NCBI RefSeq assembly: GCF_009674585.1
Contig: NZ_WKJP01000005.1
Coordinates: forward strand, 124,001-188,000
Direction: 5' to 3'
DNA length: 64,000 bases
Source: Haloferax marinisediminis
Lineage (GTDB): Archaea; Halobacteriota; Halobacteria; Halobacteriales; Haloferacaceae
Shown here piece after piece: positions 1 to 64,000 of this stretch (the stretch's first letter is position 1; the number at the start of each line of letters is the position of its first letter). The translations under genes and the position numbers were made by a program. The notes below the pieces were generated by a model. It had not been told where the DNA came from. It saw only the letters and a program-made list of their open reading frames with translations, and ran no database searches.

Positions 1-454
1 GGCCGTGCTTGCGCATCAACCAGCCGATCCCACCGCCGAGTGTGAGTCCAGCGACGCCGGTGTGGCTGACGATGCCGCCCGTGGTTGCCAAGCCGTGAGG
101 CTGGGTCTCGTGGTCGACATCACTCCACAGAGCACCGGCCTGTACCCGGGCGGTCCGCGCACGGGGGTCGACCCATACGGCTCGCATCGCTGAGAGATCA
201 ATAACGATGCCGTCGTCACAGACGGCGGTACCGGCAACATTGTGGCCGCCGCCGCGTACCGCGACTTCGAGGTCGTGTTCCCGTGCGAAGTTCACAGCCG
301 CAATCACATCGGCGGTACCTGCACACTTGGTGATAATCGCAGGATGGCGATCGATTGTCCCGTTCCAGACTGCACGGGACTCGTGGTAGCCCTTGTCGTG
401 GGGCTGGATCAGGGTGCCCCGAAGCATTTCCCGGAAGTCGTTAATCGATACCAT
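1..454 (-). CDS. FAD-binding oxidoreductase, BBE-like, N-terminal part
   Basis: Reading back from the ATG at 452-454, an open frame of 151 codons runs off the left edge, so only the N-terminal half is present. The product begins MVSINDFREM. It has the FAD PCMH-type domain of the berberine-bridge enzyme family: GGGHNVAG at residues 68-75, with the His that is the usual covalent flavin attachment site, and a GLTLGGGIGW loop near residue 136. The family oxidises alcohols, sugars or secondary metabolites using covalently bound FAD. The substrate-binding half and any C-terminal BBE motif lie outside the window, so the substrate cannot be guessed. It is followed on the same strand, after a 167-base gap, by nothing else inside the window; the bicupin at 622-1392 lies upstream of it in transcription order. 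Confidence 0.85.
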   Translation of the reverse strand, partial: MVSINDFREMLRGTLIQPHDKGYHESRAVWNGTIDRHPAIITKCAGTADVIAAVNFAREHDLEVAVRGGGHNVAGTAVCDDGIVIDLSAMRAVWVDPRARTARVQAGALWSDVDHETQPHGLATTGGIVSHTGVAGLTLGGGIGWLMRKHG

Positions 455-621
455 GTTTTACTGTTTCCTACGACACGAATCGCGTTATCCGTTACCGTAG
501 CACAACGGCTGGTGCATACATCCACTATCTATTGCATTCGGCGTCTGGCAGCGATTGGTGAGGCTTCTACGGGCGTGCTGAATACAGGGCGCAAATTCAG
601 CAGCCGCCATCGGATACGAAG

Positions 622-1392
622 TCACTCCCCGCTGTTGGCTGGCTCATCCACGTGGACAACTCGTGGTTCAGTTCCCGTAAGCCAGAGGAGGTAGTCCTGC
701 TCATCGTCACTCGGATTGACATCACGGTGGACCAATCCGGGCGGAATATGGAAGAAATCTCCTGCGTGAGCGATTTTTCGCTCGCCATCACCGAGTCCCC
801 ATTCAACGTACCCCTCGCCGTTGAGCACGTACCCGAAAACGTCGTTGTCGCCGTGGTGATGCCAACTCGATTCGATTCGTCCCGTGGCGTGGCCACGGAT
901 CTGCTGAACGGCGGCGTCGGGAAACGGTGTCAGCCGGGTGAGGTTCTCAAGTATACCCGTTGGGATGAGGTCGTCCGTGCCAGCCACCCTGGGTTCTCGG
1001 GCGGGAAGTCGTAACGGGGGTTCCTTAACCGAGACCACCGGCATCCCGGAACCGACGAACCCCGCGATGATGACCTGCTCGTCGCCGGTTGGGTTGACGT
1101 TTCGATGAACCACCTCGGCAGGAATATGAAAAAAGTCGCCGGTATCCGCGTCGATACTGTCCTTATCACGGGAACCGTATTCGAACCGTGCCCGGCCCTC
1201 GATGACGACACCGTACACCTCGTGCTCACCGAATGTGTGCCAGCCGGACGTATCGCCACCGCCGAGGCGGGCACGTACCACCAGTACCCGGTCCGTGTAG
1301 AAGGCAATCTCCCAGGTCGTATTCGGTGGCGACACCTCGGATGTGTCGAACTCGGTACTCGCGATCACTTCGACGGCTTGCGAAGGAGCCAT
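622..1392 (-). CDS. bicupin domain protein
   Basis: 256 residues with two tandem cupin beta-barrels. The first has WHTFGEHEVYGVVIEG followed by GDFFHIPAEVVHR; the second has SSWHHHGDNDVFGYVLNG followed by GDFFHIPPGLVHR. Both halves carry the two-motif His/Glu pattern of the RmlC-like fold, the second with the more complete metal-ligand set (HHH...). Bicupins include dioxygenases, decarboxylases and sugar isomerases; nothing here chooses between them. The two halves are clearly related to each other (GDFFHIP repeated), so the gene arose by internal duplication. It reads in the same direction as the flavin oxidoreductase at the left edge, 167 bases ahead of it, and the two could share a catabolic role, but this is only inferred from proximity. 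Confidence 0.8.
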   Translation of the reverse strand: MAPSQAVEVIASTEFDTSEVSPPNTTWEIAFYTDRVLVVRARLGGGDTSGWHTFGEHEVYGVVIEGRARFEYGSRDKDSIDADTGDFFHIPAEVVHRNVNPTGDEQVIIAGFVGSGMPVVSVKEPPLRLPAREPRVAGTDDLIPTGILENLTRLTPFPDAAVQQIRGHATGRIESSWHHHGDNDVFGYVLNGEGYVEWGLGDGERKIAHAGDFFHIPPGLVHRDVNPSDDEQDYLLWLTGTEPRVVHVDEPANSGE

Positions 1393-1589
1393 ACCGAAGT
1401 ACAGGTGCTGAATGACGACAAAGCTATCCAGTACTCGGCTCCGGATCGCTTGTGATGGATGGACCCTCTGTCTGTGTCACGCCACACCTATCAAACTCTG
1501 AGGATTTCAACAGACCTTCTCACGACGATCTATTCGAAAACGATGTACAAGTATACAGAACAGATGGCTCACTCGTAAACGACGCCCAG

Positions 1590-2708
1590 TCACTGAATCT
1601 GTTCGAGGGGGTCGTCATCTTGTGAGTCCGTTTCGTGATTCTCGCCCTCCAACACCTGCTCGTCCGCTGTTGTCTCTCTGGGGTTTGCCAACACGTCCAT
1701 CGTGCTAACTGCCCGTTGAAGGTGTTCTCCCTCCCTGTTGTCAAGCAACACCGCCCCAACGAGTGAGAGGATGCCGGCCAGGACACGGGTGCCGGAGCCA
1801 GCAGCGTGAGGCTGGCCGAGGAGTCGCCGCCCGAGTCGGACGATACCTGCGAGGATCCCCAAGACACCGAGGACGTACATCCCGACGAGCGGGTGTGGTC
1901 CACTGGAGAGGTACTTCACGTGGAGGCGCCAGAGGAATCCTTTGAGGAGCAGGAACGAGAGTCCCGGAACGAAACTCGAGTATCGGATTCCGCTCTCTTC
2001 GTCGCCGTACCGTGCGTACATCGGAACTGTGGCGACTCGCGTTTCGGCAACGTTCAGATGCACGAGCAGGTCGTTCAGGAACCCGTACCTGTCGTACAGT
2101 CGGTCGAAATCGAGGTTCGAGAGAGTCTCTGCCGAGATGGCTGTATAGCCGTTCTGTGGGTCACGAATATGCCAGTAGCCACTGGCGACGCGCGTCAACC
2201 CTGACAGGAGCCCGTTTCCAAACAGCCTCCATGGGGGCATTCCGCGCCAGTAGGTCGGGCCAGCGAGCCTGTCACCGACGGCGTAGTCGGCAGTCCCCTG
2301 AGCGACTGGGTCGATGATGGACGGGAGAATATCCGGGTCCATCTGACCGTCAGCATCCATCACGACGACGATGTCCATACCGTCTTCGAGGGCCTGTCGG
2401 TAGCCGGTCTTCACGGCCGCACCACGACCGCGGTTCGTTGGATGTCGGATGGTGACGACTCGTTGGTGCAACGTCTCTCCACCGTCCGCTGTGAGCAAAC
2501 TGAGCTCGTCTTCGGTAGTGGATTCGGTCGTTCGGGCGTTCACACGGGATGCGTGGGTTCGTATCACCCGCCAAGTGTCGTCACTTGAGTGGTCGTCGAC
2601 GACGTACGTCCGGTCGACGAACTCCGGGATAGTGTCGATAACCGTACCAACGAATCGTTCTTCGTTGTAGGCGGGGACGACGACCCCAACGGCGTTACCG
2701 TGGTACAT
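1590..2708 (-). CDS. family 2 glycosyltransferase with C-terminal membrane helices
   Basis: 372 residues. The N-terminal 240 residues are a GT-A fold: VVVPAYNEE at 9-17, VVDDHSSDDTW at 36-46 and the metal-binding MDADGQMDPD with DAD at 118-120. The later motif SGYWHIRDPQNGYTAIS is typical of dolichyl-phosphate-sugar synthase relatives. Two hydrophobic helices follow at about residues 270-320, then a charged tail. The family transfers a sugar from a nucleotide sugar to a polyprenyl phosphate or a growing lipid-linked glycan at the inner membrane face. A close paralogue lies at 7410-8435 with the same motif order. It is the first of a long run of minus-strand glycan genes. The acceptor is not predictable. 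Confidence 0.88.
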   Translation of the reverse strand: MYHGNAVGVVVPAYNEERFVGTVIDTIPEFVDRTYVVDDHSSDDTWRVIRTHASRVNARTTESTTEDELSLLTADGGETLHQRVVTIRHPTNRGRGAAVKTGYRQALEDGMDIVVVMDADGQMDPDILPSIIDPVAQGTADYAVGDRLAGPTYWRGMPPWRLFGNGLLSGLTRVASGYWHIRDPQNGYTAISAETLSNLDFDRLYDRYGFLNDLLVHLNVAETRVATVPMYARYGDEESGIRYSSFVPGLSFLLLKGFLWRLHVKYLSSGPHPLVGMYVLGVLGILAGIVRLGRRLLGQPHAAGSGTRVLAGILSLVGAVLLDNREGEHLQRAVSTMDVLANPRETTADEQVLEGENHETDSQDDDPLEQIQ

Positions 2709-3136
2709 CGTAGCCCTCCTTCATCCCAGGCAACGTGCGCCGAGTGCCGGGTAGAGGAATAGCCAAGTCCGTTTGGACTAGAGGAGCTGGCTCGAGGGGC
2801 AGGGTGCGTAGTGACATCAATACTTCCGCCTGCTCTTTGGTGTGTCGGATGCTTTGTTAATCGCGGCAAACGGAAAATGAAAATCAACAATCAGATATAT
2901 TTGCAGATAAACGTCGTACTGCCACCCTATAGAATTTCTGAATATAATTTTAATAAACAAGTTAACTAAGAATATCAGTATAACTGACGTGTCTGTTTGG
3001 TCGACTCTCTGATTTCCGTCTACAGGTGCCCGAGAGCTTCAGCGACTCAGATATGTCCACACACGCTTCATTCAACATCCAAATACTGACAGGAGAACGG
3101 ACAGGCTACCACACCACACCACGGGGACTGATGGTC
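2709..3136. other. noncoding gap with AT-rich core
   Basis: 428 bases between two minus-strand genes. I find no convincing gene. Bases about 2865-2990 are much more AT-rich than the surroundings (runs such as aatataattttaataaac). There is no good TATA-like box at the position expected for a leaderless transcript of the glycosyltransferase that starts at 2708, so if it has its own promoter the AT-rich core is the best candidate, implying a leader of more than 100 bases. Confidence 0.5.
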
Positions 3137-4393
3137 CTAATTTAGGTTAGTTGCTTCCTCAACGCCAAAGAAGGTGTTTCGGACGGTGGTAAACCACTGG
3201 GGTTTGGTGCGTTGAAACAGGAGTACGTGGAGAACGTAGTGAACGAAGGGCATTGGATCGTCGAGATGGAGGATATCGAAGTGGGGTTCTCGGAGCACGG
3301 ACGTGGCAACTTCCGCCACCGTCGACGTGAGTGAGGGGCGTTGGACGAACGGTGAGTCGTCTTTGACGACGCTCCTGAGATAGCCGATTTCACCCCAGAG
3401 GTAGTGGGTCCCCACGCCGAGATCGTATCCTTGTTCGATTCGGTCTTTCTGTCCGGTTGCCTGTAACCAGTAGTAGTACGGGAAGTCCGCGCCGGCACGA
3501 ACCGTCGACGGGAGTGACTGCCAGATTCGAGGGTTGATCTCTATCGGTTTGAACTCACCTGTCTCTGCGTCTTTGATGTACTCGATGCACGCGAGGCCGT
3601 GCCAGTTCATGTGGTCGAGAAGTCTTCGCCCGACTTCTTCGAGTTCCGGAATGTAGACGGACGAGCGATACACACCCCCACCGCCGGTGTAGGAGTTGCC
3701 TCGAATCTGGAGGTGCTGGAACGTTGCGAGGGCTTCGCCATGGTCGTAGAGAGCAGCGAACATGTACTTGCCCGCGGATGGAATGTAGTCTTGGACGATC
3801 GGGTCGTGTTTCATCTCCTGGACTATCTCCTCCCGGTCGACGGTGTCACCCGGCGTGACGTGCGTAATTCCCTTGATGATGTCGTACTCGCTCGGGTCGT
3901 ATCCATCGAGGTAGTCGGCGACGAGCATGTTGAATCGTGATTTGATTATCGCTGGCGCATCGAACTCGTCGACGTCGCTAAGCAGTCGGGTCCGGGGTAT
4001 CGGCACTCCGGCCGCTTCGGCCACCTCGAACAAGCGGATTCTATCGTGGGTCGTCTGAAGGAGCTCGAACGGCTGAACGACCATGTCGACGTACTTGTCG
4101 AACTCGTCGTAGTACTTCGAGAGGACGTACCCGTCTTCGACACGTGCAGGTATGACCGTCTTCACGTCTGGGCGTGCTGCAATCCCAACGAGTGCGTCCT
4201 TGTAGGCGACGAGGTCGTCTGCGGGTGCTGGAACGCGGACGACTTCGTCGCAGTACCGCGACGACTCAACAGGCGTGTGATCGTGTTCGGACGCGACTAT
4301 CGTGTAGATTCCATTCTCACCCAGAGAGCGTGTCGTCGCGTAGTTCCCATACGTAATAAGTGCAGAACCACCATCCATCGTTCTTTTCGCCAT
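3137..4393 (-). CDS. ATP-grasp carboxylate-amine ligase-like protein
   Basis: 418 residues with an ATP-grasp architecture. A pre-ATP-grasp Rossmann-like N-terminus begins ALITYGNYATTRSLGENG. A central nucleotide-binding region has PAIIKSRFNMLVADYL and EEIVQEMKHDPIVQDYIP. A metal-binding segment near residue 280 reads ACIEYIKDAETGEFKPIEINPR, with the E-x-N pair (EIN) that coordinates Mg-ATP. Family members form an amide or ester between a carboxylate and an amine or thiol. In haloarchaea such genes are common in glycan clusters, where they may attach an amino acid or similar group to a sugar; that role is inferred from context only. The start MAKRTMDGG is preceded by an AT-rich stretch near 4413-4424 that could be its TATA box. 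Confidence 0.8.
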   Translation of the reverse strand: MAKRTMDGGSALITYGNYATTRSLGENGIYTIVASEHDHTPVESSRYCDEVVRVPAPADDLVAYKDALVGIAARPDVKTVIPARVEDGYVLSKYYDEFDKYVDMVVQPFELLQTTHDRIRLFEVAEAAGVPIPRTRLLSDVDEFDAPAIIKSRFNMLVADYLDGYDPSEYDIIKGITHVTPGDTVDREEIVQEMKHDPIVQDYIPSAGKYMFAALYDHGEALATFQHLQIRGNSYTGGGGVYRSSVYIPELEEVGRRLLDHMNWHGLACIEYIKDAETGEFKPIEINPRIWQSLPSTVRAGADFPYYYWLQATGQKDRIEQGYDLGVGTHYLWGEIGYLRSVVKDDSPFVQRPSLTSTVAEVATSVLREPHFDILHLDDPMPFVHYVLHVLLFQRTKPQWFTTVRNTFFGVEEATNLN

Positions 4394-4816
4394 GAATGTA
4401 CTGACGTGGAGAATATGAATTAGTATTGGTCAACTAACCTTTTTGATACAGATCTCGATTCGCGCTGACGATTCGAACGGTGCCCCACGAGAGTACTCAC
4501 CGTGTGGGGACCGATAAGGCGACGTGAGACGGCCAGAACACCGTCACTGAGCGGTACGGATGACGTGTGGTGCTGAAAATCTCCGTTTTCCCTATCGATT
4601 CGATACCATCAGAGAGTTTCTGTACTGGACTCTGTGCCCATCGGGTCAGGTCGCTCTCTAACTGGGACACTACTTGGCGGTTATTTGTGAGCTTATCGCC
4701 CGGTTATCATAGATATATCAATCATAACGAACCGCTCAGGCGTTCTACTATCGTACTGATTGATCTAGTGAGGCGCCACACGCAAAAACAGCGGCTCACG
4801 AGCTTTCTAGTGCACG
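4394..4816. other. divergent intergenic region
   Basis: 423 bases between the divergent ATP-grasp gene (start 4393) and the exported beta-helix gene (start 4817). It must contain both promoters. On the left side, gagaatatgaattagt at about 4411-4426 is a plausible TATA box for the minus-strand gene, about 25 bases before its ATG. The right side has an AT-rich patch at 4705-4732 but no clear box at 27 bases before the 4817 start. No gene is evident. Confidence 0.5.
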
Positions 4817-6202
4817 ATGCAACGACGTGAATATCTCAAGTATGGCGGTGCGATTGGTCTCGCTACTGGGTTGGCTGGGTGTCTGAATCGGTTGCCCTTC
4901 TTCGAAGGGCCTCCCGAGGAAGAGACCACGGTGACTGAGGACTTTTCGCCTCCAGATTGGGAACCATCGAGTTTGAACCTCTTCAAGAACGTCGTCGACA
5001 TCGTCGAGGCCGGTGCAGATCCGTCAGGCCAAGAACCGATAAACGACGTCCTCCAGCGTGTCGTCGCGGACAACACGGCCATCGTGTTTCCCGATGGCCG
5101 GTACAAAATTGACCAGTACGAACTAGAAGACGCGACCAAGGTCGGATTCGTTGCAGAAGCCAAAGCGAACCCGACGTTCGTTCCAGCTAGGCCCGCCGCC
5201 GAAATCGAGGACAACATGTTCATTCGGCTAGAACGAGTCCGTGACTTCCTCCTCGAAGGCATCGACTTCGATTACCGTGAAGCCGGATACGGGGGGTCGA
5301 TTCACATCATCGCCGACGGGAATTTCACTGTCCGAAATGTCCGTGTCCGTGGCATGATGCCCGACGAGACACTTCCGAACAACCCTGCTGCGTTTAGATT
5401 CGAAGTCCGCGACAAAGAGTCGACTGCACTCATCGAGAATCTCGTCGCCCGGGACGGGGGCCACGACGGTGGCAACGCCGTCGGGATGTACGTCGGACGG
5501 GACCACGCAGGCTCGATTACGTTCCGAAACTGTATCATCGAGAACTTCCCGAACAACGGGTTGTATGCGTCTTCCCCAGGGCGAGTTAGTGATGGGTCTG
5601 ACGGTGTCGTACACGTCGAAGGTGGGCTGTACAAGAACAACAACATCGCCAACGTCCGCATCGGGTCGACGGGTTCGACTGTGCGAGACGTGACGATTAT
5701 CGTCAACAAAGTTCCGCCGAGTCCACCGGGGTTACTCAACGCGAGAGGGCTCCGACTCCGTGGGCAGTCTGGCCAACTCGTCGAAAACTGCCTCATCTAC
5801 ATCGGAAAAGACGCAGGTGCAGGATTCGGAGCTCTCGTCCTCCATTCGGACACTGGGCGTGCGACGATACGGAACACCACGATTCGGGTCGACCGGGACG
5901 ATACGTACGCGATCCACGCGCTCGACCCAGGCTCCAACGTCGACCTCCTAGGCTCGACGTTCGAAAATGTTCGAATCACCGGGTCTGCATCGTTCGGGCA
6001 CACGGTCTTCATCAACGGCCGGAACGGCACTCAGTTCAAAGGCTGTGACGTGACCCAGACGGGACGGGGCCGAAACGGGTTCAAGTTCGAGAACTCGAGC
6101 GACTGTAAACTCACCGACTCGGTCATCAAAGTGACGGGTGAAGCAGTAGAGACGATCAACTCGTCGCTCTCGACGGCGAATCTCACTGTCGAATTACCGT
6201 AA
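4817..6202 (+). CDS. Tat-exported lipoprotein, right-handed beta-helix
   Basis: 461 residues. The N-terminus MQRREYLKYGGAIGLATGLA then GC has a twin-arginine pair at residues 3-4 and a lipobox with Cys22, so the protein is probably exported folded and lipid-anchored outside the membrane. After a short linker comes a long array of short beta-strand repeats with N/G/V turns (for example LLEGIDFDY, ITFRNCIIENFPNNGLYAS, VRDVTIIVNKV, ATIRNTTIRV), the pattern of a pectate-lyase-like parallel beta-helix. I see no recognisable catalytic triad or named glycosidase motif. In a glycan cluster the obvious guess is binding, cleaving or epimerising a surface polysaccharide. It faces convergently the ParB-like gene at 6345. 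Confidence 0.78.
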   Translation: MQRREYLKYGGAIGLATGLAGCLNRLPFFEGPPEEETTVTEDFSPPDWEPSSLNLFKNVVDIVEAGADPSGQEPINDVLQRVVADNTAIVFPDGRYKIDQYELEDATKVGFVAEAKANPTFVPARPAAEIEDNMFIRLERVRDFLLEGIDFDYREAGYGGSIHIIADGNFTVRNVRVRGMMPDETLPNNPAAFRFEVRDKESTALIENLVARDGGHDGGNAVGMYVGRDHAGSITFRNCIIENFPNNGLYASSPGRVSDGSDGVVHVEGGLYKNNNIANVRIGSTGSTVRDVTIIVNKVPPSPPGLLNARGLRLRGQSGQLVENCLIYIGKDAGAGFGALVLHSDTGRATIRNTTIRVDRDDTYAIHALDPGSNVDLLGSTFENVRITGSASFGHTVFINGRNGTQFKGCDVTQTGRGRNGFKFENSSDCKLTDSVIKVTGEAVETINSSLSTANLTVELP

Positions 6203-6344
6203 ATACACCGAGCCCAGACCGGTAATCTGAGGACTCTTTGCGCTTCTTTGGTCTTCCCTACTCTGTTCCTCTCTGTTCTGCTCTTCCTCTGATCCGGTCT
6301 TCTTTTCACTTCTCTCGTCTCCTCAGTTCAGCGCCGCAACTAGT

Positions 6345-7175
6345 TCACCGAACGAGTAGCTCTTGGTGAGCCGCCATCGACGTGGGGTCGCTGTTGATCT
6401 TGTCGACCCAGTGCTTGTGGCGGACGACGACGACCACGGGAACAGCGTCGACGCCGAGTATCTTTGCGATGGATAGTCGGTGACGACCATCGACGAGCAG
6501 AAACTCTCCGTCGCGGCCGACGTCGACGAGAATCTCACTGCGAAGCGTGTCTAAATAGTCTCTCGGGGGTTCCTCACCACGCTGCTGGAGCTCTCGCTGT
6601 GAGCGGAACCCTTCCGTCTTGATACGATTGTACAGCGAGTCGAGGTACGCACATCGCTGCGTGACGTCGTCGCACGTCGACGAACCGTGCCAGGCGAGTG
6701 CGTTTGAGCCGTGGATAATCTCGCACATACGCTGTACGAATTCGGTGTCTTCCCACGGTGTCCCATCGTCGAAGTGCTGCTCTAACGAGCGATAGAGTAC
6801 CGTCTCTTCTAGTGTGTCTGCGAACGTGATTCCGAGCTCTGGGTCGTCGAGTGGACCCTCGTACGGTTCGATATCCCACTCTCCGTCTCGGACCTCCCCA
6901 ATCTCGTACATCGCGTTTTCCCAGAGTGTACTCCCACGTCCACTAAACCGACGTATCTCTGCTGGGTCGACGTATCTGAGTTCGAATGGATCTCTCGGAT
7001 AGTCGTAGTGGCCGATGTCGGTGTCCAAGATGCGATCGTGGAACGTCTCCGTTCGCCGCCAGTACGACGGCGACCGCGCGTCAGCGAGAGCACGAATGAT
7101 GAAATGTTCGGCACCGATCGCGAGGAGGTATCTGAGACCCCACTCGCGATAAATCGTTCCCGCTGTCCGAAGCAT
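6345..7175 (-). CDS. ParB/sulfiredoxin-like domain protein of glycan cluster
   Basis: 276 residues, soluble apart from a mildly hydrophobic N-terminus (LRYLLAIGAEHFIIRAL). The C-terminal part has LLVDGRHRLSIAKILGV followed by VPVVVVVRHKHW at about residues 225-255. This is the G-x-H-R-hydrophobic pattern of the ParB/sulfiredoxin fold, which in various proteins binds nucleotides and has CTPase, nuclease or kinase activity. The N-terminal 150 residues show no family I recognise. It is transcribed alone between two other glycan-type genes, so a role in regulating or modifying surface-glycan synthesis is possible. It could equally be a phosphotransferase on a small molecule. No plasmid-partition context (ParA, parS) is present. 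Confidence 0.65.
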   Translation of the reverse strand: MLRTAGTIYREWGLRYLLAIGAEHFIIRALADARSPSYWRRTETFHDRILDTDIGHYDYPRDPFELRYVDPAEIRRFSGRGSTLWENAMYEIGEVRDGEWDIEPYEGPLDDPELGITFADTLEETVLYRSLEQHFDDGTPWEDTEFVQRMCEIIHGSNALAWHGSSTCDDVTQRCAYLDSLYNRIKTEGFRSQRELQQRGEEPPRDYLDTLRSEILVDVGRDGEFLLVDGRHRLSIAKILGVDAVPVVVVVRHKHWVDKINSDPTSMAAHQELLVR

Positions 7176-7409
7176 ACTGAATATAATGTATTCTTACATA
7201 TTCATTGTTATTTCCGCCCCAACTTGTTGTGATACTACGTTCGGCTGAGAAGACGGTGGATAACTGACCTAGCTTCTATGCCACAATTCGACCGCTCGGC
7301 TGTCGAACTGCAGTCACGTGGTGTCTCGGTGTGGACTCGTCGCCTCTATCGAACAGTGCTTCGGCCGAACTGTGCCTCGGACGAACAGTGTGCGTGTCCC
7401 GCGAGAAAA

Positions 7410-8435
7410 TCAGTCGTCGTCGCGAGAGACGTTTTCTCGGTGTTGATCTCCTTTGGAGATACCGAGGTTGCGGTTGAGGTGTGCTTCCCACATCATCGCG
7501 ATGGCGAGCGAGAGCCCACCGCCGAGCAACGACGAGGTCGTTCGCGCTACTAGTTCTTTGTCCACGTCCGCCCCGGCCACCTTACGACCGACTCGCAAGA
7601 CTCCAAAGAGTATCCCGACTACACCGGTGAGATACAAGAGGGGTACCGGGTGGAGCCGCCCCCGAAGATACGACTCTCGGAGGCGCCAGATGAACGTCCG
7701 AAGCAGCATCGCAGAGACGCGTGGAATGTAGGTTTGATACCGAATGTGGCTCTTCTCGTCACCGTACACCCCGACGATGGGGACGTCGACCACTCGGAGT
7801 CCTCTGCTGTTGAGTTTTGCCAGCAAATCGTTACAGTAGCCGTAGAATTCGTACATTTCCTCGATGGGTGCTTGTTCGAGCGCTTCGAGTGAAATTGCAG
7901 TATACCCGTTTTGTGGGTCGCTGATTCTCCAGTATCCACTTGCGATTTTCGTGAGGCCAGAGAGGATGACGTTGCCGACGAATCTGAACGTCGGCATGGA
8001 GCTTCGGTTCTCGCGTTTGGTGAGACGGTTGGCTTTCGCGTAGTCCGCACGTCCTTCGACGATTGGGTCGAGAAGGTCGGGCAAATGGTCTGGGTCCATC
8101 TGTCCATCTCCGCCCATTACTGCGGTGATGTCTATCTGGTCTTCGCGTGCGTGAAGATACCCCGTTTTGATGGCACCGCCGACGCCTCGGTTCACGGTGT
8201 GCCGTATCGGAACGATACGCTGGTCGAAGTGGACTTCTCCAGTTGCTTTTCCATTGGTCGAGGCGTGGGAAAGCGCCGCGTGTGATTGTATCTCTTCCCA
8301 GGTCCTATCCGTCGAGCCGTCGTCGACGACGTACACGCGGTCGACGTACGTTGGGATCCGCTCCAGTACTTCGCCGATGAAATCTGATTCGTTATACGCC
8401 GGGATTACGACGCTAATTGTATTTCCTTTGTACAT
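7410..8435 (-). CDS. family 2 glycosyltransferase with C-terminal membrane helices
   Basis: 341 residues, a paralogue of the protein encoded at 1590-2708. It has VVIPAYNESDF near the start, VVDDGSTDRTW at 36-46, then SGYWRISDPQNGYTAIS, and two hydrophobic segments near residues 255-320 (VPLLYLTGVVGILFGVLRVG and SLLGGGLSLAIAMMW). The metal-binding site reads VMGGDGQMDPD, with GGD (108-110) where the paralogue has DAD. The role is probably sugar transfer to a polyprenyl phosphate or lipid-linked glycan. It lies 18 bases after the stop of the DUF1616-like gene at 8454-9482 in the same direction, so the two are probably one transcript. Confidence 0.87.
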   Translation of the reverse strand: MYKGNTISVVIPAYNESDFIGEVLERIPTYVDRVYVVDDGSTDRTWEEIQSHAALSHASTNGKATGEVHFDQRIVPIRHTVNRGVGGAIKTGYLHAREDQIDITAVMGGDGQMDPDHLPDLLDPIVEGRADYAKANRLTKRENRSSMPTFRFVGNVILSGLTKIASGYWRISDPQNGYTAISLEALEQAPIEEMYEFYGYCNDLLAKLNSRGLRVVDVPIVGVYGDEKSHIRYQTYIPRVSAMLLRTFIWRLRESYLRGRLHPVPLLYLTGVVGILFGVLRVGRKVAGADVDKELVARTTSSLLGGGLSLAIAMMWEAHLNRNLGISKGDQHRENVSRDDD

Positions 8436-8453
8436 GTATTAGGGTAGATTCAT

Positions 8454-9482
8454 TCACCGAACGTTCTCCGAGACGAATACGTGGAGTCGGAGGTCGCGGT
8501 AGGAATTCTCCGGAGTCGGTGACGCCGGTGGGTCGTCGAGATACAGGAGATAGACGAGTTCGACGTCTTCTCCAGTGACGCTCGTTGGTGTAACTGTGTG
8601 TGGTACGATTTCGGTTTGGCCTTCACCGACGCTCGCTTGGAACCGAGTAACCTCCTCACGTTCGAGTATCTCACCGGACTCATCCGTACGCTGGAGAAGA
8701 ACGACGACGGTGTAGTCATGGTCCACCTGTTCGTGATTTGTTATTCCGACAGCGAACTCGGTCGCTTCGCCGCTGGTGAGTTCGGACGGGTAACCATTGG
8801 CGACGTACTCCCCGGTTTCGTTCTCTGAGAGCAGAGAGAACTCGGTGAACGACTCTTGTCCCGCCTGGTCTGACGATGCGCTCAACGCGTACCCCGTCGC
8901 TGACAGTGCGAAAACGAGACCCAAGACGATGACGACGTTCAAGAGCGTCTGACCGCCGGTGGGGCCTCGAATTCTCACCGCTGGTACGTTCACACTGAAC
9001 CGCTCTGCAGGCGACACCGACCGCCGTCGCCAAACCGCAACCACCGTCAGTACGATCGTCAACCCGCTCACCGCGACGAGTGTCGGGACCGGTCGAATAC
9101 CGAACTGGGTGAAGTTCAGCAGATAAGCGACCATCGCCACGATGGCGAGACTCGATGCGATGGAGAGGCCGATTCGAGTGTATCCATCGATACTGCGCCC
9201 TGGACTCGCGTCGCCCGACGAACGTCCGCCGGCGAGAACACTCGTCTCGCTGTTCGACTTCGTGTATGCCACAGAGACCAACGCATAGCCGGGGAGGAAG
9301 ATGAGCAGTGGAAGTCCGAACAGAATGCGTGGAATCGTTCCACTCGTACTTGGGAGTAGTATCATGGCCGTGGCTACGACAGTAAGTAGCATCACCACCA
9401 GCAGGTCGGCTGGTGTCTCTCTGGTTGTACCGGGCGAATTTCCAATCACGGCGTTATTCCTCAATACCCTAGCAGAGGACAT
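8454..9482 (-). CDS. DUF1616-like membrane protein
   Basis: 342 residues. The N-terminal half has four hydrophobic helices: DLLVVMLLTVVATAMILLP, PRILFGLPLLIFLPGYALVS, IGLSIASSLAIVAMVAYLL and VPTLVAVSGLTIVLTVVAVW. A fifth helix at about 185-205 precedes an extracellular domain of about 130 residues rich in beta-strands (EFAVGITNHEQVDHDYTVVV). LPGYALVSV is characteristic of DUF1616 proteins, which in haloarchaea often sit in glycan or N-glycosylation clusters. The biochemical role is not known. It is probably cotranscribed with the glycosyltransferase just downstream (18-base gap) and follows the GT-C-like gene at 9639-11633 after 156 bases. Confidence 0.75.
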   Translation of the reverse strand: MSSARVLRNNAVIGNSPGTTRETPADLLVVMLLTVVATAMILLPSTSGTIPRILFGLPLLIFLPGYALVSVAYTKSNSETSVLAGGRSSGDASPGRSIDGYTRIGLSIASSLAIVAMVAYLLNFTQFGIRPVPTLVAVSGLTIVLTVVAVWRRRSVSPAERFSVNVPAVRIRGPTGGQTLLNVVIVLGLVFALSATGYALSASSDQAGQESFTEFSLLSENETGEYVANGYPSELTSGEATEFAVGITNHEQVDHDYTVVVLLQRTDESGEILEREEVTRFQASVGEGQTEIVPHTVTPTSVTGEDVELVYLLYLDDPPASPTPENSYRDLRLHVFVSENVR

Positions 9483-9638
9483 TGTTATTCAGCGGGTACC
9501 CGTCGTGAAACTAGTAACACGCCACTAACGACCGGAGTTACGGTACCGATTTCACACGTTTACGTACGTGTCCTCATCGGTCTTCACGGGACAGTTCGAC
9601 ACTGACGGTGGGTCGACACGAAAACAGGTACGTCCACC

Positions 9639-11633
9639 CTAAGCGTCGGTCGTCTCTGGCTCTGGCACTCGACAGATGTGGGCGTCACCGTTGTCGTACA
9701 TCTTGTCTCCTTCCTGTGGGCAGATGACTGACTCTGGCACGTCGTACGTCCCTAAGGCTTCGGACCCCGTTTCGAACGACGTCGCTCCGTCTGACTGCGC
9801 CGACCTGTAGACGAGCACGCCTGTCGTCTCGATCGCTCCGCTCTCACTGAACCGAATCGTCCCTGCTTCGTAACTCCCTGACCGTGGGAACACAGTCTGG
9901 TATGGGTGGTCGGTGAAGATTGCTCTGCCTGACGCAGGGTCGATCTCTGCGGTGGCGTACACTGCTGCGAGTTCGGACTCGGAGTACGCGTACCGGATGT
10001 TGTGGTCGGGGAAGACTGGGTTGTCTTCTGTCGCACTCTGGGCCATCAACATCGTCCCCGGGAAGACGAGTGCGAATATGAGGAGTGCAACCACGATTCG
10101 GGCCCCCGTCACGCGGTGTGCGAGATATGACAGTCCCAGGCTCCCGACGATGACCATCGGAGCGTACATGAACGCGTACCAGCGACTCGGAATAAACGTT
10201 CGAATCCCGAACAGTGGCAGCGCGAACGTGAAGACCATCATAATTGCCGTCACGGCCACGAGCACGAGCCCTGCGTCTCGTCGGTCTCTCAGGTCGAGCA
10301 CGACGAGAGAGCCGATGATGGTCAGGAAAAACAGGATGAAGTAACCCATCCCGTCGAAGTACGAGACGAACACTGCCAGTTGTCCCGACCCGCTCGCTTC
10401 CGCCACTGCGGGCGGCGACGCCGACTCGATGAGGTTCAAGAACTCGGCCGACTGCCCGACCGTAAACTCGAGGAGTCGCGGCATGAACTCGAGGAAACTC
10501 GTTCCGGCGAACGGTGTCACGCTCCAGTTGAGCACGAGAACTCCCGCATAGACGACGGCCACGGCGGTGAGGCTCAACGGGTTCCCTTTCTCCTCGTCCT
10601 TGTGTGCTGATTCGCCGAACAGCGTCTGGTCGAGCCCAAACTTGAAGAGCAGTTGGACGACCATCCCTGCCCCCAGGAGGACGAGCGTAATGAACGCCGA
10701 CACCTGGTGGGTGAAAATCACAGCGACGCTGAACAACAGAATCATCCCGTAGTCACGGAGGTGTGCGGGGACCGACAGCAGTCGAACCGTGTAGTACATG
10801 ATGACGACGAAGAACACCAGTCCGAGGCTCGTCGGGATGAGGTTGATACCCCACCGGACGACGTGGTCGGCGACTGCGTACAGTGCAACCGCTGCCACTG
10901 CCCATCGTGCATCGACGAAGAACCGGGCCGTGCCGAAAATCGTGATGGCGAACAGCGCCATGACGACCCCCATCGACAAGAAGAGTGCCTCACGGAGTGG
11001 GACGCCGAACCACTGGGCGGTCGTGACGACGATGATGTGGTACAAGGGCGCGGCGTAGTACTTCACCGACGCGAGTGGGCTGAGCGACTGCGACTCGAAT
11101 ACTGGCTGGGCGTACAACGTGATGTGAGTCCACGTGTCGACGCCGACGAATCCGGGTGTCGTATAGAGTGATGCGAACCGGACGACGACCGAGAGTGCGA
11201 TAATCTGGGCGAGAACTGTCCCCGGACTGAACGCGTCGTCTCTGACGAAGAACAGTTGGAGGAGAATCACCCCGGCGAGGGCTGCAGCGAGGAGTAAGAA
11301 TGGAACCGTGCGAGCGTTTGACTGCTGTGCGATGAGGACGAGGCCACCGAGCCCGAAGACGAACGCGGCCGTCGACAGCTTCGAGATGGTAACGGATACA
11401 GTCGGGAGCTCGGTTGTCGACGCAGCAGAGCGCTCGGTTGCAGACTCGTACCGTCTCCTGATGACGAGGTACGAGAGACACGCCAATCCAAGTGCGACGG
11501 GAATCGCGGTGATGAACGGCTCCGAAGAGAGGGTTCTCAGCGGAAGGAGAATAATCGCGAGCACGAGCCCAACGATTGCTGCGTTGACGTCGATACTGTT
11601 CTTCCTGAAATTGGTTGCATTTAACACTCTCAT
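9639..11633 (-). CDS. GT-C-like polytopic membrane glycosyltransferase
   Basis: 664 residues with about 12-13 hydrophobic helices across residues 15-520 and an extracellular C-terminal domain ending in a Cys-containing tail (CPQEGDKMYDNGDAHICRV). After the fourth or fifth helix a loop reads FVGVDTWTHITLYAQPVF, the acidic first-loop position where GT-C enzymes place their catalytic Asp/Glu. GT-C enzymes use polyprenyl-phosphate sugars and act on the outer face of the membrane. Sequence identity to named members (PMT, ArnT, STT3) is not obvious, so the assignment rests on topology and the loop motif. Its ATG overlaps the stop of the upstream family 4 glycosyltransferase by four bases, so the two are translationally coupled. 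Confidence 0.65.
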   Translation of the reverse strand: MRVLNATNFRKNSIDVNAAIVGLVLAIILLPLRTLSSEPFITAIPVALGLACLSYLVIRRRYESATERSAASTTELPTVSVTISKLSTAAFVFGLGGLVLIAQQSNARTVPFLLLAAALAGVILLQLFFVRDDAFSPGTVLAQIIALSVVVRFASLYTTPGFVGVDTWTHITLYAQPVFESQSLSPLASVKYYAAPLYHIIVVTTAQWFGVPLREALFLSMGVVMALFAITIFGTARFFVDARWAVAAVALYAVADHVVRWGINLIPTSLGLVFFVVIMYYTVRLLSVPAHLRDYGMILLFSVAVIFTHQVSAFITLVLLGAGMVVQLLFKFGLDQTLFGESAHKDEEKGNPLSLTAVAVVYAGVLVLNWSVTPFAGTSFLEFMPRLLEFTVGQSAEFLNLIESASPPAVAEASGSGQLAVFVSYFDGMGYFILFFLTIIGSLVVLDLRDRRDAGLVLVAVTAIMMVFTFALPLFGIRTFIPSRWYAFMYAPMVIVGSLGLSYLAHRVTGARIVVALLIFALVFPGTMLMAQSATEDNPVFPDHNIRYAYSESELAAVYATAEIDPASGRAIFTDHPYQTVFPRSGSYEAGTIRFSESGAIETTGVLVYRSAQSDGATSFETGSEALGTYDVPESVICPQEGDKMYDNGDAHICRVPEPETTDA

Positions 11634-12571
11634 GAAGCAGTCACCTCTTGTTTCGATTTGAGAACTTGTCGATACACTGAGACGATGTCTTTCGCCATCT
11701 GGTCGAGGCTATACTGCGCCATCGCGTCTCGACTGTTTGGTCGCTCACGTCGCTCCAGCACCTCACAAAGTGCCGTGACGAGTTCCTCGTCCGAGCGACC
11801 GACGAAAGACCCCGACCGTTCGTGTAGGTACTCTCGAACGTCGCCGACGTCGGTACTCACCACTGGCAGATTGCAGGCCAGCGCCTCTTTGACGGCGTTT
11901 GGTGACCCTTCCCACCGTGACGTGAGTATCATCGCGTCTGCCGCGCTCATGTACACCGGAATTCGTTCGTGAGGTTCACCCGACACTGTCTGGAGCGTCA
12001 GTGGACGCCCCAGACGTTCTTGTGCGGCCTCGACGATGCGTGTCGCACGCGGGAAGTCCTTTACCTCTCGCGTCGTCGAGTAGGGGAACAGGATGTGTTG
12101 CTGCTGGTCGTCCCACCCCAATTCTGCCTGTGCCTCGTCTTGCGGGAGTGGTTCGAACAGGTCCATGTCGACACCGTGTGGGATGACGACGGACTCCGTC
12201 TCCAGTTCGTCAGCCATCTGCTCGGACATCACGATGACTGCGTCGAACTCCCGGCTACACCAGTCGCTGACGTACCCGTACTTCCCCCAGACGTCAGACC
12301 CCCACAGCGAGAGGACGATCGGGCGGGTCGGCTGGGCGATCGCTGCCGGGGCGGTGAGGCCGTAGTTCGCGTGGACGATGTCGTACGGACCGTCGAGAGC
12401 TTCGCGGAGCACTCGACCGTAGAAGCGCATATAATCACGGAGAGACCGGACTCCCGAGGGTGGCTTCGGAACGGTAACAACGTCACAGTGAACATCGTGC
12501 TGCTCGAGTGCAGCAACCTGCTGCTCGAAGAATGGCCGTCGTGTGGTTACCAGTTGTAAGGTGTGGATCAT
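11630..12571 (-). CDS. family 4 glycosyltransferase
   Basis: 313 residues with GT-B organisation. The N-terminal half has LVTTRRPFFEQQVAALEQ, HANYGLTAPAA and LSLWGSDVWGKYG. The C-terminal half has HILFPYSTTREVKDFPRA, the donor-binding MSAADAMILTSRWEGSPNAV and VSTDVGDVREYL. The E-G-S-P-N segment corresponds to the EX7E region of GT4 enzymes. The family uses nucleotide sugars and retains anomeric configuration, building cell-surface glycans at the cytoplasmic face. Its TGA overlaps the ATG of the GT-C-like gene (four bases), so the pair probably acts in one pathway, one enzyme on each side of the membrane. Confidence 0.88.
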   Translation of the reverse strand: MIHTLQLVTTRRPFFEQQVAALEQHDVHCDVVTVPKPPSGVRSLRDYMRFYGRVLREALDGPYDIVHANYGLTAPAAIAQPTRPIVLSLWGSDVWGKYGYVSDWCSREFDAVIVMSEQMADELETESVVIPHGVDMDLFEPLPQDEAQAELGWDDQQQHILFPYSTTREVKDFPRATRIVEAAQERLGRPLTLQTVSGEPHERIPVYMSAADAMILTSRWEGSPNAVKEALACNLPVVSTDVGDVREYLHERSGSFVGRSDEELVTALCEVLERRERPNSRDAMAQYSLDQMAKDIVSVYRQVLKSKQEVTAS

Positions 12572-12812
12572 AGTGTTGTGCCAACTGACGTGGGCAAACG
12601 TGTTCGCTCGTGACGACAGTCGTTAGCCCACAGCGCCCACGCGACGGCGGACCCTGTAGAGAGGGCACGTTCATTCTTCCGCGACTGTAACGGAGCTTTA
12701 GTAGGTGAACGGTGCTCTGGGGCTATTGTTAATCTCCGACTAGTGGCGATAATGTGCGTATAGGATGCCAACTCGCTGTTTCTCCGGCAACTGGCCGTCT
12801 TCGTGAGCACCA

Positions 12813-13928
12813 TCAGAGCCTCGCGAGTATTTTGTCGTAGATTCGAGAGAGGATGGGCCGTTGTTGGGACCGGCGAATCGACGCCTGTTCGTCCACCAAC
12901 GCCAGCATCGACGCCGTCACGTCCGTCTGCTCGGCCAGTAAGGTGTCCCGTTTTTCTTCCCAATCGGTCGGCTGTGACTCGGCGACGAGTTCTTCGACTT
13001 TCTCGAAGACGAGGTCCTCGTCTGCGAACGAGAACAACAGGCCGTACTGTTCGAGTGTGCGGAAGTTGCTGATGTCGCCCTTTCCGACCATCGAGTTCAC
13101 CCGTATCGCCGGCGTCCCGAGCAACGCCGCTTCCGTGGGCATCGTCTCCGAGTCTCCCACGTAGAGCGAGGCGTAGTACAACAGGTCGTGAATCATGTGC
13201 GGTGGGACGGTTAGCTTGTACTGCTCGAACTCTGGGGGAAGCGGGGCTTCACTGGTGATGTACACGTCGCCGTGTTCAGAGAGATACGAGACGAGTTTCC
13301 GTTTCGTTTCTACCGACAGGCCATTGTTCCCGACGTCATGGAACGCTTGCCACCCCGCAAACCGGAGCACAAAGTACGGGCGCTCTGGTGTGACACCATA
13401 CTCGCGGAGTGACTCTGGATTCGGTGTAAACCAGTTCGGGTGGAGGTACGACAACTCCTGAAACCCGACTGCCACCTGTCTCTCTTCGGGAACAGGAATG
13501 GAGAACTCCGGGGGAATACAGATTTTATCCACGAACGGGCACGTGACCGCGTGATACACCTTCTCCAGCAGCTCTGGTTTGAGCTTCGTATCTTGGTAGA
13601 TGAGATTTCGACAGCCGAGAAGCGTCGATACGTGGACGACCGATGGATTCAGACGGCTCACGATGACGTCGGGGTCGAACCGACGAGCGAACGCGAGCAT
13701 CCGCAGCTCGCGTATCCCCCACTCTCCGATGAGTGAGGCGACGCCGAACCGATTACTCTCCGACGACAGTGGGGTGTGGTCGATGCCGTACTCGTCGAGC
13801 AGTTCGGTCGTCATCTCCTTTTCTCTCGATGTCACTTCGACGGTGTGACCTCGTTTTTTCAGTTCTCGAATCGCGTTCTTGAACAGATGTACTTGTGCCG
13901 GGTGGTTGATGTCGAATAGAACTCTCAT
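12813..13928 (-). CDS. DUF354 family glycosyltransferase-like protein
   Basis: 371 residues. The start MRVLFDINHPAQVHLFKNAI and the following HTVEVTSREKEMTTELLDEY are the hallmark of DUF354 proteins, which adopt a GT-B fold related to UDP-GlcNAc 2-epimerase and MurG-type transferases. The C-terminal half has MIHDLLYYASLYVGDSETMP and EAALLGTPAIRVNSMVGKG, the equivalent of a nucleotide-sugar donor pocket (an acidic residue before a small-residue loop). Archaeal members occur in polysaccharide and N-glycan clusters. The substrate is unknown. It is followed on the same strand after 241 bases by the family 4 transferase gene and is divergent from the deacetylase at 14173. Confidence 0.8.
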   Translation of the reverse strand: MRVLFDINHPAQVHLFKNAIRELKKRGHTVEVTSREKEMTTELLDEYGIDHTPLSSESNRFGVASLIGEWGIRELRMLAFARRFDPDVIVSRLNPSVVHVSTLLGCRNLIYQDTKLKPELLEKVYHAVTCPFVDKICIPPEFSIPVPEERQVAVGFQELSYLHPNWFTPNPESLREYGVTPERPYFVLRFAGWQAFHDVGNNGLSVETKRKLVSYLSEHGDVYITSEAPLPPEFEQYKLTVPPHMIHDLLYYASLYVGDSETMPTEAALLGTPAIRVNSMVGKGDISNFRTLEQYGLLFSFADEDLVFEKVEELVAESQPTDWEEKRDTLLAEQTDVTASMLALVDEQASIRRSQQRPILSRIYDKILARL

Positions 13929-14172
13929 GTTCCTTCAGTAGAGTGCGACTGTGAGCGGTCGTCCCAGTCTGTGCTTCCGCGCTTCATCTACCACTAGAGA
14001 GTCTCTATCCGGGTTTTGTTATGGGTCGTGTACCGTCAGTACTCCTCGTGAACTCAGGGACGACGAACACTCGAACTGGGTCTTGTCCACCGTGCATTTG
14101 CCCCGCTGTGACGACCGACTCACGGCGGTATCCACTGAATAACAAACCCTTCACTCGGCGACACCTTCAGCA

Positions 14173-15099
14173 ATGGGCTCTGTCGTCATCTCGCTGGACG
14201 CCGAACTTGGCTGGGGCTACCTCGATTTCGACGACCCTCCAGCACGTGTCGAAAGTGCACGGTCGGGCTGGCAGACGCTCGTCGACCTCTTCGAGGAGTT
14301 CGACATCCCTGCGACCTGGGCAGTGGTTGGTCACCTCTTCTTGGACGACTGCGACGGACACCATAGCACACACCCTGCACCCGACGGCTGGTTCGCGAAA
14401 GAGACGGGTCTCTGGCGGTCTCGCCCCGACCTCCGGTTTGGACGTGACCTCATCGACGCTGTGCATACATCTCGTGTTGGTCACGAGATTGGCTGTCACT
14501 CCTACTCGCACCCACAGTTCGGAAACATCGACCGCGCGTTTGCCGACGCAGAAATCGCCGCGTGTATCGAAGTCGCGCGAGACTACGGTATCGAACTGAC
14601 GTCGTTCGTCTACCCGCGAAACGATGTCGGCCACCGAGACGTCCTCGCAACGCATGGGTTTACGAACTATCGAGGTCCGTCGCCCGTCTTTCGAGAGAGC
14701 ATTCTGCCCAAGGGCGTCCAGACGCTCGTTGGCGGTGTCTACACCAGTGGTGGGTCGTTACTCGTCTCCCCAACTGTCGATAGATACGGACTGGTCGACA
14801 TCCCTGCGTCGTTGTATCTCTTCAGTTTCGAGGGCATCGCACTCGAAATTGCGAATCACCTCGCCGGCGACCCAATCGTCCGGCAGGCGAAACGTGGCAT
14901 CGACCAGGCTGTGAAGGGTGACGGCGTGTTCCACATGTGGTTACACCCGAACAATCTCGACACGGAGTACAGCGTCGAGCGCATTCGAACTATCCTCGCC
15001 TACCTCGCTGCGGTTCGGGAGCAGACCGGTCTCACTGTCGAGACGATGGGTGACGTTGCAGCGAAGACGCGCGCCCGTCAGTCTCCGAGACCCGCGTAA
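14173..15099 (+). CDS. polysaccharide deacetylase (NodB-type)
   Basis: 308 residues with no signal peptide, so it is probably cytoplasmic. VISLDAELGWGYLD at residues 4-17 supplies the Asp and acidic partner of the NodB active site, and HEIGCHSYSHPQF near residue 105 supplies the metal-binding H-x3-H. FVYPRNDVGH is the third motif and FHMWLHPNNL the C-terminal His motif. Family members remove N-acetyl or O-acetyl groups from sugars, here presumably from a precursor or a lipid-linked glycan. The start codon follows a TATA-like ataac at about 14140-14146, consistent with a leaderless transcript. It is convergent with the family 2 glycosyltransferase at 15173. Confidence 0.85.
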   Translation: MGSVVISLDAELGWGYLDFDDPPARVESARSGWQTLVDLFEEFDIPATWAVVGHLFLDDCDGHHSTHPAPDGWFAKETGLWRSRPDLRFGRDLIDAVHTSRVGHEIGCHSYSHPQFGNIDRAFADAEIAACIEVARDYGIELTSFVYPRNDVGHRDVLATHGFTNYRGPSPVFRESILPKGVQTLVGGVYTSGGSLLVSPTVDRYGLVDIPASLYLFSFEGIALEIANHLAGDPIVRQAKRGIDQAVKGDGVFHMWLHPNNLDTEYSVERIRTILAYLAAVREQTGLTVETMGDVAAKTRARQSPRPA

Positions 15100-15172
15100 G
15101 TCTGGACGATACGGACACCCCGATAGAACTTGACGACCACCCTTTGACAGCCGTTGTTTTCGACGCTCGACC

Positions 15173-16189
15173 TTACTGGAGCACCGACACTCGTTTCACC
15201 ACTTCGACTCTCGAAAGTGGGAACTCTTCGGGCGGTTGTGGTGGGATTCGGACCCCGTAGAGGAACCCGAGGCACAAGAGCGCGTACCCGAACGTTAGCC
15301 GGAACGCTTCTGCTGACCCTCGCTGTGTGGCCAAGAACGCAAAGAACAGCATGGTCGTGAGCGCCCACCCTGCGGTAACGAGCGGCGAAAACGCCACACT
15401 CAGCAGTCCAAACGTGAACCAGCTACCGATGAGTATCTTGTACCGAATCCGAAGGAGATGCATGGCCAAGAGTCGCGGCTGGGGTGCTGATTTCCGGAGG
15501 GTCTGTCCGACACCTTCGATGTATCCGCTCCGCCACCGACGTCTAATCTCACTCGCGCCTTTCGCGATCGGATGCATCGCAGCGACACTCGGTAAGCGGT
15601 AGAGGACACCACCGTCGAGTGTGAGCCTAAACCCGAGGTCGATATCTTCGAGTGACTTCTGGAACGGGTCGAAGCCACCGACTTTGGTCACTGCGGCCTT
15701 GTCGTAGAGGGCAACACCTCGTATGGCATCGACGCGCTGTGGCGTTCGGGCTCGACCACGTTCGTTGAGTTGCCCGTCGACGCCGACGACCTCCTGGTTG
15801 TCTTTGAGGAAGGTGTACGCTTCCGATACCCACCCCCGTTCGAGGTGCATGTCGCCGTCGACGTACAGGATGGTGTCACCTCTCGCGTACTTCGTTCCGA
15901 CGTATCTGCCTGCAGACGGAGTCGTGTACTCGTCGTCGGTCAGTTTCAACAACGTGATGGGGAACTGCTCGGCGATAGCGACCGTTCTGTCGGTCGAATT
16001 CGAGTCGACGAGGATGACCTCGAACGGACCAACTTTCCGGCACGACTCGAACACGGACTCGAGACATCCTTCGATTCGTTCGGCTTCGTTGTACGTGACG
16101 ACGACGACCGAGAGGTCCGGTTCTTCGGATGGGACGTCGTCACCCCGGCCGAGTTGGTCGTTTGAATCGAGTTCTTGTGTCGTGGTCAT
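15173..16189 (-). CDS. family 2 glycosyltransferase
   Basis: 338 residues when started at the ATG at 16189 (MTTTQELDSN); an in-frame ATG 33 bases upstream is less likely because the extra residues are hydrophobic and unlike the family. The GT-A core starts near residue 25 with LSVVVVTYNEAERIEGCLES, then VDSNSTDRT and the metal site YVDGDMHLERGW. The acceptor region has VGGFDPFQKSLEDIDLGFRL, the ED motif of processive-like GT2 enzymes. Two or three membrane helices lie at about 240-310 (IGSWFTFGLLSVAFSPLVTA, ALLCLGFLYGV). It is probably a membrane-associated sugar transferase of the same glycan pathway, but of a different GT2 subgroup from the genes at 1590 and 7410. Confidence 0.88.
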   Translation of the reverse strand: MTTTQELDSNDQLGRGDDVPSEEPDLSVVVVTYNEAERIEGCLESVFESCRKVGPFEVILVDSNSTDRTVAIAEQFPITLLKLTDDEYTTPSAGRYVGTKYARGDTILYVDGDMHLERGWVSEAYTFLKDNQEVVGVDGQLNERGRARTPQRVDAIRGVALYDKAAVTKVGGFDPFQKSLEDIDLGFRLTLDGGVLYRLPSVAAMHPIAKGASEIRRRWRSGYIEGVGQTLRKSAPQPRLLAMHLLRIRYKILIGSWFTFGLLSVAFSPLVTAGWALTTMLFFAFLATQRGSAEAFRLTFGYALLCLGFLYGVRIPPQPPEEFPLSRVEVVKRVSVLQ

Positions 16190-16491
16190 GAGTGGAGGAG
16201 GTATCGAACATATGACAGACAAAGAATACCGAGCAATGTCATTGGTTCTGTTATCCTATACCGTTGGTTCGGATATTGTTAATCTGCACCAACTGGCCGG
16301 ACAGAGGACCAGTCAGTTCTGACTTCTCCTGCAGTAGGAGAGTGAAGAAGCTGGTTCGACGCACTACCATGACATCCGGTTTGTATGCCCTGTTCTTCCC
16401 TCGATTCGCGGATAGTACCCAGCAGGTACGGGATTGTTACGACTCATAGGTTCAGTATAACAAAGCACGTTTCAGTGCTGTCTCTATTCAT
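16190..16491. other. divergent intergenic region
   Basis: 302 bases between the glycosyltransferase (minus, start 16189) and the phosphodiesterase (plus, start 16492). agtataacaaag at about 16451-16462 is a possible TATA box for the plus-strand operon, with a leader of a few bases. No gene is visible. Confidence 0.4.
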
Positions 16492-18117
16492 ATGGAGGAC
16501 CGGAAGCAATCTTCGCTCACAACCCTTCTCATCGGTCTCGATGCGGCCTGTCTCGAGGTGCTCGAACCCCTGTTCGAAGCGGATGCACTCCCGAACCTGC
16601 AGACGCTCTTCGAAGACGGTGTGTATGCTCCGTTGGAGTCACAGGTTCCTCCATGGACGGCCAGTGCGTGGCCATCGTTGTATACGGGAATGAATCCTGG
16701 AAAACACGGAGTTTTCGGATTTCTCTCTTTTGATGGCTACGACGCCGACGTGGTGAACGCCACGGACGTTCGCCAATGGACGCTGTGGGAACTCCTCGAT
16801 TATCATGGCCTGCGTAGCGTCGTGGTCAACGTTCCCGTGACTGCGCCACCGCGGTCGTTCGACGGTGCGCTCATCCCCGGATACGTCGGGCCAGAAGACC
16901 CACCGTGTCACCCTGCGGGTCTCCTCGACGACGTTCGAGAGGAAATTGGAACGTACCGAATCTACCCACACAAGCCAGAGCGCCGTGGCGACGAAGCATA
17001 CACCGAGCTCGTTCGAATGCGGGGTGAAGCGTTCCGGTACCTCGCAGACCGATTTTCCCCGGATTTCGGATTCGTCGAGTTCCAACAGACGGACACCGTC
17101 TTCCACGAACGACCGGACGACCTCGACCTCGTCCGCACTGTCTACGAAGAAGTCGACACCCAAATCGGCTTGATACTCGACTCCACGTCGCCGCAAAACG
17201 TCTTCGTGGTCAGTGACCACGGAATGGGCCGGTACGACAAATACGAGTTCCGCGTCAACGAGTTCCTTCGAGACGAAGGCTACGTGTCGGTCCGCCACGG
17301 TGGGTCCGGCATGCCCTCGTGGGTCTCGATTCAAAAACGAGGCCTCGAGAAAGGTCAGTTCGAAGCAGAAGAAGACCGTTCGGCAGGGACGCTGAACGCT
17401 GCGATGGCAGTCGCCGCTCGATACGGACTGACCACGCAGCGAATCACGAGCGTACTGCGGACGCTTGGCCTCGCCAAGTACGTCGCTCGGTTCGTTCCGA
17501 CGGACGTCAAGCGTGCTGGAACCACACAGGTGGACTTCCCTTCTTCGCGTGCGTACATGCGCGACCTAATCGAACTCGGAATCAGAATCAATCTCGAAGG
17601 ACGAGAGCCGTCTGGGACGGTCTCGAAAGACGAGTACGAGGACGTGCGTCGAGAGCTAATCGACGCGCTGAAAGACGTTCGAACGCCGGATGGCGAGGTT
17701 CTGTTCGAGGACGTCGCTCCTCGGGAGAAGTACTTCCACGGCCCAGAAGCGCACAACGCGGTCGATATCGTCCTCGTCCCCTCGAACTACGACCACTACC
17801 TGAGTGCCCAACTGTACGGTGAGCAGTTCGGCGAACCGACCGAGTCGTGGAACCACAAGCGGTGGGGTGTCGTTGCTGCACACGGTGAGGCAATCGATTC
17901 GAGCGCTTCTCTCGAGGGTGCCCACCTGTACGACATCACACCGACGATTCTCGCGACGTACGGACTTCCGCACGACGAACAGATGGACGGAGAACCGCTC
18001 CCGGTCGTCTCCGGTGTCGCTCCGACGAGCTACCCCACGTTCGAACCTGTGGAACGAGTCAAAACGAACGACACCGAGGTGGAAGACCGCCTCGCGAACC
18101 TTGGATACCTAGAGTAA
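16492..18117 (+). CDS. alkaline phosphatase-fold phosphodiesterase
   Basis: 541 residues, no signal peptide. LLIGLDAACLEVL at residues 12-24 gives the first metal-binding Asp. PPWTASAWPSLYTGMNPGKH near residue 55 carries the nucleophile Thr/Ser region, FVEFQQTDTVFH a further metal site, and VFVVSDHGMG the C-terminal D-H pair. This is the type I phosphodiesterase/nucleotide pyrophosphatase family. Members hydrolyse or transfer phosphodiesters of nucleotide sugars, lipids or glycopolymers. It is the first gene of a tight plus-strand set: the FemAB-like gene begins 8 bases after its stop and a second one begins 5 bases after that. The linkage suggests action on a phosphodiester-containing surface polymer or its precursor, which is an inference. 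Confidence 0.83.
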   Translation: MEDRKQSSLTTLLIGLDAACLEVLEPLFEADALPNLQTLFEDGVYAPLESQVPPWTASAWPSLYTGMNPGKHGVFGFLSFDGYDADVVNATDVRQWTLWELLDYHGLRSVVVNVPVTAPPRSFDGALIPGYVGPEDPPCHPAGLLDDVREEIGTYRIYPHKPERRGDEAYTELVRMRGEAFRYLADRFSPDFGFVEFQQTDTVFHERPDDLDLVRTVYEEVDTQIGLILDSTSPQNVFVVSDHGMGRYDKYEFRVNEFLRDEGYVSVRHGGSGMPSWVSIQKRGLEKGQFEAEEDRSAGTLNAAMAVAARYGLTTQRITSVLRTLGLAKYVARFVPTDVKRAGTTQVDFPSSRAYMRDLIELGIRINLEGREPSGTVSKDEYEDVRRELIDALKDVRTPDGEVLFEDVAPREKYFHGPEAHNAVDIVLVPSNYDHYLSAQLYGEQFGEPTESWNHKRWGVVAAHGEAIDSSASLEGAHLYDITPTILATYGLPHDEQMDGEPLPVVSGVAPTSYPTFEPVERVKTNDTEVEDRLANLGYLE

Positions 18118-18125
18118 CCCCGCCA

Positions 18126-19244
18126 ATGAGTGAACTACGCGTACACGTATACGATAGCATCGAAGCAGTAAACGAAGGTCAGTGGAACAACGTGGTGACA
18201 CAGTCTGCACAAGGAAGTGTGTTCCACCGCTACGAGTGGTTGGACGCCATCGAGAAGACGCTCCCGTACACACCACGGCACGTCGCCGTGACGAAAGGCG
18301 ACAACCCAATCGCCGTCTTCCCGAACTTCGTGACCGACATCGACCTCCCAACCGGTGCAGCGATGGTCGAAAATCTCAGTTTCGTTCCGAACTTCCTGAG
18401 CGAGGCAGCGTCGTCTTCACGCTTCTTCGAAGAACAACCCCTCAAGCGGTTGATCTCTGCGACACCGGGATACGGTGGTCCAGTCGTCACCACAGACGAG
18501 ACAGAGTCACTCGACTTGATGTTCCGCGCACTCTCGCAGGTGAACGGGCGGAACATCCTCTTTCACACCATCAAGGCGAAAGACCCCGAGTACATGCGAT
18601 ACGGGAAGTATCTCTCGAAACTGGGGTACGAGCCCAAACTGACCGACTGTCGGTTCGAACTGAACCTCACCGACGACTGGGACGAAATCCAACGGCGGAT
18701 GGACAAAGAGCGGCGCAAATCCCTCCGCGACGCACACGAGGCCGACGTCTCGGTCCGTGAGGCCGACTTGACTGCCGACGAACTGGCGACCACACACGCG
18801 GCATATCTGAAAAACATGGAGCGCGTCCGCGGGCACACGTACCCGCTTTCGTTCTTCGAGGCCGTCGCGGCAGGACTCCCTGACCGGATGAAGATATTCG
18901 TCGCAGAGGTCGGTGACGAAGAGATCGGCCGATACGTCCACTTCCTCGACGACGAGCAAGAGACGATAATCTACTACTTCTCGGCGATTCCCGACGTTTC
19001 CAAACTCGACTACTACCCAGCAGAACTCCTCCACGAGTACGCCATCAAGTGGGGGATGGACAACGGCTACCGATACTACGACTTCGGGAGCACTGGGTCG
19101 ACGTACACTGACGGTATCTTCAAGGCGAAAGAGAAGTACGGTGGACGACCAATCCCGACGCTTCAGTGGGACAAGGGAGAGTCGCCAGGGCTCTGGCAAC
19201 TGTACAAGTTCGCGAGGTCCACGTACCGAAAATCGGCATACTGA
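18126..19244 (+). CDS. FemAB/GNAT-like acyltransferase 1
   Basis: 372 residues with the double-GNAT organisation of FemAB/FemX proteins. The first half has GSVFHRYEWLDAIEKTLPY and a loop giving ENLSFVPNFLSE. The second half has MDKERRKSLRDAHEADVSV, VGDEEIGRYVHFLDDE and the signature YRYYDFGSTGSTYTDGIFKA with KEKYGG. FemAB enzymes transfer an amino acid from aminoacyl-tRNA to a cell-wall precursor in bacteria. Archaea lack that peptidoglycan, and in archaeal and exopolysaccharide clusters the relatives are thought to acylate glycans or lipids. It is encoded 8 bases after the phosphodiesterase and is followed 5 bases later by a diverged paralogue. The substrate is unknown. Confidence 0.75.
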   Translation: MSELRVHVYDSIEAVNEGQWNNVVTQSAQGSVFHRYEWLDAIEKTLPYTPRHVAVTKGDNPIAVFPNFVTDIDLPTGAAMVENLSFVPNFLSEAASSSRFFEEQPLKRLISATPGYGGPVVTTDETESLDLMFRALSQVNGRNILFHTIKAKDPEYMRYGKYLSKLGYEPKLTDCRFELNLTDDWDEIQRRMDKERRKSLRDAHEADVSVREADLTADELATTHAAYLKNMERVRGHTYPLSFFEAVAAGLPDRMKIFVAEVGDEEIGRYVHFLDDEQETIIYYFSAIPDVSKLDYYPAELLHEYAIKWGMDNGYRYYDFGSTGSTYTDGIFKAKEKYGGRPIPTLQWDKGESPGLWQLYKFARSTYRKSAY

Positions 19245-19249
19245 GAACC

Positions 19250-20260
19250 ATGAGCATCGAAATCACCGAAGCAGATTGGGATGATTTCGAAGCGTGGGAT
19301 AGCTACGTCGAACAGTCGCCGATGGCGAATCTGTTCCACCAAGCCGAAGCGCTTCACATTCAAGAACGCCACTCGAACACGACGCTCCACCCTCTCGTCG
19401 GCAAAAAAGGGAACCAGGTGGTGGGGATATTCCCGCTCTTCAAGAAGGATAAGGGACCGTTCTCTGGCGTGTTCTCTCCCCCGCCACCGCTGTGGGTCCC
19501 ACGACTCGGGCCAGCGATGCTCAACGTAGACGGCCTTCGCCAACGAAAACTGGAGAGCACGGCCAACGGCTTCATCGAGGGCTGTAACTCGTGGATTCGT
19601 GAGAACCTCCAACGGAACTACGTACAGATTCGGACGGAAGCGGCCCTGGCCGACGTTCGACCGTTCAAATGGGACGGTGGAGATGTCGTGCCCGAGTACA
19701 CCTACGTCCTCGACATCACACCCGACGCAGACGACCTCCTGATGACGTTTACCAGCGATGCTCGAAAGAGTATCCGCAACTCGGACACGGAGGGTCTCAC
19801 CATCGAAGAGGGGACGGTCGACGACGTCGGGCGAATCCTCCAGCAGGTCAAAGATCGATTCGAAGAACAGGGCGAGGCGTTCAACATGCCGATAGACTTC
19901 GCCGTCGACCTGTACGAGTCACTCCCAGACGGGCAGATTCGCCCTTACGTCGTTCGCTACGAAGGGACGTTCGTCTCTGGAATGCTCGTCTACGAGTACC
20001 GAGACAGGATGTTCCGGTGGCAAGGTGGTGTTCGCCCGGACGTCGACGTTGGGTTCTCCGTGACCGAACTCTTGGACTGGCACATCATCCAAGATGGAAA
20101 GTCGAGAGGCGTCACTCACTACGACCTCGTCGGTGCAGGCGACTCGCGACTCAACCGCTACAAGACGAAGTACAACCCCGACTTGGAGCTCTTCTTCAGC
20201 GTTCGCTCTGGCTCTCGTGGCATGAAGACTGCCGTGGACCTCTACAAGAACATCCTCTAG
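19250..20260 (+). CDS. FemAB/GNAT-like acyltransferase 2
   Basis: 336 residues. The start MSIEITEADW at 19250 was chosen because an earlier in-frame start would lie inside the previous gene and adds a sequence unlike the family. The protein has NLFHQAEALHIQERHS, then PPPLWVPRLGPAMLN, a central FTSDARKSIRNSDTEGLTIE, and the C-terminal acceptor motif THYDLVGAGDSRLNRYKTKY. It is a diverged relative of the preceding protein and shares its double acetyltransferase fold. The tandem arrangement is reminiscent of bacterial FemA-FemB pairs in which successive residues are added, but which group is transferred in this organism cannot be told. It is the last gene of the three-gene set; a 671-base gap follows. 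Confidence 0.73.
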   Translation: MSIEITEADWDDFEAWDSYVEQSPMANLFHQAEALHIQERHSNTTLHPLVGKKGNQVVGIFPLFKKDKGPFSGVFSPPPPLWVPRLGPAMLNVDGLRQRKLESTANGFIEGCNSWIRENLQRNYVQIRTEAALADVRPFKWDGGDVVPEYTYVLDITPDADDLLMTFTSDARKSIRNSDTEGLTIEEGTVDDVGRILQQVKDRFEEQGEAFNMPIDFAVDLYESLPDGQIRPYVVRYEGTFVSGMLVYEYRDRMFRWQGGVRPDVDVGFSVTELLDWHIIQDGKSRGVTHYDLVGAGDSRLNRYKTKYNPDLELFFSVRSGSRGMKTAVDLYKNIL

Positions 20261-20931
20261 CTCCTCGTTTCTGACTCACGACCTCAGCTTTTTCGCGCTT
20301 GGTTGCTTACGGCTGCTCCGAAGAATTTGTTCTCCAGCAGTAGCACGACGTAGTTCGAACCGGACAGGGCGTGTTGTGTACTTCGTTGGTAGCCCGCCAG
20401 TGTTTGCTGTGGTCGGCTCGTACCTTCTTCGAGCGCTGTCTGTTCTCAGTTCTTGAACATTCCCTCTCAGTGTTCGGACAGGGGCGATGTCGTACCACCT
20501 CCTTCGTCTCGAAGCGCGCACACCGTTCGCAGAAAATAGTAGATTAAATGAATGTTTTTCCGGTTTCTCGGGATAATAACCGTCTTAACGTTCTCAGATA
20601 GCGACTGACGCTCCGCCGAATTTCGACCCGCATCTGGTCCGCTTCTCCGGTCTCCCCGTGTTCATACTATGCAGACTGTTAACACACATTAATTTGGGCA
20701 TCTGCCGAATTCCTGTGAGCGCAGTATCATCAAATTACCACAACGAATTCTGGCGCTTCAGGGCTTCTAAAGCCAATAATACTCCGTTAATGGGGTTATT
20801 CGACACACATAAAATCGAGAAATCAATATTTGAATAATGTCCAGTTTATTCAGGTTTTTGTGACAATATTCGAATCTTATCGATGATTTAAGGACAAGGT
20901 TTATGTCCTAATGCTCATCTTAACCGGACAT
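20261..20931. other. long noncoding gap with AT-rich right half
   Basis: 671 bases without a convincing gene. The left part (20261-20540) has ordinary base composition and short open frames on the minus strand that resemble no protein I know; it may be decayed coding sequence. The right part, from about 20530 to 20910, is distinctly AT-rich and ends with a TATA-like gtttatgt at 20899-20906, well placed for a transcript starting at the ATG at 20932. Confidence 0.5.
20899..20906 (+). promoter_or_regulatory. TATA-like box for beta-helix gene
   Basis: gtttatgt is centred about 29 bases before the ATG at 20932. This supports a leaderless transcript and the 20932 start over the in-frame ATG at 20911, which would lie too close to the box. 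Confidence 0.45.
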
Positions 20932-22572
20932 ATGGTACCCGAAAGTAGTGGCAAACAGAATGCTGACGACGACTCCCTCCTGGGTCGACGGACCTACCTG
21001 AAACTTGGTGGGGCAACCCTCGCGGCCCTCGCGCTCGGTGCGGGCAGTGCGAGTGCGAAACAGTACCCATACGCTCTCGTCGTCGACGGCACGAACACGT
21101 CTGAACCGACGGAGTACGTATTCGAAGTCTCCGACGAGATTCAGAAAGTCTCTGCGGACAGCACTGACTCTTCGTCCGACAGCGTCTCTGGTGGTCGTGT
21201 CGAAGGAACTGTCACTGACGGAATCGACGCCTACGAGTTCTCCGGCGAGATTACTGGTTTCCGCTTCGACGGCCCTGCGCTCGTCAAGTACGGAGACAAC
21301 CCCAAGGACATCGTCGAACACACGATCGAAGTCGTCTCGACCGAGAACCCCTCCGAACTCACCTACGAGTTTACCACGACCGGTGAGGCGACGAAAATCT
21401 TCAACGACACGAAGAACTCCGCCGAGGAGAAGAACGACAGCGTCTCGCAGAACTCCGATGGTACGTGGTCTGTACAGGGCTACACGGGCAACGGCTACGG
21501 TGACTCCTTCAAGTTCAAGGGCGAAATCACCGAGTTCAGCCCAGCTACCGGCCCGTTCAAGCTGCTCATCGACGGGCAAGAGGTCGACCCGTCCGAGTTC
21601 AGCTCTGCACCGGCTGAGCCGACGGACGACGCCACCCCGACCGGCCCCGCAATCGGTGGCGGCGATGGCTACCCCAACACCGTCTCGCCATCTGAGGCAG
21701 ACTACCTCGTGTCCTCCACTAGCGAGTTAGTCTCTGCTCTCGACAACGCATCGAGCGGCGACGTCGTGTACGTCGAGGGCGGTGCCGAAATCGACGTTGG
21801 TGGCCGAGAACTGTCGGTCCCGAGCGGCATCACGCTCGCGTCTGACCGCGGTATCAATGGTGCAGAGGGTGGCCTCATCTACACCAACCGGAACCCGTGG
21901 GCGATGCTCGAAGTCCAAGACGACGTCCGCATCACCGGCCTTCAGATCGGTGGCCCGCGCTGGGATTGGGTCGAAGCGGACGACACCGAACTCGGTATCG
22001 ACGCCCGCGGCCGCAACATCGAAATCGACAACATCAACGGCTATGGCTGGGGTTACGCTGTGGTTCGTACGAACGACGACACGCACATCCACCACTGTCA
22101 CCTCCACCACAACCCACGGCAGGGCCACGGGTACGGTGTGGCGACTGAGGGCTCCGACAACCCCATCATCGAGTACAACCTCTTCGACCACAACCGCCAC
22201 AGTGTCCAAGGGAACGGCGGTGGCTACACCATCCGGTACAACCTCGTGAAGGAAGGGGCCATCTCACACGTGTTCGACCAGCACCGGCCAGGTGGTACGA
22301 CGATGAAGATCTACAACAACACGGTCGAAGTCACTGAGAACGCCTTCGATGGAAACCGAGTCCCCGCCGTGGCGATTCGGGGTGTGCCAGACGACGTCGC
22401 GGACATCCGCGACAACTGGTTCTACAACCCAGTCGAACCGCGCGACAGTCCGAGTGGCTGGACGCACGAGTCGATTATCCAGGTCCACACGGACGACTGG
22501 CGAAACGTCGAATACAACAACAACCACTACGGTTCGTCAGAACCGTCCTCGGATATCGGTCACCCGAGATAA
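20932..22572 (+). CDS. Tat-exported beta-helix protein with duplicated N-terminal domain
   Basis: 546 residues. The signal has GRRTYLKLGGA with RR at 19-20, a hydrophobic run and a likely cut after ASA at residue 42, so it is a soluble Tat substrate rather than a lipoprotein. Residues about 47-215 hold two related beta-sandwich-like modules (YEFSGEITGFRFDGPAL in the first, FKFKGEITEFSPATGPFKLL in the second). A P/T-rich linker leads to a right-handed beta-helix from about residue 245, with His/Asn-rich turns (DDTHIHHCHLHHNPRQGHGY, YNLFDHNRHSVQGNGGG) resembling pectate lyases. The run of His and Asp residues could bind metal or substrate. Probable role: binding or cleaving an extracellular acidic polysaccharide. 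Its 3' end overlaps the convergent PLP-enzyme gene by 36 bases. Confidence 0.8.
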   Translation: MVPESSGKQNADDDSLLGRRTYLKLGGATLAALALGAGSASAKQYPYALVVDGTNTSEPTEYVFEVSDEIQKVSADSTDSSSDSVSGGRVEGTVTDGIDAYEFSGEITGFRFDGPALVKYGDNPKDIVEHTIEVVSTENPSELTYEFTTTGEATKIFNDTKNSAEEKNDSVSQNSDGTWSVQGYTGNGYGDSFKFKGEITEFSPATGPFKLLIDGQEVDPSEFSSAPAEPTDDATPTGPAIGGGDGYPNTVSPSEADYLVSSTSELVSALDNASSGDVVYVEGGAEIDVGGRELSVPSGITLASDRGINGAEGGLIYTNRNPWAMLEVQDDVRITGLQIGGPRWDWVEADDTELGIDARGRNIEIDNINGYGWGYAVVRTNDDTHIHHCHLHHNPRQGHGYGVATEGSDNPIIEYNLFDHNRHSVQGNGGGYTIRYNLVKEGAISHVFDQHRPGGTTMKIYNNTVEVTENAFDGNRVPAVAIRGVPDDVADIRDNWFYNPVEPRDSPSGWTHESIIQVHTDDWRNVEYNNNHYGSSEPSSDIGHPR

Positions 22573-23838
22573 GACGTACTCAGTACACCTGAAGGCTCTC
22601 TCGGGCCGGTAACCATCACCGAAAATGGGTGCGAGTATTCGTTCGTGCCCGACAGACGCTGAGAAGGAGCTCTTCCGACCCGTCGTTGGGTCACCGGAAG
22701 TCGCTTCGAGTGTCTGTGTTATTATTTCTGCAAACCTTGGGAGCGACTGCCACGGGACTTGCTGATGGGTTGGGATGATGATAATCGTCTCTCGAAGGCG
22801 CGTCGCTTCGGGGAAATCCTCGATGTAGGTCCAATCGTCATCGAGCCCCCAGATGTAGCGTTCTGCAGGGAGCCCCGCCCGTCGAATCGCGTGGTAAACG
22901 TCGTTTCGAGTCTCGGGCCCCTGTGGAATCCGAATTGCGACCCCGTACGGGTTCGCCCCTTCGTGGGCCCACGGTGTTAGCACGTGTATCCCGTCGATAT
23001 CGAGGAGGTGGGTTCGGACCCTGTTGTAGCGTGCTCGTCGTTGGGACCGAATGCGTGGGGGAGAGGCTTCGGTCAGCCCGATTCGTGAGAGCATGCCCGG
23101 TGCGACGGGGGGCCAGGCGGAGTCCGGCATGGGGAGGACAGCTGCGAGGTCTTCGTAGAACGGTCGTGGGACTGCTCTTCCATTCAGCCGCCGGAGTGTA
23201 TTTCGGAGGTTGAGTTGGTTGATGCCCTTCGTCGTCACGAGACGGAGGACTTCTTTCTTTTCCGAGACTGGTTCGGTCGGAGTCGGTAGGGCGAGGTTTC
23301 GTGTGACTGCGATGCCTCCAAACGGAGCGGGAAGCGTTTTGTGCGCACAGAATACAGCCGCGTCCCCGGTTGACCCGAGTAGCTTCCCCGTTGCGTCTCT
23401 GCTGAACAGGCCTCGCGCACAGTCTTCGATGACGGTGGCACCACTCGCGCTGGCAGCGGTTGCAACGCGCTCGAACGCAGGGTCAGCGAACCCGAGGTAG
23501 TGAACGAAGAGGACGACGTCCGGTGTGACTTCGTCGATGAGTGTCTCGATTTTGTTCTCTGGGTACGTGAGATCTTCAGATATCGGATAGTACACGATAT
23601 CGTAGTCGTGTTCTCGGAACGGCCACACTGCACTTTCAGGGAGATACGCTGGCAGGAGCGCCGTTCCGCTGCTGGCACCGAGTGCGTCGAGAATCGCGTG
23701 AAGTCCCGTTCGCGCGTACGCGTACAACTGTGTGTGACCACTCGGAATCCAGTCGCTATCGTGTAACCACGGTGGATGTTGCGGGTCGGGCTTTCCGAGC
23801 CATCTGAGTCTGAATTCGGGCTCGAGTGGAATGAACAT
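22537..23838 (-). CDS. DegT/DnrJ/EryC1/StrS-type PLP enzyme
   Basis: 433 residues with a fold type I aminotransferase pattern. ARTGLHAILDALGASSGTAL binds the cofactor phosphate region, VIEDCARGLF carries the Asp that pairs with the pyridine nitrogen, and FCAHKTLPAPFGGIAV carries the Lys expected to form the Schiff base. DegT-family members make amino sugars from nucleotide 4-keto or 3-keto sugars. The N-terminal 30 residues (LEPEFRLRWLGKPDPQHPPW) differ from the classic family and the protein is somewhat long, so it may be a diverged subgroup. It lies between exported proteins and a flippase in the glycan island, fitting a role in aminosugar synthesis. It is convergent with and overlaps the preceding gene. 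Confidence 0.78.
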   Translation of the reverse strand: MFIPLEPEFRLRWLGKPDPQHPPWLHDSDWIPSGHTQLYAYARTGLHAILDALGASSGTALLPAYLPESAVWPFREHDYDIVYYPISEDLTYPENKIETLIDEVTPDVVLFVHYLGFADPAFERVATAASASGATVIEDCARGLFSRDATGKLLGSTGDAAVFCAHKTLPAPFGGIAVTRNLALPTPTEPVSEKKEVLRLVTTKGINQLNLRNTLRRLNGRAVPRPFYEDLAAVLPMPDSAWPPVAPGMLSRIGLTEASPPRIRSQRRARYNRVRTHLLDIDGIHVLTPWAHEGANPYGVAIRIPQGPETRNDVYHAIRRAGLPAERYIWGLDDDWTYIEDFPEATRLRETIIIIPTHQQVPWQSLPRFAEIITQTLEATSGDPTTGRKSSFSASVGHERILAPIFGDGYRPERAFRCTEYVLSRVTDIRGRF

Positions 23839-24108
23839 TGGTACCTACGATCTCCACCATCGCCCAACAGGCTCTCTGCGGGGTCGACCCGAAGAAGTGC
23901 TGGGCGTGTACCCGTTCACCACTGTGCAGTTTGCTGTGGGGCCACGGTCAGCGGACAATCGAACGAAGATAGCACTCTGTATGGTATTGTTATACATCGA
24001 TTTCCTGTGTAAACTGGTCGTCTCGCACGCACTAGTGCCCAGCTTCGAACGCGCTCTCGACTGTTACCGACCGGCGGCGAGTGCAGACCAGACGGTCACT
24101 TCGGTCGG

Positions 24109-25626
24109 TCACCCGTCTATCCACGTCTCGATAGTCTTCGACCACTTTCGGATTGGTGATGGGAACGAATCGAGAATTGCGAGGAGTTCGTCGACGCTCA
24201 GGGCACCGGTCCCAATCGCAGCGACGAAGTAGACGGCACCTCCGAGGATGGGAACGACGACGAGCGCGAGCACGTCGCTCGAAATCAGCATATCCATGAG
24301 GTAGATAATCGGTGCCGAGACGAGCACAGTCGCACCGATTCGAAGCGCGCGGAAATCGTCGAGTGGGTCGTAGCCGATGTATCTGGCGCTCAGCACGTGG
24401 AGGACGAACATCGACCCGTACCCGATACTCGTCGCGACCGCGGCCCCGATGATGCCGTATCGGGGGATGAGGAGGAAGTTCAAGACGAGGTTCAGCAGTG
24501 CAGCACCGCCAGTGGCGATGATGAGTGGTTTCAGGTTGCCGTGGCCTTGACTAATCGCGTAGATGGGGCGTGCGATTGCGAATCCGAGTGCGCCCGGGAG
24601 GAGGAAGATGAGTGGTGCGACCACGGGTAAGAAGTCGGGACCGAAGTAGTACGGGACGAATCGGTCTGCGAGGATGGCTATTCCGATTGCCATTACGATG
24701 GTGAGCAACGCAGTGTACCGGGTGATTCTGGCAGAGATTCGCGAGACTCGTTCGTGTTCACCGCTAGACCACAGACTCGACGTCGAGTGGAGGAGCAGTG
24801 ATTGGAGGACGATTGGGACGAACCACATGTACTCGGCGAGCGCCAGTGCCGCTTTGTAGTATCCCGTCTCGTCGTTCCCGAGGAACATCCGAATCATGAT
24901 GACGTCGATGTGGTACAACGACATCACCAGCAAGACGAGCGCGATGTTGAGGACGTTGAACGTGAGCAGTTGGCGTTCGGAGAGTTTCGTCGTGACGGTT
25001 CCGACGACCGTCCGTAACGGCACGTACCGGTTGATAATCACCAATCCGAGGACTGCAGCGACCACGTCGCCGATGATATTCCCGAGGAGGAACCCGGCCA
25101 CACCACCGCTGAAATACACGCCGAGTGCGAGTCCGATTCCGATCCAGAGAACCTTGTTCAGCACGGCAATCGGTTCAGAGAACTGTTCGAGGCTGAGTCC
25201 CAACAGCGTCCGATTGGTGAAGGCGCGGAACTGCGCCGCGATGACGAACACTGCGAGGAGGTAGAAGTAGATGACGTAGTCGGGCCCGAACAGTTGGTCG
25301 ATGAATCCGGACCCTGTCACAGCGACGAGGGCAAGCGACCCGACTGCCGCAAGTACGGCCGCGAGTTTGAAATAGAACCAGATAACGCTGGCTTCCCAGT
25401 CGGCGTCGTCTCGATCTTCGGCGACGAACTTCTGGACGCCGCCGGTCACGCCAGAACTGATGAAGATCATCAGCAGCGAGAACACCGACAGCAAGAACGC
25501 GAAGTCACCGTAGCCACTTGGCCCAAGCACCCGAACGATGAGTGGAAGCGTCGCGATGGAGAGCACCGAGGTGGCGACTTTCGCACTGAATATGGACACG
25601 AACCCCTTCATCAGGGACCGGCTCAT
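24109..25626 (-). CDS. polysaccharide flippase (Wzx/MATE-like)
   Basis: 505 residues with about 14 hydrophobic helices and short charged loops. The N-terminal segment LMKGFVSIFSAKVATSVLSI and PLIVRVLGPSGYGDFAFLLS are typical of the polysaccharide transporter family of the MOP superfamily, which moves lipid-linked oligosaccharides from the cytoplasmic to the outer face. GATVLVSAPIIYLMDMLISS and the final helices match the 14-helix layout. It ends in a short cytoplasmic tail (SPIRKWSKTIETW). It provides the membrane-crossing step that the surrounding glycosyltransferases need. 207 bases separate its start from the stop of the epimerase gene upstream on the same strand. Confidence 0.88.
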   Translation of the reverse strand: MSRSLMKGFVSIFSAKVATSVLSIATLPLIVRVLGPSGYGDFAFLLSVFSLLMIFISSGVTGGVQKFVAEDRDDADWEASVIWFYFKLAAVLAAVGSLALVAVTGSGFIDQLFGPDYVIYFYLLAVFVIAAQFRAFTNRTLLGLSLEQFSEPIAVLNKVLWIGIGLALGVYFSGGVAGFLLGNIIGDVVAAVLGLVIINRYVPLRTVVGTVTTKLSERQLLTFNVLNIALVLLVMSLYHIDVIMIRMFLGNDETGYYKAALALAEYMWFVPIVLQSLLLHSTSSLWSSGEHERVSRISARITRYTALLTIVMAIGIAILADRFVPYYFGPDFLPVVAPLIFLLPGALGFAIARPIYAISQGHGNLKPLIIATGGAALLNLVLNFLLIPRYGIIGAAVATSIGYGSMFVLHVLSARYIGYDPLDDFRALRIGATVLVSAPIIYLMDMLISSDVLALVVVPILGGAVYFVAAIGTGALSVDELLAILDSFPSPIRKWSKTIETWIDG

Positions 25627-25833
25627 CGCACGCTCACCGCCCGGCTATTCGTGTTCACGTGTGACTGGGCCTGTTCGTGAGCGGCACACGAGCGCTTCGT
25701 ACCAGTGATTCCGACGACGCTCTCTCGCTGCCGCCTCTGAGTCATTTCCGTTCACCAGTAAGAAGGTCAGTGCAGGTTTTGTTATGCTTCGAATAGCCTG
25801 TGTTTCGACCGACAATAGCCGATTTCGCGCTCG

Positions 25834-26769
25834 TCAGGCGTAGCGTTCCGTCCGTTCATCCACGAGTCGTTCGAGACCAGTTCGAAGCGACATCGTCGGT
25901 TCGAACCCCAAGGAGTGCTGTGCACGCGAGATGTCTGCCTCGCTCTCGTCGATATCTCCCGGCTGTGCTGGTTCGAACTGAATCGGCGAGGTGCTTTCGG
26001 TGAGTTCGACGATCGTCTCTGCGAGTTCGCGGATGGTGATACACTCCCCAGTCGCGACGTTGTACGACCCGCCGACGTTGCTGGTCGTCGCTGCCAGCAG
26101 GTTCGCCTGAACGACGTCGTCGACGTGGACGAAGTCACGGGTCTGAGTTCCGTCGCCAAATATCACGAGTGGGTCGCCGTCGAGTGCACGCCGGACGAAC
26201 GTGTCGATGACACCACTGTACTGGCTCTGTTCTCCTCGTCGGCCGTACACGTTGAAATACCTGAGTGCGACCGTCTCGACACCGTAGAGGTCGTGATAGA
26301 GCGTCGTGTATCGGTCGAGTGCGAGTTTTTGCAGTCCGTACGGCGAAGTCGGTCTGAGCGGGTCGTCTTCGGTGATGGGAACACGAGTTGGCTGGCCGTA
26401 CACTGCCGCACTGGAGGCGACGACCACGCGCGCGTCTTCGTCTCGTGCCCGGTCGAGGATGGAGAGCCCACCGTCACAGTTCACTTCGTGTGTCTGGAAT
26501 GGCTGTTCGACCGACGCACCGACGTCGACGATTGCTGCTTCGTGGAAGATGACGTCGACGTCCTCAGTCGCTTTCTCGACTATGTCTTCGTCGAGGATAC
26601 TCCCCTCGATGAGGGTGACGCCACTCGGCAGGTTGCTCCGAGTGCCACTGGTGAGGTCGTCGAGAACGCGAACGTCGTTGGTTCGATGGAGGACGTCGGC
26701 GAGGTGGCTGCCGATAAACCCCGCACCTCCCGTGATAAGCACTGTCTGCCCCGAAAGCGGTGAACTCAT
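25834..26769 (-). CDS. NAD-dependent nucleotide-sugar epimerase/dehydratase
   Basis: 311 residues from the ATG at 26769 (MSSPLSGQTVLITGGAGFIG); an in-frame ATG eight codons upstream adds only a His-rich stub. The NAD-binding GGAGFIG is at about residues 12-18. The catalytic S...Y-x3-K set is present as VASSAAVYG and SPYGLQK, and the substrate region has RYFNVYGRRGEQSQYSG and GDGTQTRDFVHVDDVV. This is the extended short-chain dehydrogenase family that includes UDP-glucose 4-epimerase and related enzymes. It probably supplies an activated sugar to the glycan pathway. Which sugar is made is not clear from the motifs. Confidence 0.87.
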   Translation of the reverse strand: MSSPLSGQTVLITGGAGFIGSHLADVLHRTNDVRVLDDLTSGTRSNLPSGVTLIEGSILDEDIVEKATEDVDVIFHEAAIVDVGASVEQPFQTHEVNCDGGLSILDRARDEDARVVVASSAAVYGQPTRVPITEDDPLRPTSPYGLQKLALDRYTTLYHDLYGVETVALRYFNVYGRRGEQSQYSGVIDTFVRRALDGDPLVIFGDGTQTRDFVHVDDVVQANLLAATTSNVGGSYNVATGECITIRELAETIVELTESTSPIQFEPAQPGDIDESEADISRAQHSLGFEPTMSLRTGLERLVDERTERYA

Positions 26770-27051
26770 TGTCGAATGATAGTGGGCATGCAAGAAAGTT
26801 GTACACCGACAAACACGGCTAGTTCACAGTTACTCGCGTGCGTGTGTCGGGTCTCTCCAGTGTCCGACCGAGTGTGCAGCAAACGTTCAGGTAAATGAGA
26901 ACTTAACGGTACGAAATCACCCAACGAGCAGTCTCACATTACGCCTTCAGACTGCTCTACGAGACGCCGTGGGTCTGTACGTTTGTCGTCGTATTCGTGA
27001 GCGTCGGCAGGCTTCGAAAAAGCGGGGACGCGTGGACGTTGGTCCCGTCTC

Positions 27052-27291
27052 TTAGAGCACGTCGTCGTCGAGACCACCGGGGTCGCCAGCGGTGTCGAAC
27101 AGGTTGTTCTGGGCGCTCTGGACGAAGTCCGACTGGACACCGCCCTCGTCCTGAACAGGGGCGCCGTAGGCGTCCATCCCCATCGAGAGGAGTTCTTCGA
27201 CTGCCTGTTCTTCGCTGATGAACTCTTCGTCGACCAGTTGTTCGAATTCTACGAGCAGTTCGTCCGGGAGGTTGACTTCAACGACGGGCAT
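27052..27291 (-). CDS. CopG-like small acidic protein
   Basis: 79 residues when started at MPVVEVNLPDEL (27291); upstream in-frame codons look unrelated. The first 45 residues, with VEVNLPDELLVEFEQLVDE and SEEQAVEELLSMGMDAY, follow the ribbon-helix-helix (CopG/MetJ/Arc) pattern of one short strand and two helices. The tail is acidic and disordered (GGLDDDVL). It could be a small DNA-binding regulator. No partner toxin or obvious operator is nearby. It stands alone between the epimerase and the helix-hairpin-helix gene. Confidence 0.65.
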   Translation of the reverse strand: MPVVEVNLPDELLVEFEQLVDEEFISEEQAVEELLSMGMDAYGAPVQDEGGVQSDFVQSAQNNLFDTAGDPGGLDDDVL

Positions 27292-27535
27292 ACACCGGGG
27301 TTCGTGCTCAATGTACTTGAGCAACCGGGTGTGCGTGCTCCATGTGTCGGTGAGACACTGCGGAGAGACAGCGCGCAACGGTGGTTCGGTCCCGTTGGCG
27401 TTCGTCTCCGTAACCGCGTGTATTATGCACTCCCATTGGGACTGTCAGCGTACGCGACTGTGTTCGATGTAACACTCGACCACGAAACTTCCACCGAGGA
27501 ACTGGACCACGGAACTACCACCAGAGGACTACGAC

Positions 27536-28156
27536 GTGACACGGGACACAGACGAGAGAGCAGACGACGCCTCCGGTCTCACCTCGGGGGGTGAGTTAGG
27601 ATGGCTCCCCGAGCGAATCGAACTGCCGAGCGGCGAGTGGGTCATCTACCCGCCGGGGGAACCTCGCCCTGCGAACTTTGCGCTTCGATTCGAGAAGGCA
27701 GTCCCGGGGGTCCTCGTCGGCACCGAGTCGGGTGACGCACCCGGCGTCCACGTCCTCCCGCATCCCGGTGGACTCTCTCTTTCTGCCCGGTTCGGTGGTA
27801 TCGTCGACGACTCGGTTCGTGAGTTCGAGACGCCACAGTCCGAGGAGGAAAGAGCGAGGGTCGAAGCCTGGGTCCAACGGTGGATACACCGCATCGACGA
27901 CCGAGCGGAACGAGCACGTATCGACTCGGCGTGTGCTCCGGTCCCGAATGCGGGGAGTCGGGTCGCGGGAGCACTGTTCGAACACTTCGGGAGCGCCGAC
28001 GCTGTTGCAGCGGTCGTCGTCGAAGGTGACACTGCCGCACTCCGTGAGGTTCCCGGTGTCGCCGAGCAGACGGCGACCGACCTCGTCGTTCACTACGGGA
28101 GTGACACGGAGTGGGAGTACTACCGCCAACGACACAACCGCGACGCGACTCCCTGA
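27536..28156 (+). CDS. helix-hairpin-helix domain protein of unknown function
   Basis: 206 residues, starting with GTG because no in-frame ATG precedes the conserved-looking region. The N-terminal 130 residues are acidic, with LPSGEWVIYPPGEPRPANFA, and match no family I know. The C-terminal 60 residues (RVAGALFEHFGSADAVAAVV, then ALREVPGVAEQTATDLVVHY) form a helix-hairpin-helix pair as in ERCC4/UvrC/RuvA-type DNA-binding modules; PGVAEQTA is the hairpin. It may bind structured DNA, but no nuclease motif is visible. It is encoded alone. Confidence 0.65.
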   Translation: MTRDTDERADDASGLTSGGELGWLPERIELPSGEWVIYPPGEPRPANFALRFEKAVPGVLVGTESGDAPGVHVLPHPGGLSLSARFGGIVDDSVREFETPQSEEERARVEAWVQRWIHRIDDRAERARIDSACAPVPNAGSRVAGALFEHFGSADAVAAVVVEGDTAALREVPGVAEQTATDLVVHYGSDTEWEYYRQRHNRDATP

Positions 28157-28255
28157 GTGCGTATCCATCCGTCAGAGACGTTCTGTCCACTCGCTGCGTC
28201 CACTCTCGGAGCGTGTGAGCGCGTGACTCAAACGAGTATTTGTCTCTCACGTAGG

Positions 28256-28263
28256 GTTATTTT
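28256..28263 (+). promoter_or_regulatory. TATA-like box for lipoprotein gene
   Basis: gttatttt is centred about 25 bases before the ATG at 28285, consistent with a leaderless haloarchaeal promoter. Confidence 0.45.
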
Positions 28264-28284
28264 CTCACCCGACCAGATACTGGT

Positions 28285-28956
28285 ATGTCCCCAACACGCC
28301 GGTCGGTCGTTCGCACATCTGCCCTCTTGTCTCTCGGCCTCGTCGCTGGATGTCTCGGGACTGGTGGTGGCAGTGGTTCGGACGACGACACGACCGATAT
28401 GGACGACACACCGTCCGACTTCCCGACAGACTCTTCTGACCCCTCGGGTGGAACGCGGCCTTCGGGTGGGCCGGGAATCACGCTGACTAGCGTCGACTCG
28501 TCTCCCGATATTCCGCTCGAACCGATGGTCGAGGTGAGCGAGGCCGTCGCGACAGACGAACGCCCACCGCAACTTCGAATCACGCTCACCAACACGAGCG
28601 ACGAGACTGTCGAAGTCGGCGAGGGCCGTGCAATCTTCTTCGAGTACGTCACCGACACCTCGAACGACCTCATCTTCCTCCCGGCAGGACAGGAGTACCC
28701 TGCCGAAGCAGGGTGCTGGCGACTCTCCGACCCCATCGCCGTCACAGAGGAGTACCGAATCGAGTCGTTCGACCCCGGCGAGTCGCGGTCGAAACTGGTC
28801 GACCTCTACGGGGCGACGAAGCAAGACGGCGACGAGGAGACGTGTCTCCCGGTCGGTGAGTTCCGTTTCGAATCGACGTTCACCGTCGGCGGACTCTCCG
28901 GCGGTGAAGAGGACCGAAAGACGGCGAAATGGGGCTTCTCACTGTCTCTCGAGTAA
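28285..28956 (+). CDS. Tat-type lipoprotein of unknown function
   Basis: 223 residues. The N-terminus MSPTRRSVVRTSALLSLGLV leads into AGC with Cys23, a Tat and lipobox signal. A Gly/Ser/Asp-rich linker (residues 24-65) separates the anchor from a beta-rich domain of about 150 residues (LRITLTNTSDETVEVGEG, RAIFFEYVTDTSND, CLPVGEFRFESTFTV) that resembles an immunoglobulin-like fold with a probable disulphide (Cys in AGCWRL and ETCLPV). It is likely exported and anchored outside the membrane. Function is unknown and no neighbour suggests one. Confidence 0.7.
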   Translation: MSPTRRSVVRTSALLSLGLVAGCLGTGGGSGSDDDTTDMDDTPSDFPTDSSDPSGGTRPSGGPGITLTSVDSSPDIPLEPMVEVSEAVATDERPPQLRITLTNTSDETVEVGEGRAIFFEYVTDTSNDLIFLPAGQEYPAEAGCWRLSDPIAVTEEYRIESFDPGESRSKLVDLYGATKQDGDEETCLPVGEFRFESTFTVGGLSGGEEDRKTAKWGFSLSLE

Positions 28957-29050
28957 GATACGAGGTGGTCGCCAGCGTCCAACGCCAACACAAACAGCGG
29001 TTCCCAACAGACCGAGAACGCGCCACCTCTTGCTGTGCGACCCTGTGACA

Positions 29051-29060
29051 AATGCATAAG
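29051..29060 (+). promoter_or_regulatory. TATA-like box upstream of hyuA leader
   Basis: aatgcataag is centred about 28 bases before an ATG at 29085 and about 150 bases before hyuA. It is a better TATA match than anything near the 29206 start, so the hyuAB transcript probably begins near 29085. Confidence 0.4.
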
Positions 29061-29084
29061 TCTCCCTCCGAGCGTAGGGTGTGT

Positions 29085-29213
29085 ATGGTCGCCAATCGAT
29101 GCCGGACCGGTTCGCCCATCTCACTCACTTTGCTCACCCCGCTCATTTCGCCGACCTCTGTGCTTGCACACCTTCGACGACCACGCTCGCTGGGAAACGT
29201 CTCGAATGAGTGA
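29085..29213 (+). CDS. possible leader peptide ORF overlapping hyuA start
   Basis: A 42-codon frame from the ATG at 29085 to the TGA at 29211-29213 overlaps the hyuA start by eight bases. The peptide is Ser/Thr/Leu-rich (GSPISLTLLTPLISPTSV) and matches no family. A TATA-like box lies at the right distance for its ATG to be the transcript start. It could be a translationally coupled leader or chance. Confidence 0.3.
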   Translation: MVANRCRTGSPISLTLLTPLISPTSVLAHLRRPRSLGNVSNE

Positions 29214-31215
29214 CGAGGTTCGCCTCGGCGTCGATGTCGGCGGAACGTTCACCGACGTTGCGCTGTTGACAGACGGTTCCGAACTCGTCACGGCGAAAGT
29301 TCCCACAACAGACGACCAGAGCGCCGGCGTCATCGACGGAATCGAGAAGGCGTGCGACCAGGCAGGAATCGCTCCGAGCGACGTCGACGTGTTCACACAC
29401 GCGATGACCGTCTCGGTCAATGCCTTACTCGAAGACGCCGGCGCCAAGACTGCGCTCGTCACCACCGAGGGATTCCGTGACGTCCTCGAAATCGGACGCC
29501 AAGCACGACCCTCGCTGTACGATACCCGCGTCGACAAACCCGCCCCGCTCGTCCCACGCCGCCGACGATTCGAGGTCGCTGAACGAGCAACCGTCGACGG
29601 TATTCAGCGCTCAGTCGACGAACAGCAGGTTCGCGAACTCGCTGCGGACATCCGGGAGTGCGGTGCTGAAAGCGTCGCGGTGTGTTTCCTCCACGCGTAT
29701 CTGTACCCCGACAACGAACGAACTGCCGCCGGTATTCTCCGTGACCTGCTCGACGTTCCAGTCTCGACGTCGCACGAGGTTCTCGCCGAGTTCCGTGAGT
29801 ACGAACGGACCTCGACGACCGTCGTCGACGCCTACGTGACGCCCACCATCGACGCCTATCTCGGCCGACTCGAATCGCGTGCCGACTCGCTCGGCATCCC
29901 GTCGCCTCGAATCATGCAAGCGAACGGCGGCCTCGCTCCGGCGGCAACCGTCCGAAAACACGCCGTCACGACAACCATGTCTGGCCCCGCCGCAGGTGTC
30001 GTCGGTGCCGCTGAAACGGCCACCGACGACGAACTCGATGGTTTCGTCACGTTCGACATGGGTGGGACGTCCACTGACGTGAGTCTCGTCCGCGACGGCG
30101 AGGTTGCACAGACGACCGACGCGGAAATCAACGGACGGCCTATCAAGACGCCCATGGTCGACGTCGAGACAGTCGGCTCCGGTGGGGGGTCTATCGCGTG
30201 GGTCGATTCCGGCGGTGCGCTCCGCGTCGGCCCTCGGTCCTCCGGTGCCCAACCGGGTCCAGCATGCTACGGACGCGGTGGGACAGACCCGACGGTTACA
30301 GATGCGAACGTCGTCCTCGGATACATCGGTGGAAGCTCAGCACTCGGCGGAGAACTCTCGTTGGACGAATCCGCGGCGGCAGACGCACTCGACTCGCTCG
30401 CCGCCGACGCAGAACTCGACGATGCGCTTGACGCGGCGCGTGGTGTGTTCCGTGTCGCAAACGCCAATATGGCACGTGCAATTCGGTCGGTGACGGTCGA
30501 ACGTGGCCTGGACCCGCGTGGGTTTGGACTGGTTGCGTTCGGTGGTGCTGGCCCGATGCACGCCGCGACGCTCGCCGAGAGTCTCGGTATCGACACCGTC
30601 GTCGTTCCGTATGCGTGCGGCGTCCTCTCGGCGTACGGATTGCTCACGGCCGACGAAAAACACGACTCAGTGCAGACGGTTCGGAGCGTCCTCGACTCGC
30701 TCGACACTGCGACAATCGAGGCTTCCTACGACCGACTTGCGGCCGACGTTCTCGCGGACGTCGAATCTCCAGCGTCTGCGACCATCCAGCGCGCTGCTGA
30801 CCTCAGGTACGTCGGACAGAGTTTCGAGTTGACCGTTCCGGTCGACGCTGAGTTCGACGGTGATGATGTCGAGCGACGGTTCCACGAGGCCCACGAGCGG
30901 GCGTACGGCTACCAGCTGTCCGACCCAGTCGAACTCGTCAACGTTCGAGCGACTGCTGTCGTCGAACGCGACTCCCCGGAGGTTACCTATCGTGGCGGCA
31001 CAGGTACTGTCCGTGAGACTCGACCGGCGTTTTTCGGGACGGAGTTCCACGAGACGCCGGTGTACGACCGTGAGTCACTTTTGCCGGGATTCGACGTCAC
31101 GGGGCCGTCGGTTCTCGAACAGGACGAAAGTACGGTCGTTGTCCCACCAGCGTGGCGTGGGACTGTCCGTTCAGACGGGTCGCTCGTCGTGACCCGAGGA
31201 GGTGGCGACGAATGA
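29206..31215 (+). CDS. hyuA: hydantoinase/5-oxoprolinase subunit A
   Basis: 669 residues from the ATG at 29206, just before LGVDVGGTFTDVALL, the ATPase phosphate loop of the HyuA family. A second such loop, VTFDMGGTSTDVSLV, lies near residue 285, and GFGLVAFGGAGPMHAATLAE near residue 440. The family couples ATP hydrolysis to opening of hydantoin, N-methylhydantoin or 5-oxoproline rings and works with subunit B. The ATG of hyuB overlaps its stop by four bases. The exact substrate is not predictable: oxoprolinase, hydantoinase and acetone carboxylase beta subunits share these motifs. The M20 amidohydrolase at 48383-49630 could act on a carbamoyl product, but it is about 15 kb away. Confidence 0.87.
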   Translation: MSDEVRLGVDVGGTFTDVALLTDGSELVTAKVPTTDDQSAGVIDGIEKACDQAGIAPSDVDVFTHAMTVSVNALLEDAGAKTALVTTEGFRDVLEIGRQARPSLYDTRVDKPAPLVPRRRRFEVAERATVDGIQRSVDEQQVRELAADIRECGAESVAVCFLHAYLYPDNERTAAGILRDLLDVPVSTSHEVLAEFREYERTSTTVVDAYVTPTIDAYLGRLESRADSLGIPSPRIMQANGGLAPAATVRKHAVTTTMSGPAAGVVGAAETATDDELDGFVTFDMGGTSTDVSLVRDGEVAQTTDAEINGRPIKTPMVDVETVGSGGGSIAWVDSGGALRVGPRSSGAQPGPACYGRGGTDPTVTDANVVLGYIGGSSALGGELSLDESAAADALDSLAADAELDDALDAARGVFRVANANMARAIRSVTVERGLDPRGFGLVAFGGAGPMHAATLAESLGIDTVVVPYACGVLSAYGLLTADEKHDSVQTVRSVLDSLDTATIEASYDRLAADVLADVESPASATIQRAADLRYVGQSFELTVPVDAEFDGDDVERRFHEAHERAYGYQLSDPVELVNVRATAVVERDSPEVTYRGGTGTVRETRPAFFGTEFHETPVYDRESLLPGFDVTGPSVLEQDESTVVVPPAWRGTVRSDGSLVVTRGGGDE

Positions 31216-32864
31216 GCAGCATCGACGCCATCTCGCTCGAAATCATGCGAAATCAGTTCGAGAGCATCGCGGACGAGATGGGACAGGTCCTCATCACGTC
31301 GTCGTACTCACCGAACATCAAGGAGCGTCGCGACTGCTCGACGGCGCTGTTCGACGCCGACGGCCGACTCGTCGCACAGGCTGAACACATCCCGGTTCAC
31401 CTCGGGGCCATGCCCGAGGCAGTGAAGACGGTCCTCGAATACGACCCCGAACCCGGCGACGTGTTCGTTCTCAACGACCCGTTCGACGGTGGAACGCACC
31501 TACCGGACGTCACGATGGTCTCACCGCTCACGGTCGACGGCGAGATTCTCGGCTACGCCGTCTCGCGAGCACACCACGCCGACGTGGGTGGAATGACGCC
31601 CGGGAGTATGCCCGCGGGTGCGCGTGAAATCTATCAAGAAGGCCTCCGAATCCCGCCGGTTCGACTCGTCAGAGGCGGTGAGATAGCCGACGACGTGATG
31701 GCGCTCTTCTTGGCGAACGTTCGCAATCCTGACGAACGCCGTGCCGACGTTCGGGCGCAACTCGCGGCAAACGACCGCGCCGCAGAACGACTCGGTGACC
31801 TCGTCGACGAACACGGCGTCCCACAGGTTCTCGATGCCTTCGACGCAGTCATCGACTACTCACGAACCCGTGTCACTGCGGAACTGCGGGAACTCCCGGA
31901 TGGGTCGTACCACGCCCGCGACGTGCTCGAAGGCGATGGCGTCACCGACGAGGATATCCCAATCGAAGCCACCGTCTCCGTCTCTGGAGAGTCGATACAC
32001 GTCGACTTCGACGGGACGGCACCACAGGTCGCTGGCAACGTCAACGCACCGTTGGCGGTGGCGAAGAGCGCGGTGTACTTCGTCGTCCGCTGCGTGACCG
32101 ACCCCGAAATCCCGCCCAATCAGGGCTGTTACGACCCTATCGAGGTGACCGTTCCCGAAGGGTCGCTCTTGAACCCACGGCCCCCGGCAGCGGTCGTCGG
32201 CGGAAACGTCGAGACGAGCCAACGGGTGACCGATGTCGTCTTTTCTGCCCTCGCGAAGGCAGCGCCAGAACGTGTTCCCGCGCAAGGACAGGGGACGATG
32301 AACAACCTCACGATTGGCAGTCGCTCCGGTGGTGCAGGCGGGTTCACGTACTACGAAACTATCGGGGGTGGGTTCGGAGGCCGAGCGAGTGGCGACGGCA
32401 TGGACGGCGTACAGGTCGGCATGACCAACACGCTCAACACACCCATCGAAGCACTCGAAGCCGAGTATCCGATGCTGGTCGAAGCGTACAGTCTTCGGGA
32501 GAACAGCGGCGGGCGCGGAACGTACCGTGGTGGACTGGGTATCGTCCGCTCACTCACCGTTCAGACGGATGCGACAGTCTCGCTCTTGACTGAACGCCGC
32601 CGTGTCGCACCGAAAGGACTCGCCGGAGGAGAAGACGGGACGGTCGGGAAGAACGTCATCGACGTTCCCGCCTCGACAGACGACGAACAGGGTGATTCCG
32701 GTGCGACAGAGACTGCTGGGGTCGTTCCAGCGAAAATCACCCGTGACGTGCCTGCAGGCACGAGGGTGACTGTCTACACTCCCGGCGGTGGTGGCTATGG
32801 TGACCCAGCAGACCGTTCACGGGAAGCCATCGAGCGAGACGTCGCCGACGAGAAGATGGACTGA
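31212..32864 (+). CDS. hyuB: hydantoinase/5-oxoprolinase subunit B
   Basis: 550 residues starting MSSIDAISLEIMRNQ at 31212, where ATG overlaps the hyuA stop by four bases. It has the N-terminal IMRNQFESIADEMGQVLITS, then SPNIKERRDCSTALFD, VFVLNDPFDGGTHLPDVTMV and a C-terminal AYSLRENSGGRGTYRGGLGI. All are typical of HyuB, the catalytic partner of HyuA. The His in the AEHIPVHLGAM region and the Asp-rich FVLNDPFDGG are commonly conserved. It is cytoplasmic, probably a heteromer with HyuA. The 19-base gap after its stop leads directly into the convergent aminotransferase gene. Confidence 0.88.
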   Translation: MSSIDAISLEIMRNQFESIADEMGQVLITSSYSPNIKERRDCSTALFDADGRLVAQAEHIPVHLGAMPEAVKTVLEYDPEPGDVFVLNDPFDGGTHLPDVTMVSPLTVDGEILGYAVSRAHHADVGGMTPGSMPAGAREIYQEGLRIPPVRLVRGGEIADDVMALFLANVRNPDERRADVRAQLAANDRAAERLGDLVDEHGVPQVLDAFDAVIDYSRTRVTAELRELPDGSYHARDVLEGDGVTDEDIPIEATVSVSGESIHVDFDGTAPQVAGNVNAPLAVAKSAVYFVVRCVTDPEIPPNQGCYDPIEVTVPEGSLLNPRPPAAVVGGNVETSQRVTDVVFSALAKAAPERVPAQGQGTMNNLTIGSRSGGAGGFTYYETIGGGFGGRASGDGMDGVQVGMTNTLNTPIEALEAEYPMLVEAYSLRENSGGRGTYRGGLGIVRSLTVQTDATVSLLTERRRVAPKGLAGGEDGTVGKNVIDVPASTDDEQGDSGATETAGVVPAKITRDVPAGTRVTVYTPGGGGYGDPADRSREAIERDVADEKMD

Positions 32865-32883
32865 GGTTACAGATGAACTGAGG

Positions 32884-34047
32884 TTACCAGAACCGGTTCT
32901 CGTCGAGACGAGTGAGCGCCGCTTCGATTGTGGGTTCGTTACGAGAGAACGTGAATCGAACCCAGTCCGCAGTCCCTTCGGTGTAGAAACTGCTTCCGGG
33001 GACGGTTGCGACGCCAGCTTCACGGATGAGTCGGAGGCTGAATTCGGTGTCGTCTACGTCGCCCGGATAGCGGGTGAGCATGTAGTAGGCACCGTCCGGT
33101 TTGACGGGGTCTAAGCCGACGTCTCGAAGTCCGTCGTAGAGGATGTCACGGCGACGTTCGTACGATGCAGCGAGGTCCGTGTAGTAGTCGTCGGGGAGAG
33201 AAAGCGCCTCGACGCCCGCCTTCTGGAAGGGTGTCGGCGCACAGATGCTCGTATAGTCGTGGACTTTGCGGAGTTCGGCAGAGAGTGGCTCGGGTGCGAG
33301 GGCGAACCCGACGCGCCACCCAGTCACGGAGTACGTTTTCGACATCCCCGTACAGACGACAGTGCGGCCAGCGAGGCCGTCGATTTCCACGGGACTCACG
33401 TAGTCGTCTGTGTAGACGATGTGTTCGTAAATCTCGTCGGTGACGACGATGAGGTCTTCTTCGGCCGCAACGTCCGCGACGAATTCGAGTTCGCTGGGCG
33501 TGAAGACGTTCCCCGTCGGGTTGTGTGGGTGATTGAGGATGAGAATGGACGCGTCTGCAGCAGCCTCTTTGAGCGAATCTGCGTCGATTTCGAGGCCGTC
33601 CGTAATGTCGAGTGGAATCGGGCGACCGCCCGCGAATTGGACGGCAGGAATGTAGCTCTCGTAGGTTGGCTCGAAGTAGATGACGCCGTCACCGGGGTCA
33701 CAGAGTGCGAGGAGCGTCGAGACCACCGCTTCACTCGTTCCGGTGGTGACGGTGACTTCTGTCTCTGGGTCGTAGGAGACGCCCTTCCAGTCGGCGTAGC
33801 GTTCTGCTATCGTCTCGCGGAGTTCCGGAAGTCCCCACGTAATCGTGTACTGACTCGACGTGTCGATCGCGTCCTTCGCGGCCTGTTTCACGCGCGGCGG
33901 GGTTTCGTCTTCGTCGGGAATCCCCTGCGACAGGTTGATTGCGTCGTGTCTGTGGGCTTCGCGCGTCATCTCCCGGATGACAGACTCACGCATCCCATCG
34001 ACACGTTCGCTCCCGACCGGTCTGGAGAACGGAGACGGAGTTGGCAT
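32884..34047 (-). CDS. class I/II PLP aminotransferase
   Basis: 387 residues starting MPTPSPFSRPVGSE at 34047; the 36 in-frame codons upstream look noncoding. The cofactor-binding motifs are all present: NLSQGIPDEDETPP near the start, TVTTGTSEAVVSTLLALCDP, NHPHNPTGNVF, VVTDEIYEHIVY and the Schiff-base Lys in GMSKTYSVTGWRVGFALAP. This is fold type I, subgroup I-gamma or similar, transaminating an amino acid with 2-oxoglutarate or pyruvate; aspartate, aromatic or kynurenine-type substrates are all possible. It is transcribed towards hyuB. Confidence 0.87.
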   Translation of the reverse strand: MPTPSPFSRPVGSERVDGMRESVIREMTREAHRHDAINLSQGIPDEDETPPRVKQAAKDAIDTSSQYTITWGLPELRETIAERYADWKGVSYDPETEVTVTTGTSEAVVSTLLALCDPGDGVIYFEPTYESYIPAVQFAGGRPIPLDITDGLEIDADSLKEAAADASILILNHPHNPTGNVFTPSELEFVADVAAEEDLIVVTDEIYEHIVYTDDYVSPVEIDGLAGRTVVCTGMSKTYSVTGWRVGFALAPEPLSAELRKVHDYTSICAPTPFQKAGVEALSLPDDYYTDLAASYERRRDILYDGLRDVGLDPVKPDGAYYMLTRYPGDVDDTEFSLRLIREAGVATVPGSSFYTEGTADWVRFTFSRNEPTIEAALTRLDENRFW

Positions 34048-34380
34048 ACGTGGTCTGCGTCTGTCTGCCACATGAATCTTGGCGGGAATTCGTCTGTTAT
34101 CGCCCCCAGTTGACGGGGAACGGTGTGTCCTCTGTTCGGGAGGAACCAGAAGCACGAGTCGTTCACAAATTCAGTGTGCAGTCAGAGAGTAGTTGACTAC
34201 TACCAGTTATCCCACAACGGGTCTGTCTCTTTCCTCGTCTTTCTCACACAGGTGCGATACAATACCTCCAAGTGAGAACACAAAGACGCACTCGACTTTG
34301 TTTTTGAAAGTATCTGTGTCTCACAGTCACTGAATCGAAGCAAAAAACGGCATAAGAATAGCCATCGTATGTTCAGATGT
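34048..34380. other. noncoding gap
   Basis: 333 bases between the aminotransferase start (34047, minus) and the copper-chaperone-like fragment. No gene seen. A TATA-like cataagaat near 34351-34359 lies about 25-30 bases before the ATG at 34381, so a promoter seems to be retained there. Confidence 0.4.
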
Positions 34381-34482
34381 ATGTCAACGACCATCCGGGT
34401 TGAGGAAATGGGCTGGGAACATCGAGCACAATGGCGACGCCGATCCACAGCTCTCGTCGAGGCCGTCGAAGGCGTAGAATAG
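34381..34482 (+). pseudogene. possible decayed HMA-type copper chaperone
   Basis: A 33-residue frame reads MSTTIRVEEMGWEHR then AQW, and ends in ALVEAVEGVE. It resembles the start of haloarchaeal heavy-metal-associated proteins (MSTTIRVEGMSCEHC in typical form). Both metal-binding Cys positions are changed, to Trp and Arg, and the frame stops after only 33 codons instead of about 65. The closing ALVEAVE could be the normal C-terminal segment joined on by an internal deletion, or an ordinary middle part cut short. A TATA-like box is still present upstream. It lies 141 bases before the copper ATPase gene, where a chaperone is expected. I recall the family pattern but cannot align it here. Confidence 0.42.
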
Positions 34483-34623
34483 TCAGCACAGTCCTCAAAC
34501 GGACTCGTCGGGCGGACAGTGACGGACTGAGATACCATTCTTCGCTTGGATGTGTGCTCGCCAACTACCGGTCACACTCTCTGCTCGAACAAGCCCGTGT
34601 GGGTTGATAACAAGAGACAATAT

Positions 34624-36860
34624 ATGAACGACACTAACCACGACCACTCGAACGGACCACCACATCCGGAACGAGAACACCACCACGAGAGTACCGAGCA
34701 AATCCACGAAGAGGGTGCTGAACACGTGCACCGGTCAACGGAGAAACACGCACACAGCGACCACATACAAGACGAACACCGAGAACACGAAGAACCGACA
34801 CACGACTCCCACAGAGTGCATCCAGAACACGAAACGCACGTCCCTGAAATGCACGAACACGGAGACGACCACAGGGCACACACCGACCACACCGGACACG
34901 AGCAGATGTTCAGACGGAGGTTCTGGGTCTCGCTCGCTCTCTCGATTCCAGTCATCTATTTCAGCGAGTTCATTCAGGATGTCTTCGGGTACACCGCGCC
35001 CACGTTTCCGGGGAGTGTTTGGATTACGCCAGTTCTGTCGGTAGTTATCTTCGTATACGGTGGCCTCCCGTTCCTCTCGATGGCCCGGACGGAACTCAGA
35101 AACCGTGAACCGGGGATGATGATGCTCATCTCATTGGCGATCACTGTCGCGTTCGTCTACTCTCTGGCCAGTCTGTTCATCGAAGGGACGACGCCATTCT
35201 TCTGGGAACTGGTCACGCTTATCGACATCATGCTGTTGGGCCACTGGATGGAGATGCGCTCTGTTCGACAGGCCTCGGGTGCACTCGACGAGTTGGCGAA
35301 ACTCATGCCAGATACTGCTGAGCGGATTACTGAACGTGGTGACACCGAAGAAACTCCCGTTTCAGAACTCGTCGAGGATGACCTCGTACTCGTTCGACCG
35401 GGTGCGTCTGTCCCCGCTGACGGTGAAGTCGTCGAAGGGGACTCATCAGTAGACGAGTCGATGATTACCGGAGAATCACGACCGGTCGATAAGGAGCCCG
35501 GTGCGGCGGTCATCGCAGGGACAGTCAATCAAGACGGGAGTCTCCGGGTCCGCGTGACGAAGACCGGTGACGAGACGGCCTTGGCGGGAATCATGCGTCT
35601 CGTCGAGGAGGCCCAACAGTCGAAGTCACGAACGCAGTTACTCGCTGACAAAGCAGCTGGATGGCTCTTCTACATCGCACTCGCAGTCGCGGGAATTACG
35701 GCTATCGCGTGGACCGTCGCGATCGGATTCAACATCAACGTCCTCGAACGCGCAGTCACAGTTCTCGTCATCGCCTGCCCGCACGCACTCGGTCTCGCAG
35801 TCCCGTTGGTCGTCGCCATCAACACGTCGACGGCTGCCCAGAATGGAATGCTCATCCGCGACCGAATCGCCATGGAGGAAGCCCGAAACCTGGACATCGT
35901 GATGTTCGACAAGACTGGGACCCTCACCAAAGGTGAACAGGGACTCGTCGGCGTCGAGATTGCGGGCGACTGGGACGAACAACGAGTGTTCGCAGTCGCC
36001 TCTGGTGTCGAAGGCGACTCGGAACACATGATTGCTCGCGCCATCAGAAACGCCGCAGAAGAACGTGGCATCCCACGAGCGAGTGTCTCGAACTTCGAGA
36101 ACCTCCGTGGCCTCGGGGTTAAGGCTACTGTGGACGGCTCGACAGTTCATATCGGCGGGCCGAACCTCATCGAGACGCTCGGCATCGAACGCTCAGCGGA
36201 CGTTGCAGCCTTCGCATCTGAAGCGGGAGCGAATGCCCAATCTGTCGTCTATCTCGTTCGGGATGAGTCCGACATCGTTGCCGCGTTCGCGCTCGCAGAC
36301 GTCATCCGCGACGAGAGTCGTCGAGCCATCGATGCGCTGCACGAGATGGGTATCGAGGTAGCGATGCTGACGGGAGACTCTGAAGACGTCGCTCGTTCCG
36401 TCGCCGAAGAACTCGGAATAGACCAGTACTTCGCGGAGGTGCTGCCCGAAGACAAAGACACGAAAGTCGCACAGCTCCAGTCCGAAGGAAAACTGGTCGC
36501 CATGGTCGGTGACGGCGTCAACGACGCTCCGGCACTCACCAGGGCTGACGTCGGCATCGCAATCGGGTCGGGGACGGACGTCGCAATCGAGTCCGGCGAT
36601 ATCATCCTCGTCGACAACAACCCATTGGACGTCGTCCGCCTCATCAAGCTCTCGAAGGCGAGCTACCGGAAGATGCAGGAGAACCTCGTCTGGGCGACCG
36701 GATACAACGTCTTCGCGCTCCCACTCGCAGCAGGCGTGCTCGCCCCATCGGCATCCTCCTGTCGCCGGCCATCGGCGCGGTGTTCATGTCGCTTTCGACT
36801 ATCATCGTCGCAGTGAACGCCCGCCGACTCAAGGGGGTCGACCTCTCGGTGACCCGATAA
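34624..36860 (+). pseudogene. copB: CopB-type copper P-ATPase, frameshifted near C-terminus
   Basis: P1B-type ATPase starting [10 protein letters not shown] at 34624. The first 96 residues contain 25 His. Then come membrane helices, the actuator motif ITGES, the translocation motif [12 protein letters not shown] (CPH, typical of the CopB P1B-3 subgroup), the phosphorylation motif [10 protein letters not shown], an HM-type loop (SEHMIARA), and hinge motifs MLTGDSED and [10 protein letters not shown]. The frame in use stops at 36816. One base is missing from the run of C at 36743-36746: adding one restores [20 protein letters not shown] and the last helix, with the MSxST metal-binding signature, ending at the TAA at 36858-36860. 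That TAA overlaps the ATG of the next gene, as expected of the intact form. It is either a real disruption or a base-calling error in a homopolymer. Confidence 0.85.
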
Positions 36861-37960
36861 TGTTCCGAGAGGACGCTCACTTCGGTGGGCATGTCATCAC
36901 CCCCGGTGAGAGGCGAACCTTCCGCTTCGAATGCGGCGAGACGTATCACGGCGACTCGCTTGAGATTCCAGTCACTGTCATCAACGGTGAGTTCGAGGGG
37001 CCAACAGTCTTCTTGACTGCTGCTGTTCACGGTGACGAACTCAATGGCGTCAAAATCGTGCAGGAGGTGGCACGACAGTACGACCCCGAAGATATCCACG
37101 GAACGCTCGTCTGCCTCCACGTGTTGAACGTGCCGGGGTTTCTCGCCCAGCAACGATACGTTCCAATCTACGACGAGGATCTTAACCGGTCGTTCCCGGG
37201 AGGTCCTCACGGGACGCTAGCCAGCAGGCTTGCGAACATGGTTTACACAGAATTCATCTCGAACTGTGACCTCGGCATCGACTTCCACACCTCGACGCGC
37301 AACCGAGCGACGATGTACCACGTCCGTGCCGACATGCGCGACCCGGACGTCGAGCGGGTGGCTCGAGCATTCGGCACAAGTGTTATTCTCGATGGCAAGG
37401 GTTCGGTCGGAACGCTCCGGAGAGCGGCATGCAGGGACGGCATTCCGACAGTCACAGTGGAGATGGGGCGTGCACACCGGTTCCAGACGGCTCACCTCGA
37501 TCGGGCTCTACACTGCGTAGCAAGCGTGCTCGCAGAACACGAGGTCCTCCCCGACCGACCAGTTTCGTGGCCCGGATGGACTCGTGTGGTCGCCCGTGGT
37601 GGCGAAAAGAGGTGGCTCCGCGCAGAAACCGCTGGGCTCGTCGAAATGAAGTGGGGGCCGCATCCGCTCGTCGAAGAGGGCGAGCCCCTGTTCGTCGTCT
37701 CCGACCACTTCAAAGACGACGTGGAGGTGGTTCGTGCACCATCTACTGGCCTGGTCGTCGGTGTTCTCGAAAACGCAGTCGCGTATCCGGGCCACCCGCT
37801 GTGTCATTTCGTGACTGTCGACGAACGAACCGCCGATATCATCCGCGAAGACATTCAGCGCGGTGTGTTCGACATCTACCGTGAAGGGGGCTTTCAGTGG
37901 CCAGAGCCTCGATGGTACGCTGAACATCGTAGTAGCCCAGCCCGTAACACGAGTACATAG
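36860..37960 (+). CDS. succinylglutamate desuccinylase/aspartoacylase-like M14 deacylase
   Basis: 366 residues. The ATG at 36860 shares its A with the TAA of the restored copper ATPase frame. Zinc ligands H and E appear in LTAAVHGDELNGVKI near residue 58, the third in CDLGIDFHTSTRNRA, and the catalytic Glu in TVTVEMGRAHRF. This is the AstE/AspA family, which hydrolyses N-acyl amino acids; DUF-type variants also act on other amides. The C-terminal part (LVEMKWGPHPLVEEGEPLFV) is a beta-rich domain like a biotinyl-type fold. The coupling to the copper ATPase is unusual functionally, and the substrate is not predictable. Confidence 0.8.
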   Translation: MFREDAHFGGHVITPGERRTFRFECGETYHGDSLEIPVTVINGEFEGPTVFLTAAVHGDELNGVKIVQEVARQYDPEDIHGTLVCLHVLNVPGFLAQQRYVPIYDEDLNRSFPGGPHGTLASRLANMVYTEFISNCDLGIDFHTSTRNRATMYHVRADMRDPDVERVARAFGTSVILDGKGSVGTLRRAACRDGIPTVTVEMGRAHRFQTAHLDRALHCVASVLAEHEVLPDRPVSWPGWTRVVARGGEKRWLRAETAGLVEMKWGPHPLVEEGEPLFVVSDHFKDDVEVVRAPSTGLVVGVLENAVAYPGHPLCHFVTVDERTADIIREDIQRGVFDIYREGGFQWPEPRWYAEHRSSPARNTST

Positions 37961-38102
37961 AATGGTCTCATCGTGATTTCTGTACCGAAGTGGAGTGACG
38001 AACCCCTACGCGGTACTCTCCCTTCACGAAACGGTCGGGGTAGTTAACCGATACAAGCGTTATTGACCGACCGTTACGAGCGACCAGTGAATTTCATTCT
38101 AC

Positions 38103-38378
38103 TCACCGACGAAGAGAGATGAGAAGAACCGCGAATCCGAGACCGATGCCAATCGACTCGATGAGGTGAACGATGATGATATCGAATCCAGCGAATTCGA
38201 AGAGCACCCCTTCGATAAACACGCCGACGGTGATGATACCGAAGCCAATCGAGGCATTACGGAGGTAGGGTGCCCGTGTCTTTTGGTATGCCTGATAGCT
38301 GTAGAACGTGATGAGGACGCCCAGTAAAAGAACGACCAACCGAACACCGACCAACACCGCAGTTATCATGTCTACCAT
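38103..38378 (-). CDS. small three-helix membrane protein, DUF7521-like
   Basis: 91 residues, almost entirely three hydrophobic helices (VRLVVLLLGVLITFYSYQAY, ASIGFGIITVGVFIEGVLFE, IESIGIGLGFAVLLIS). It is a close relative of the protein encoded at 38389-38670; both share the Y-x-AY-x(5)-R and F-x-GVxIEG patterns. Such proteins occur in haloarchaea as pairs next to a winged-helix regulator, which is also the case here. Function is unknown; a membrane-bound sensor or partner of the regulator is a guess. It ends the minus-strand set 38103-39022. Confidence 0.7.
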   Translation of the reverse strand: MVDMITAVLVGVRLVVLLLGVLITFYSYQAYQKTRAPYLRNASIGFGIITVGVFIEGVLFEFAGFDIIIVHLIESIGIGLGFAVLLISLRR

Positions 38379-38388
38379 TGGATTACCC

Positions 38389-38670
38389 TCACGTTACCCT
38401 GTACTCACGCCCATACAATGCGTAGAGGACACTCAACATACCGATTGCGACGATTATCGTCGCGACGGTTCCCGCATCGGAGAGTGAGAGTCCGACCACG
38501 TCGAACAGAATTCCCTCGATGACCGCGCCGAAGCTGATGAAGACGAAGCCAACTGCGACGTAGAACATCGGTTGACTGTCGTTCCTGCGGTATCCTCGAT
38601 AGGCCTGATAGGCGATCAAAAATCCGAGAAGCATCGTGACGAGCTTCGCGACGACGAGTCCGACGTGCAT
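38389..38670 (-). CDS. small three-helix membrane protein, DUF7521-like
   Basis: 93 residues with three membrane helices (LVTMLLGFLIAYQAYRGYRR, FYVAVGFVFISFGAVIEGIL, VATIIVAIGMLSVLYALYG). It is a tandem paralogue of the downstream protein and starts one base after the stop of the winged-helix gene, so the three genes are one transcript. The short charged tail ends YGREYRVT. Function unknown. Confidence 0.7.
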   Translation of the reverse strand: MHVGLVVAKLVTMLLGFLIAYQAYRGYRRNDSQPMFYVAVGFVFISFGAVIEGILFDVVGLSLSDAGTVATIIVAIGMLSVLYALYGREYRVT

Positions 38671-38671
38671 A

Positions 38672-39022
38672 CTATCGTTTCCTCATTTCGTCCCAGATGC
38701 GCGTGAATCGGTCAGCCGCGTCTTCGCGGAGTTCGACCCGCACGTCGAACCCGGTTTCGAGGAGCTTGACATCGACTCCTTCGAGTTGCGCTTCGTACTC
38801 ACTGTAGTGATGTCCGCTCGGGTCGATGTGTGTTCGTTCGACGAGTAAATCGTGTTCCAGAAGCGTATTGACACGTCGGGAGATTGTCGAAACAGACATC
38901 CCACATTCCTCGCTGAGGGCTTTTGCAGAGAGCTGTTCGCGGCGTGTCGCTTCGAGAATTGCGCGTGCATAGTCATCGTCGAGGATGGCGAAGATCTCCC
39001 GACCGTCTCGCTCCTCGTTCAC
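38672..39022 (-). CDS. winged-helix transcriptional regulator
   Basis: 116 residues starting with GTG at 39022. Residues about 15-75 form a winged helix (ILDDDYARAILEATRREQLS, ALSEECGMSVSTISRRVNTL, LEHDLLVERTHIDPSGHHY) of the ArsR-like type common in haloarchaea, followed by a C-terminal alpha-helical segment with ELREDAADRF. No metal-binding Cys pair is visible, so it is not an obvious metal sensor. It is the first gene of the set with two small membrane proteins and is divergent from the halocyanin gene, whose shared upstream region contains a TATA box and an inverted repeat. It may control itself or halocyanin. Confidence 0.8.
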   Translation of the reverse strand: MNEERDGREIFAILDDDYARAILEATRREQLSAKALSEECGMSVSTISRRVNTLLEHDLLVERTHIDPSGHHYSEYEAQLEGVDVKLLETGFDVRVELREDAADRFTRIWDEMRKR

Positions 39023-39041
39023 AAACCATATTTCGAGAGAG

Positions 39042-39082
39042 GGGTATAAAAAAGAACGGCGATTTGCTGACCCAGCAAATCG
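39042..39082 (-). promoter_or_regulatory. promoter and inverted repeat between regulator and halocyanin
   Basis: gtataaaaaag at 39042-39052 is a TATA-like box about 25 bases before the GTG of the regulator (minus strand). Directly upstream of it, on the same strand sense, is a perfect 9-base inverted repeat, cgatttgct and agcaaatcg at 39060-39068 and 39074-39082 with a 5-base spacer, which is a candidate operator. Confidence 0.5.
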
Positions 39083-39138
39083 GCTTTCCGTACTATACGT
39101 TTCGGTGTCGAATCCTCATCTGTAAGGAGACCAAGACC

Positions 39139-39836
39139 ATGTCCGAAGACAATCTCACCCGCCGGCGGATGCTTCAGCTGACTGGTAGTGCGGCAGCCAT
39201 CGGACTTGCTGGCTGTGCGGGAGCACCAGCGAGTGACGGACAGAACCAGGCGCAGGCAGCCGATGAATCGCATACCGAGACCGAAGCAGCAGAGGAGAGC
39301 CACGACGATAGCGAGAGTGGACACGGTGAGGAAGAGGAGGGCCACAGTGACGAAGAAGAGGGCCACGGTGAAGATGGGCACGGACACGACGAAGCGGTCG
39401 GTTCGCCGACTGACACGGCCGAGGTGAAGATGGTAACCACCGATAACGGGTACCACTTCGAACCGCACGTCGTGCGTGTGAACGTCGGTGGGACTGTAAC
39501 GTTCCACAACGAGAGCGGCACGCACTCGACGACGGCGTACCACCCAGATAACGACCAGCCACAGCTCGTTCCCGACGGGCAGCATCGTGGGATAGTGGTA
39601 TCCTGTCGGAAGCAGGAGCAACCTTCGAACACACCTTCGAAACCGAGGGCGTCTACCACTACTACTGCACTCCCCACGAAGCGCTCGGCATGATTGCGAC
39701 GGTAATCGTCGGCGAACCGGAGGCACACGGTCAACCCGCGTTAGAGAACATGCCGTCGGACAAGCCCGAGGAGGTCCAGAACAAGCTCAAGGAACTGAAC
39801 GAGATGGTCAACAAAGCGCTCGGCCACGAACACTGA
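39139..39836 (+). pseudogene. halocyanin (blue copper lipoprotein), frameshifted
   Basis: Starts MSEDNLTRRRMLQLTGSAAA with Tat signal and lipobox Cys at about residue 26. A linker rich in Glu, His and Ser (about residues 43-95) follows. The copper-binding domain begins YHFEPHVVRVNVGGTVTFHN and has AYHPDNDQ, the first His ligand. The frame in use stops at 39693. Adding one G to the run at 39577-39579 restores the true C-terminus with GAASWDSGILSEAGATFEHT, then YYCTPHEALGM (Cys, His and Met ligands) and a helical tail ending at TGA 39834-39836. The protein in the present sequence cannot bind type 1 copper. Halocyanins carry electrons at the outer face of the membrane. It is a genuine loss or a homopolymer error. 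Confidence 0.83.
39814..39836 (+). repeat. 23-base direct repeat, copy 1
   Basis: Last 23 bases of the restored halocyanin frame, aagcgctcggccacgaacac then tga. Copy 2 lies 239 bases downstream and differs in one base. Confidence 0.7.
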
Positions 39837-40240
39837 CCACCTCCTGAATCCCAGGGGCCTCTGAACCCGAACCCGAAGACCAGAACGTGTTGACAGTGGG
39901 GTCGGTGGTGAGAGGGAATTGTCTGCCACCACCTTCCGGATTTCTCGTGACTCCACAAAAACTCGTTCGGTATATCGACATAAGGTATATCGACTCCAGG
40001 AGTCCAAGAGAGTGAATTGTGTTCTCTGGAGCGGGCTACTCCTACAGGACTCAAGCTCTCGGCCACGAACACTGATCAACGAATAGACGGGGATCCGTTG
40101 GGGTGTCTACTCCCTGTTTGTCTATTGCGCCTGTGCTGACTAGAGAGAGCAAATTTACCAATCAGTGCGCCGTCTCGCCCGTACATTGTACCGACTGACT
40201 CGGAAAGAGTACTCGACCTTCCCCGTCGACAGTCGACAAC
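39837..40240. other. noncoding gap with repeated halocyanin tail
   Basis: 404 bases between halocyanin and the recombinase (stop at 40241). It contains copy 2 of the 23-base halocyanin-tail repeat at 40053-40075 and two copies of ggtatatcgac at 39969-39979 and 39984-39994. No gene is evident. The layout suggests past rearrangement. Confidence 0.5.
40053..40075 (+). repeat. 23-base direct repeat, copy 2
   Basis: aagctctcggccacgaacac then tga, identical to 39814-39836 except one base. It is outside any gene and looks like a remnant of a duplicated halocyanin end. Confidence 0.65.
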
Positions 40241-41485
40241 TCAATTCTGTGCTGGGTCTTCGACACGTCGCGTGCTGGCGTTGGGTTCGAACACAGTAGC
40301 CAACTTCTCGCGCATCGCCTGCCGGCGGAACGAGCGGCGTCGTTCCTCTGAGAGATAGTTCGACATGACGACTTCGGTGCTTTTGGACCCCTGGTCGGCC
40401 GCGACGCCTTCCAACTGCGAGAGCATGTCGTCGACTGCTTCCTGGTAAGCCGTGTACCAGAACCGCCGACAGAGTTTCGCGGTCGGCGTCTGGCCGTCGA
40501 CTGTCACGCCCGCATCGGTGGCGAGTCGCTTGAACCGTCGATTGACTGTCTCGCGGGCGATGTGGCCAGTCGAGGACCGAGAGGATGGAAAGAGCGCGCC
40601 GTTCCAGTCTTCGTCGGAGAGGTCGTCGATTCGGTCGGCCACGGCATCGACGCCGTAGAGGAGTGCCACTGTCCCCGGTCCGTTCTTTCGTTCTTCGAAC
40701 GTGATGTGTGGGTCGTCGCCGGAGAGACTGAGTTGTGACGCGTCGAGCGATGCGAGTTCGTTCGGGCGCAGACCCCACCCGGCGAGACCGAGAACGAGGA
40801 GACGTTCTTCGAGGTCTGCCGCTGCGGCGTACACTTGCCGGACCTGCTCGGCGGTCATCGTTCGGTTGTCTGGTTGGCCCTGTTCCCAGCGGAACTGTTT
40901 CGCAGCGTTCTCGACGGGGTTGTATCGGGCCCGCCGGAAGTCCACGAGATAGTCGTAGAACGCGCGGACCGTCTGGAGGTACTTGAGTTTCGTCCCGTCG
41001 GTCGCCAACTCGTCGTCGAAGACGTCGAGGACTTCCAGACACCGGGCAATCTCGTCGGGTTCGGCGTCCCTGTCGTCCAGCCGTTCGAGGAGGGTGGCGC
41101 GACCGTGGAGGTCACGGTACACACGAGCGAATCGAGCGAGGTGTGTGCGCCGGGTTGGTATCGTCGATTCGGCCAGTCCACGGCGGGATTCGAGCATGCC
41201 GAGGTACGATTCGAACGCCTCGACTGTCGCGTCGTCTTCGATGTGCCACTCGTATCCCGTCGTGTCGTCCACGCCGAGCCCGACTACGTCGACGAAGAAC
41301 TGACGAGGGGTGAGGTCGTGTTTCTCTCGTAACGCGTACGCGATTCCCGACCATCCGTGGTCGGTCAACCACTCGTACGTCGGAACGTCCTGCGTCGGGT
41401 CCATTCCGTCTCGGTCCATCGCGGGTGCGATGGTATCCCAGTAGAACGATTCGAGTTCGTCGAGTGACTTCCGAGACCAGTTCAC
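40241..41485 (-). CDS. tyrosine recombinase (integrase family)
   Basis: 414 residues. The SAM-like core-binding domain spans about residues 80-200 (DDATVEAFESYLGMLESRRG). The catalytic domain follows, with GLAGWGLRPNELASL (Arg240), the Lys region FEERKNGPGT, a C-R-R-F-W segment where H-x-x-R is usual (Arg340 or 341), and VMSNYLSEERRR with nucleophile Tyr377. The first His of the HxxR box is absent, as in some haloarchaeal integrases. It may act in integration of a virus or plasmid, or in cell-chromosome resolution. No other phage gene and no recognisable tRNA attachment site are nearby, so it stands alone. Confidence 0.82.
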   Translation of the reverse strand: MNWSRKSLDELESFYWDTIAPAMDRDGMDPTQDVPTYEWLTDHGWSGIAYALREKHDLTPRQFFVDVVGLGVDDTTGYEWHIEDDATVEAFESYLGMLESRRGLAESTIPTRRTHLARFARVYRDLHGRATLLERLDDRDAEPDEIARCLEVLDVFDDELATDGTKLKYLQTVRAFYDYLVDFRRARYNPVENAAKQFRWEQGQPDNRTMTAEQVRQVYAAAADLEERLLVLGLAGWGLRPNELASLDASQLSLSGDDPHITFEERKNGPGTVALLYGVDAVADRIDDLSDEDWNGALFPSSRSSTGHIARETVNRRFKRLATDAGVTVDGQTPTAKLCRRFWYTAYQEAVDDMLSQLEGVAADQGSKSTEVVMSNYLSEERRRSFRRQAMREKLATVFEPNASTRRVEDPAQN

Positions 41486-41662
41486 GCTCGCCCACCTCTG
41501 TCGGCGTCGTCGTCGCGTCGCGTTCCGGAGACCATCGTTCTGGTTTCACGGCACGTCGGAGAGGGATTAACACTTTCTCTCGCGGAGAGTGCCCGTACTC
41601 ACCCCATATGTGACGGGACGTAGATATTTCTGGGTGACGTGCCAACAGAGAACCGATACCAG

Positions 41663-43129
41663 ATGAGCGGAAACAATGGGGGTGTTCCGTCGGGACAGAC
41701 GGAAGGGGGTGGCGAGTCGCTCGTTTCGTCTGACCCATCGGTCGATGTGGGCACAACCGCTGACGAAGTGACGGTTCTCGAGAGTGGGACGGAACTCGAA
41801 CGAACAATCGACCTCCGAGGTGGACTTGCAATCGGCGTCGGGACGATGGTTGGGGCAGGGATTTTCGTCTTTCCCGGCCTCGCCGCCGGCAACGCAGGCC
41901 CTGCTGCCGCGCTGTCGTTCGTAATTGGTGCGGTCATTGCGCTGCTTGTCGCACTCCCAACCTCGGAGTTGGCGACGGCGATGCCGAAGAGTGGTGGTGC
42001 GTACTACTTCATCTCGCGTGGGATGGGAGCGCCGTTTGGGGCCGTCGTCGGGATTGGTCTGTGGCTTGGTCTCGTCTTTGCATCGGCGTTCTATCTCGTC
42101 GGATTTGCCCAGTACGCCGTCGCCGTTCTCGAAGAGATTGGTGCGTCGGCGATAATCGTAGAGTCCGTTCCGTTCGTTGCCGTCCTCGGTATTGGATTCG
42201 GACTGCTCTTAACCGTGGTCAGTGTCTTCGGGACGGAGAACACGACGAAACTGCAGAACGGAATCGTGAGTCTGCTTCTCGGTATTCTCTTCATCTTCCT
42301 CCTCTACGGCTCTCTCGACACCCTCGGCCTCTTCGGCCGCGAGACGGTTCCTGAACAGTTCCTGCCGTATGGGTCGTTCAGTATCTTCACAACGGCAGCG
42401 CTCGTCTTCACCTCGTACCTCGGGTTTGCACAGGTCGCGACCGTCGCGGGCGAGATTACGAAACCAGGGCGGAATCTCCCGTTAGCCATGATTGGCTCTG
42501 TAGTCATCGTTGGGACGCTCTACGTGGTGACAATACTCATTTCGACAGGTGCCTTCGGAAGCGTACGACTCTCCACGTTCGGCGAGACGGCCATCGTCGA
42601 AGTCGCTCGTTCGTACCTCGGTCTCCCTGGGGCTATTGCAATTCTCGTCGCTGGACTTCTCGCGACAGTTTCGAGTGCGAACGCATCGATTCTGAGTTCT
42701 TCGCGTGCACTCTACGCTTTGAGTCGCGATGCCTTGGTGCCGACGCAACTTGGCCGAATCAATCTGCGATACGGCACACCACATCTCGCGCTCGCTCTCG
42801 TGGGAGGCCCGACGGTCGTACTCGTCGCAGTGGGTCGGACCGAGGTGTTGGCAGAAGTGGCCTCATTTTTGCACCTCATCTCCTACGGCCTCATGTGTGT
42901 TGCCCTCGTCGTCCTTCGGCGCTCGAACCCCGAGTGGTACAACCCCTCGTTCCGGGTCCCTGGCTATCCCGCAGTGCCTATTGTGGGGGCCATCGCGAGT
43001 TTCGGCCTCGTTGCGTTTATGCAACCGCTCTCACAGGTAATCGGTATCGTCGTCAGCGTCGCTGCATTGGTGTGGTATCTGATTTACGCACGTGAGGTCA
43101 CTCTCAAGGGGGTGCAAGCAGATGCGTAA
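41663..43129 (+). CDS. APC family amino acid permease
   Basis: 488 residues from the ATG at 41663 (a GTG eight codons upstream is the alternative). A 45-residue acidic N-terminus precedes [20 protein letters not shown] and [20 protein letters not shown], the first helix of the APC superfamily with its G-x-G-I-F substrate-binding break. Twelve helices follow; [16 protein letters not shown] is the typical loop. It is a proton- or sodium-coupled amino acid or amine transporter in the plasma membrane. Its last eight bases overlap the start of a UspA gene, an arrangement common for haloarchaeal transporters. Confidence 0.87.
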
Positions 43130-43874
43130 ATCGCCAGAGATTCGGGTTCTTGTCCCGGTTGCCATCCTGAAGGGGCAGGTGATTCCAGACCAGATGGTTC
43201 GCCTGCTCTCTCGTGCCACTGTTGTTCTCCTTGGATACTACGAGATTCCTGAACAAACGGCCCCTGATCAAGCACGTGAACAGTTCGAAGCGAAAGCGCA
43301 GCACGAACTCCAGGACTTGGTCGACGCGTTCGAATCGTGTGGTTCCACGGTCGAGACGCGCCTCGTCTTCACTCACAACATTTCACAGACGACCGACCGA
43401 ATCGCGACTGAAGCCAACTGTGATGCGGTGTTACTCTCGAACCCTGCACCGACGATCGACCGTATCATCGTCCCGATTAAAGAGAGGATCAACGCCGAGG
43501 CTATCGCCAAAGTTGTCGCGGGTGTGAGCAGCCACCAAGCGGTCGAAGTTACACTGTTCCACGCTGCATCCGACGAAGCAGACGTTCAATACGGTGAACA
43601 ACTGTTAGGTGAGGTTTCGGACGAACTCGTCGTCCTCGGCGTCAGCCGTGACCAGCTCAACAGAGTCGTGACAGTTGCACAGAATCCGCTCCAAGCACTC
43701 ATCGTGGCTGCAGAAAACCACGACGTCGTCATTATGGGTGAGGAGGAACCAACGATTCGTGGCCGGTTGTTTGGTGAGACGTCTGACCGTGTCGCAGAGC
43801 AAACTGTCGGTCCTGTTCTCGTCGTTCGGCGACCACTCGAACCGAACAAAAGTGGTGATTCGAGAGAAAACTGA
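43122..43874 (+). CDS. universal stress protein (UspA), two-domain
   Basis: 250 residues from the ATG at 43122, overlapping the permease stop by eight bases. It starts [20 protein letters not shown], the first beta strand of a Usp fold. [20 protein letters not shown] with [12 protein letters not shown] near the C-terminus is the classical ATP-binding G-x2-G-x9-G(S/T) region of the second domain. The first domain is less typical, as in other transporter-fused Usp proteins. It probably modulates the permease, binding nucleotide in the cytoplasm. Confidence 0.82.
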
Positions 43875-43986
43875 GCGAGCGACGCTCGATGAACGTCCAT
43901 GTAGAATTGACCATAAATAACAATACCAAATTGTCGGTTGTCGAGCACCAGATAGCCATGTATTAGCTGGTCTGGCTTAAAATTTT

Positions 43987-44006
43987 TACAATTTTTAAAA
44001 ATTGTA
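43987..44006. promoter_or_regulatory. perfect 20-base palindrome
   Basis: tacaatttttaaaaattgta is an exact 20-base palindrome made almost only of A and T, in the gap between the convergent UspA and RdfA-family genes. It could be a regulator-binding site, or a termination signal for the convergent transcripts since T-runs end archaeal transcripts. Confidence 0.5.
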
Positions 44007-44135
44007 GAAGGGTTTATGGAGGCATAGTACTACGAAATAACCGATATTTCTGTGGATGGGTATTCATACTGATTCCCCTGCCACAGAGGAGAGCGACGAA
44101 CATCTCTGCACCCTCTATCTTGTGCACTTTGTACC

Positions 44136-44732
44136 TTACTGCTGGCAGTCGCACCCGCCACGTTCGACTAGTTCGTCGAAGCTGTACTGGCTTCCACAGT
44201 CGGCACAGAACACCTGTACGTCGACGAGCACGTCGGGAGACCCGACGACGATTTCGTCTTGGTTTGCGGCCGACTCGATGGCACTCTCTGTCACCGCGGC
44301 GAGTCGCCCACGGAGTCGCTGGACTCGTTCGGTCGGGTCACTCCGTTTGCGTTCTTTGGAGGCACCGCGATACGAGGTGAGATAGGTGTGGACGGCCTGA
44401 TGAGAGACGAAGTCGTCTTGCAGGCCGTCGACGTCGATACCGGCCCGTTCGAGGCGACCACGTGCACGAGTTCGTTCGGCACCAGTCGCGTCGTCTTCGA
44501 CTAACGCGTCGTAGAACGTCTTGACTTCACCGTCGAGCAAGTCGAGACCAGCGTCTGTCGCCGCAGTCTTGAGGAGTTCGTGGTTGAACACGTCGGCGAG
44601 GGTCCGCAGACTATCTGCATCCTCGTCGTCGGTCCACCGGTCTTCTAACTCCTCACCGAGTCCGTTCAACCCATACGACTCGATGAGGCGTCCGACCTTC
44701 GAGTTCGTCGGATTCGGTCGGTCGTCTGGCAT
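44136..44732 (-). CDS. rdfA: RdfA-family protein (rod-determining factor)
   Basis: 198 residues. SKVGRLIESYGLNGLGEELE near the start, TLADVFNHELLKTA, the block RARGRLERAGIDVDGLQDDF, then VSHQAVHTYLTSYRGA, and a C-terminal Cys-rich VFCADCGSQYSFDELVERGG with CDC are the pattern I know for RdfA, named for the Haloferax volcanii factor needed for rod-shaped cells. The four C-terminal Cys suggest a zinc site. Haloarchaea carry several paralogues, so the shape function of this copy is uncertain. It is divergent from the archaeal SMC-related gene (102 bases between starts), the same pairing seen in other haloarchaea, which suggests they work together. Confidence 0.75.
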   Translation of the reverse strand: MPDDRPNPTNSKVGRLIESYGLNGLGEELEDRWTDDEDADSLRTLADVFNHELLKTAATDAGLDLLDGEVKTFYDALVEDDATGAERTRARGRLERAGIDVDGLQDDFVSHQAVHTYLTSYRGASKERKRSDPTERVQRLRGRLAAVTESAIESAANQDEIVVGSPDVLVDVQVFCADCGSQYSFDELVERGGCDCQQ

Positions 44733-44802
44733 GTGTCGAGAACATGCATACCACAGGGATAACGGTTTCCATTACATCGATACGCGTGTAACCGAATACG
44801 AA

Positions 44803-44812
44803 CAATTATTTG
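44803..44812 (+). promoter_or_regulatory. TATA-like box for SMC-related gene
   Basis: caattatttg is centred 27 bases before the ATG at 44835, consistent with a leaderless transcript. Confidence 0.5.
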
Positions 44813-44834
44813 TGGTCAATCACTGTAGAGAGGC

Positions 44835-46754
44835 ATGACAATCACCAGTCGCGCTGCCAGCGTCACCGTTGAGGCGCGTAATATCGGAGGAATCGAACAG
44901 ACTCACGTCGAGTTCGAGCCTGGAATTACGATTCTCGTCGGCCGGAACGCTACTAACCGAACGTCGTTCTTACAGGCGTTGATGGCCGCGCTCGGGAGCA
45001 ACCGGGCGTCGCTGAAGGCAGATGCCGACGAAGGTGAGGTGTCACTGACGGTCGGTGACGAGACGTTCACGCGCGTCCTTCGTCGGAAGGGGTCGAACAC
45101 TGTCACGAAGGGTGACCCATATCTCTCTGACCCCGAACTCGCCGACCTCTTCGCATTTTTGTTAGAGTCGAACGAGGCACGCCGGGCCGTCGAACGGGGC
45201 GACGACCTGCGCGAACTCATCATGCGGCCCGTCGACACCACGGGTATCGAAGCCCAAATCACGCAGTTGGAAGCCGAACGGCGAAAACTCGACGAGCGGT
45301 TGCGTGAAGCAGACTCCCTCGACCGGACGATCGCTAACTTAGAGCAACGCGAAGCAGAACTCGACGCGAAAATCGACGATGCTCGCGAGCGTCTCGAAGC
45401 ACTCGAAGCCGAAATCGAGTCCACAGAACAGACCGACACCGGTGACAACGAGGTCCTCGACCGACTCAACGACCTGCGTTCGACGCTCGAGAACGTCCGG
45501 TTCCGTCTCGAAACGGAGCGCCAGAGCCTCGAAGCGCTCCGCGACGACGAGGAAGACATCCGTGAGGCACTGGACGAACTCCCGGACGAGACCACCGACT
45601 CCCCGTCTGAACTCGAATCGAAGCTCTCGAAGCGCCGGGAGCGTGTTCGCGAACTCGAATCACAGATGAACGAGATTCAGAACATCGTCCGCGTGAACGA
45701 GTCGATGCTCACCGGTGGGAACCGTGGTGTCACGAACGCGCTTCGGAGTGAAGACGCCGGTGGCAGCGTCACGGACCAACTGCTCGGTGGTGACGACGTC
45801 GTCTGTTGGACGTGTGGGTCCGAAGTCTCCGCAGAGACCATCGAGGCGACGGTCGAGCACCTCGAAGATTACCGTGCGTCCCTCGCTGCCGACCGACGAG
45901 AAACACGCGAAGAGATAGACGACCTCTCGGCACGACTGGACACCATCGAGGAGCGCCGAAGTCGCCGTCGAGAGCTCTCTTCTCGACTCGAACAGACTGT
46001 CGCAGAGCGCGAAGAGACGCTCGACCGAATCGCCGACCTCGAATCACGCCAGGACGAACTCCGTGAGGAGATTACGACGGTCGAAGCGAAAGCCGAGGAC
46101 GTCGACGACGAGACTGACGAGTTGGTCGAACTTCACTCGAAAGCGAACCGTGCAGAACTCGAACGCGAGCGACTCGAGACTGAGCGAGAGCGCGTCCGTG
46201 AGCAGTTAGACGAAGCGCAGAACCGACAGGACGAACTCGCCGACCACGAACGCCGCCGGTCGGAAATCGGTGACGAGATTCAGGAACTTCGCGGCCGTAT
46301 CGACCGAATCGAGGCCGACGCCGTCGAGGCGTTCAACGACCACATGGAACGGGTGCTCGACATCCTCCAGTACGAAAATATCGAACGCGTCTGGATAGAG
46401 CGCGTCCGCCGACAGACGTCCGGGCGTGGACAGTCACAGGACCAGAGCCAGTTCAATCTCCACATCGTCAGGCAGACCGAGTCGGGTTCTGTCTACGAAG
46501 ACACCGTCGACCACCTCTCAGAGAGTGAACGGGAGGTCATCGGCCTCGTGTTCGGTCTCGCCGGCTACCTCGTCCACGACGTGGCTGAACAACTTCCGTT
46601 CATGCTCTTGGACTCGCTGGAGGCAATCGACTCCGAGCGAATCGCTGCGCTCGTCGAGTACATCCACGAGCACGCCGAGTACGTCGTCGTCGCACTGCTC
46701 CCCGAAGACGCATCTGCCCTCGACGACGGACACACGAGAATCACAGAGATTTAA
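44835..46754 (+). CDS. archaea-specific SMC-related ATPase with zinc hook
   Basis: 639 residues. An N-terminal ATPase half has a degenerate P-loop, LVGRNATNRTSFL at 35-47: Arg42 replaces the usual Lys of GxGKS. Long coiled coils (about 140-300 and 335-500) flank a hook CWTC at 324-327 resembling the Rad50 zinc hook. The C-terminal ATPase half has the signature LSESEREVIGLVF and the Walker B-like FMLLDSLEAID at about 589-599, with Ser where the catalytic Glu normally follows the Asp. Rad50 and SMC relatives bridge DNA or bind other filaments. In haloarchaea these proteins occur next to RdfA, as here, and one copy is linked with cell shape. ATPase activity is uncertain given the altered residues. 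Confidence 0.82.
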   Translation: MTITSRAASVTVEARNIGGIEQTHVEFEPGITILVGRNATNRTSFLQALMAALGSNRASLKADADEGEVSLTVGDETFTRVLRRKGSNTVTKGDPYLSDPELADLFAFLLESNEARRAVERGDDLRELIMRPVDTTGIEAQITQLEAERRKLDERLREADSLDRTIANLEQREAELDAKIDDARERLEALEAEIESTEQTDTGDNEVLDRLNDLRSTLENVRFRLETERQSLEALRDDEEDIREALDELPDETTDSPSELESKLSKRRERVRELESQMNEIQNIVRVNESMLTGGNRGVTNALRSEDAGGSVTDQLLGGDDVVCWTCGSEVSAETIEATVEHLEDYRASLAADRRETREEIDDLSARLDTIEERRSRRRELSSRLEQTVAEREETLDRIADLESRQDELREEITTVEAKAEDVDDETDELVELHSKANRAELERERLETERERVREQLDEAQNRQDELADHERRRSEIGDEIQELRGRIDRIEADAVEAFNDHMERVLDILQYENIERVWIERVRRQTSGRGQSQDQSQFNLHIVRQTESGSVYEDTVDHLSESEREVIGLVFGLAGYLVHDVAEQLPFMLLDSLEAIDSERIAALVEYIHEHAEYVVVALLPEDASALDDGHTRITEI

Positions 46755-47138
46755 TTTCGGAGTCACAGTTCCCTGTTGCTGATTGTATTTTGTTCTGATA
46801 TCGACAACCTTTGTGGGATTTTGCATCCTGTGTGTTCGAAACGCGGAATAAATACAAAGAACACGATTTATTCGGATGGCCGAGCGAGTGGATGTCGAGT
46901 CGTACAGTTTCGTCCTGCTTCACGCGGTGTCACTCATCATCTCAGGTCGGGGGCGTTCGGTAGGCGTTCGTTGGTGGACAGACTGCGATTGCCTGCTGGA
47001 GCGCGCGAGAGTCGACTCCGTGAGGTACTTGTCTCACAGAAAACAGCTGTTGCGTGGTTCGTAGTTTGTGAACCGGGTTGGACTGTCCCTACAGAGTGAC
47101 GTGGTGTTACGAATGTAGGCGTGTAACGGGGTGGGGGT
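46755..47138. other. gap with one small open frame
   Basis: 384 bases between the SMC-related gene and the IclR gene, which are convergent. One frame (46876-47064, 62 codons) is preceded by aataaatac at about 46847-46855 at a leaderless distance, but its product (MAERVDVESYSFVLLHAVSL) resembles nothing I know. I regard it as doubtful. Confidence 0.4.
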
Positions 47139-47954
47139 TCAGCTGAACGTCGGGAACTCGTCGTCCGACTCTTCCATATTGACGTTCACCTCGATGACGT
47201 TCGCGGTGTTGACGACGCTCTCGATGAGTTTCTCGTGGTACTCTGGCTGCTTCATCCGGCGAACAGGCCCGGAGACGCTGATAGACCCGAGCACGCGGCC
47301 GTGTCGGTTCGTCACCGGGGCGCCGATTGCTTGCAGGCCTTTTATTTCCTCTTCGTCGTTGAGTGAGTATCCACACTCACGAATCGTCTCTAACTCGTCG
47401 AAGAGTTCGTCTCGGTCGGTTATCGTCTCCTCTGTCTTTGCCGGAAGTCCGTACTGGTCGATAATCCAGTCGACGCGTTCGCGTGGGAGGTGTGCCAAGA
47501 TGGCTTTGCCCGTCGCCGAGAAGTGCAGGTAGTCTGCTCGTTGGAGTTTGTTCACCTGATAGTCGCTCCCGACGGCCGTCTCACCGCTCACCTTGTACAG
47601 GTTGATACCCAAGCCGTGCTGTTCGGTGGCCAGATGAGCGTACTCACCGGTCTTCTCGGCGAGTTCTTCGATCTCTGGCTTTCCGATACGGTAGAGGATG
47701 TTCTGGTACCGGACGTACTCGCCCACGAGGAGGAACTGGAGCGAGAGTTGATACGTGTCGCCTTCTTTGACGACGAACTTCTCCGCACGGAGCGTACTCA
47801 GGTAGTTGTACACGACGCTCTTCGAGAGGTCGAGGTGATTTGCTAACTCGGTCACCCTCGCGCCGTCTAACTCTTCGAGCGCCCGAACTACGTCGAACGC
47901 GCGAGACACCGTCTTGAGGGTCCGCGGCGAACCGTTCGTGCGTTCGTCGGTCAT
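47139..47954 (-). CDS. IclR family transcriptional regulator
   Basis: 271 residues. The N-terminal winged helix (KTVSRAFDVVRALEELDGAR, VTELANHLDLSKSVVYNYLS) is followed by a GAF-like effector domain with HFSATGKAILAHLPRE, CGYSLNDEEEIKGLQAIGAP and SISVSGPVRRM. The family binds small carboxylates or catabolites and controls nearby catabolic genes. It lies beside the M20 amidohydrolase and the peptide-type ABC transporter and is the likely regulator of that module. An inverted repeat just before its start could be a self-binding site. Confidence 0.87.
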   Translation of the reverse strand: MTDERTNGSPRTLKTVSRAFDVVRALEELDGARVTELANHLDLSKSVVYNYLSTLRAEKFVVKEGDTYQLSLQFLLVGEYVRYQNILYRIGKPEIEELAEKTGEYAHLATEQHGLGINLYKVSGETAVGSDYQVNKLQRADYLHFSATGKAILAHLPRERVDWIIDQYGLPAKTEETITDRDELFDELETIRECGYSLNDEEEIKGLQAIGAPVTNRHGRVLGSISVSGPVRRMKQPEYHEKLIESVVNTANVIEVNVNMEESDDEFPTFS

Positions 47955-48382
47955 AGTTTCGGTCGTCGCCCCGAAACCATAGTTGTTTGTATTTCACGAA
48001 CTCTTTACTACAGCGATGTGGCCTCTTACCCGCTGATTTGGTCATCTACAGGCCCTCAGTGAAACCTACAGAAGTGAAAACGAGCAGCTTGTGTCTTCTG
48101 ACTGGTGCATGTTCCCGATACAGCATTCTGTTTTCATTCTGTAAACGAAGCCTTCTGAGTGCTCTCGTTACGACGTGCACTCCGACTCGGTGGGGACACT
48201 CTCGGGGCCGACGAACTCACACACCTCTCGTTCAGACAGGTGTGTCGAACACGGTCGATTCACGAACAGTCGAATCGCGAATGAACAGAAAAGTGGCGTG
48301 TGACAATCGGCAGCAGATGGTTGTGAGCGGTGTCGACAGCGAGCCGAGACTATTCGACTGTTCAGCTTCGCCAGTTATCCGA
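47955..48382. other. regulatory gap between IclR and amidohydrolase
   Basis: 428 bases with no gene visible. It has two short inverted repeats: gtttcgg and ccgaaac at 47956-47977, and acacacct and aggtgtgt at 48219-48245 (11-base spacer). Both are candidate regulator sites. Confidence 0.45.
47956..47977. promoter_or_regulatory. inverted repeat at IclR start
   Basis: A 7-base inverted repeat, gtttcgg at 47956-47962 and ccgaaac at 47971-47977, directly precedes the ATG of the IclR gene (47954). It is placed for autoregulation. Confidence 0.4.
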
Positions 48383-49630
48383 CTATTCGGTCGCCAGTTT
48401 GGCGAGCGCACCTGCGAGGACCTGTGTCGCCTCGGCGCAGTCCTCCCAGTCGGTCCACTCGCGTGGGTTGTGAGAGATTCCATCTCGTGACGGTGCGAAG
48501 AGGAGCGCCGCATCGGTGACTTCTGCGACGTGCATCGTGTCGTGGCCCGCACCAGAGTGGAGGTCGAGTGTTTCGAGATTTGCGTCTGCACCGGCGTCGT
48601 GGAGCGCATCGCGACAGCGGTCACTCATCTCGACTGGCTGTCGGTCCCACGGATGTTCGAGCGTCGTCTCGACGGGGCGTTCGTCTTCGATACGGTCGAG
48701 GCTTGCCTGGGCTTCCTCGATGATGTACTCGATGGAGTCGTAGTCGACGTCGCGGATGTCGACTGTCAGTGTCACCTTCCCCGAGATGACGTTGGGCGCG
48801 TTCGGCGACACGTTGAGCTTTCCGACGGTACCGACTGCCGTTTCGGAGCGTTCGGTGCGCTCGTTCGTCGCCTGCTCGACGTCCAGGACGAATTCGCTGG
48901 CTGCGGCGAGGGCATCGGAGCGGTCACCCATGAGTGTCGACCCGGCGTGGTCGGCCTCACCGGTTATCTCGACGGAACATCGGGAGAGGCCGACGATGCT
49001 CGTAACGACTCCAGCGGGGACGTTCGCGTCTTCGAGTCGCTCCGATTGCTCGATGTGAAGTTCTATCCACGAATCCCACTCGGCGGCGTCGATTCGGTCT
49101 TCGCCTCGATATCCGATGTCTGCGAGTGCGTCGCCGAGGGGGATTCCGTCTGTATCTTCGATCGAGAGCGCTTCGTCGCTGTCCATCTCGCCGACGGCCA
49201 CGGCCGACCCGATGAGCCCACCACCGAACCGCTGCCCCTCTTCTTCGGTGAAGTTGACGACTTCGACGGGTCGAACGGGTTCGACGCCCGCATCCTGCAT
49301 CGCTCGGATACTTTCGAGGCCTGCGTAGACCCCGAGTGGACCATCGAAGATTCCTCCCTCTGGGACGGAGTCGAGGTGGCTTCCGGTCGCAACTGGTGCT
49401 GCATCCGGGTCTGCGCTTTCGGGGACCCAGCGACCAGCGATGTTTCCGACTTCGTCGATGTAAATAGAGAGACCAGCGTCTCGAAGTCGCTCACAGAAGA
49501 ACTCTCTCGCTCGTCGGTCCGCTTCACTCCCAGTGAGTACCGTCCGCCCACGTCCTTCGCCCGTGGGGATGGCACCGAACTCCGCGTTCGACTCGATGTC
49601 ACTGCGGAGTCGCTGCTGATTGACTCGCAT
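48383..49630 (-). CDS. M20 family N-carbamoyl-amino acid hydrolase-like amidohydrolase
   Basis: 415 residues starting MRVNQQRLRSDIESNAEF at 49630; the open frame extends upstream but that part would overlap the ABC transporter gene in the other direction and looks noncoding. Metal ligands appear in ATGSHLDSVPEGGIFDGPLG and NFTEEEGQRFGGG, then the dimerisation-domain motif HAGSTLMGDRSDAL, LHSGAGHDTMHVAE and DGISHNPREW. This is the allantoate amidohydrolase/beta-ureidopropionase/N-carbamoyl-L-amino-acid hydrolase group. It removes a carbamoyl or ureido group in the cytoplasm. Together with hyuAB it could complete hydantoin breakdown. It is divergent from the transporter. Confidence 0.85.
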   Translation of the reverse strand: MRVNQQRLRSDIESNAEFGAIPTGEGRGRTVLTGSEADRRAREFFCERLRDAGLSIYIDEVGNIAGRWVPESADPDAAPVATGSHLDSVPEGGIFDGPLGVYAGLESIRAMQDAGVEPVRPVEVVNFTEEEGQRFGGGLIGSAVAVGEMDSDEALSIEDTDGIPLGDALADIGYRGEDRIDAAEWDSWIELHIEQSERLEDANVPAGVVTSIVGLSRCSVEITGEADHAGSTLMGDRSDALAAASEFVLDVEQATNERTERSETAVGTVGKLNVSPNAPNVISGKVTLTVDIRDVDYDSIEYIIEEAQASLDRIEDERPVETTLEHPWDRQPVEMSDRCRDALHDAGADANLETLDLHSGAGHDTMHVAEVTDAALLFAPSRDGISHNPREWTDWEDCAEATQVLAGALAKLATE

Positions 49631-49870
49631 ACTGGCCGAGTCGTAACTAACCCTATTTACATATTTGGGAACTGGAAAAATGTGCGCAGTTACTCGGCGG
49701 GCCGTCCTCGACGAATTGAGGGGCGACTCGTCGTGAAGAATGGGCGCTGATTGGGGAGCCAGAGAAGTGTGCTGGAATCGGACAGAATTCCACATCTCTT
49801 TGACAATTGGCTGGAATGTATTCTCACTGAACAGTTCTGGCCGGGAATGGTCGAATACACCGCAGCAACC

Positions 49871-49884
49871 AAAATTTTTATCAC
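49871..49884 (+). promoter_or_regulatory. TATA-like box for ABC transporter operon
   Basis: aaaatttttatcac is centred about 29 bases before the ATG at 49909, the best match for a leaderless promoter of the transporter operon. Confidence 0.55.
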
Positions 49885-49908
49885 ACATTAGTGGATTTGG
49901 GGTTCTAT

Positions 49909-51591
49909 ATGCAAGAGAATGACAAGGGGACCGAATCTCCCGATAGCAGCGGCGATGGTTCGATCCGTGGCCGTTTCGACCGCCGTACCTTCCTCGGCGC
50001 AGCAGCGACGACGGGCGCTGCAGCACTCGCAGGATGTACCGGTGGCAGCGACGATGGCGGCGAATCCGGTGGAGACTCTGGCAGTTCGGGCGGCAGCGGA
50101 GGTTCCAGCGACGACGACACCGAAACGGCCGAGGCAAGTGGCGGCAAGCAAGGTGGCACGCTCCAGTGGGGCGGTGCAGTTCCGGTTCAGGGTCTCGACC
50201 CTCACATCGACACCTCCGCGGCGTCGAAGCGCGTCCTCGAGAACATCTACGAGGAAGTCGTCGCGCTGCAGGACGACTACTCCATCAAGCCGCATCTCGC
50301 GAAGTCGTTCGACCAGTCGGACGACAACACGCTCCTGACGTTCGAACTCCGTGAGGGTGTCAAATTCCACAACGGCAAGGAGATGACCTCCGAAGACGTG
50401 CTCGCGAGTTACGAGCGCGTTCAGAACGGCGACTACCTCGCCACGGGATTCTTCGAGTTCGTCGAGGAACTCCGCGCCCCCGACGACTACACCTTCGAGA
50501 TTCAGCTCACCGAACCCTTCGCACCCTTCCTCGCGAAGATGGCGACGGCGGAACTCTCTGTCATGCCGGCCGAGAACGCCGCGAAGGACATGGTCGAGAC
50601 TCCCATCGGAACGGGCCCGTACAAGTTCGATAGCCGTGAAATCGAGACCTCGTTCACGATGGTTCGCAACGAGGACTACTGGGGGACCTCCGACGAGGAC
50701 GGCCCGTTCATCGAGGAAATCGTCAAGAGCGAGATTCCGGACCCGAGCGTCCGTCTCCAGTCGTTCCTCGCCGGCGAGTACGACTTCATCAACGGCATCG
50801 CGCCGAAGGACGTCTCTCGCGTCGAACAGGCACCTGACGTGCGCTTCGAGAAGCAGTTCCCCAAGTCGCTCGTCTACCTGGGAATGAACTGTGACGTGGC
50901 ACCTTTCGACAACAAGGACGCCCGCATCGCACTCGACTACGCCATCGACAAGGAGAAGGTCGCCGAAGCGGCTCTCTACGGCACCGGTGAGACCACTGCG
51001 TCCCCTGCAGCACCCGGAAGCCCATGGGTCAACCCTGACGTCGAACCGCGTCCACGTGACCTCGAAAAGGCACAGGAACACCTCGACGCCGCCGGCATGT
51101 CTGACGGTTACACGGCGACGTTCAAGATTCCGCAGTCCTACCCGACGCAGGTGCAGGCCGCAGAGGTCATCGCGGCCGACGCCGCCGAAGTGGGAATCAA
51201 TCTCGAAATCCAGCAGATCACGTGGAGTACGTGGCTCTCGGACGTCTACTCGAAGCGTGACTTCCAGGCGACGACGAGTTCCTACCTCGCACTGTGGTAC
51301 CCCGACGTGTCGTTCTACAAGTTCCTGCACCCCAACGGTGCGTTCTTCTTCACCAACTGGGTGAACGAGGACTACAACGCACTCGTCGAGGAAGCGCGTA
51401 CCATCTACGACGAAGACGAGCGCGCGGAGCTCTACCACGAGGCGACGCAGATTCTCCACGACGAACGTGCCGGTCACATGTTCCTGTGGTGGCAACCGAG
51501 CCTGTACGGTGCAGCCTCGCAGTACAAGGGTGACATCGGTGCACCCGACGGGTCGACGCTGCAGTTCTCCGACAACTGGCTCGACCGCTAA
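49909..51591 (+). CDS. ABC transporter solute-binding protein, family 5
   Basis: 560 residues from the ATG at 49909. RRTFLGAAATTGAAALAGC has Tat RR at 25-26 and lipobox Cys43, so the mature protein is anchored outside the membrane. A Gly/Ser/Asp-rich linker precedes the family 5 core: GVKFHNGKEMTSEDVLASYE, TPIGTGPYKF, then the C-terminal half with ARIALDYAIDKEKVAEAALY and EVGINLEIQQITW. It binds dipeptides, oligopeptides or similar compounds, and hands them to the permeases encoded next. Given the amidohydrolase nearby, an N-carbamoyl or other modified amino compound is possible. It is the first gene of the operon. Confidence 0.9.
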   Translation: MQENDKGTESPDSSGDGSIRGRFDRRTFLGAAATTGAAALAGCTGGSDDGGESGGDSGSSGGSGGSSDDDTETAEASGGKQGGTLQWGGAVPVQGLDPHIDTSAASKRVLENIYEEVVALQDDYSIKPHLAKSFDQSDDNTLLTFELREGVKFHNGKEMTSEDVLASYERVQNGDYLATGFFEFVEELRAPDDYTFEIQLTEPFAPFLAKMATAELSVMPAENAAKDMVETPIGTGPYKFDSREIETSFTMVRNEDYWGTSDEDGPFIEEIVKSEIPDPSVRLQSFLAGEYDFINGIAPKDVSRVEQAPDVRFEKQFPKSLVYLGMNCDVAPFDNKDARIALDYAIDKEKVAEAALYGTGETTASPAAPGSPWVNPDVEPRPRDLEKAQEHLDAAGMSDGYTATFKIPQSYPTQVQAAEVIAADAAEVGINLEIQQITWSTWLSDVYSKRDFQATTSSYLALWYPDVSFYKFLHPNGAFFFTNWVNEDYNALVEEARTIYDEDERAELYHEATQILHDERAGHMFLWWQPSLYGAASQYKGDIGAPDGSTLQFSDNWLDR

Positions 51592-51632
51592 CCCCGGTTC
51601 GACCCCACAATTTCAATACATAATTTCATACA

Positions 51633-52592
51633 ATGTCGATGTACAACTACGTCTTCCGGCGCGTTGGCTTCATGGCGGTGACGCTGTTCTTCGTCACGCT
51701 CATCGCCTTCGCCGTCACCAACATCCTCCCTGGTGACGTGGCCCTCCTCATCTTGGGCCCCAACGCGACCGAGCAGTCGCTCGAAGCGCTCCAAACTCAA
51801 CTGGGACTCAACCGCCCGCTGTACGTGCAGTACATCGACTGGGTCCTCGGGCTTCTTCAGGGGAACATGGGCGAATCACTGCGATTCGGCGAACCCGTGT
51901 CGGCGCTCATCGCCGAGCGCCTGCCCCGTTCGCTGATGCTGGCAGTCGCGGCGACGTTCGTCGCCGTCGTGCTGTCGATTCCGCTCGGCGTCTACGCCGC
52001 AATCAACCAGAACGAGGCGCCCGACGTGACCGCGTCGATGTTCGCCTTCGTCGGCATCTCGATGCCCATCTTCCTCTGGGGGCTGGTGTTCATCTTGGTG
52101 TTCGCCGTTTGGCTCAATCTCTTCCCGACCGGCGGGTATGTTTCACCGAGTGAGGACCTCGTCGGGTCGCTCACTCGACTCGTCCTCCCCGCGGGAGCGA
52201 TGGGCTTCGCACTCACCGCGTACATCATGCGGATGACCCGGTCGTCGATGCTCGAAGTGTTGAGCGAGGAGTACATCAACCTCGCGCGTGCGAAGGGGAT
52301 GAGCCAACGCGTCATCGTCCTTCGGCACGCACTCAAGAACGCTGTCATCCCCGTCATAACGGTCATCGCGTTCCAGTTCAGTTACGCGTTCGGCGGGGTC
52401 GTCGTGCTGGAAGAGGTGTTCTTCTGGCCCGGAATCGGCCGGTTGACGTTGACCGCAATTCAGAGCCGCGACATCCCCCTCATTCAGGGGTGTATCGTCG
52501 TGGTCGCACTCATCTACATGTTCTCGAACTTTGCCGCAGACTTGCTGTACGCGTACTTCGACCCGCGTATCCGCTACGGAGGTGACGACTAA
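51633..52592 (+). CDS. ABC transporter permease, DppB-like
   Basis: 319 residues with six membrane helices. It starts MSMYNYVFRRVGFMAVTLFF. The cytoplasmic EAA loop reads YINLARAKGMSQRVIVLRHA, then LKNAVIPVITVIAFQFSYAF and a loop VVVLEEVFFWPGIGRL, all typical of DppB/OppB. It forms the membrane pore with the next gene's product. It starts 42 bases after the binding-protein stop, and its TAA shares one base with the ATG of the next permease. Confidence 0.9.
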   Translation: MSMYNYVFRRVGFMAVTLFFVTLIAFAVTNILPGDVALLILGPNATEQSLEALQTQLGLNRPLYVQYIDWVLGLLQGNMGESLRFGEPVSALIAERLPRSLMLAVAATFVAVVLSIPLGVYAAINQNEAPDVTASMFAFVGISMPIFLWGLVFILVFAVWLNLFPTGGYVSPSEDLVGSLTRLVLPAGAMGFALTAYIMRMTRSSMLEVLSEEYINLARAKGMSQRVIVLRHALKNAVIPVITVIAFQFSYAFGGVVVLEEVFFWPGIGRLTLTAIQSRDIPLIQGCIVVVALIYMFSNFAADLLYAYFDPRIRYGGDD

Positions 52593-53491
52593 TGGCAACC
52601 GAACAAGAGACCGACGAAAGCAAGCCACTCATCTCGCAGTCGCAACGCGAACGAATGGCGCGCTTCGTCCGGAAGTTCCGGAGCAACACGAAGGCGATGC
52701 TCGGCTTTACCATCGTGGTGATGCTCGTGCTCGTCGCCATCTTCGCGCCCGTCATCGCTCCGTACTCGATAGAAGCGACGAACATCGAAGACCGGTCACA
52801 GCCCCCGTCGGTCGAACACCCGTTCGGAACCGACGACCTCGGACGTGACATATTCAGCCGCGTCGTCATGGGAAGTCGCATCTCGCTGTACGTTGGCTTC
52901 GGTGCCATCTCCGGTGCGCTCGCCGTCGGTGCCGTCATCGGTGTCGTCGCCGGGTACGCCGGGGGGTTGACAGACGAGATTCTGATGCGCGTCATGGACG
53001 CGGCGATGGCGTTCCCGCCGGTGCTCCTCGCACTGACGTTGCTCGTCGTGCTAGGTCCGGAGTTGAGTAACGTCATCATCGCGCTCGCGTTCGTCTATAC
53101 ACCGTACATCGCTCGCGTGTCGCGGAGTGCGGCGCTGGCCGAGCGCAACGAGGCGTACGTCGAGGCGGCCGTCGCCCGTGGCGAGAGCGACTCGCGCATC
53201 GTCTTCAGCGAGGTGTTCCCGAACTGTACGGCACCCATGCTGGTGCAGGGGTCGCTCAACATCTCGTTCGCCATTCTCGCGGAGGCGAGTCTGTCGTTCC
53301 TCGGTCTCGGTGCACAGCCACCGAAGCCCTCGTGGGGACTGATGATTAACACGGGCCGCGGTTTCATGGAGACTGCACCGTGGATGCTGCTGTTCCCCGC
53401 GCTGGCTATCGGTATCGCCGTCGTCGGATTCAACATGCTCGGTGACGGCCTGCGCGACGTTCTCGACCCCAAGGTGGAGGCGATAGAATGA
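52592..53491 (+). CDS. ABC transporter permease, DppC-like
   Basis: 299 residues. A 40-residue cytoplasmic start with [12 protein letters not shown] precedes helix one ([20 protein letters not shown]), and [20 protein letters not shown] is the classic DppC/OppC motif. The EAA loop reads [20 protein letters not shown], followed by [18 protein letters not shown]. Six helices in all. It overlaps the previous gene by one base and the next by four (ATGA), so the operon is translationally coupled. Confidence 0.9.
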
Positions 53492-55641
53492 GCACACACG
53501 CGACGACGACCGACCGCGAGGGTGACGACGGTCCCCTCCTCGACGTTCGCGGACTCAGAACAGAGTTCCGCACCGAAGAGGGGCCAATCGTCGCCTCGAA
53601 CGAAGTGTCGTTCTCGCTCGACCGCGGTGAGACCATGGGTCTCGTCGGTGAGTCGGGCGCAGGGAAGTCCGTCACGGCGCGCTCGATAATGCGCCTCATC
53701 GACTCGCCGGGCAGAATCACCGGTGGTGAGGTGGTCTTCGACGGTGAGGACCTCCTCGAAAAGACGGACGCGGAGATGCGCGACATCCGCGGCAACCGCA
53801 TCGCGATGATTCCGCAAGACCCGATGTCGTCGCTCAATCCAGTGATGACCGTCGGTGAGCAGATTATCGAGACGATTCGGCGCCACCAAGACGTCTCGAA
53901 AGACGAGGCACGGCGGCTCGCCATCGAGTCGATGGACGAAGTCGGTATCCCCGACGCGGCCGAACGCATTGACGACTACCCACACGAATTCTCCGGCGGG
54001 ATGCGCCAGCGTGTCCTCGTCGCGATTGGCTTCTCGTGTGAACCAGACCTCATCATTGCGGACGAACCGACCACCGCGCTCGACGTCACGACGCAGGCGA
54101 AGATTCTCGACCTGCTCAACGAGATGCAAGAGCGCGAAGGGACGGCCGTCCTGATGATTACGCACAACCTCGGCGTCGTCGCACAGACGTGTGACCACGT
54201 CGGCGTGATGTACGCCGGGAACCTCGTCGAGACGGCGAGACTCGCGGACCTGTTCGACAGGCCGCGTCACCCCTACACGCGGGCGCTCATCGACTCGATT
54301 CCGGAGGTCGACACCGACTACGACGAACTGCCGACGCTCGACGGTGCGATGCCCGACCTCGGTAACCTTCCGAGCGGGTGTAACTTCGCACCCCGCTGTC
54401 CGAACGCGACCGATGCGTGCCGGTCCGGCGGTGACCCGACACTCGATAGCGTCGATAACTCCTCGTCACGTGCAGCGTGTATCCACGCTGAAGACCTCGA
54501 CCTCTCCGAGAGTACGGTTCCCGAAGCAGGAGTCGGCAGAACGGAAATCGACCGCAGCGGCGAACCGCTGTTCGAGGTCAGCAACCTGAAGAAATACTTC
54601 AGCGCGGGCGAAGGCGTCTTCGGCAACGTTCACCTCTCGTTCGAGGGCGGTGGCCTGCCGACGATAGAACGTCGGTACGTCAAGGCCGTCGACGACGTGA
54701 GCTTCGACGTCTACCCCGGCGAAACCGTCGGTCTCGTGGGCGAGTCCGGGTGCGGGAAGTCGACCGTGGCCCGCACTGCGCTCCGACTCCTCGAACCAAC
54801 AGAGGGCGAAGTCTACTTCGAGGGCCAACCACTCCACGAACTCGGCTCCTCGGAGGTTCGGAGTCTGCGCCGCGAGATGCAGATGATCTTCCAGGACCCA
54901 CAGAGTTCGCTCAATCCGCGGAAGACGGTGGGACAAATCATCGGCCGGGCGATGGAGAAACACGACATCGCGACGGGCGAGGAGAAACGAGAGCGCGTGG
55001 GCGACCTGCTCGAACGCGTCGGCCTCTCGCGGCCAGCAGCGAGCAAGTACCCTCACGAGTTCTCTGGCGGGCAACAACAGCGCGTCGCCATCGCACACGC
55101 GCTCGCCGTCGAGCCGAAGCTCATCGTCTGTGACGAACCTGTCTCGGCGCTCGACGTGAGTGTCCAAGCGCAGATTCTCAATCTGCTCAACGAGATTCAG
55201 GCAGACGAGAACATCTCGTACCTGTTCATCTCGCACAACATCGGCGTCATCCGGCACATCTGTGACCGCGTCGCTGTGATGTACCTCGGGAAGATTGCGG
55301 AGTTCGGGGACATCGACGACGTGTTCTCGGCGCCGTTCCACCCCTACACCGAGAGTCTCCTGTCGGCGGTTCCGCACGCGAACCCTAACCGGCAGACTGA
55401 CCGCATCCTCCTCGAAGGGAGCGTTCCGAGTCCCATCAACCCACCGTCGGGATGCCCCTTCCAGACGCGCTGTCCCAAGAAGATTGGCGACGTCTGTGAG
55501 CAGGAACACCCGGGACTCGAAGCGATGGACGACACCGACCACTACATCTCGTGTCACCTGTCGGAAGCAGAGATGAGTGAACGCGATTCGTTCATCACGC
55601 CGTCGAAACAGGCGGAGACCAGTCCGGCGGATTCGGACTGA
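53488..55641 (+). CDS. fused ABC transporter ATPase, DppD-DppF-like
   Basis: 717 residues with two complete ATPase domains. Domain 1 has Walker A GESGAGKS, signature [10 protein letters not shown] and Walker [14 protein letters not shown], and ends with the Cys-rich oligopeptide module [14 protein letters not shown]. Domain 2 has [37 protein letters not shown] and [15 protein letters not shown]. In many organisms these are separate genes (DppD and DppF); here they are one chain. Both appear catalytically intact. It powers the importer encoded by the three previous genes and ends the operon. Confidence 0.9.
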
Positions 55642-55747
55642 GGCTCACGGGCACCCCTTCACTATCAGCGTACCGCCACACAACAGAGGCACCCACTACA
55701 CGTCTACTCGTGTACAACGCTATTTTTCTGGTCGATTTTTGTCTGCT

Positions 55748-56437
55748 TCAGTACTTCACGCCGAAGTCGAGAATCTCGTCTGGATAGTGCTCGAAGAGCT
55801 CCTCGGTCTCCGACCGAATCTGTGGTTTCGCTCGACGGGCCTCGGCGAGTAGCGTTCGGAGGTCGCCGACTGGGTCGTCAGCGAGGTCGACGCGGAGGTT
55901 GTGGAAAAACTCCGGGGTAGGTGCATGGACGAGCAGTGCGGCGCTCATCTCTCCTCGGTCGTCACCGCCGGCGGCCTCGCCTGCTTCGAGTGCTGCAACC
56001 AGTTGTTCGGCCATGTCCCCGTCGGTGGACTCGAAGGCGTCGGCAGTAGCATCCACGACGTCACTTCCGGCGAGCATGTTCCCTGCGACGGTGTAGTTGT
56101 CCCCGACGCGGTGGCCTGCCCACTGGACACATTCGTCACCAGTGAAGACGTACTCGCTGTCCACTCCGACACCGTGGACTTGCCGGTAGGCAGCGTAGTC
56201 GTCGGCCGCGAGAAGGTCGGCAAACGCGTCGTCGATGCGTTCGCCAGCGTCGGCACGGGCGACGGCGTCTCGGCCGTGTTCTGTTTTGGTGTACGATTGT
56301 GTCACTGCTGCGCCGGTGGCGCTCACGTACGGGCAGGTTGCGCCCACGGAGACTGTTCCGGTGGTCACTGCTGCGCCGAAGGTGTTCGTGTCCGGGTCAC
56401 GGGCCGCTATCGAGAAGGTTCCTGGGACGTGTCGCAT
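55748..56437 (-). CDS. DUF1028 family protein
   Basis: 229 residues starting MRHVPGTFSIAARDP. The N-terminus, TFSIAARDPDTNTFGAAVTT then CPYVSATGAAVTQS, is the DUF1028 pattern, a Ntn-hydrolase-like fold, with GNMLAGSDVVDATADAFEST further on. The family is frequent near peptide transporters, hydantoinases and amidohydrolases and is suspected to be a peptidase or amidase, but no activity is settled. It is convergent with the transporter operon, 106 bases away. An AT-rich gaataaataaac at 56469-56480 may be its promoter. Confidence 0.82.
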   Translation of the reverse strand: MRHVPGTFSIAARDPDTNTFGAAVTTGTVSVGATCPYVSATGAAVTQSYTKTEHGRDAVARADAGERIDDAFADLLAADDYAAYRQVHGVGVDSEYVFTGDECVQWAGHRVGDNYTVAGNMLAGSDVVDATADAFESTDGDMAEQLVAALEAGEAAGGDDRGEMSAALLVHAPTPEFFHNLRVDLADDPVGDLRTLLAEARRAKPQIRSETEELFEHYPDEILDFGVKY

Positions 56438-56743
56438 GCTACTCTACTCGTTCGGCTGGTTGTCGGGGTGGAATAAATAAACTCCCTCCCCCTGCAGAGA
56501 GACAGGTCGCGGTTCGACGATTCACGACACTCTACAGAAATTGTCTCTTTAGTAGTACAGTACCGACTTTGTCAATTGTATCAAGAAAGTAATACTATCT
56601 AACCTAAATAAGAGAGAGAAACTCCAACTGTCTCTGATTCGGCCGTTCTAAACGCTCGAAATTGCACTATCTATCTGTTCGGTGACTGCATACTCCCGAT
56701 AATGGCTAGTTACAGAATACTCTCGTTCAGCTGAAACGACCGG
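56438..56743. other. noncoding gap
   Basis: 306 bases between the DUF1028 start and the SprT-like stop. AT-rich around 56570-56620. No gene seen. Confidence 0.4.
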
Positions 56744-57337
56744 CTATGTCCCGTCGTCTGGTCGCTCACACGAGAGGTCCGCCTCACAGCACGCGGAGCG
56801 GTATGCCGACGGATTGCGAACGAGTTTGCAGTCTCGATACCGGTAGGCGACGTCGTCCCCACAGTCGGTACAGGTGAGGACGTATTTTGGGTCGGTGAAT
56901 CGGCGGACGCGGACCGGTGCGTCGACGGCCGTCGCGCGTCGCTTGAATGCGGGGCCGTGGTCGGTCGCGCCGAACGCCTGAAACTGTTCGACGTGAACGA
57001 GTTCGTGTCTGAGTGTCGCGGCCCACTCGTCTCGCCCGAACGAGTCGAAGGCACGCCAAGAGAGTGACATCGTACAGGTCGGGACGGTTTCGTCGGGTGT
57101 CTGTGTCTCCCAGTCTATCGTCGTGCCAACCTTCGCATGTTCGATTTGAGGTGTTTTCACTGCTGCTGCGCGCCGCTTCGCGCGGGTGGACACCTCCCAC
57201 TCGACTGAGTCGACGTCGACGGTGAAGCCGTACTGTTCGACGGCCCGAGTACAGTACGCCCGAGACCAGCGAATCAACTCTTCGTGTGTCCCGACAGCGT
57301 CGTACGCAGGTTCCAATTTGATGTCGTCGAGTGGCAC
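56744..57337 (-). CDS. SprT-like zinc metalloprotein
   Basis: 197 residues starting with GTG at 57337. The HExxH metal site is in WAATLRHELVHVEQFQAFG, with the third ligand likely the His of ATDHGPAFKRRA, followed by a zinc ribbon (LTCTDCGDDVAY and later ACCEADLSC). This is the SprT/Spartan-like fold; eukaryotic Spartan cleaves DNA-protein crosslinks, while bacterial SprT functions are poorly known. The protein is probably cytoplasmic. It is encoded after the ASST/GT-C pair on the same strand, 43 bases from it. Confidence 0.83.
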   Translation of the reverse strand: MPLDDIKLEPAYDAVGTHEELIRWSRAYCTRAVEQYGFTVDVDSVEWEVSTRAKRRAAAVKTPQIEHAKVGTTIDWETQTPDETVPTCTMSLSWRAFDSFGRDEWAATLRHELVHVEQFQAFGATDHGPAFKRRATAVDAPVRVRRFTDPKYVLTCTDCGDDVAYRYRDCKLVRNPSAYRSACCEADLSCERPDDGT

Positions 57338-57380
57338 AGTTTGGTCGGTGATTCGGAACAGAGGGTCATGGGTGTTGTGC

Positions 57381-59135
57381 TCACCGTGGAACTAACCACC
57401 TCGACTCCCAACGCTGGTCTCGTTCGCTATCCGGTTTGGACGTCGAGTTTTCGGGTTTCACGATGCGGTACACCACTACGCCTTCGTTGCCATAGACACG
57501 CCGGTAGCGGTTACTGTCGTCCAACGACATTCTGAGCTGTTCGGTCCGATCTTCCTCGAGGCCACGGACAGTGTACGTTCCAATGGGGACGTACAGGTAG
57601 TCGGGAGACGCTCCGACGGACTCCATCGACTCGGAGACGCAACTGGCGTTTTCGCAGGTACTCACCGACTTGAACGCCGATAACTGGCTGTAGTACTGGT
57701 CAGGACTCACCCATTCGACACCCCACGGTCCGACGAGAATCGTGCGCTTGGTGTAGTAGGGGAACCACTCGGCGGCGTCCGACAGAACCACGAACGAGGC
57801 GTTGGCTTCGGTGTGGTTTGCGGCCCACTTCATCGCCTGCCGATCGTCGTCGTCGAAGAACGGTGGCAGACTCGGACTGCCGTGGTGTGCATCCCCGATT
57901 TGACTCCCAGCGTAGAAGCCGCCGAGACTGACGCTGCAGATGATTGCGATGGCGAACGCCGCAGCGATTGTCTGTCGCGCATCGACGGTGTCACGTAGCG
58001 CGTCGGCCAGTTTTGGGACGACGAGTGCGAAGAACACCGTCGATATCATCATCGCCCCGGCGACGAACTGGAACCGCTCTTTTCCGAGGACGTACGCCGA
58101 GACGACGAGCCACACCGGAAGAATGTACTGTTTTCGGGATACGAGGACGACAGCAGCCGCGAAACTCGCGACGAAGAACACCGTCACGATCGTTGGGTCG
58201 AAGGGGTAGACGAACTGGTCGAGGAGGCGTTCGAGTCCACCTGCGATGCCACTGTGACTTCCAGCGGCCCCGGTGAACACGTCGACGCCGTGTGCCGAGA
58301 TGACCCACAACCACCACGGTGACGCGATGATGACTCCGCCGACTGCGGCGACTGCACCGCTGACGAGTCCTTGAATCGTGCGGTCGAACGCCGCGTAGAG
58401 GAGGACCCAACTGACACCGAAGAAGACGGTGTAGACTGGATGTGAGAGGATGGTGAGCGCGAAACAGATGGTGCCGACACCGACCCACTGCCACTCCCGG
58501 TCGATGAAGACTCTCGTCCCCGCGTAGATGCCACAGAGTGCGAGCAAGAACGCCGAGGCACGGACGATACCACCCGCCGAGAGGTGCCATTGGAGGACAG
58601 GTGGACACACGGCGAGGATGACCGTTGCGAACCCAGCCTGTCGTCTCGTCGGGAGGAGTTGGGTGGCGATTCCGTAGTACGGTACGAGGTAGAGAATCGT
58701 CACGACGGCCGGGAGGTATCGACTGATAGCTAGCCCCGAGATACCGAGGTCGGTGAGGACTGCAACGACGTAGAACTGAAGCGGTGGGTACGCGAACGGA
58801 ATCCCACCGGCGTAGTACGGAATCGTCGTCGGAAGTGCGTACCCATTGTCGCGAATCTGTGTTGCGATTTCGAGGTACAACCCTGCACCGAATGCTGGGT
58901 ACTGGTGGGTCGAAACGTAGGTTACCGAGACGACGACGCCAGCGAGGAGCGCGATTGCGAACCAGAGGTGACTGTCACGACCGAACCCCGGAATCTCTGA
59001 AGCGACATCTGAGGAGTGTTCGGTTGCGACGGGACCGAGACCCACCGCGAGTCGTGCGTCTGTGTGGGCGGCCATCGTGGCAGTCCCGGATTGGACGTCC
59101 TCGGTCTGTCTGGTGTCCGGTTGTTCCCCGGTCAT
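57381..59135 (-). CDS. GT-C-like polytopic membrane glycosyltransferase
   Basis: 584 residues when started at MTGEQPDTRQ (59135), where the ATG overlaps the stop of the upstream sulfotransferase-like gene by four bases. A 70-residue polar start precedes about 11 hydrophobic helices. After the first helix a loop has GLYLEIATQIRDNGYALP with the acidic residue expected in GT-C enzymes, and IPYYAGGIPFAYPPLQFYVV follows. The C-terminal 150 residues form an outside domain with paired Cys (CENASC). GT-C enzymes use polyprenyl-linked sugars on the outer face. Which glycan is made is unknown. It is coupled to the arylsulfotransferase-like gene. Confidence 0.65.
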   Translation of the reverse strand: MTGEQPDTRQTEDVQSGTATMAAHTDARLAVGLGPVATEHSSDVASEIPGFGRDSHLWFAIALLAGVVVSVTYVSTHQYPAFGAGLYLEIATQIRDNGYALPTTIPYYAGGIPFAYPPLQFYVVAVLTDLGISGLAISRYLPAVVTILYLVPYYGIATQLLPTRRQAGFATVILAVCPPVLQWHLSAGGIVRASAFLLALCGIYAGTRVFIDREWQWVGVGTICFALTILSHPVYTVFFGVSWVLLYAAFDRTIQGLVSGAVAAVGGVIIASPWWLWVISAHGVDVFTGAAGSHSGIAGGLERLLDQFVYPFDPTIVTVFFVASFAAAVVLVSRKQYILPVWLVVSAYVLGKERFQFVAGAMMISTVFFALVVPKLADALRDTVDARQTIAAAFAIAIICSVSLGGFYAGSQIGDAHHGSPSLPPFFDDDDRQAMKWAANHTEANASFVVLSDAAEWFPYYTKRTILVGPWGVEWVSPDQYYSQLSAFKSVSTCENASCVSESMESVGASPDYLYVPIGTYTVRGLEEDRTEQLRMSLDDSNRYRRVYGNEGVVVYRIVKPENSTSKPDSERDQRWESRWLVPR

Positions 59136-60484
59136 CGACGTCTGTGAATCGACAGCGGACTGTTCACTGAGAGACGGTAGGGAAGCCACCGGAGTTCGAG
59201 TACCACCCATCCGAGCGCGACCAGTATGGCGAGACAGGTCGCGAGGAGTGAGGTGGGTCCCATCCACTGCGGGAGGACGTAGTAAACGGCATTGACGACC
59301 GGTCCGGGAATGAACGACGATTGGGCAGCGTCGCCGCCACCACTCGTTATCCTGTTGACTGTGCGGTTTTCGAGGCCAAGTTCGTGTGCTGGCGGCCCTC
59401 CAGTGCTTTCGTCACCAGTTCCGAGGCGTTCTGCTTCGTATGGGAACGCGACAGGGATGCTCCAGACGACTTCACCCGTCTCGTCCAGTTCGAGGATACG
59501 ATTTCCGTTCGAGTCGGTCACGAGTGTGTGACCATTCGGAAGCCGGTCGGCGTCTCGTGGCCACTGGAGCCGACGGTCTTGCCAGACCCACGAACGGGCC
59601 CACCCGTCTCCGGTCCAGCGATACTCGACGAGACGGTTGTTCTCAGAGTCGGCGACGAGGACAGCGTCGTCACCGTCCTCGTTGACGAGGTAATCCGGGT
59701 TGTGCTGTTCGTAAATAATGTCGTGAGACCCATTTCCGAGTGTTCGCTCGTGGACGAGGCCAGTCTCACGGTCGAGATAGACGATTCTGTCGTGATTTCG
59801 AAGACTGACCTGTATGTGGCCGTTTGGAAGCACTTCGACGTCGTTGAGATGCGTCCAATCTGAGGGGTACGGACCGCCCGTCGTCACGGTGTCGAAATCG
59901 GCCTGTGCCTCCCACGCCCACTCGACGAGTCCTGAGGTGGTGTTCACGATGAAGACGCGGTCTAGAGCGATGTCGGCGATTACGTACGAATCGTCGTCCA
60001 GTCGGTCACCATCGTGCCAGCGCGTAGAATGCTTTCCAGGAGTGATTCGACTGTAGATGTGTTCGACCTCTCCCGTCGTGAGGTTCACGCGTTCGATGCC
60101 GTTTCGAGTACAGACCTCTTCTCCGCCACACTGCTCGGGGGTGAGGTGGTCTGAGTAGAGGTACTCCACGGTCGCAGTCGTCCCCGGTACGGGGTCGACA
60201 TCCCAGTAGCGAGTGTGTGACCCGTTGTAGTACGCGACGGTTCCGTCAGCAGCGAAGGCGATGAGTTCGGCGCTCGCGCGCGGACCGTCGCGTTCACGGC
60301 CGAGCCAGGTGTTCGAGTCGGTTGCGACGACGGTCATCCCGTCGGCTGGTGCGACACGGATGTCGTCGGCAGTCGCGTCGGTCACCGTCTGCGCTGACTG
60401 CGTAACTTGGGCACCACTGACGATGCCGATGCAAACGAGGAGGGCAACCGCTGCAGCGACTCGAACGTGAGTACGCTCGACCAT
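59132..60484 (-). CDS. arylsulfotransferase-like beta-propeller membrane protein
   Basis: 450 residues. An N-terminal signal or anchor helix (VAAAVALLVCIGIVSGAQVT) and a C-terminal membrane helix (SLLATCLAILVALGWVVLEL) bracket an outside domain with propeller-type repeats: DWTHLNDVEVLPNGHIQVSL, RDADRLPNGHTLVTDSNGNR, ILELDETGEVVWSIPVAF. Such LPNGH repeats are typical of the arylsulfotransferase (ASST) family, which transfers sulfate between phenolic compounds via a His. The His in HDIIYEQHNPDYL or WTHLND may serve. Whether it really transfers sulfate is unproven. Its stop overlaps the start of the GT-C-like gene, so the pair may make a sulfated or otherwise modified surface glycan. Confidence 0.75.
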   Translation of the reverse strand: MVERTHVRVAAAVALLVCIGIVSGAQVTQSAQTVTDATADDIRVAPADGMTVVATDSNTWLGRERDGPRASAELIAFAADGTVAYYNGSHTRYWDVDPVPGTTATVEYLYSDHLTPEQCGGEEVCTRNGIERVNLTTGEVEHIYSRITPGKHSTRWHDGDRLDDDSYVIADIALDRVFIVNTTSGLVEWAWEAQADFDTVTTGGPYPSDWTHLNDVEVLPNGHIQVSLRNHDRIVYLDRETGLVHERTLGNGSHDIIYEQHNPDYLVNEDGDDAVLVADSENNRLVEYRWTGDGWARSWVWQDRRLQWPRDADRLPNGHTLVTDSNGNRILELDETGEVVWSIPVAFPYEAERLGTGDESTGGPPAHELGLENRTVNRITSGGGDAAQSSFIPGPVVNAVYYVLPQWMGPTSLLATCLAILVALGWVVLELRWLPYRLSVNSPLSIHRRR

Positions 60485-60509
60485 CAGTTCATGGTCGTCT
60501 TCTGTTGGT

Positions 60510-60520
60510 CTAATTATCTG
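60510..60520 (-). promoter_or_regulatory. TATA-like box for arylsulfotransferase-like gene
   Basis: On the minus strand cagataattag is centred about 30 bases before the ATG at 60484. The divergent gene at 60622 has ataattacgg near 60585-60594 as its own candidate. Confidence 0.4.
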
Positions 60521-60621
60521 GATACTAACCCTGAGTCTCCTGTTGCCTGTCGAAACAGTGCGACGTCGGGCAACTTAATAACGGAATAATTACGGTCTTT
60601 GACCGGCTGAAGGGCGTAAGG

Positions 60622-62058
60622 ATGCCACCTCGCGCTCGGCGGCTCGGGGGCCTCGTCGTCCTCGCTGTCTTCGTCATCCTGTCGATGTCTGCCGTGTCGT
60701 CAGTGAGCGCCATCGACCTGACACCGGCAGACCTCTTCGACGATGGCCGCGCCGAGCCGGATGGCGTCGAAGACGCTGAGGCAGTGCGTCTCGTCTCCGT
60801 CGGTCCCGAGCAAGACCGATTGTGGCCGTTCACCAGCAGGGGGAAGTCGTTCGACACGTTGACGCTTCCCATCAACGTGGTCGTCGAGGGTGACTCTGCA
60901 CGAGTCCGTTCTCTCCTCGTCTACTCACAGGATGCGCGGTGGGACGAGACGAACGAGTCGTGGAAGGAGGTGCCTGGCGAACGGAACCTGTCGAGTGCGG
61001 ATGGCTCCGTCTGGGGGCCAGCGACGGGTGCAGACCGATATACGTACGTCGACACTGATGCTCCTGGTGCGCTCTGGGTCGACGAATCGACGCAACTCCA
61101 CGATGGGACGTACTTTGGCAGCCGGATTCACCTTCGCCTGTACGGTGTCGGCAGTCAGGGGAACTCGTGGACGGCGATTCAGGCCCACCGTGACTACTGG
61201 GATTGGTTCCGCCTGAGACATACGGTGACGGGGCTCGCTGGCCCCCAACACACTGTCGAGCGTGACTTGATGGACCAGCCGGCGGTCACCGAAGTCCGCC
61301 GAGTCCGATACGGAAACGGTGGAATCTTCGACGCCGATGGGTGGGTGACTGTGGTCGAACTCGCACCCCCGCAACTCGTCTCTGAGGAGTCGGTCGACGA
61401 CCAACCAGTTTCCGACGACACCGCGTCGTCGACGAACAACGATGTGGACGACGCTGAACCCGAGCCCACGTCCTCGACGATCGAACTTACGGACAGTCTC
61501 GTGGTCCTCTCGCTCGTCGCCCTCGCCATTGCGGGTGTGGGAGGTCTCGCCACTTTCGCTCGTGACGGTGACCGTACCGGTGCACTCACCGAACGCTTCC
61601 ACCGGTCGCGCCTCGGCGACCCGCGGGTCCAACGAGCAATCGCACTCTTTGCGACGCTAGTTCTGCTCCCGCTGTTCATCCGGTGGGTCGCCCTCGTTCT
61701 CGAAGGGTTCGCCCCGAACCATCCAAAAATCATCGCCGGTCTCCTCTACCCGGTGTTCGCACTTGGCCCGCCGGCCGTGGCACTGTGGCTTCCCCGTGGA
61801 TACTCTTCGGAGCGCTGGTTTGGACTCGCGTTCCTCGGCTACGGGATTGGATTGGTCGTCGACTTCGGATTCGTCGGCGTCTCTGTCGTTCCCCTCGACC
61901 TCGTCCTCCATCGCTTCGTCGTGCTCGTTTCCCTCGGCCTCCTCGCCGTCGTTGGACACCGCCGGTCGGGGTTCGACGACGCGAACTCACTCGCGCTTCC
62001 TGCGACTATCGGCCTGTGGATTCTTCTCTTGCTCTGGCCGCTCTTCCTCGGGGTGTAA
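60622..62058 (+). CDS. membrane protein with outside domain, unknown function
   Basis: 478 residues. The signal peptide or first helix (LGGLVVLAVFVILSMSAVSS) precedes an outside domain of about 230 residues containing SWTAIQAHRDYWDWFRLRHT and VTEVRRVRYGNGGIFDADGW. A Ser/Thr/Asp-rich stretch (residues 260-295) leads to about six helices in the C-terminal half (LVVLSLVALAIAGVGGLATF, AIALFATLVLLPLFIRWVAL and others). The conserved HRDYWDWF region recalls LssY C-terminal-like proteins, but I am not sure. It is divergent from the arylsulfotransferase-like gene and may be part of the same surface system. Confidence 0.6.
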   Translation: MPPRARRLGGLVVLAVFVILSMSAVSSVSAIDLTPADLFDDGRAEPDGVEDAEAVRLVSVGPEQDRLWPFTSRGKSFDTLTLPINVVVEGDSARVRSLLVYSQDARWDETNESWKEVPGERNLSSADGSVWGPATGADRYTYVDTDAPGALWVDESTQLHDGTYFGSRIHLRLYGVGSQGNSWTAIQAHRDYWDWFRLRHTVTGLAGPQHTVERDLMDQPAVTEVRRVRYGNGGIFDADGWVTVVELAPPQLVSEESVDDQPVSDDTASSTNNDVDDAEPEPTSSTIELTDSLVVLSLVALAIAGVGGLATFARDGDRTGALTERFHRSRLGDPRVQRAIALFATLVLLPLFIRWVALVLEGFAPNHPKIIAGLLYPVFALGPPAVALWLPRGYSSERWFGLAFLGYGIGLVVDFGFVGVSVVPLDLVLHRFVVLVSLGLLAVVGHRRSGFDDANSLALPATIGLWILLLLWPLFLGV

Positions 62059-62134
62059 TATAGTTAGGACCCGTGTAATAACGTCTGTAAATCGCTTCAT
62101 TGGGACGTATAGGCATCCTGCCCTCCACGTGACG

Positions 62135-63991
62135 ATGTCATCTTCCCGACTCAGTAGGCGGTCGTTTCTGGCGCTCTCAGGCGTCGGACTGACCAGCGGC
62201 TGCGTCAGGCAAATCGAGTCGACGTTCTCGCGTGATCACCAACGACCCCTCTCGTTTTCGATACTGACGGTTCCCGCCGATTCAGATGCAGTGGCGACGA
62301 AACTCGCTCGGTACCTCGCGATACAACTGCAACAAGTCGGTATCGATGCGTCTGTCGTTCCGGTGAGTCGGGAACAACTGCTCCGGTCCGTTCTCTTGAA
62401 TCACGATTTCGACATCTACGTGTACCGGTTCCCGCTCCCGTGGGACCCGGATTTTCTCAGGCCACTGCTTCACTCTCGGTTCGCACCCGACATTGGCTGG
62501 CAAAATCCATTCGGATACGGGGACCTGTCGCTCGACTCGCTGCTCGAACGGCAACGAACTGAACGCGGGGGTGTGCGGAACTCCACGCTCTCAGATGCGC
62601 AGTACCGAATCGTCGAAAATCAGCCGTTCACACCAGTTGCAGTTCCACACACGGCCCGGGCGACACGCCCAGACCGAGTCGACTGGCCTGTCGGCGAACC
62701 ATTACACAGTGTCGCAGCGTATCTCGGAGCGCGCCCGGTCGAAGCCGAGCGGGTTTCGTCCAGCGTGCCACCGACTGCTTCGCCCGCTGGGACACCGTCG
62801 AACGACTCGACACCGACGACGTCGACTGAAACTGTCTCTCAAGCGAATCGGCTTCGAATGACGGTAACCGACGCCCGCCCCACCGAGAACTTGAACCCGT
62901 TGTCGACGGCGTTTCGGTCCGACGGGACGTTTATTGGACTCATCTACGATTCGCTCGGCCGAGTACTTGATGACCAGATGCATCCGTGGATGGCTTCGTC
63001 GTGGTGGTGGATCGACGACGATCCGACGACGCTCTCGGTCAGACTTCGTGATGGTCTCGAATGGCACGATGGGACCGCTATCACTGCTGGTGACGTTGCG
63101 TTCACGTTCCGGTTCCTCACGGACACGTCGCTCGGAACGCTCGACCAACTCGTCCCGTCACCGCAGTACCGTGGCCGGGCGTCGCTGGTCGAATCGGTCT
63201 CGACAGAGTCCTCACGGGATGTTGTACTGCGTTTCGGTGATGTAGACCAAACTGTCGCACTGCGTGCGCTGTCTGTACCCATCCTTCCACAGCACGTCTG
63301 GGAGCGGTACGCCCGTGCGACGAGCGTGTCGTGGCTCGACGGTGGGCGTATCACAGAAGCGCTCGTTCGGAACAACCTCGACCCAGTCGGAAGCGGGCCG
63401 TTTCGCGTGACTGGAAGTGCTCTCAGGGAGTCACTGTCGATGGAACGGTTCGATGAGCACTTCTTGTCGACGCAAGAACTCGACGGTCCGGTTGCTCGAT
63501 TCGAGGGTGGATTCGCGTTCGATGGACTGGAGTTCATCGTCGCTCCCTCCGGGAATGCTGCCGTCAAACTGCTCTCCGATGGTGCCGTGGACGCGACGGC
63601 TGACCTGCTTTCGTCGGATGCGGTACGGTCGGCACTGGCAACCCCGAACATCAGCGTGCGGACCGGAATGTCTCGGTGGTGTTATCACGTCGGCTACAAC
63701 CTCAGGAAACCACCGTTTACCAACCCACGGTTTAGACGGGCCGTTGCCCGACTCATCTCTCGGCCGTTCCTCACGGAGACGGTGTTCGATGGACGTGCCC
63801 AGGGGGCGGTGTCTCCGCTTGCGACGACGCGGTATGCACCACAAGGACAGCAGTGGGACGACCTCCTCACTGAACTCGGATTCGTCGGCAACTTCCGAAC
63901 TGGCAGCCTCGACGTCGACCGTGCCCGCTCGCTGTTCGTGGATGCAGGATACAGCTATTCGACCGGTGGTGACCTTCTGGTGCAAGAATGA
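62135..63991 (+). CDS. Tat lipoprotein, permuted family 5 solute-binding protein
   Basis: 618 residues from the ATG at 62135 (MSSSRLSRRSFLALSGVGLT then SGC, RR at 8-9, lipobox Cys23). Residues about 37-185 resemble the part usually at the C-terminus of family 5 binding proteins: LQQVGIDASVVPVSREQLL, FDIYVYRFPLPWDPDFLRPL, HSRFAPDIGWQNPFGYGD. A Ser/Thr/Pro linker (205-235) follows. Then comes the usual N-terminal start, TENLNPLSTAFRSDGTFIGL, RLRDGLEWHDGTAITAGDVA and the second-lobe motif FTNPRFRRAVARLISRPF. It ends at ARSLFVDAGYSYSTGGDLLV, where the C-terminal lobe normally continues. The domain order is therefore rotated. The stop overlaps the next gene's ATG, so the end is not an accident of the window. 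Substrate unknown. Confidence 0.78.
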   Translation: MSSSRLSRRSFLALSGVGLTSGCVRQIESTFSRDHQRPLSFSILTVPADSDAVATKLARYLAIQLQQVGIDASVVPVSREQLLRSVLLNHDFDIYVYRFPLPWDPDFLRPLLHSRFAPDIGWQNPFGYGDLSLDSLLERQRTERGGVRNSTLSDAQYRIVENQPFTPVAVPHTARATRPDRVDWPVGEPLHSVAAYLGARPVEAERVSSSVPPTASPAGTPSNDSTPTTSTETVSQANRLRMTVTDARPTENLNPLSTAFRSDGTFIGLIYDSLGRVLDDQMHPWMASSWWWIDDDPTTLSVRLRDGLEWHDGTAITAGDVAFTFRFLTDTSLGTLDQLVPSPQYRGRASLVESVSTESSRDVVLRFGDVDQTVALRALSVPILPQHVWERYARATSVSWLDGGRITEALVRNNLDPVGSGPFRVTGSALRESLSMERFDEHFLSTQELDGPVARFEGGFAFDGLEFIVAPSGNAAVKLLSDGAVDATADLLSSDAVRSALATPNISVRTGMSRWCYHVGYNLRKPPFTNPRFRRAVARLISRPFLTETVFDGRAQGAVSPLATTRYAPQGQQWDDLLTELGFVGNFRTGSLDVDRARSLFVDAGYSYSTGGDLLVQE

Positions 63992-64000
63992 CCTTCTCGC
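63988..64000 (+). CDS. start of next gene (partial, probable ABC permease)
   Basis: An ATG at 63988 overlaps the TGA of the binding protein by four bases and opens a frame reading MTFS to the right edge. The coupling and order suggest the permease of the same ABC transporter, but only four codons are visible. Confidence 0.4.

Follow-up and report, generated by a model that had tools for sequence, protein, structure and literature searches.

A circularly permuted family 5 solute-binding lipoprotein encoded beside a PAP2-family gene in haloarchaea

Introduction

The canonical solute-binding proteins (SBPs) of family 5 (OppA, DppA, AppA and NikA; PF00496) share fold and sequence homology over both parts of the haloarchaeal protein described here. 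Natural circular permutation of a lipid-anchored SBP is represented by TpMglB-2 (Tp0684) of T. pallidum, a glucose-binding lipoprotein whose authors suggest a link between the permutation and membrane anchoring (PMC4990184). TpMglB-2 differs from our protein in being of the Type I / Cluster B class, in having its break in the N lobe, and in its ABC/chemoreceptor context.

SBP-fold lipoproteins have also been tied to envelope enzymes of the membrane. In mycobacteria, the SBP-like lipoproteins LpqZ and FecB, which lack a transporter, interact with AftA and AftB, respectively (PMC12802301), and LpqW channels glycolipid intermediates (PMC3229680). The pairing of an SBP lipoprotein with an envelope enzyme in the absence of a transporter therefore has precedent, although these proteins are not described as permuted and their partners are glycosyltransferases or act in glycolipid synthesis, unlike the PAP2 partner reported below.

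With the exception of TpMglB-2, our search found nothing relevant on permuted family 5 SBPs (SBP5s) or haloarchaea, and no description of a permuted SBP5 was found in the literature searched, which excluded most subscription journals. Within that literature, natural circular permutation of Opp/Dpp-class binding proteins appears undescribed so far, even though permuted proteins make up half of the SBP5 set of the genome studied here.

Results and Discussion

Swapped parts of a family 5 binding protein

We analyzed a window of 64,000 nucleotides from Haloferax marinisediminis, near the end of which an intact open reading frame encodes a protein of 618 aa. Its features are as follows.

62135..63991, + strand: circularly permuted SBP5 lipoprotein, 618 aa (open reading frame; swapped Pfam halves; canonical tail and core HMMs; model)
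62135..62203, + strand: Tat-type signal with lipobox, RRSFLAL...TSGC, Cys23 (alignment of homologues)
62234..62749, + strand: residues ~34-205, canonical SBP5 C-terminal part (AppA 347-490, NikA 336-469; VIA-align of a weak model, tail HMM, Pfam)
62750..62842, + strand: Ser/Thr/Pro-rich linker between what were ancestrally the C- and N-termini, residues ~206-236 (pLDDT, alignment)
62843..63988, + strand: residues ~237-618, canonical SBP5 N-terminal and middle part (AppA 21-357; VIA-align, Pfam)

Pfam reports this protein merely as an ordinary SBP5, with an SBP_bac_5 (PF00496) score of 152 bits against a cut-off of 32.4. The segments do not follow the canonical order, however: residues 42-113 correspond to model positions 290-362 of 368 while the C-terminal part of the protein corresponds to positions 2-284, placing the tail before the core. 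We therefore file it as a permuted variant of the SBP_bac_5 family, apart from its ordinary members. With HMMs derived from canonical proteins, the tail matched residues ~36-180 (E 3e-16) and the core matched residues ~231-610 (E 1e-51). In the opposite direction, HMMs built from the haloarchaeal family matched ordinary SBP5s of bacteria and archaea with the order of the two parts reversed, and the E values for the tail went down to 5e-13.

An AlphaFold2 model built from 24 family members had a pLDDT of 83.1 and a pTM of 0.79, and the only stretches with pLDDT below 50 were the signal region and the Ser/Thr/Pro linker (205-236), which is also variable in length among homologues. Using VIA-align, residues 237-618 were superposed on AppA 21-357 (Z 22.0, rmsd 2.9, 329 residues aligned). 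The N-terminal segment modelled alone gave a weak model (pLDDT 66), which we used solely to ask where it aligns. It fell on AppA 347-490, NikA 336-469 and CtaP 355-523 with Z of 5-8; for the AppA chain, whose other residues are taken up by the core, Z was 5.4. Together the two alignments place the predicted protein in the two-lobe cluster C fold. As these Z values are modest, they support the HMM result and do not carry the claim of permutation. Aligned separately to family 5 proteins, the halves occupy swapped, adjoining ranges of the same chains.

The weak lone model and its low Z values are what might be expected if the N-terminal segment were an unrelated domain and the order were not swapped. 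That reading is already contradicted by the match of the canonical tail HMM and by the reverse search, which matched canonical tails, and within the full-length model the same segment has a pLDDT mostly of 75-97. We regard it as almost certainly wrong.

These data confirm the protein as a genuine circular permutant of a family 5 SBP. As in TpMglB-2, two SBP-homologous halves are swapped and the chain ends where the moved part starts. The original prediction, made from the sequence alone, had proposed just this arrangement, including the Ser/Thr/Pro linker between the halves and a chain that stops where the moved segment would begin, and it is borne out by the Pfam order, the canonical tail HMM and the structural comparison. 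The swapped parts and the extra linker distinguish the protein from canonical SBP5s.

The break point lies in what we take to be domain III in the OppA nomenclature; the lipid anchor of the permuted protein would therefore sit on the second lobe. Permuted SBP5s offer a natural test of break position and anchor site against lobe closure.

Signal sequence and chain end

In the alignment of 24 homologues, R8, R9, G22 and C23 of the Tat lipobox were invariant. At the other end of the protein, a motif of the type FxxAGYxYxxxGxLxxR/Q closed all 30 of the homologues that we extracted, and for this reason we consider the chain end genuine, as had been proposed on the grounds that the next ATG (63988-63990) overlaps the stop codon (TGA, 63989-63991). 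A frame error or misassembly was rejected, as the swapped order is conserved across many genomes; the presence of the family in 264 of 391 haloarchaeal genomes, roughly two thirds of those sampled, likewise argues against a chance reading frame. The search for the same arrangement elsewhere, which the original prediction had suggested, was thus positive.

The overlapping gene encodes a PAP2-family protein

63988..64000, + strand: start of the overlapping PAP2_3-family gene, which runs past the window end (genome locus L035:5989-6798)

We considered an ABC permease as the next gene and rejected it. The gene encodes a PAP2_3/PAP2 protein of 270 aa that matched PF14378 with 58.9 bits (cut-off 27, E 7.5e-16) and PF01569 with 46.3 bits (cut-off 27.2). 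The overlap of the ATG had been recognized correctly, but the identity of its gene lay beyond the window end. Its closest relatives are PgpB, YodM and undecaprenyl-diphosphatases, with Aur1 a weaker match. The active-site residues R162, S196, H198, H240 and D244 are conserved; R162, H198, H240 and D244 each occur in at least 93% of 58 PAP2 partners. The Pfam scores and these residues together place the partner in the PAP2 superfamily. It is a putative phosphatase or phosphotransferase, and its similarity to PAP2 proteins fixes neither the substrate nor the reaction (hydrolysis or transfer).

At 58 of the 61 loci of the family, this PAP2 subfamily was found next to the permuted SBP gene. In two genomes (G082 and G093) no PAP2 gene was found adjoining the SBP gene, yet both genomes do contain a member of the subfamily (E 1.4e-78 and 4.3e-75, respectively). 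Across the 391 genomes of the class, 263 of the 264 genomes that possess the permuted family also have the subfamily, against none of the 127 genomes without that family, a count that is inflated by shared ancestry among these related genomes and that rests on cut-offs (E <1e-60 for the permuted family, E <1e-40 for the PAP2 subfamily) placed at clear gaps but chosen after the results were viewed. The co-occurrence is partly a matter of inheritance as one operon.

No ABC permease found beside the permuted SBP gene

Canonical SBP5 genes and the gene at 62135-63991 differ in context, the latter having PAP2 and no ABC permease next door. None of the 32 loci of this family that we inspected had an Opp permease nearby, and an ATPase-like match was present in two; the family therefore lacks the neighboring cognate permease and ATPase genes of an ABC importer. 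On the other hand, 13 of the 14 permuted SBP5s outside the family adjoin an Opp/Dpp permease and ATPase.

It could be speculated that the ABC genes may be located elsewhere in the genome and that the permuted lipoprotein could still serve ABC transporters encoded at a distance. It would then be an ordinary, if permuted, binding protein feeding an Opp/Dpp importer, and the PAP2 neighbor would be incidental. The retention of the predicted SBP fold and the placement of the nearest permuted relatives in full ABC operons are consistent with this possibility; however, it is unlikely given the 32 loci without a nearby permease and the almost one-to-one match in presence between the family and a single PAP2 subfamily across 391 genomes.

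Within the window, an ordinary Opp/Dpp operon lies at ~49892-55642 (L160 7892-13642) and encodes, in this order, a canonical SBP5, two permeases and a double ATPase.

Permuted SBP5s in other operons and their origin

By a census resting on search only, five of the ten SBP5 genes in the H. marinisediminis genome are permuted, the other four permuted ones belonging to Opp/Dpp operons that also encode permeases and ATPases. We also found permuted SBP5s beside ABC genes in Halogeometricum limi (L140), in a Marsarchaeota genome (L096), in the Alphaproteobacteria Roseomonas, Ketogulonicigenium, Nitratireductor and Maritalea, and on several haloarchaeal plasmids. The expectation that permuted binding proteins are rare was thus mistaken. 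Candidates from Meiothermus and Fusobacterium proved canonical and were rejected.

The permuted SBP5s of the haloarchaeal and alphaproteobacterial Opp-type operons share the swapped order of the family described here, and their break falls at roughly the same place (tail-HMM position ~45-55). When a maximum-likelihood tree was built from the core, 22 of the 24 permuted proteins formed one clade (97/96), which unites the operon-encoded proteins, with their adjoining permeases and ATPases, and our family. Our family formed a single haloarchaeal clade (100/100) inside it. The two remaining proteins, L152 (from the H. marinisediminis genome) and L096, grouped with canonical proteins, and their break points differ slightly (~40-44, compared to ~45-55 in the main clade). 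The best tree requires three changes of segment order, suggesting that SBP5s have likely been permuted repeatedly. Constraining all permuted proteins together was not rejected (AU p 0.054; 0.058 when L096 was omitted), and a single origin is accordingly neither shown nor rejected by the tree.

Two of these groups have further features. In the Marsarchaeota protein (L096 5745-7454), the chain closes with an Asn/Ser/Thr linker and a C-terminal transmembrane anchor, the latter replacing a lipid anchor, and the gene adjoins an Opp operon on the opposite strand. Three alphaproteobacterial permuted-SBP5 operons (L191, L192 and L193) are accompanied by M28/M20 peptidase and hydantoinase/oxoprolinase genes, hinting at a substrate of the pyroglutamyl or cyclic-dipeptide type.

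Proposed role of the pair

The best explanation for the observed pairing is that the lipoprotein was repurposed as a partner to an outward-facing lipid-phosphate enzyme, with a binding or a regulatory role; we infer the physical partnership of the two proteins, the ligand and the reaction. We consider it an evenly balanced proposition that this Tat-exported, lipid-anchored protein of permuted SBP5 fold has left ABC transport and is now the regular partner of a membrane PAP2 enzyme.

According to this proposal, one haloarchaeal clade would have departed from ABC transport and become the partner of a PAP2-type phosphatase or phosphotransferase encoded by the overlapping gene. The lipoprotein, held on the outer face of the membrane, may bind a small polar ligand or a lipid head group and would present it to, or thereby regulate, the PAP2 active site on the same face. 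A lipid-linked phosphate would then be the substrate of the enzyme, in a step such as the recycling of polyprenyl (pyro)phosphate or the transfer of head groups.

Another possibility is that the lipoprotein is a ligand sensor that controls PAP2, or the metabolism of surface lipids, but passes on no substrate, like the role proposed for LpqW. This SBP lipoprotein, reported to channel glycolipid intermediates (PMC3229680), was among the structural matches of our model (2grv), and the SBP-PAP2 pairing would be expected here as well. The present data do not separate sensing from substrate delivery, and we judge the sensor to be conceivable but on the improbable side.

A broader form of the partnership proposal would be an ABC-free two-component system in which, throughout haloarchaea, ligand binding for an outward-facing PAP2 lipid-phosphate enzyme is the dedicated task of the permuted lipoprotein as its subunit, and in which SBP5s were permuted more than once at the same loop region (main clade, L096 and L152, with slightly different break points). 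We advance this combination tentatively and lean somewhat against it. That the family is so closely paired with a single PAP2 subfamily nevertheless points to an envelope-lipid function in about two thirds of the sampled haloarchaea, one that is amenable to genetics in Haloferax.

Other genes near the pair

60622..62058, + strand: secreted/multi-TM protein, 478 aa, upstream of the SBP-PAP2 pair (tblastn)
59132-60484, - strand: arylsulfotransferase-like protein (PF14269, E 2e-7)
57381-59267, - strand: membrane protein, 628 aa, without a Pfam match

The 478-aa protein had no match in Pfam or NCBIfam; by tblastn, it accompanies the pair at 8 of 30 named loci and also in H. gibbonsii. The two minus-strand genes are divergent and adjoin the pair. 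In Haloferax gibbonsii (L194) and Haloarcula JP-L23 (L203) both are again next to the pair, whereas 30 other named loci lack them. A role of this neighborhood in surface glycolipids would be a guess.

In Natrialbaceae and relatives (L068, L072, L074-L079, L082, L083, L085 and L090), the permuted SBP gene is present as two tandem copies, which PAP2 genes flank or separate.
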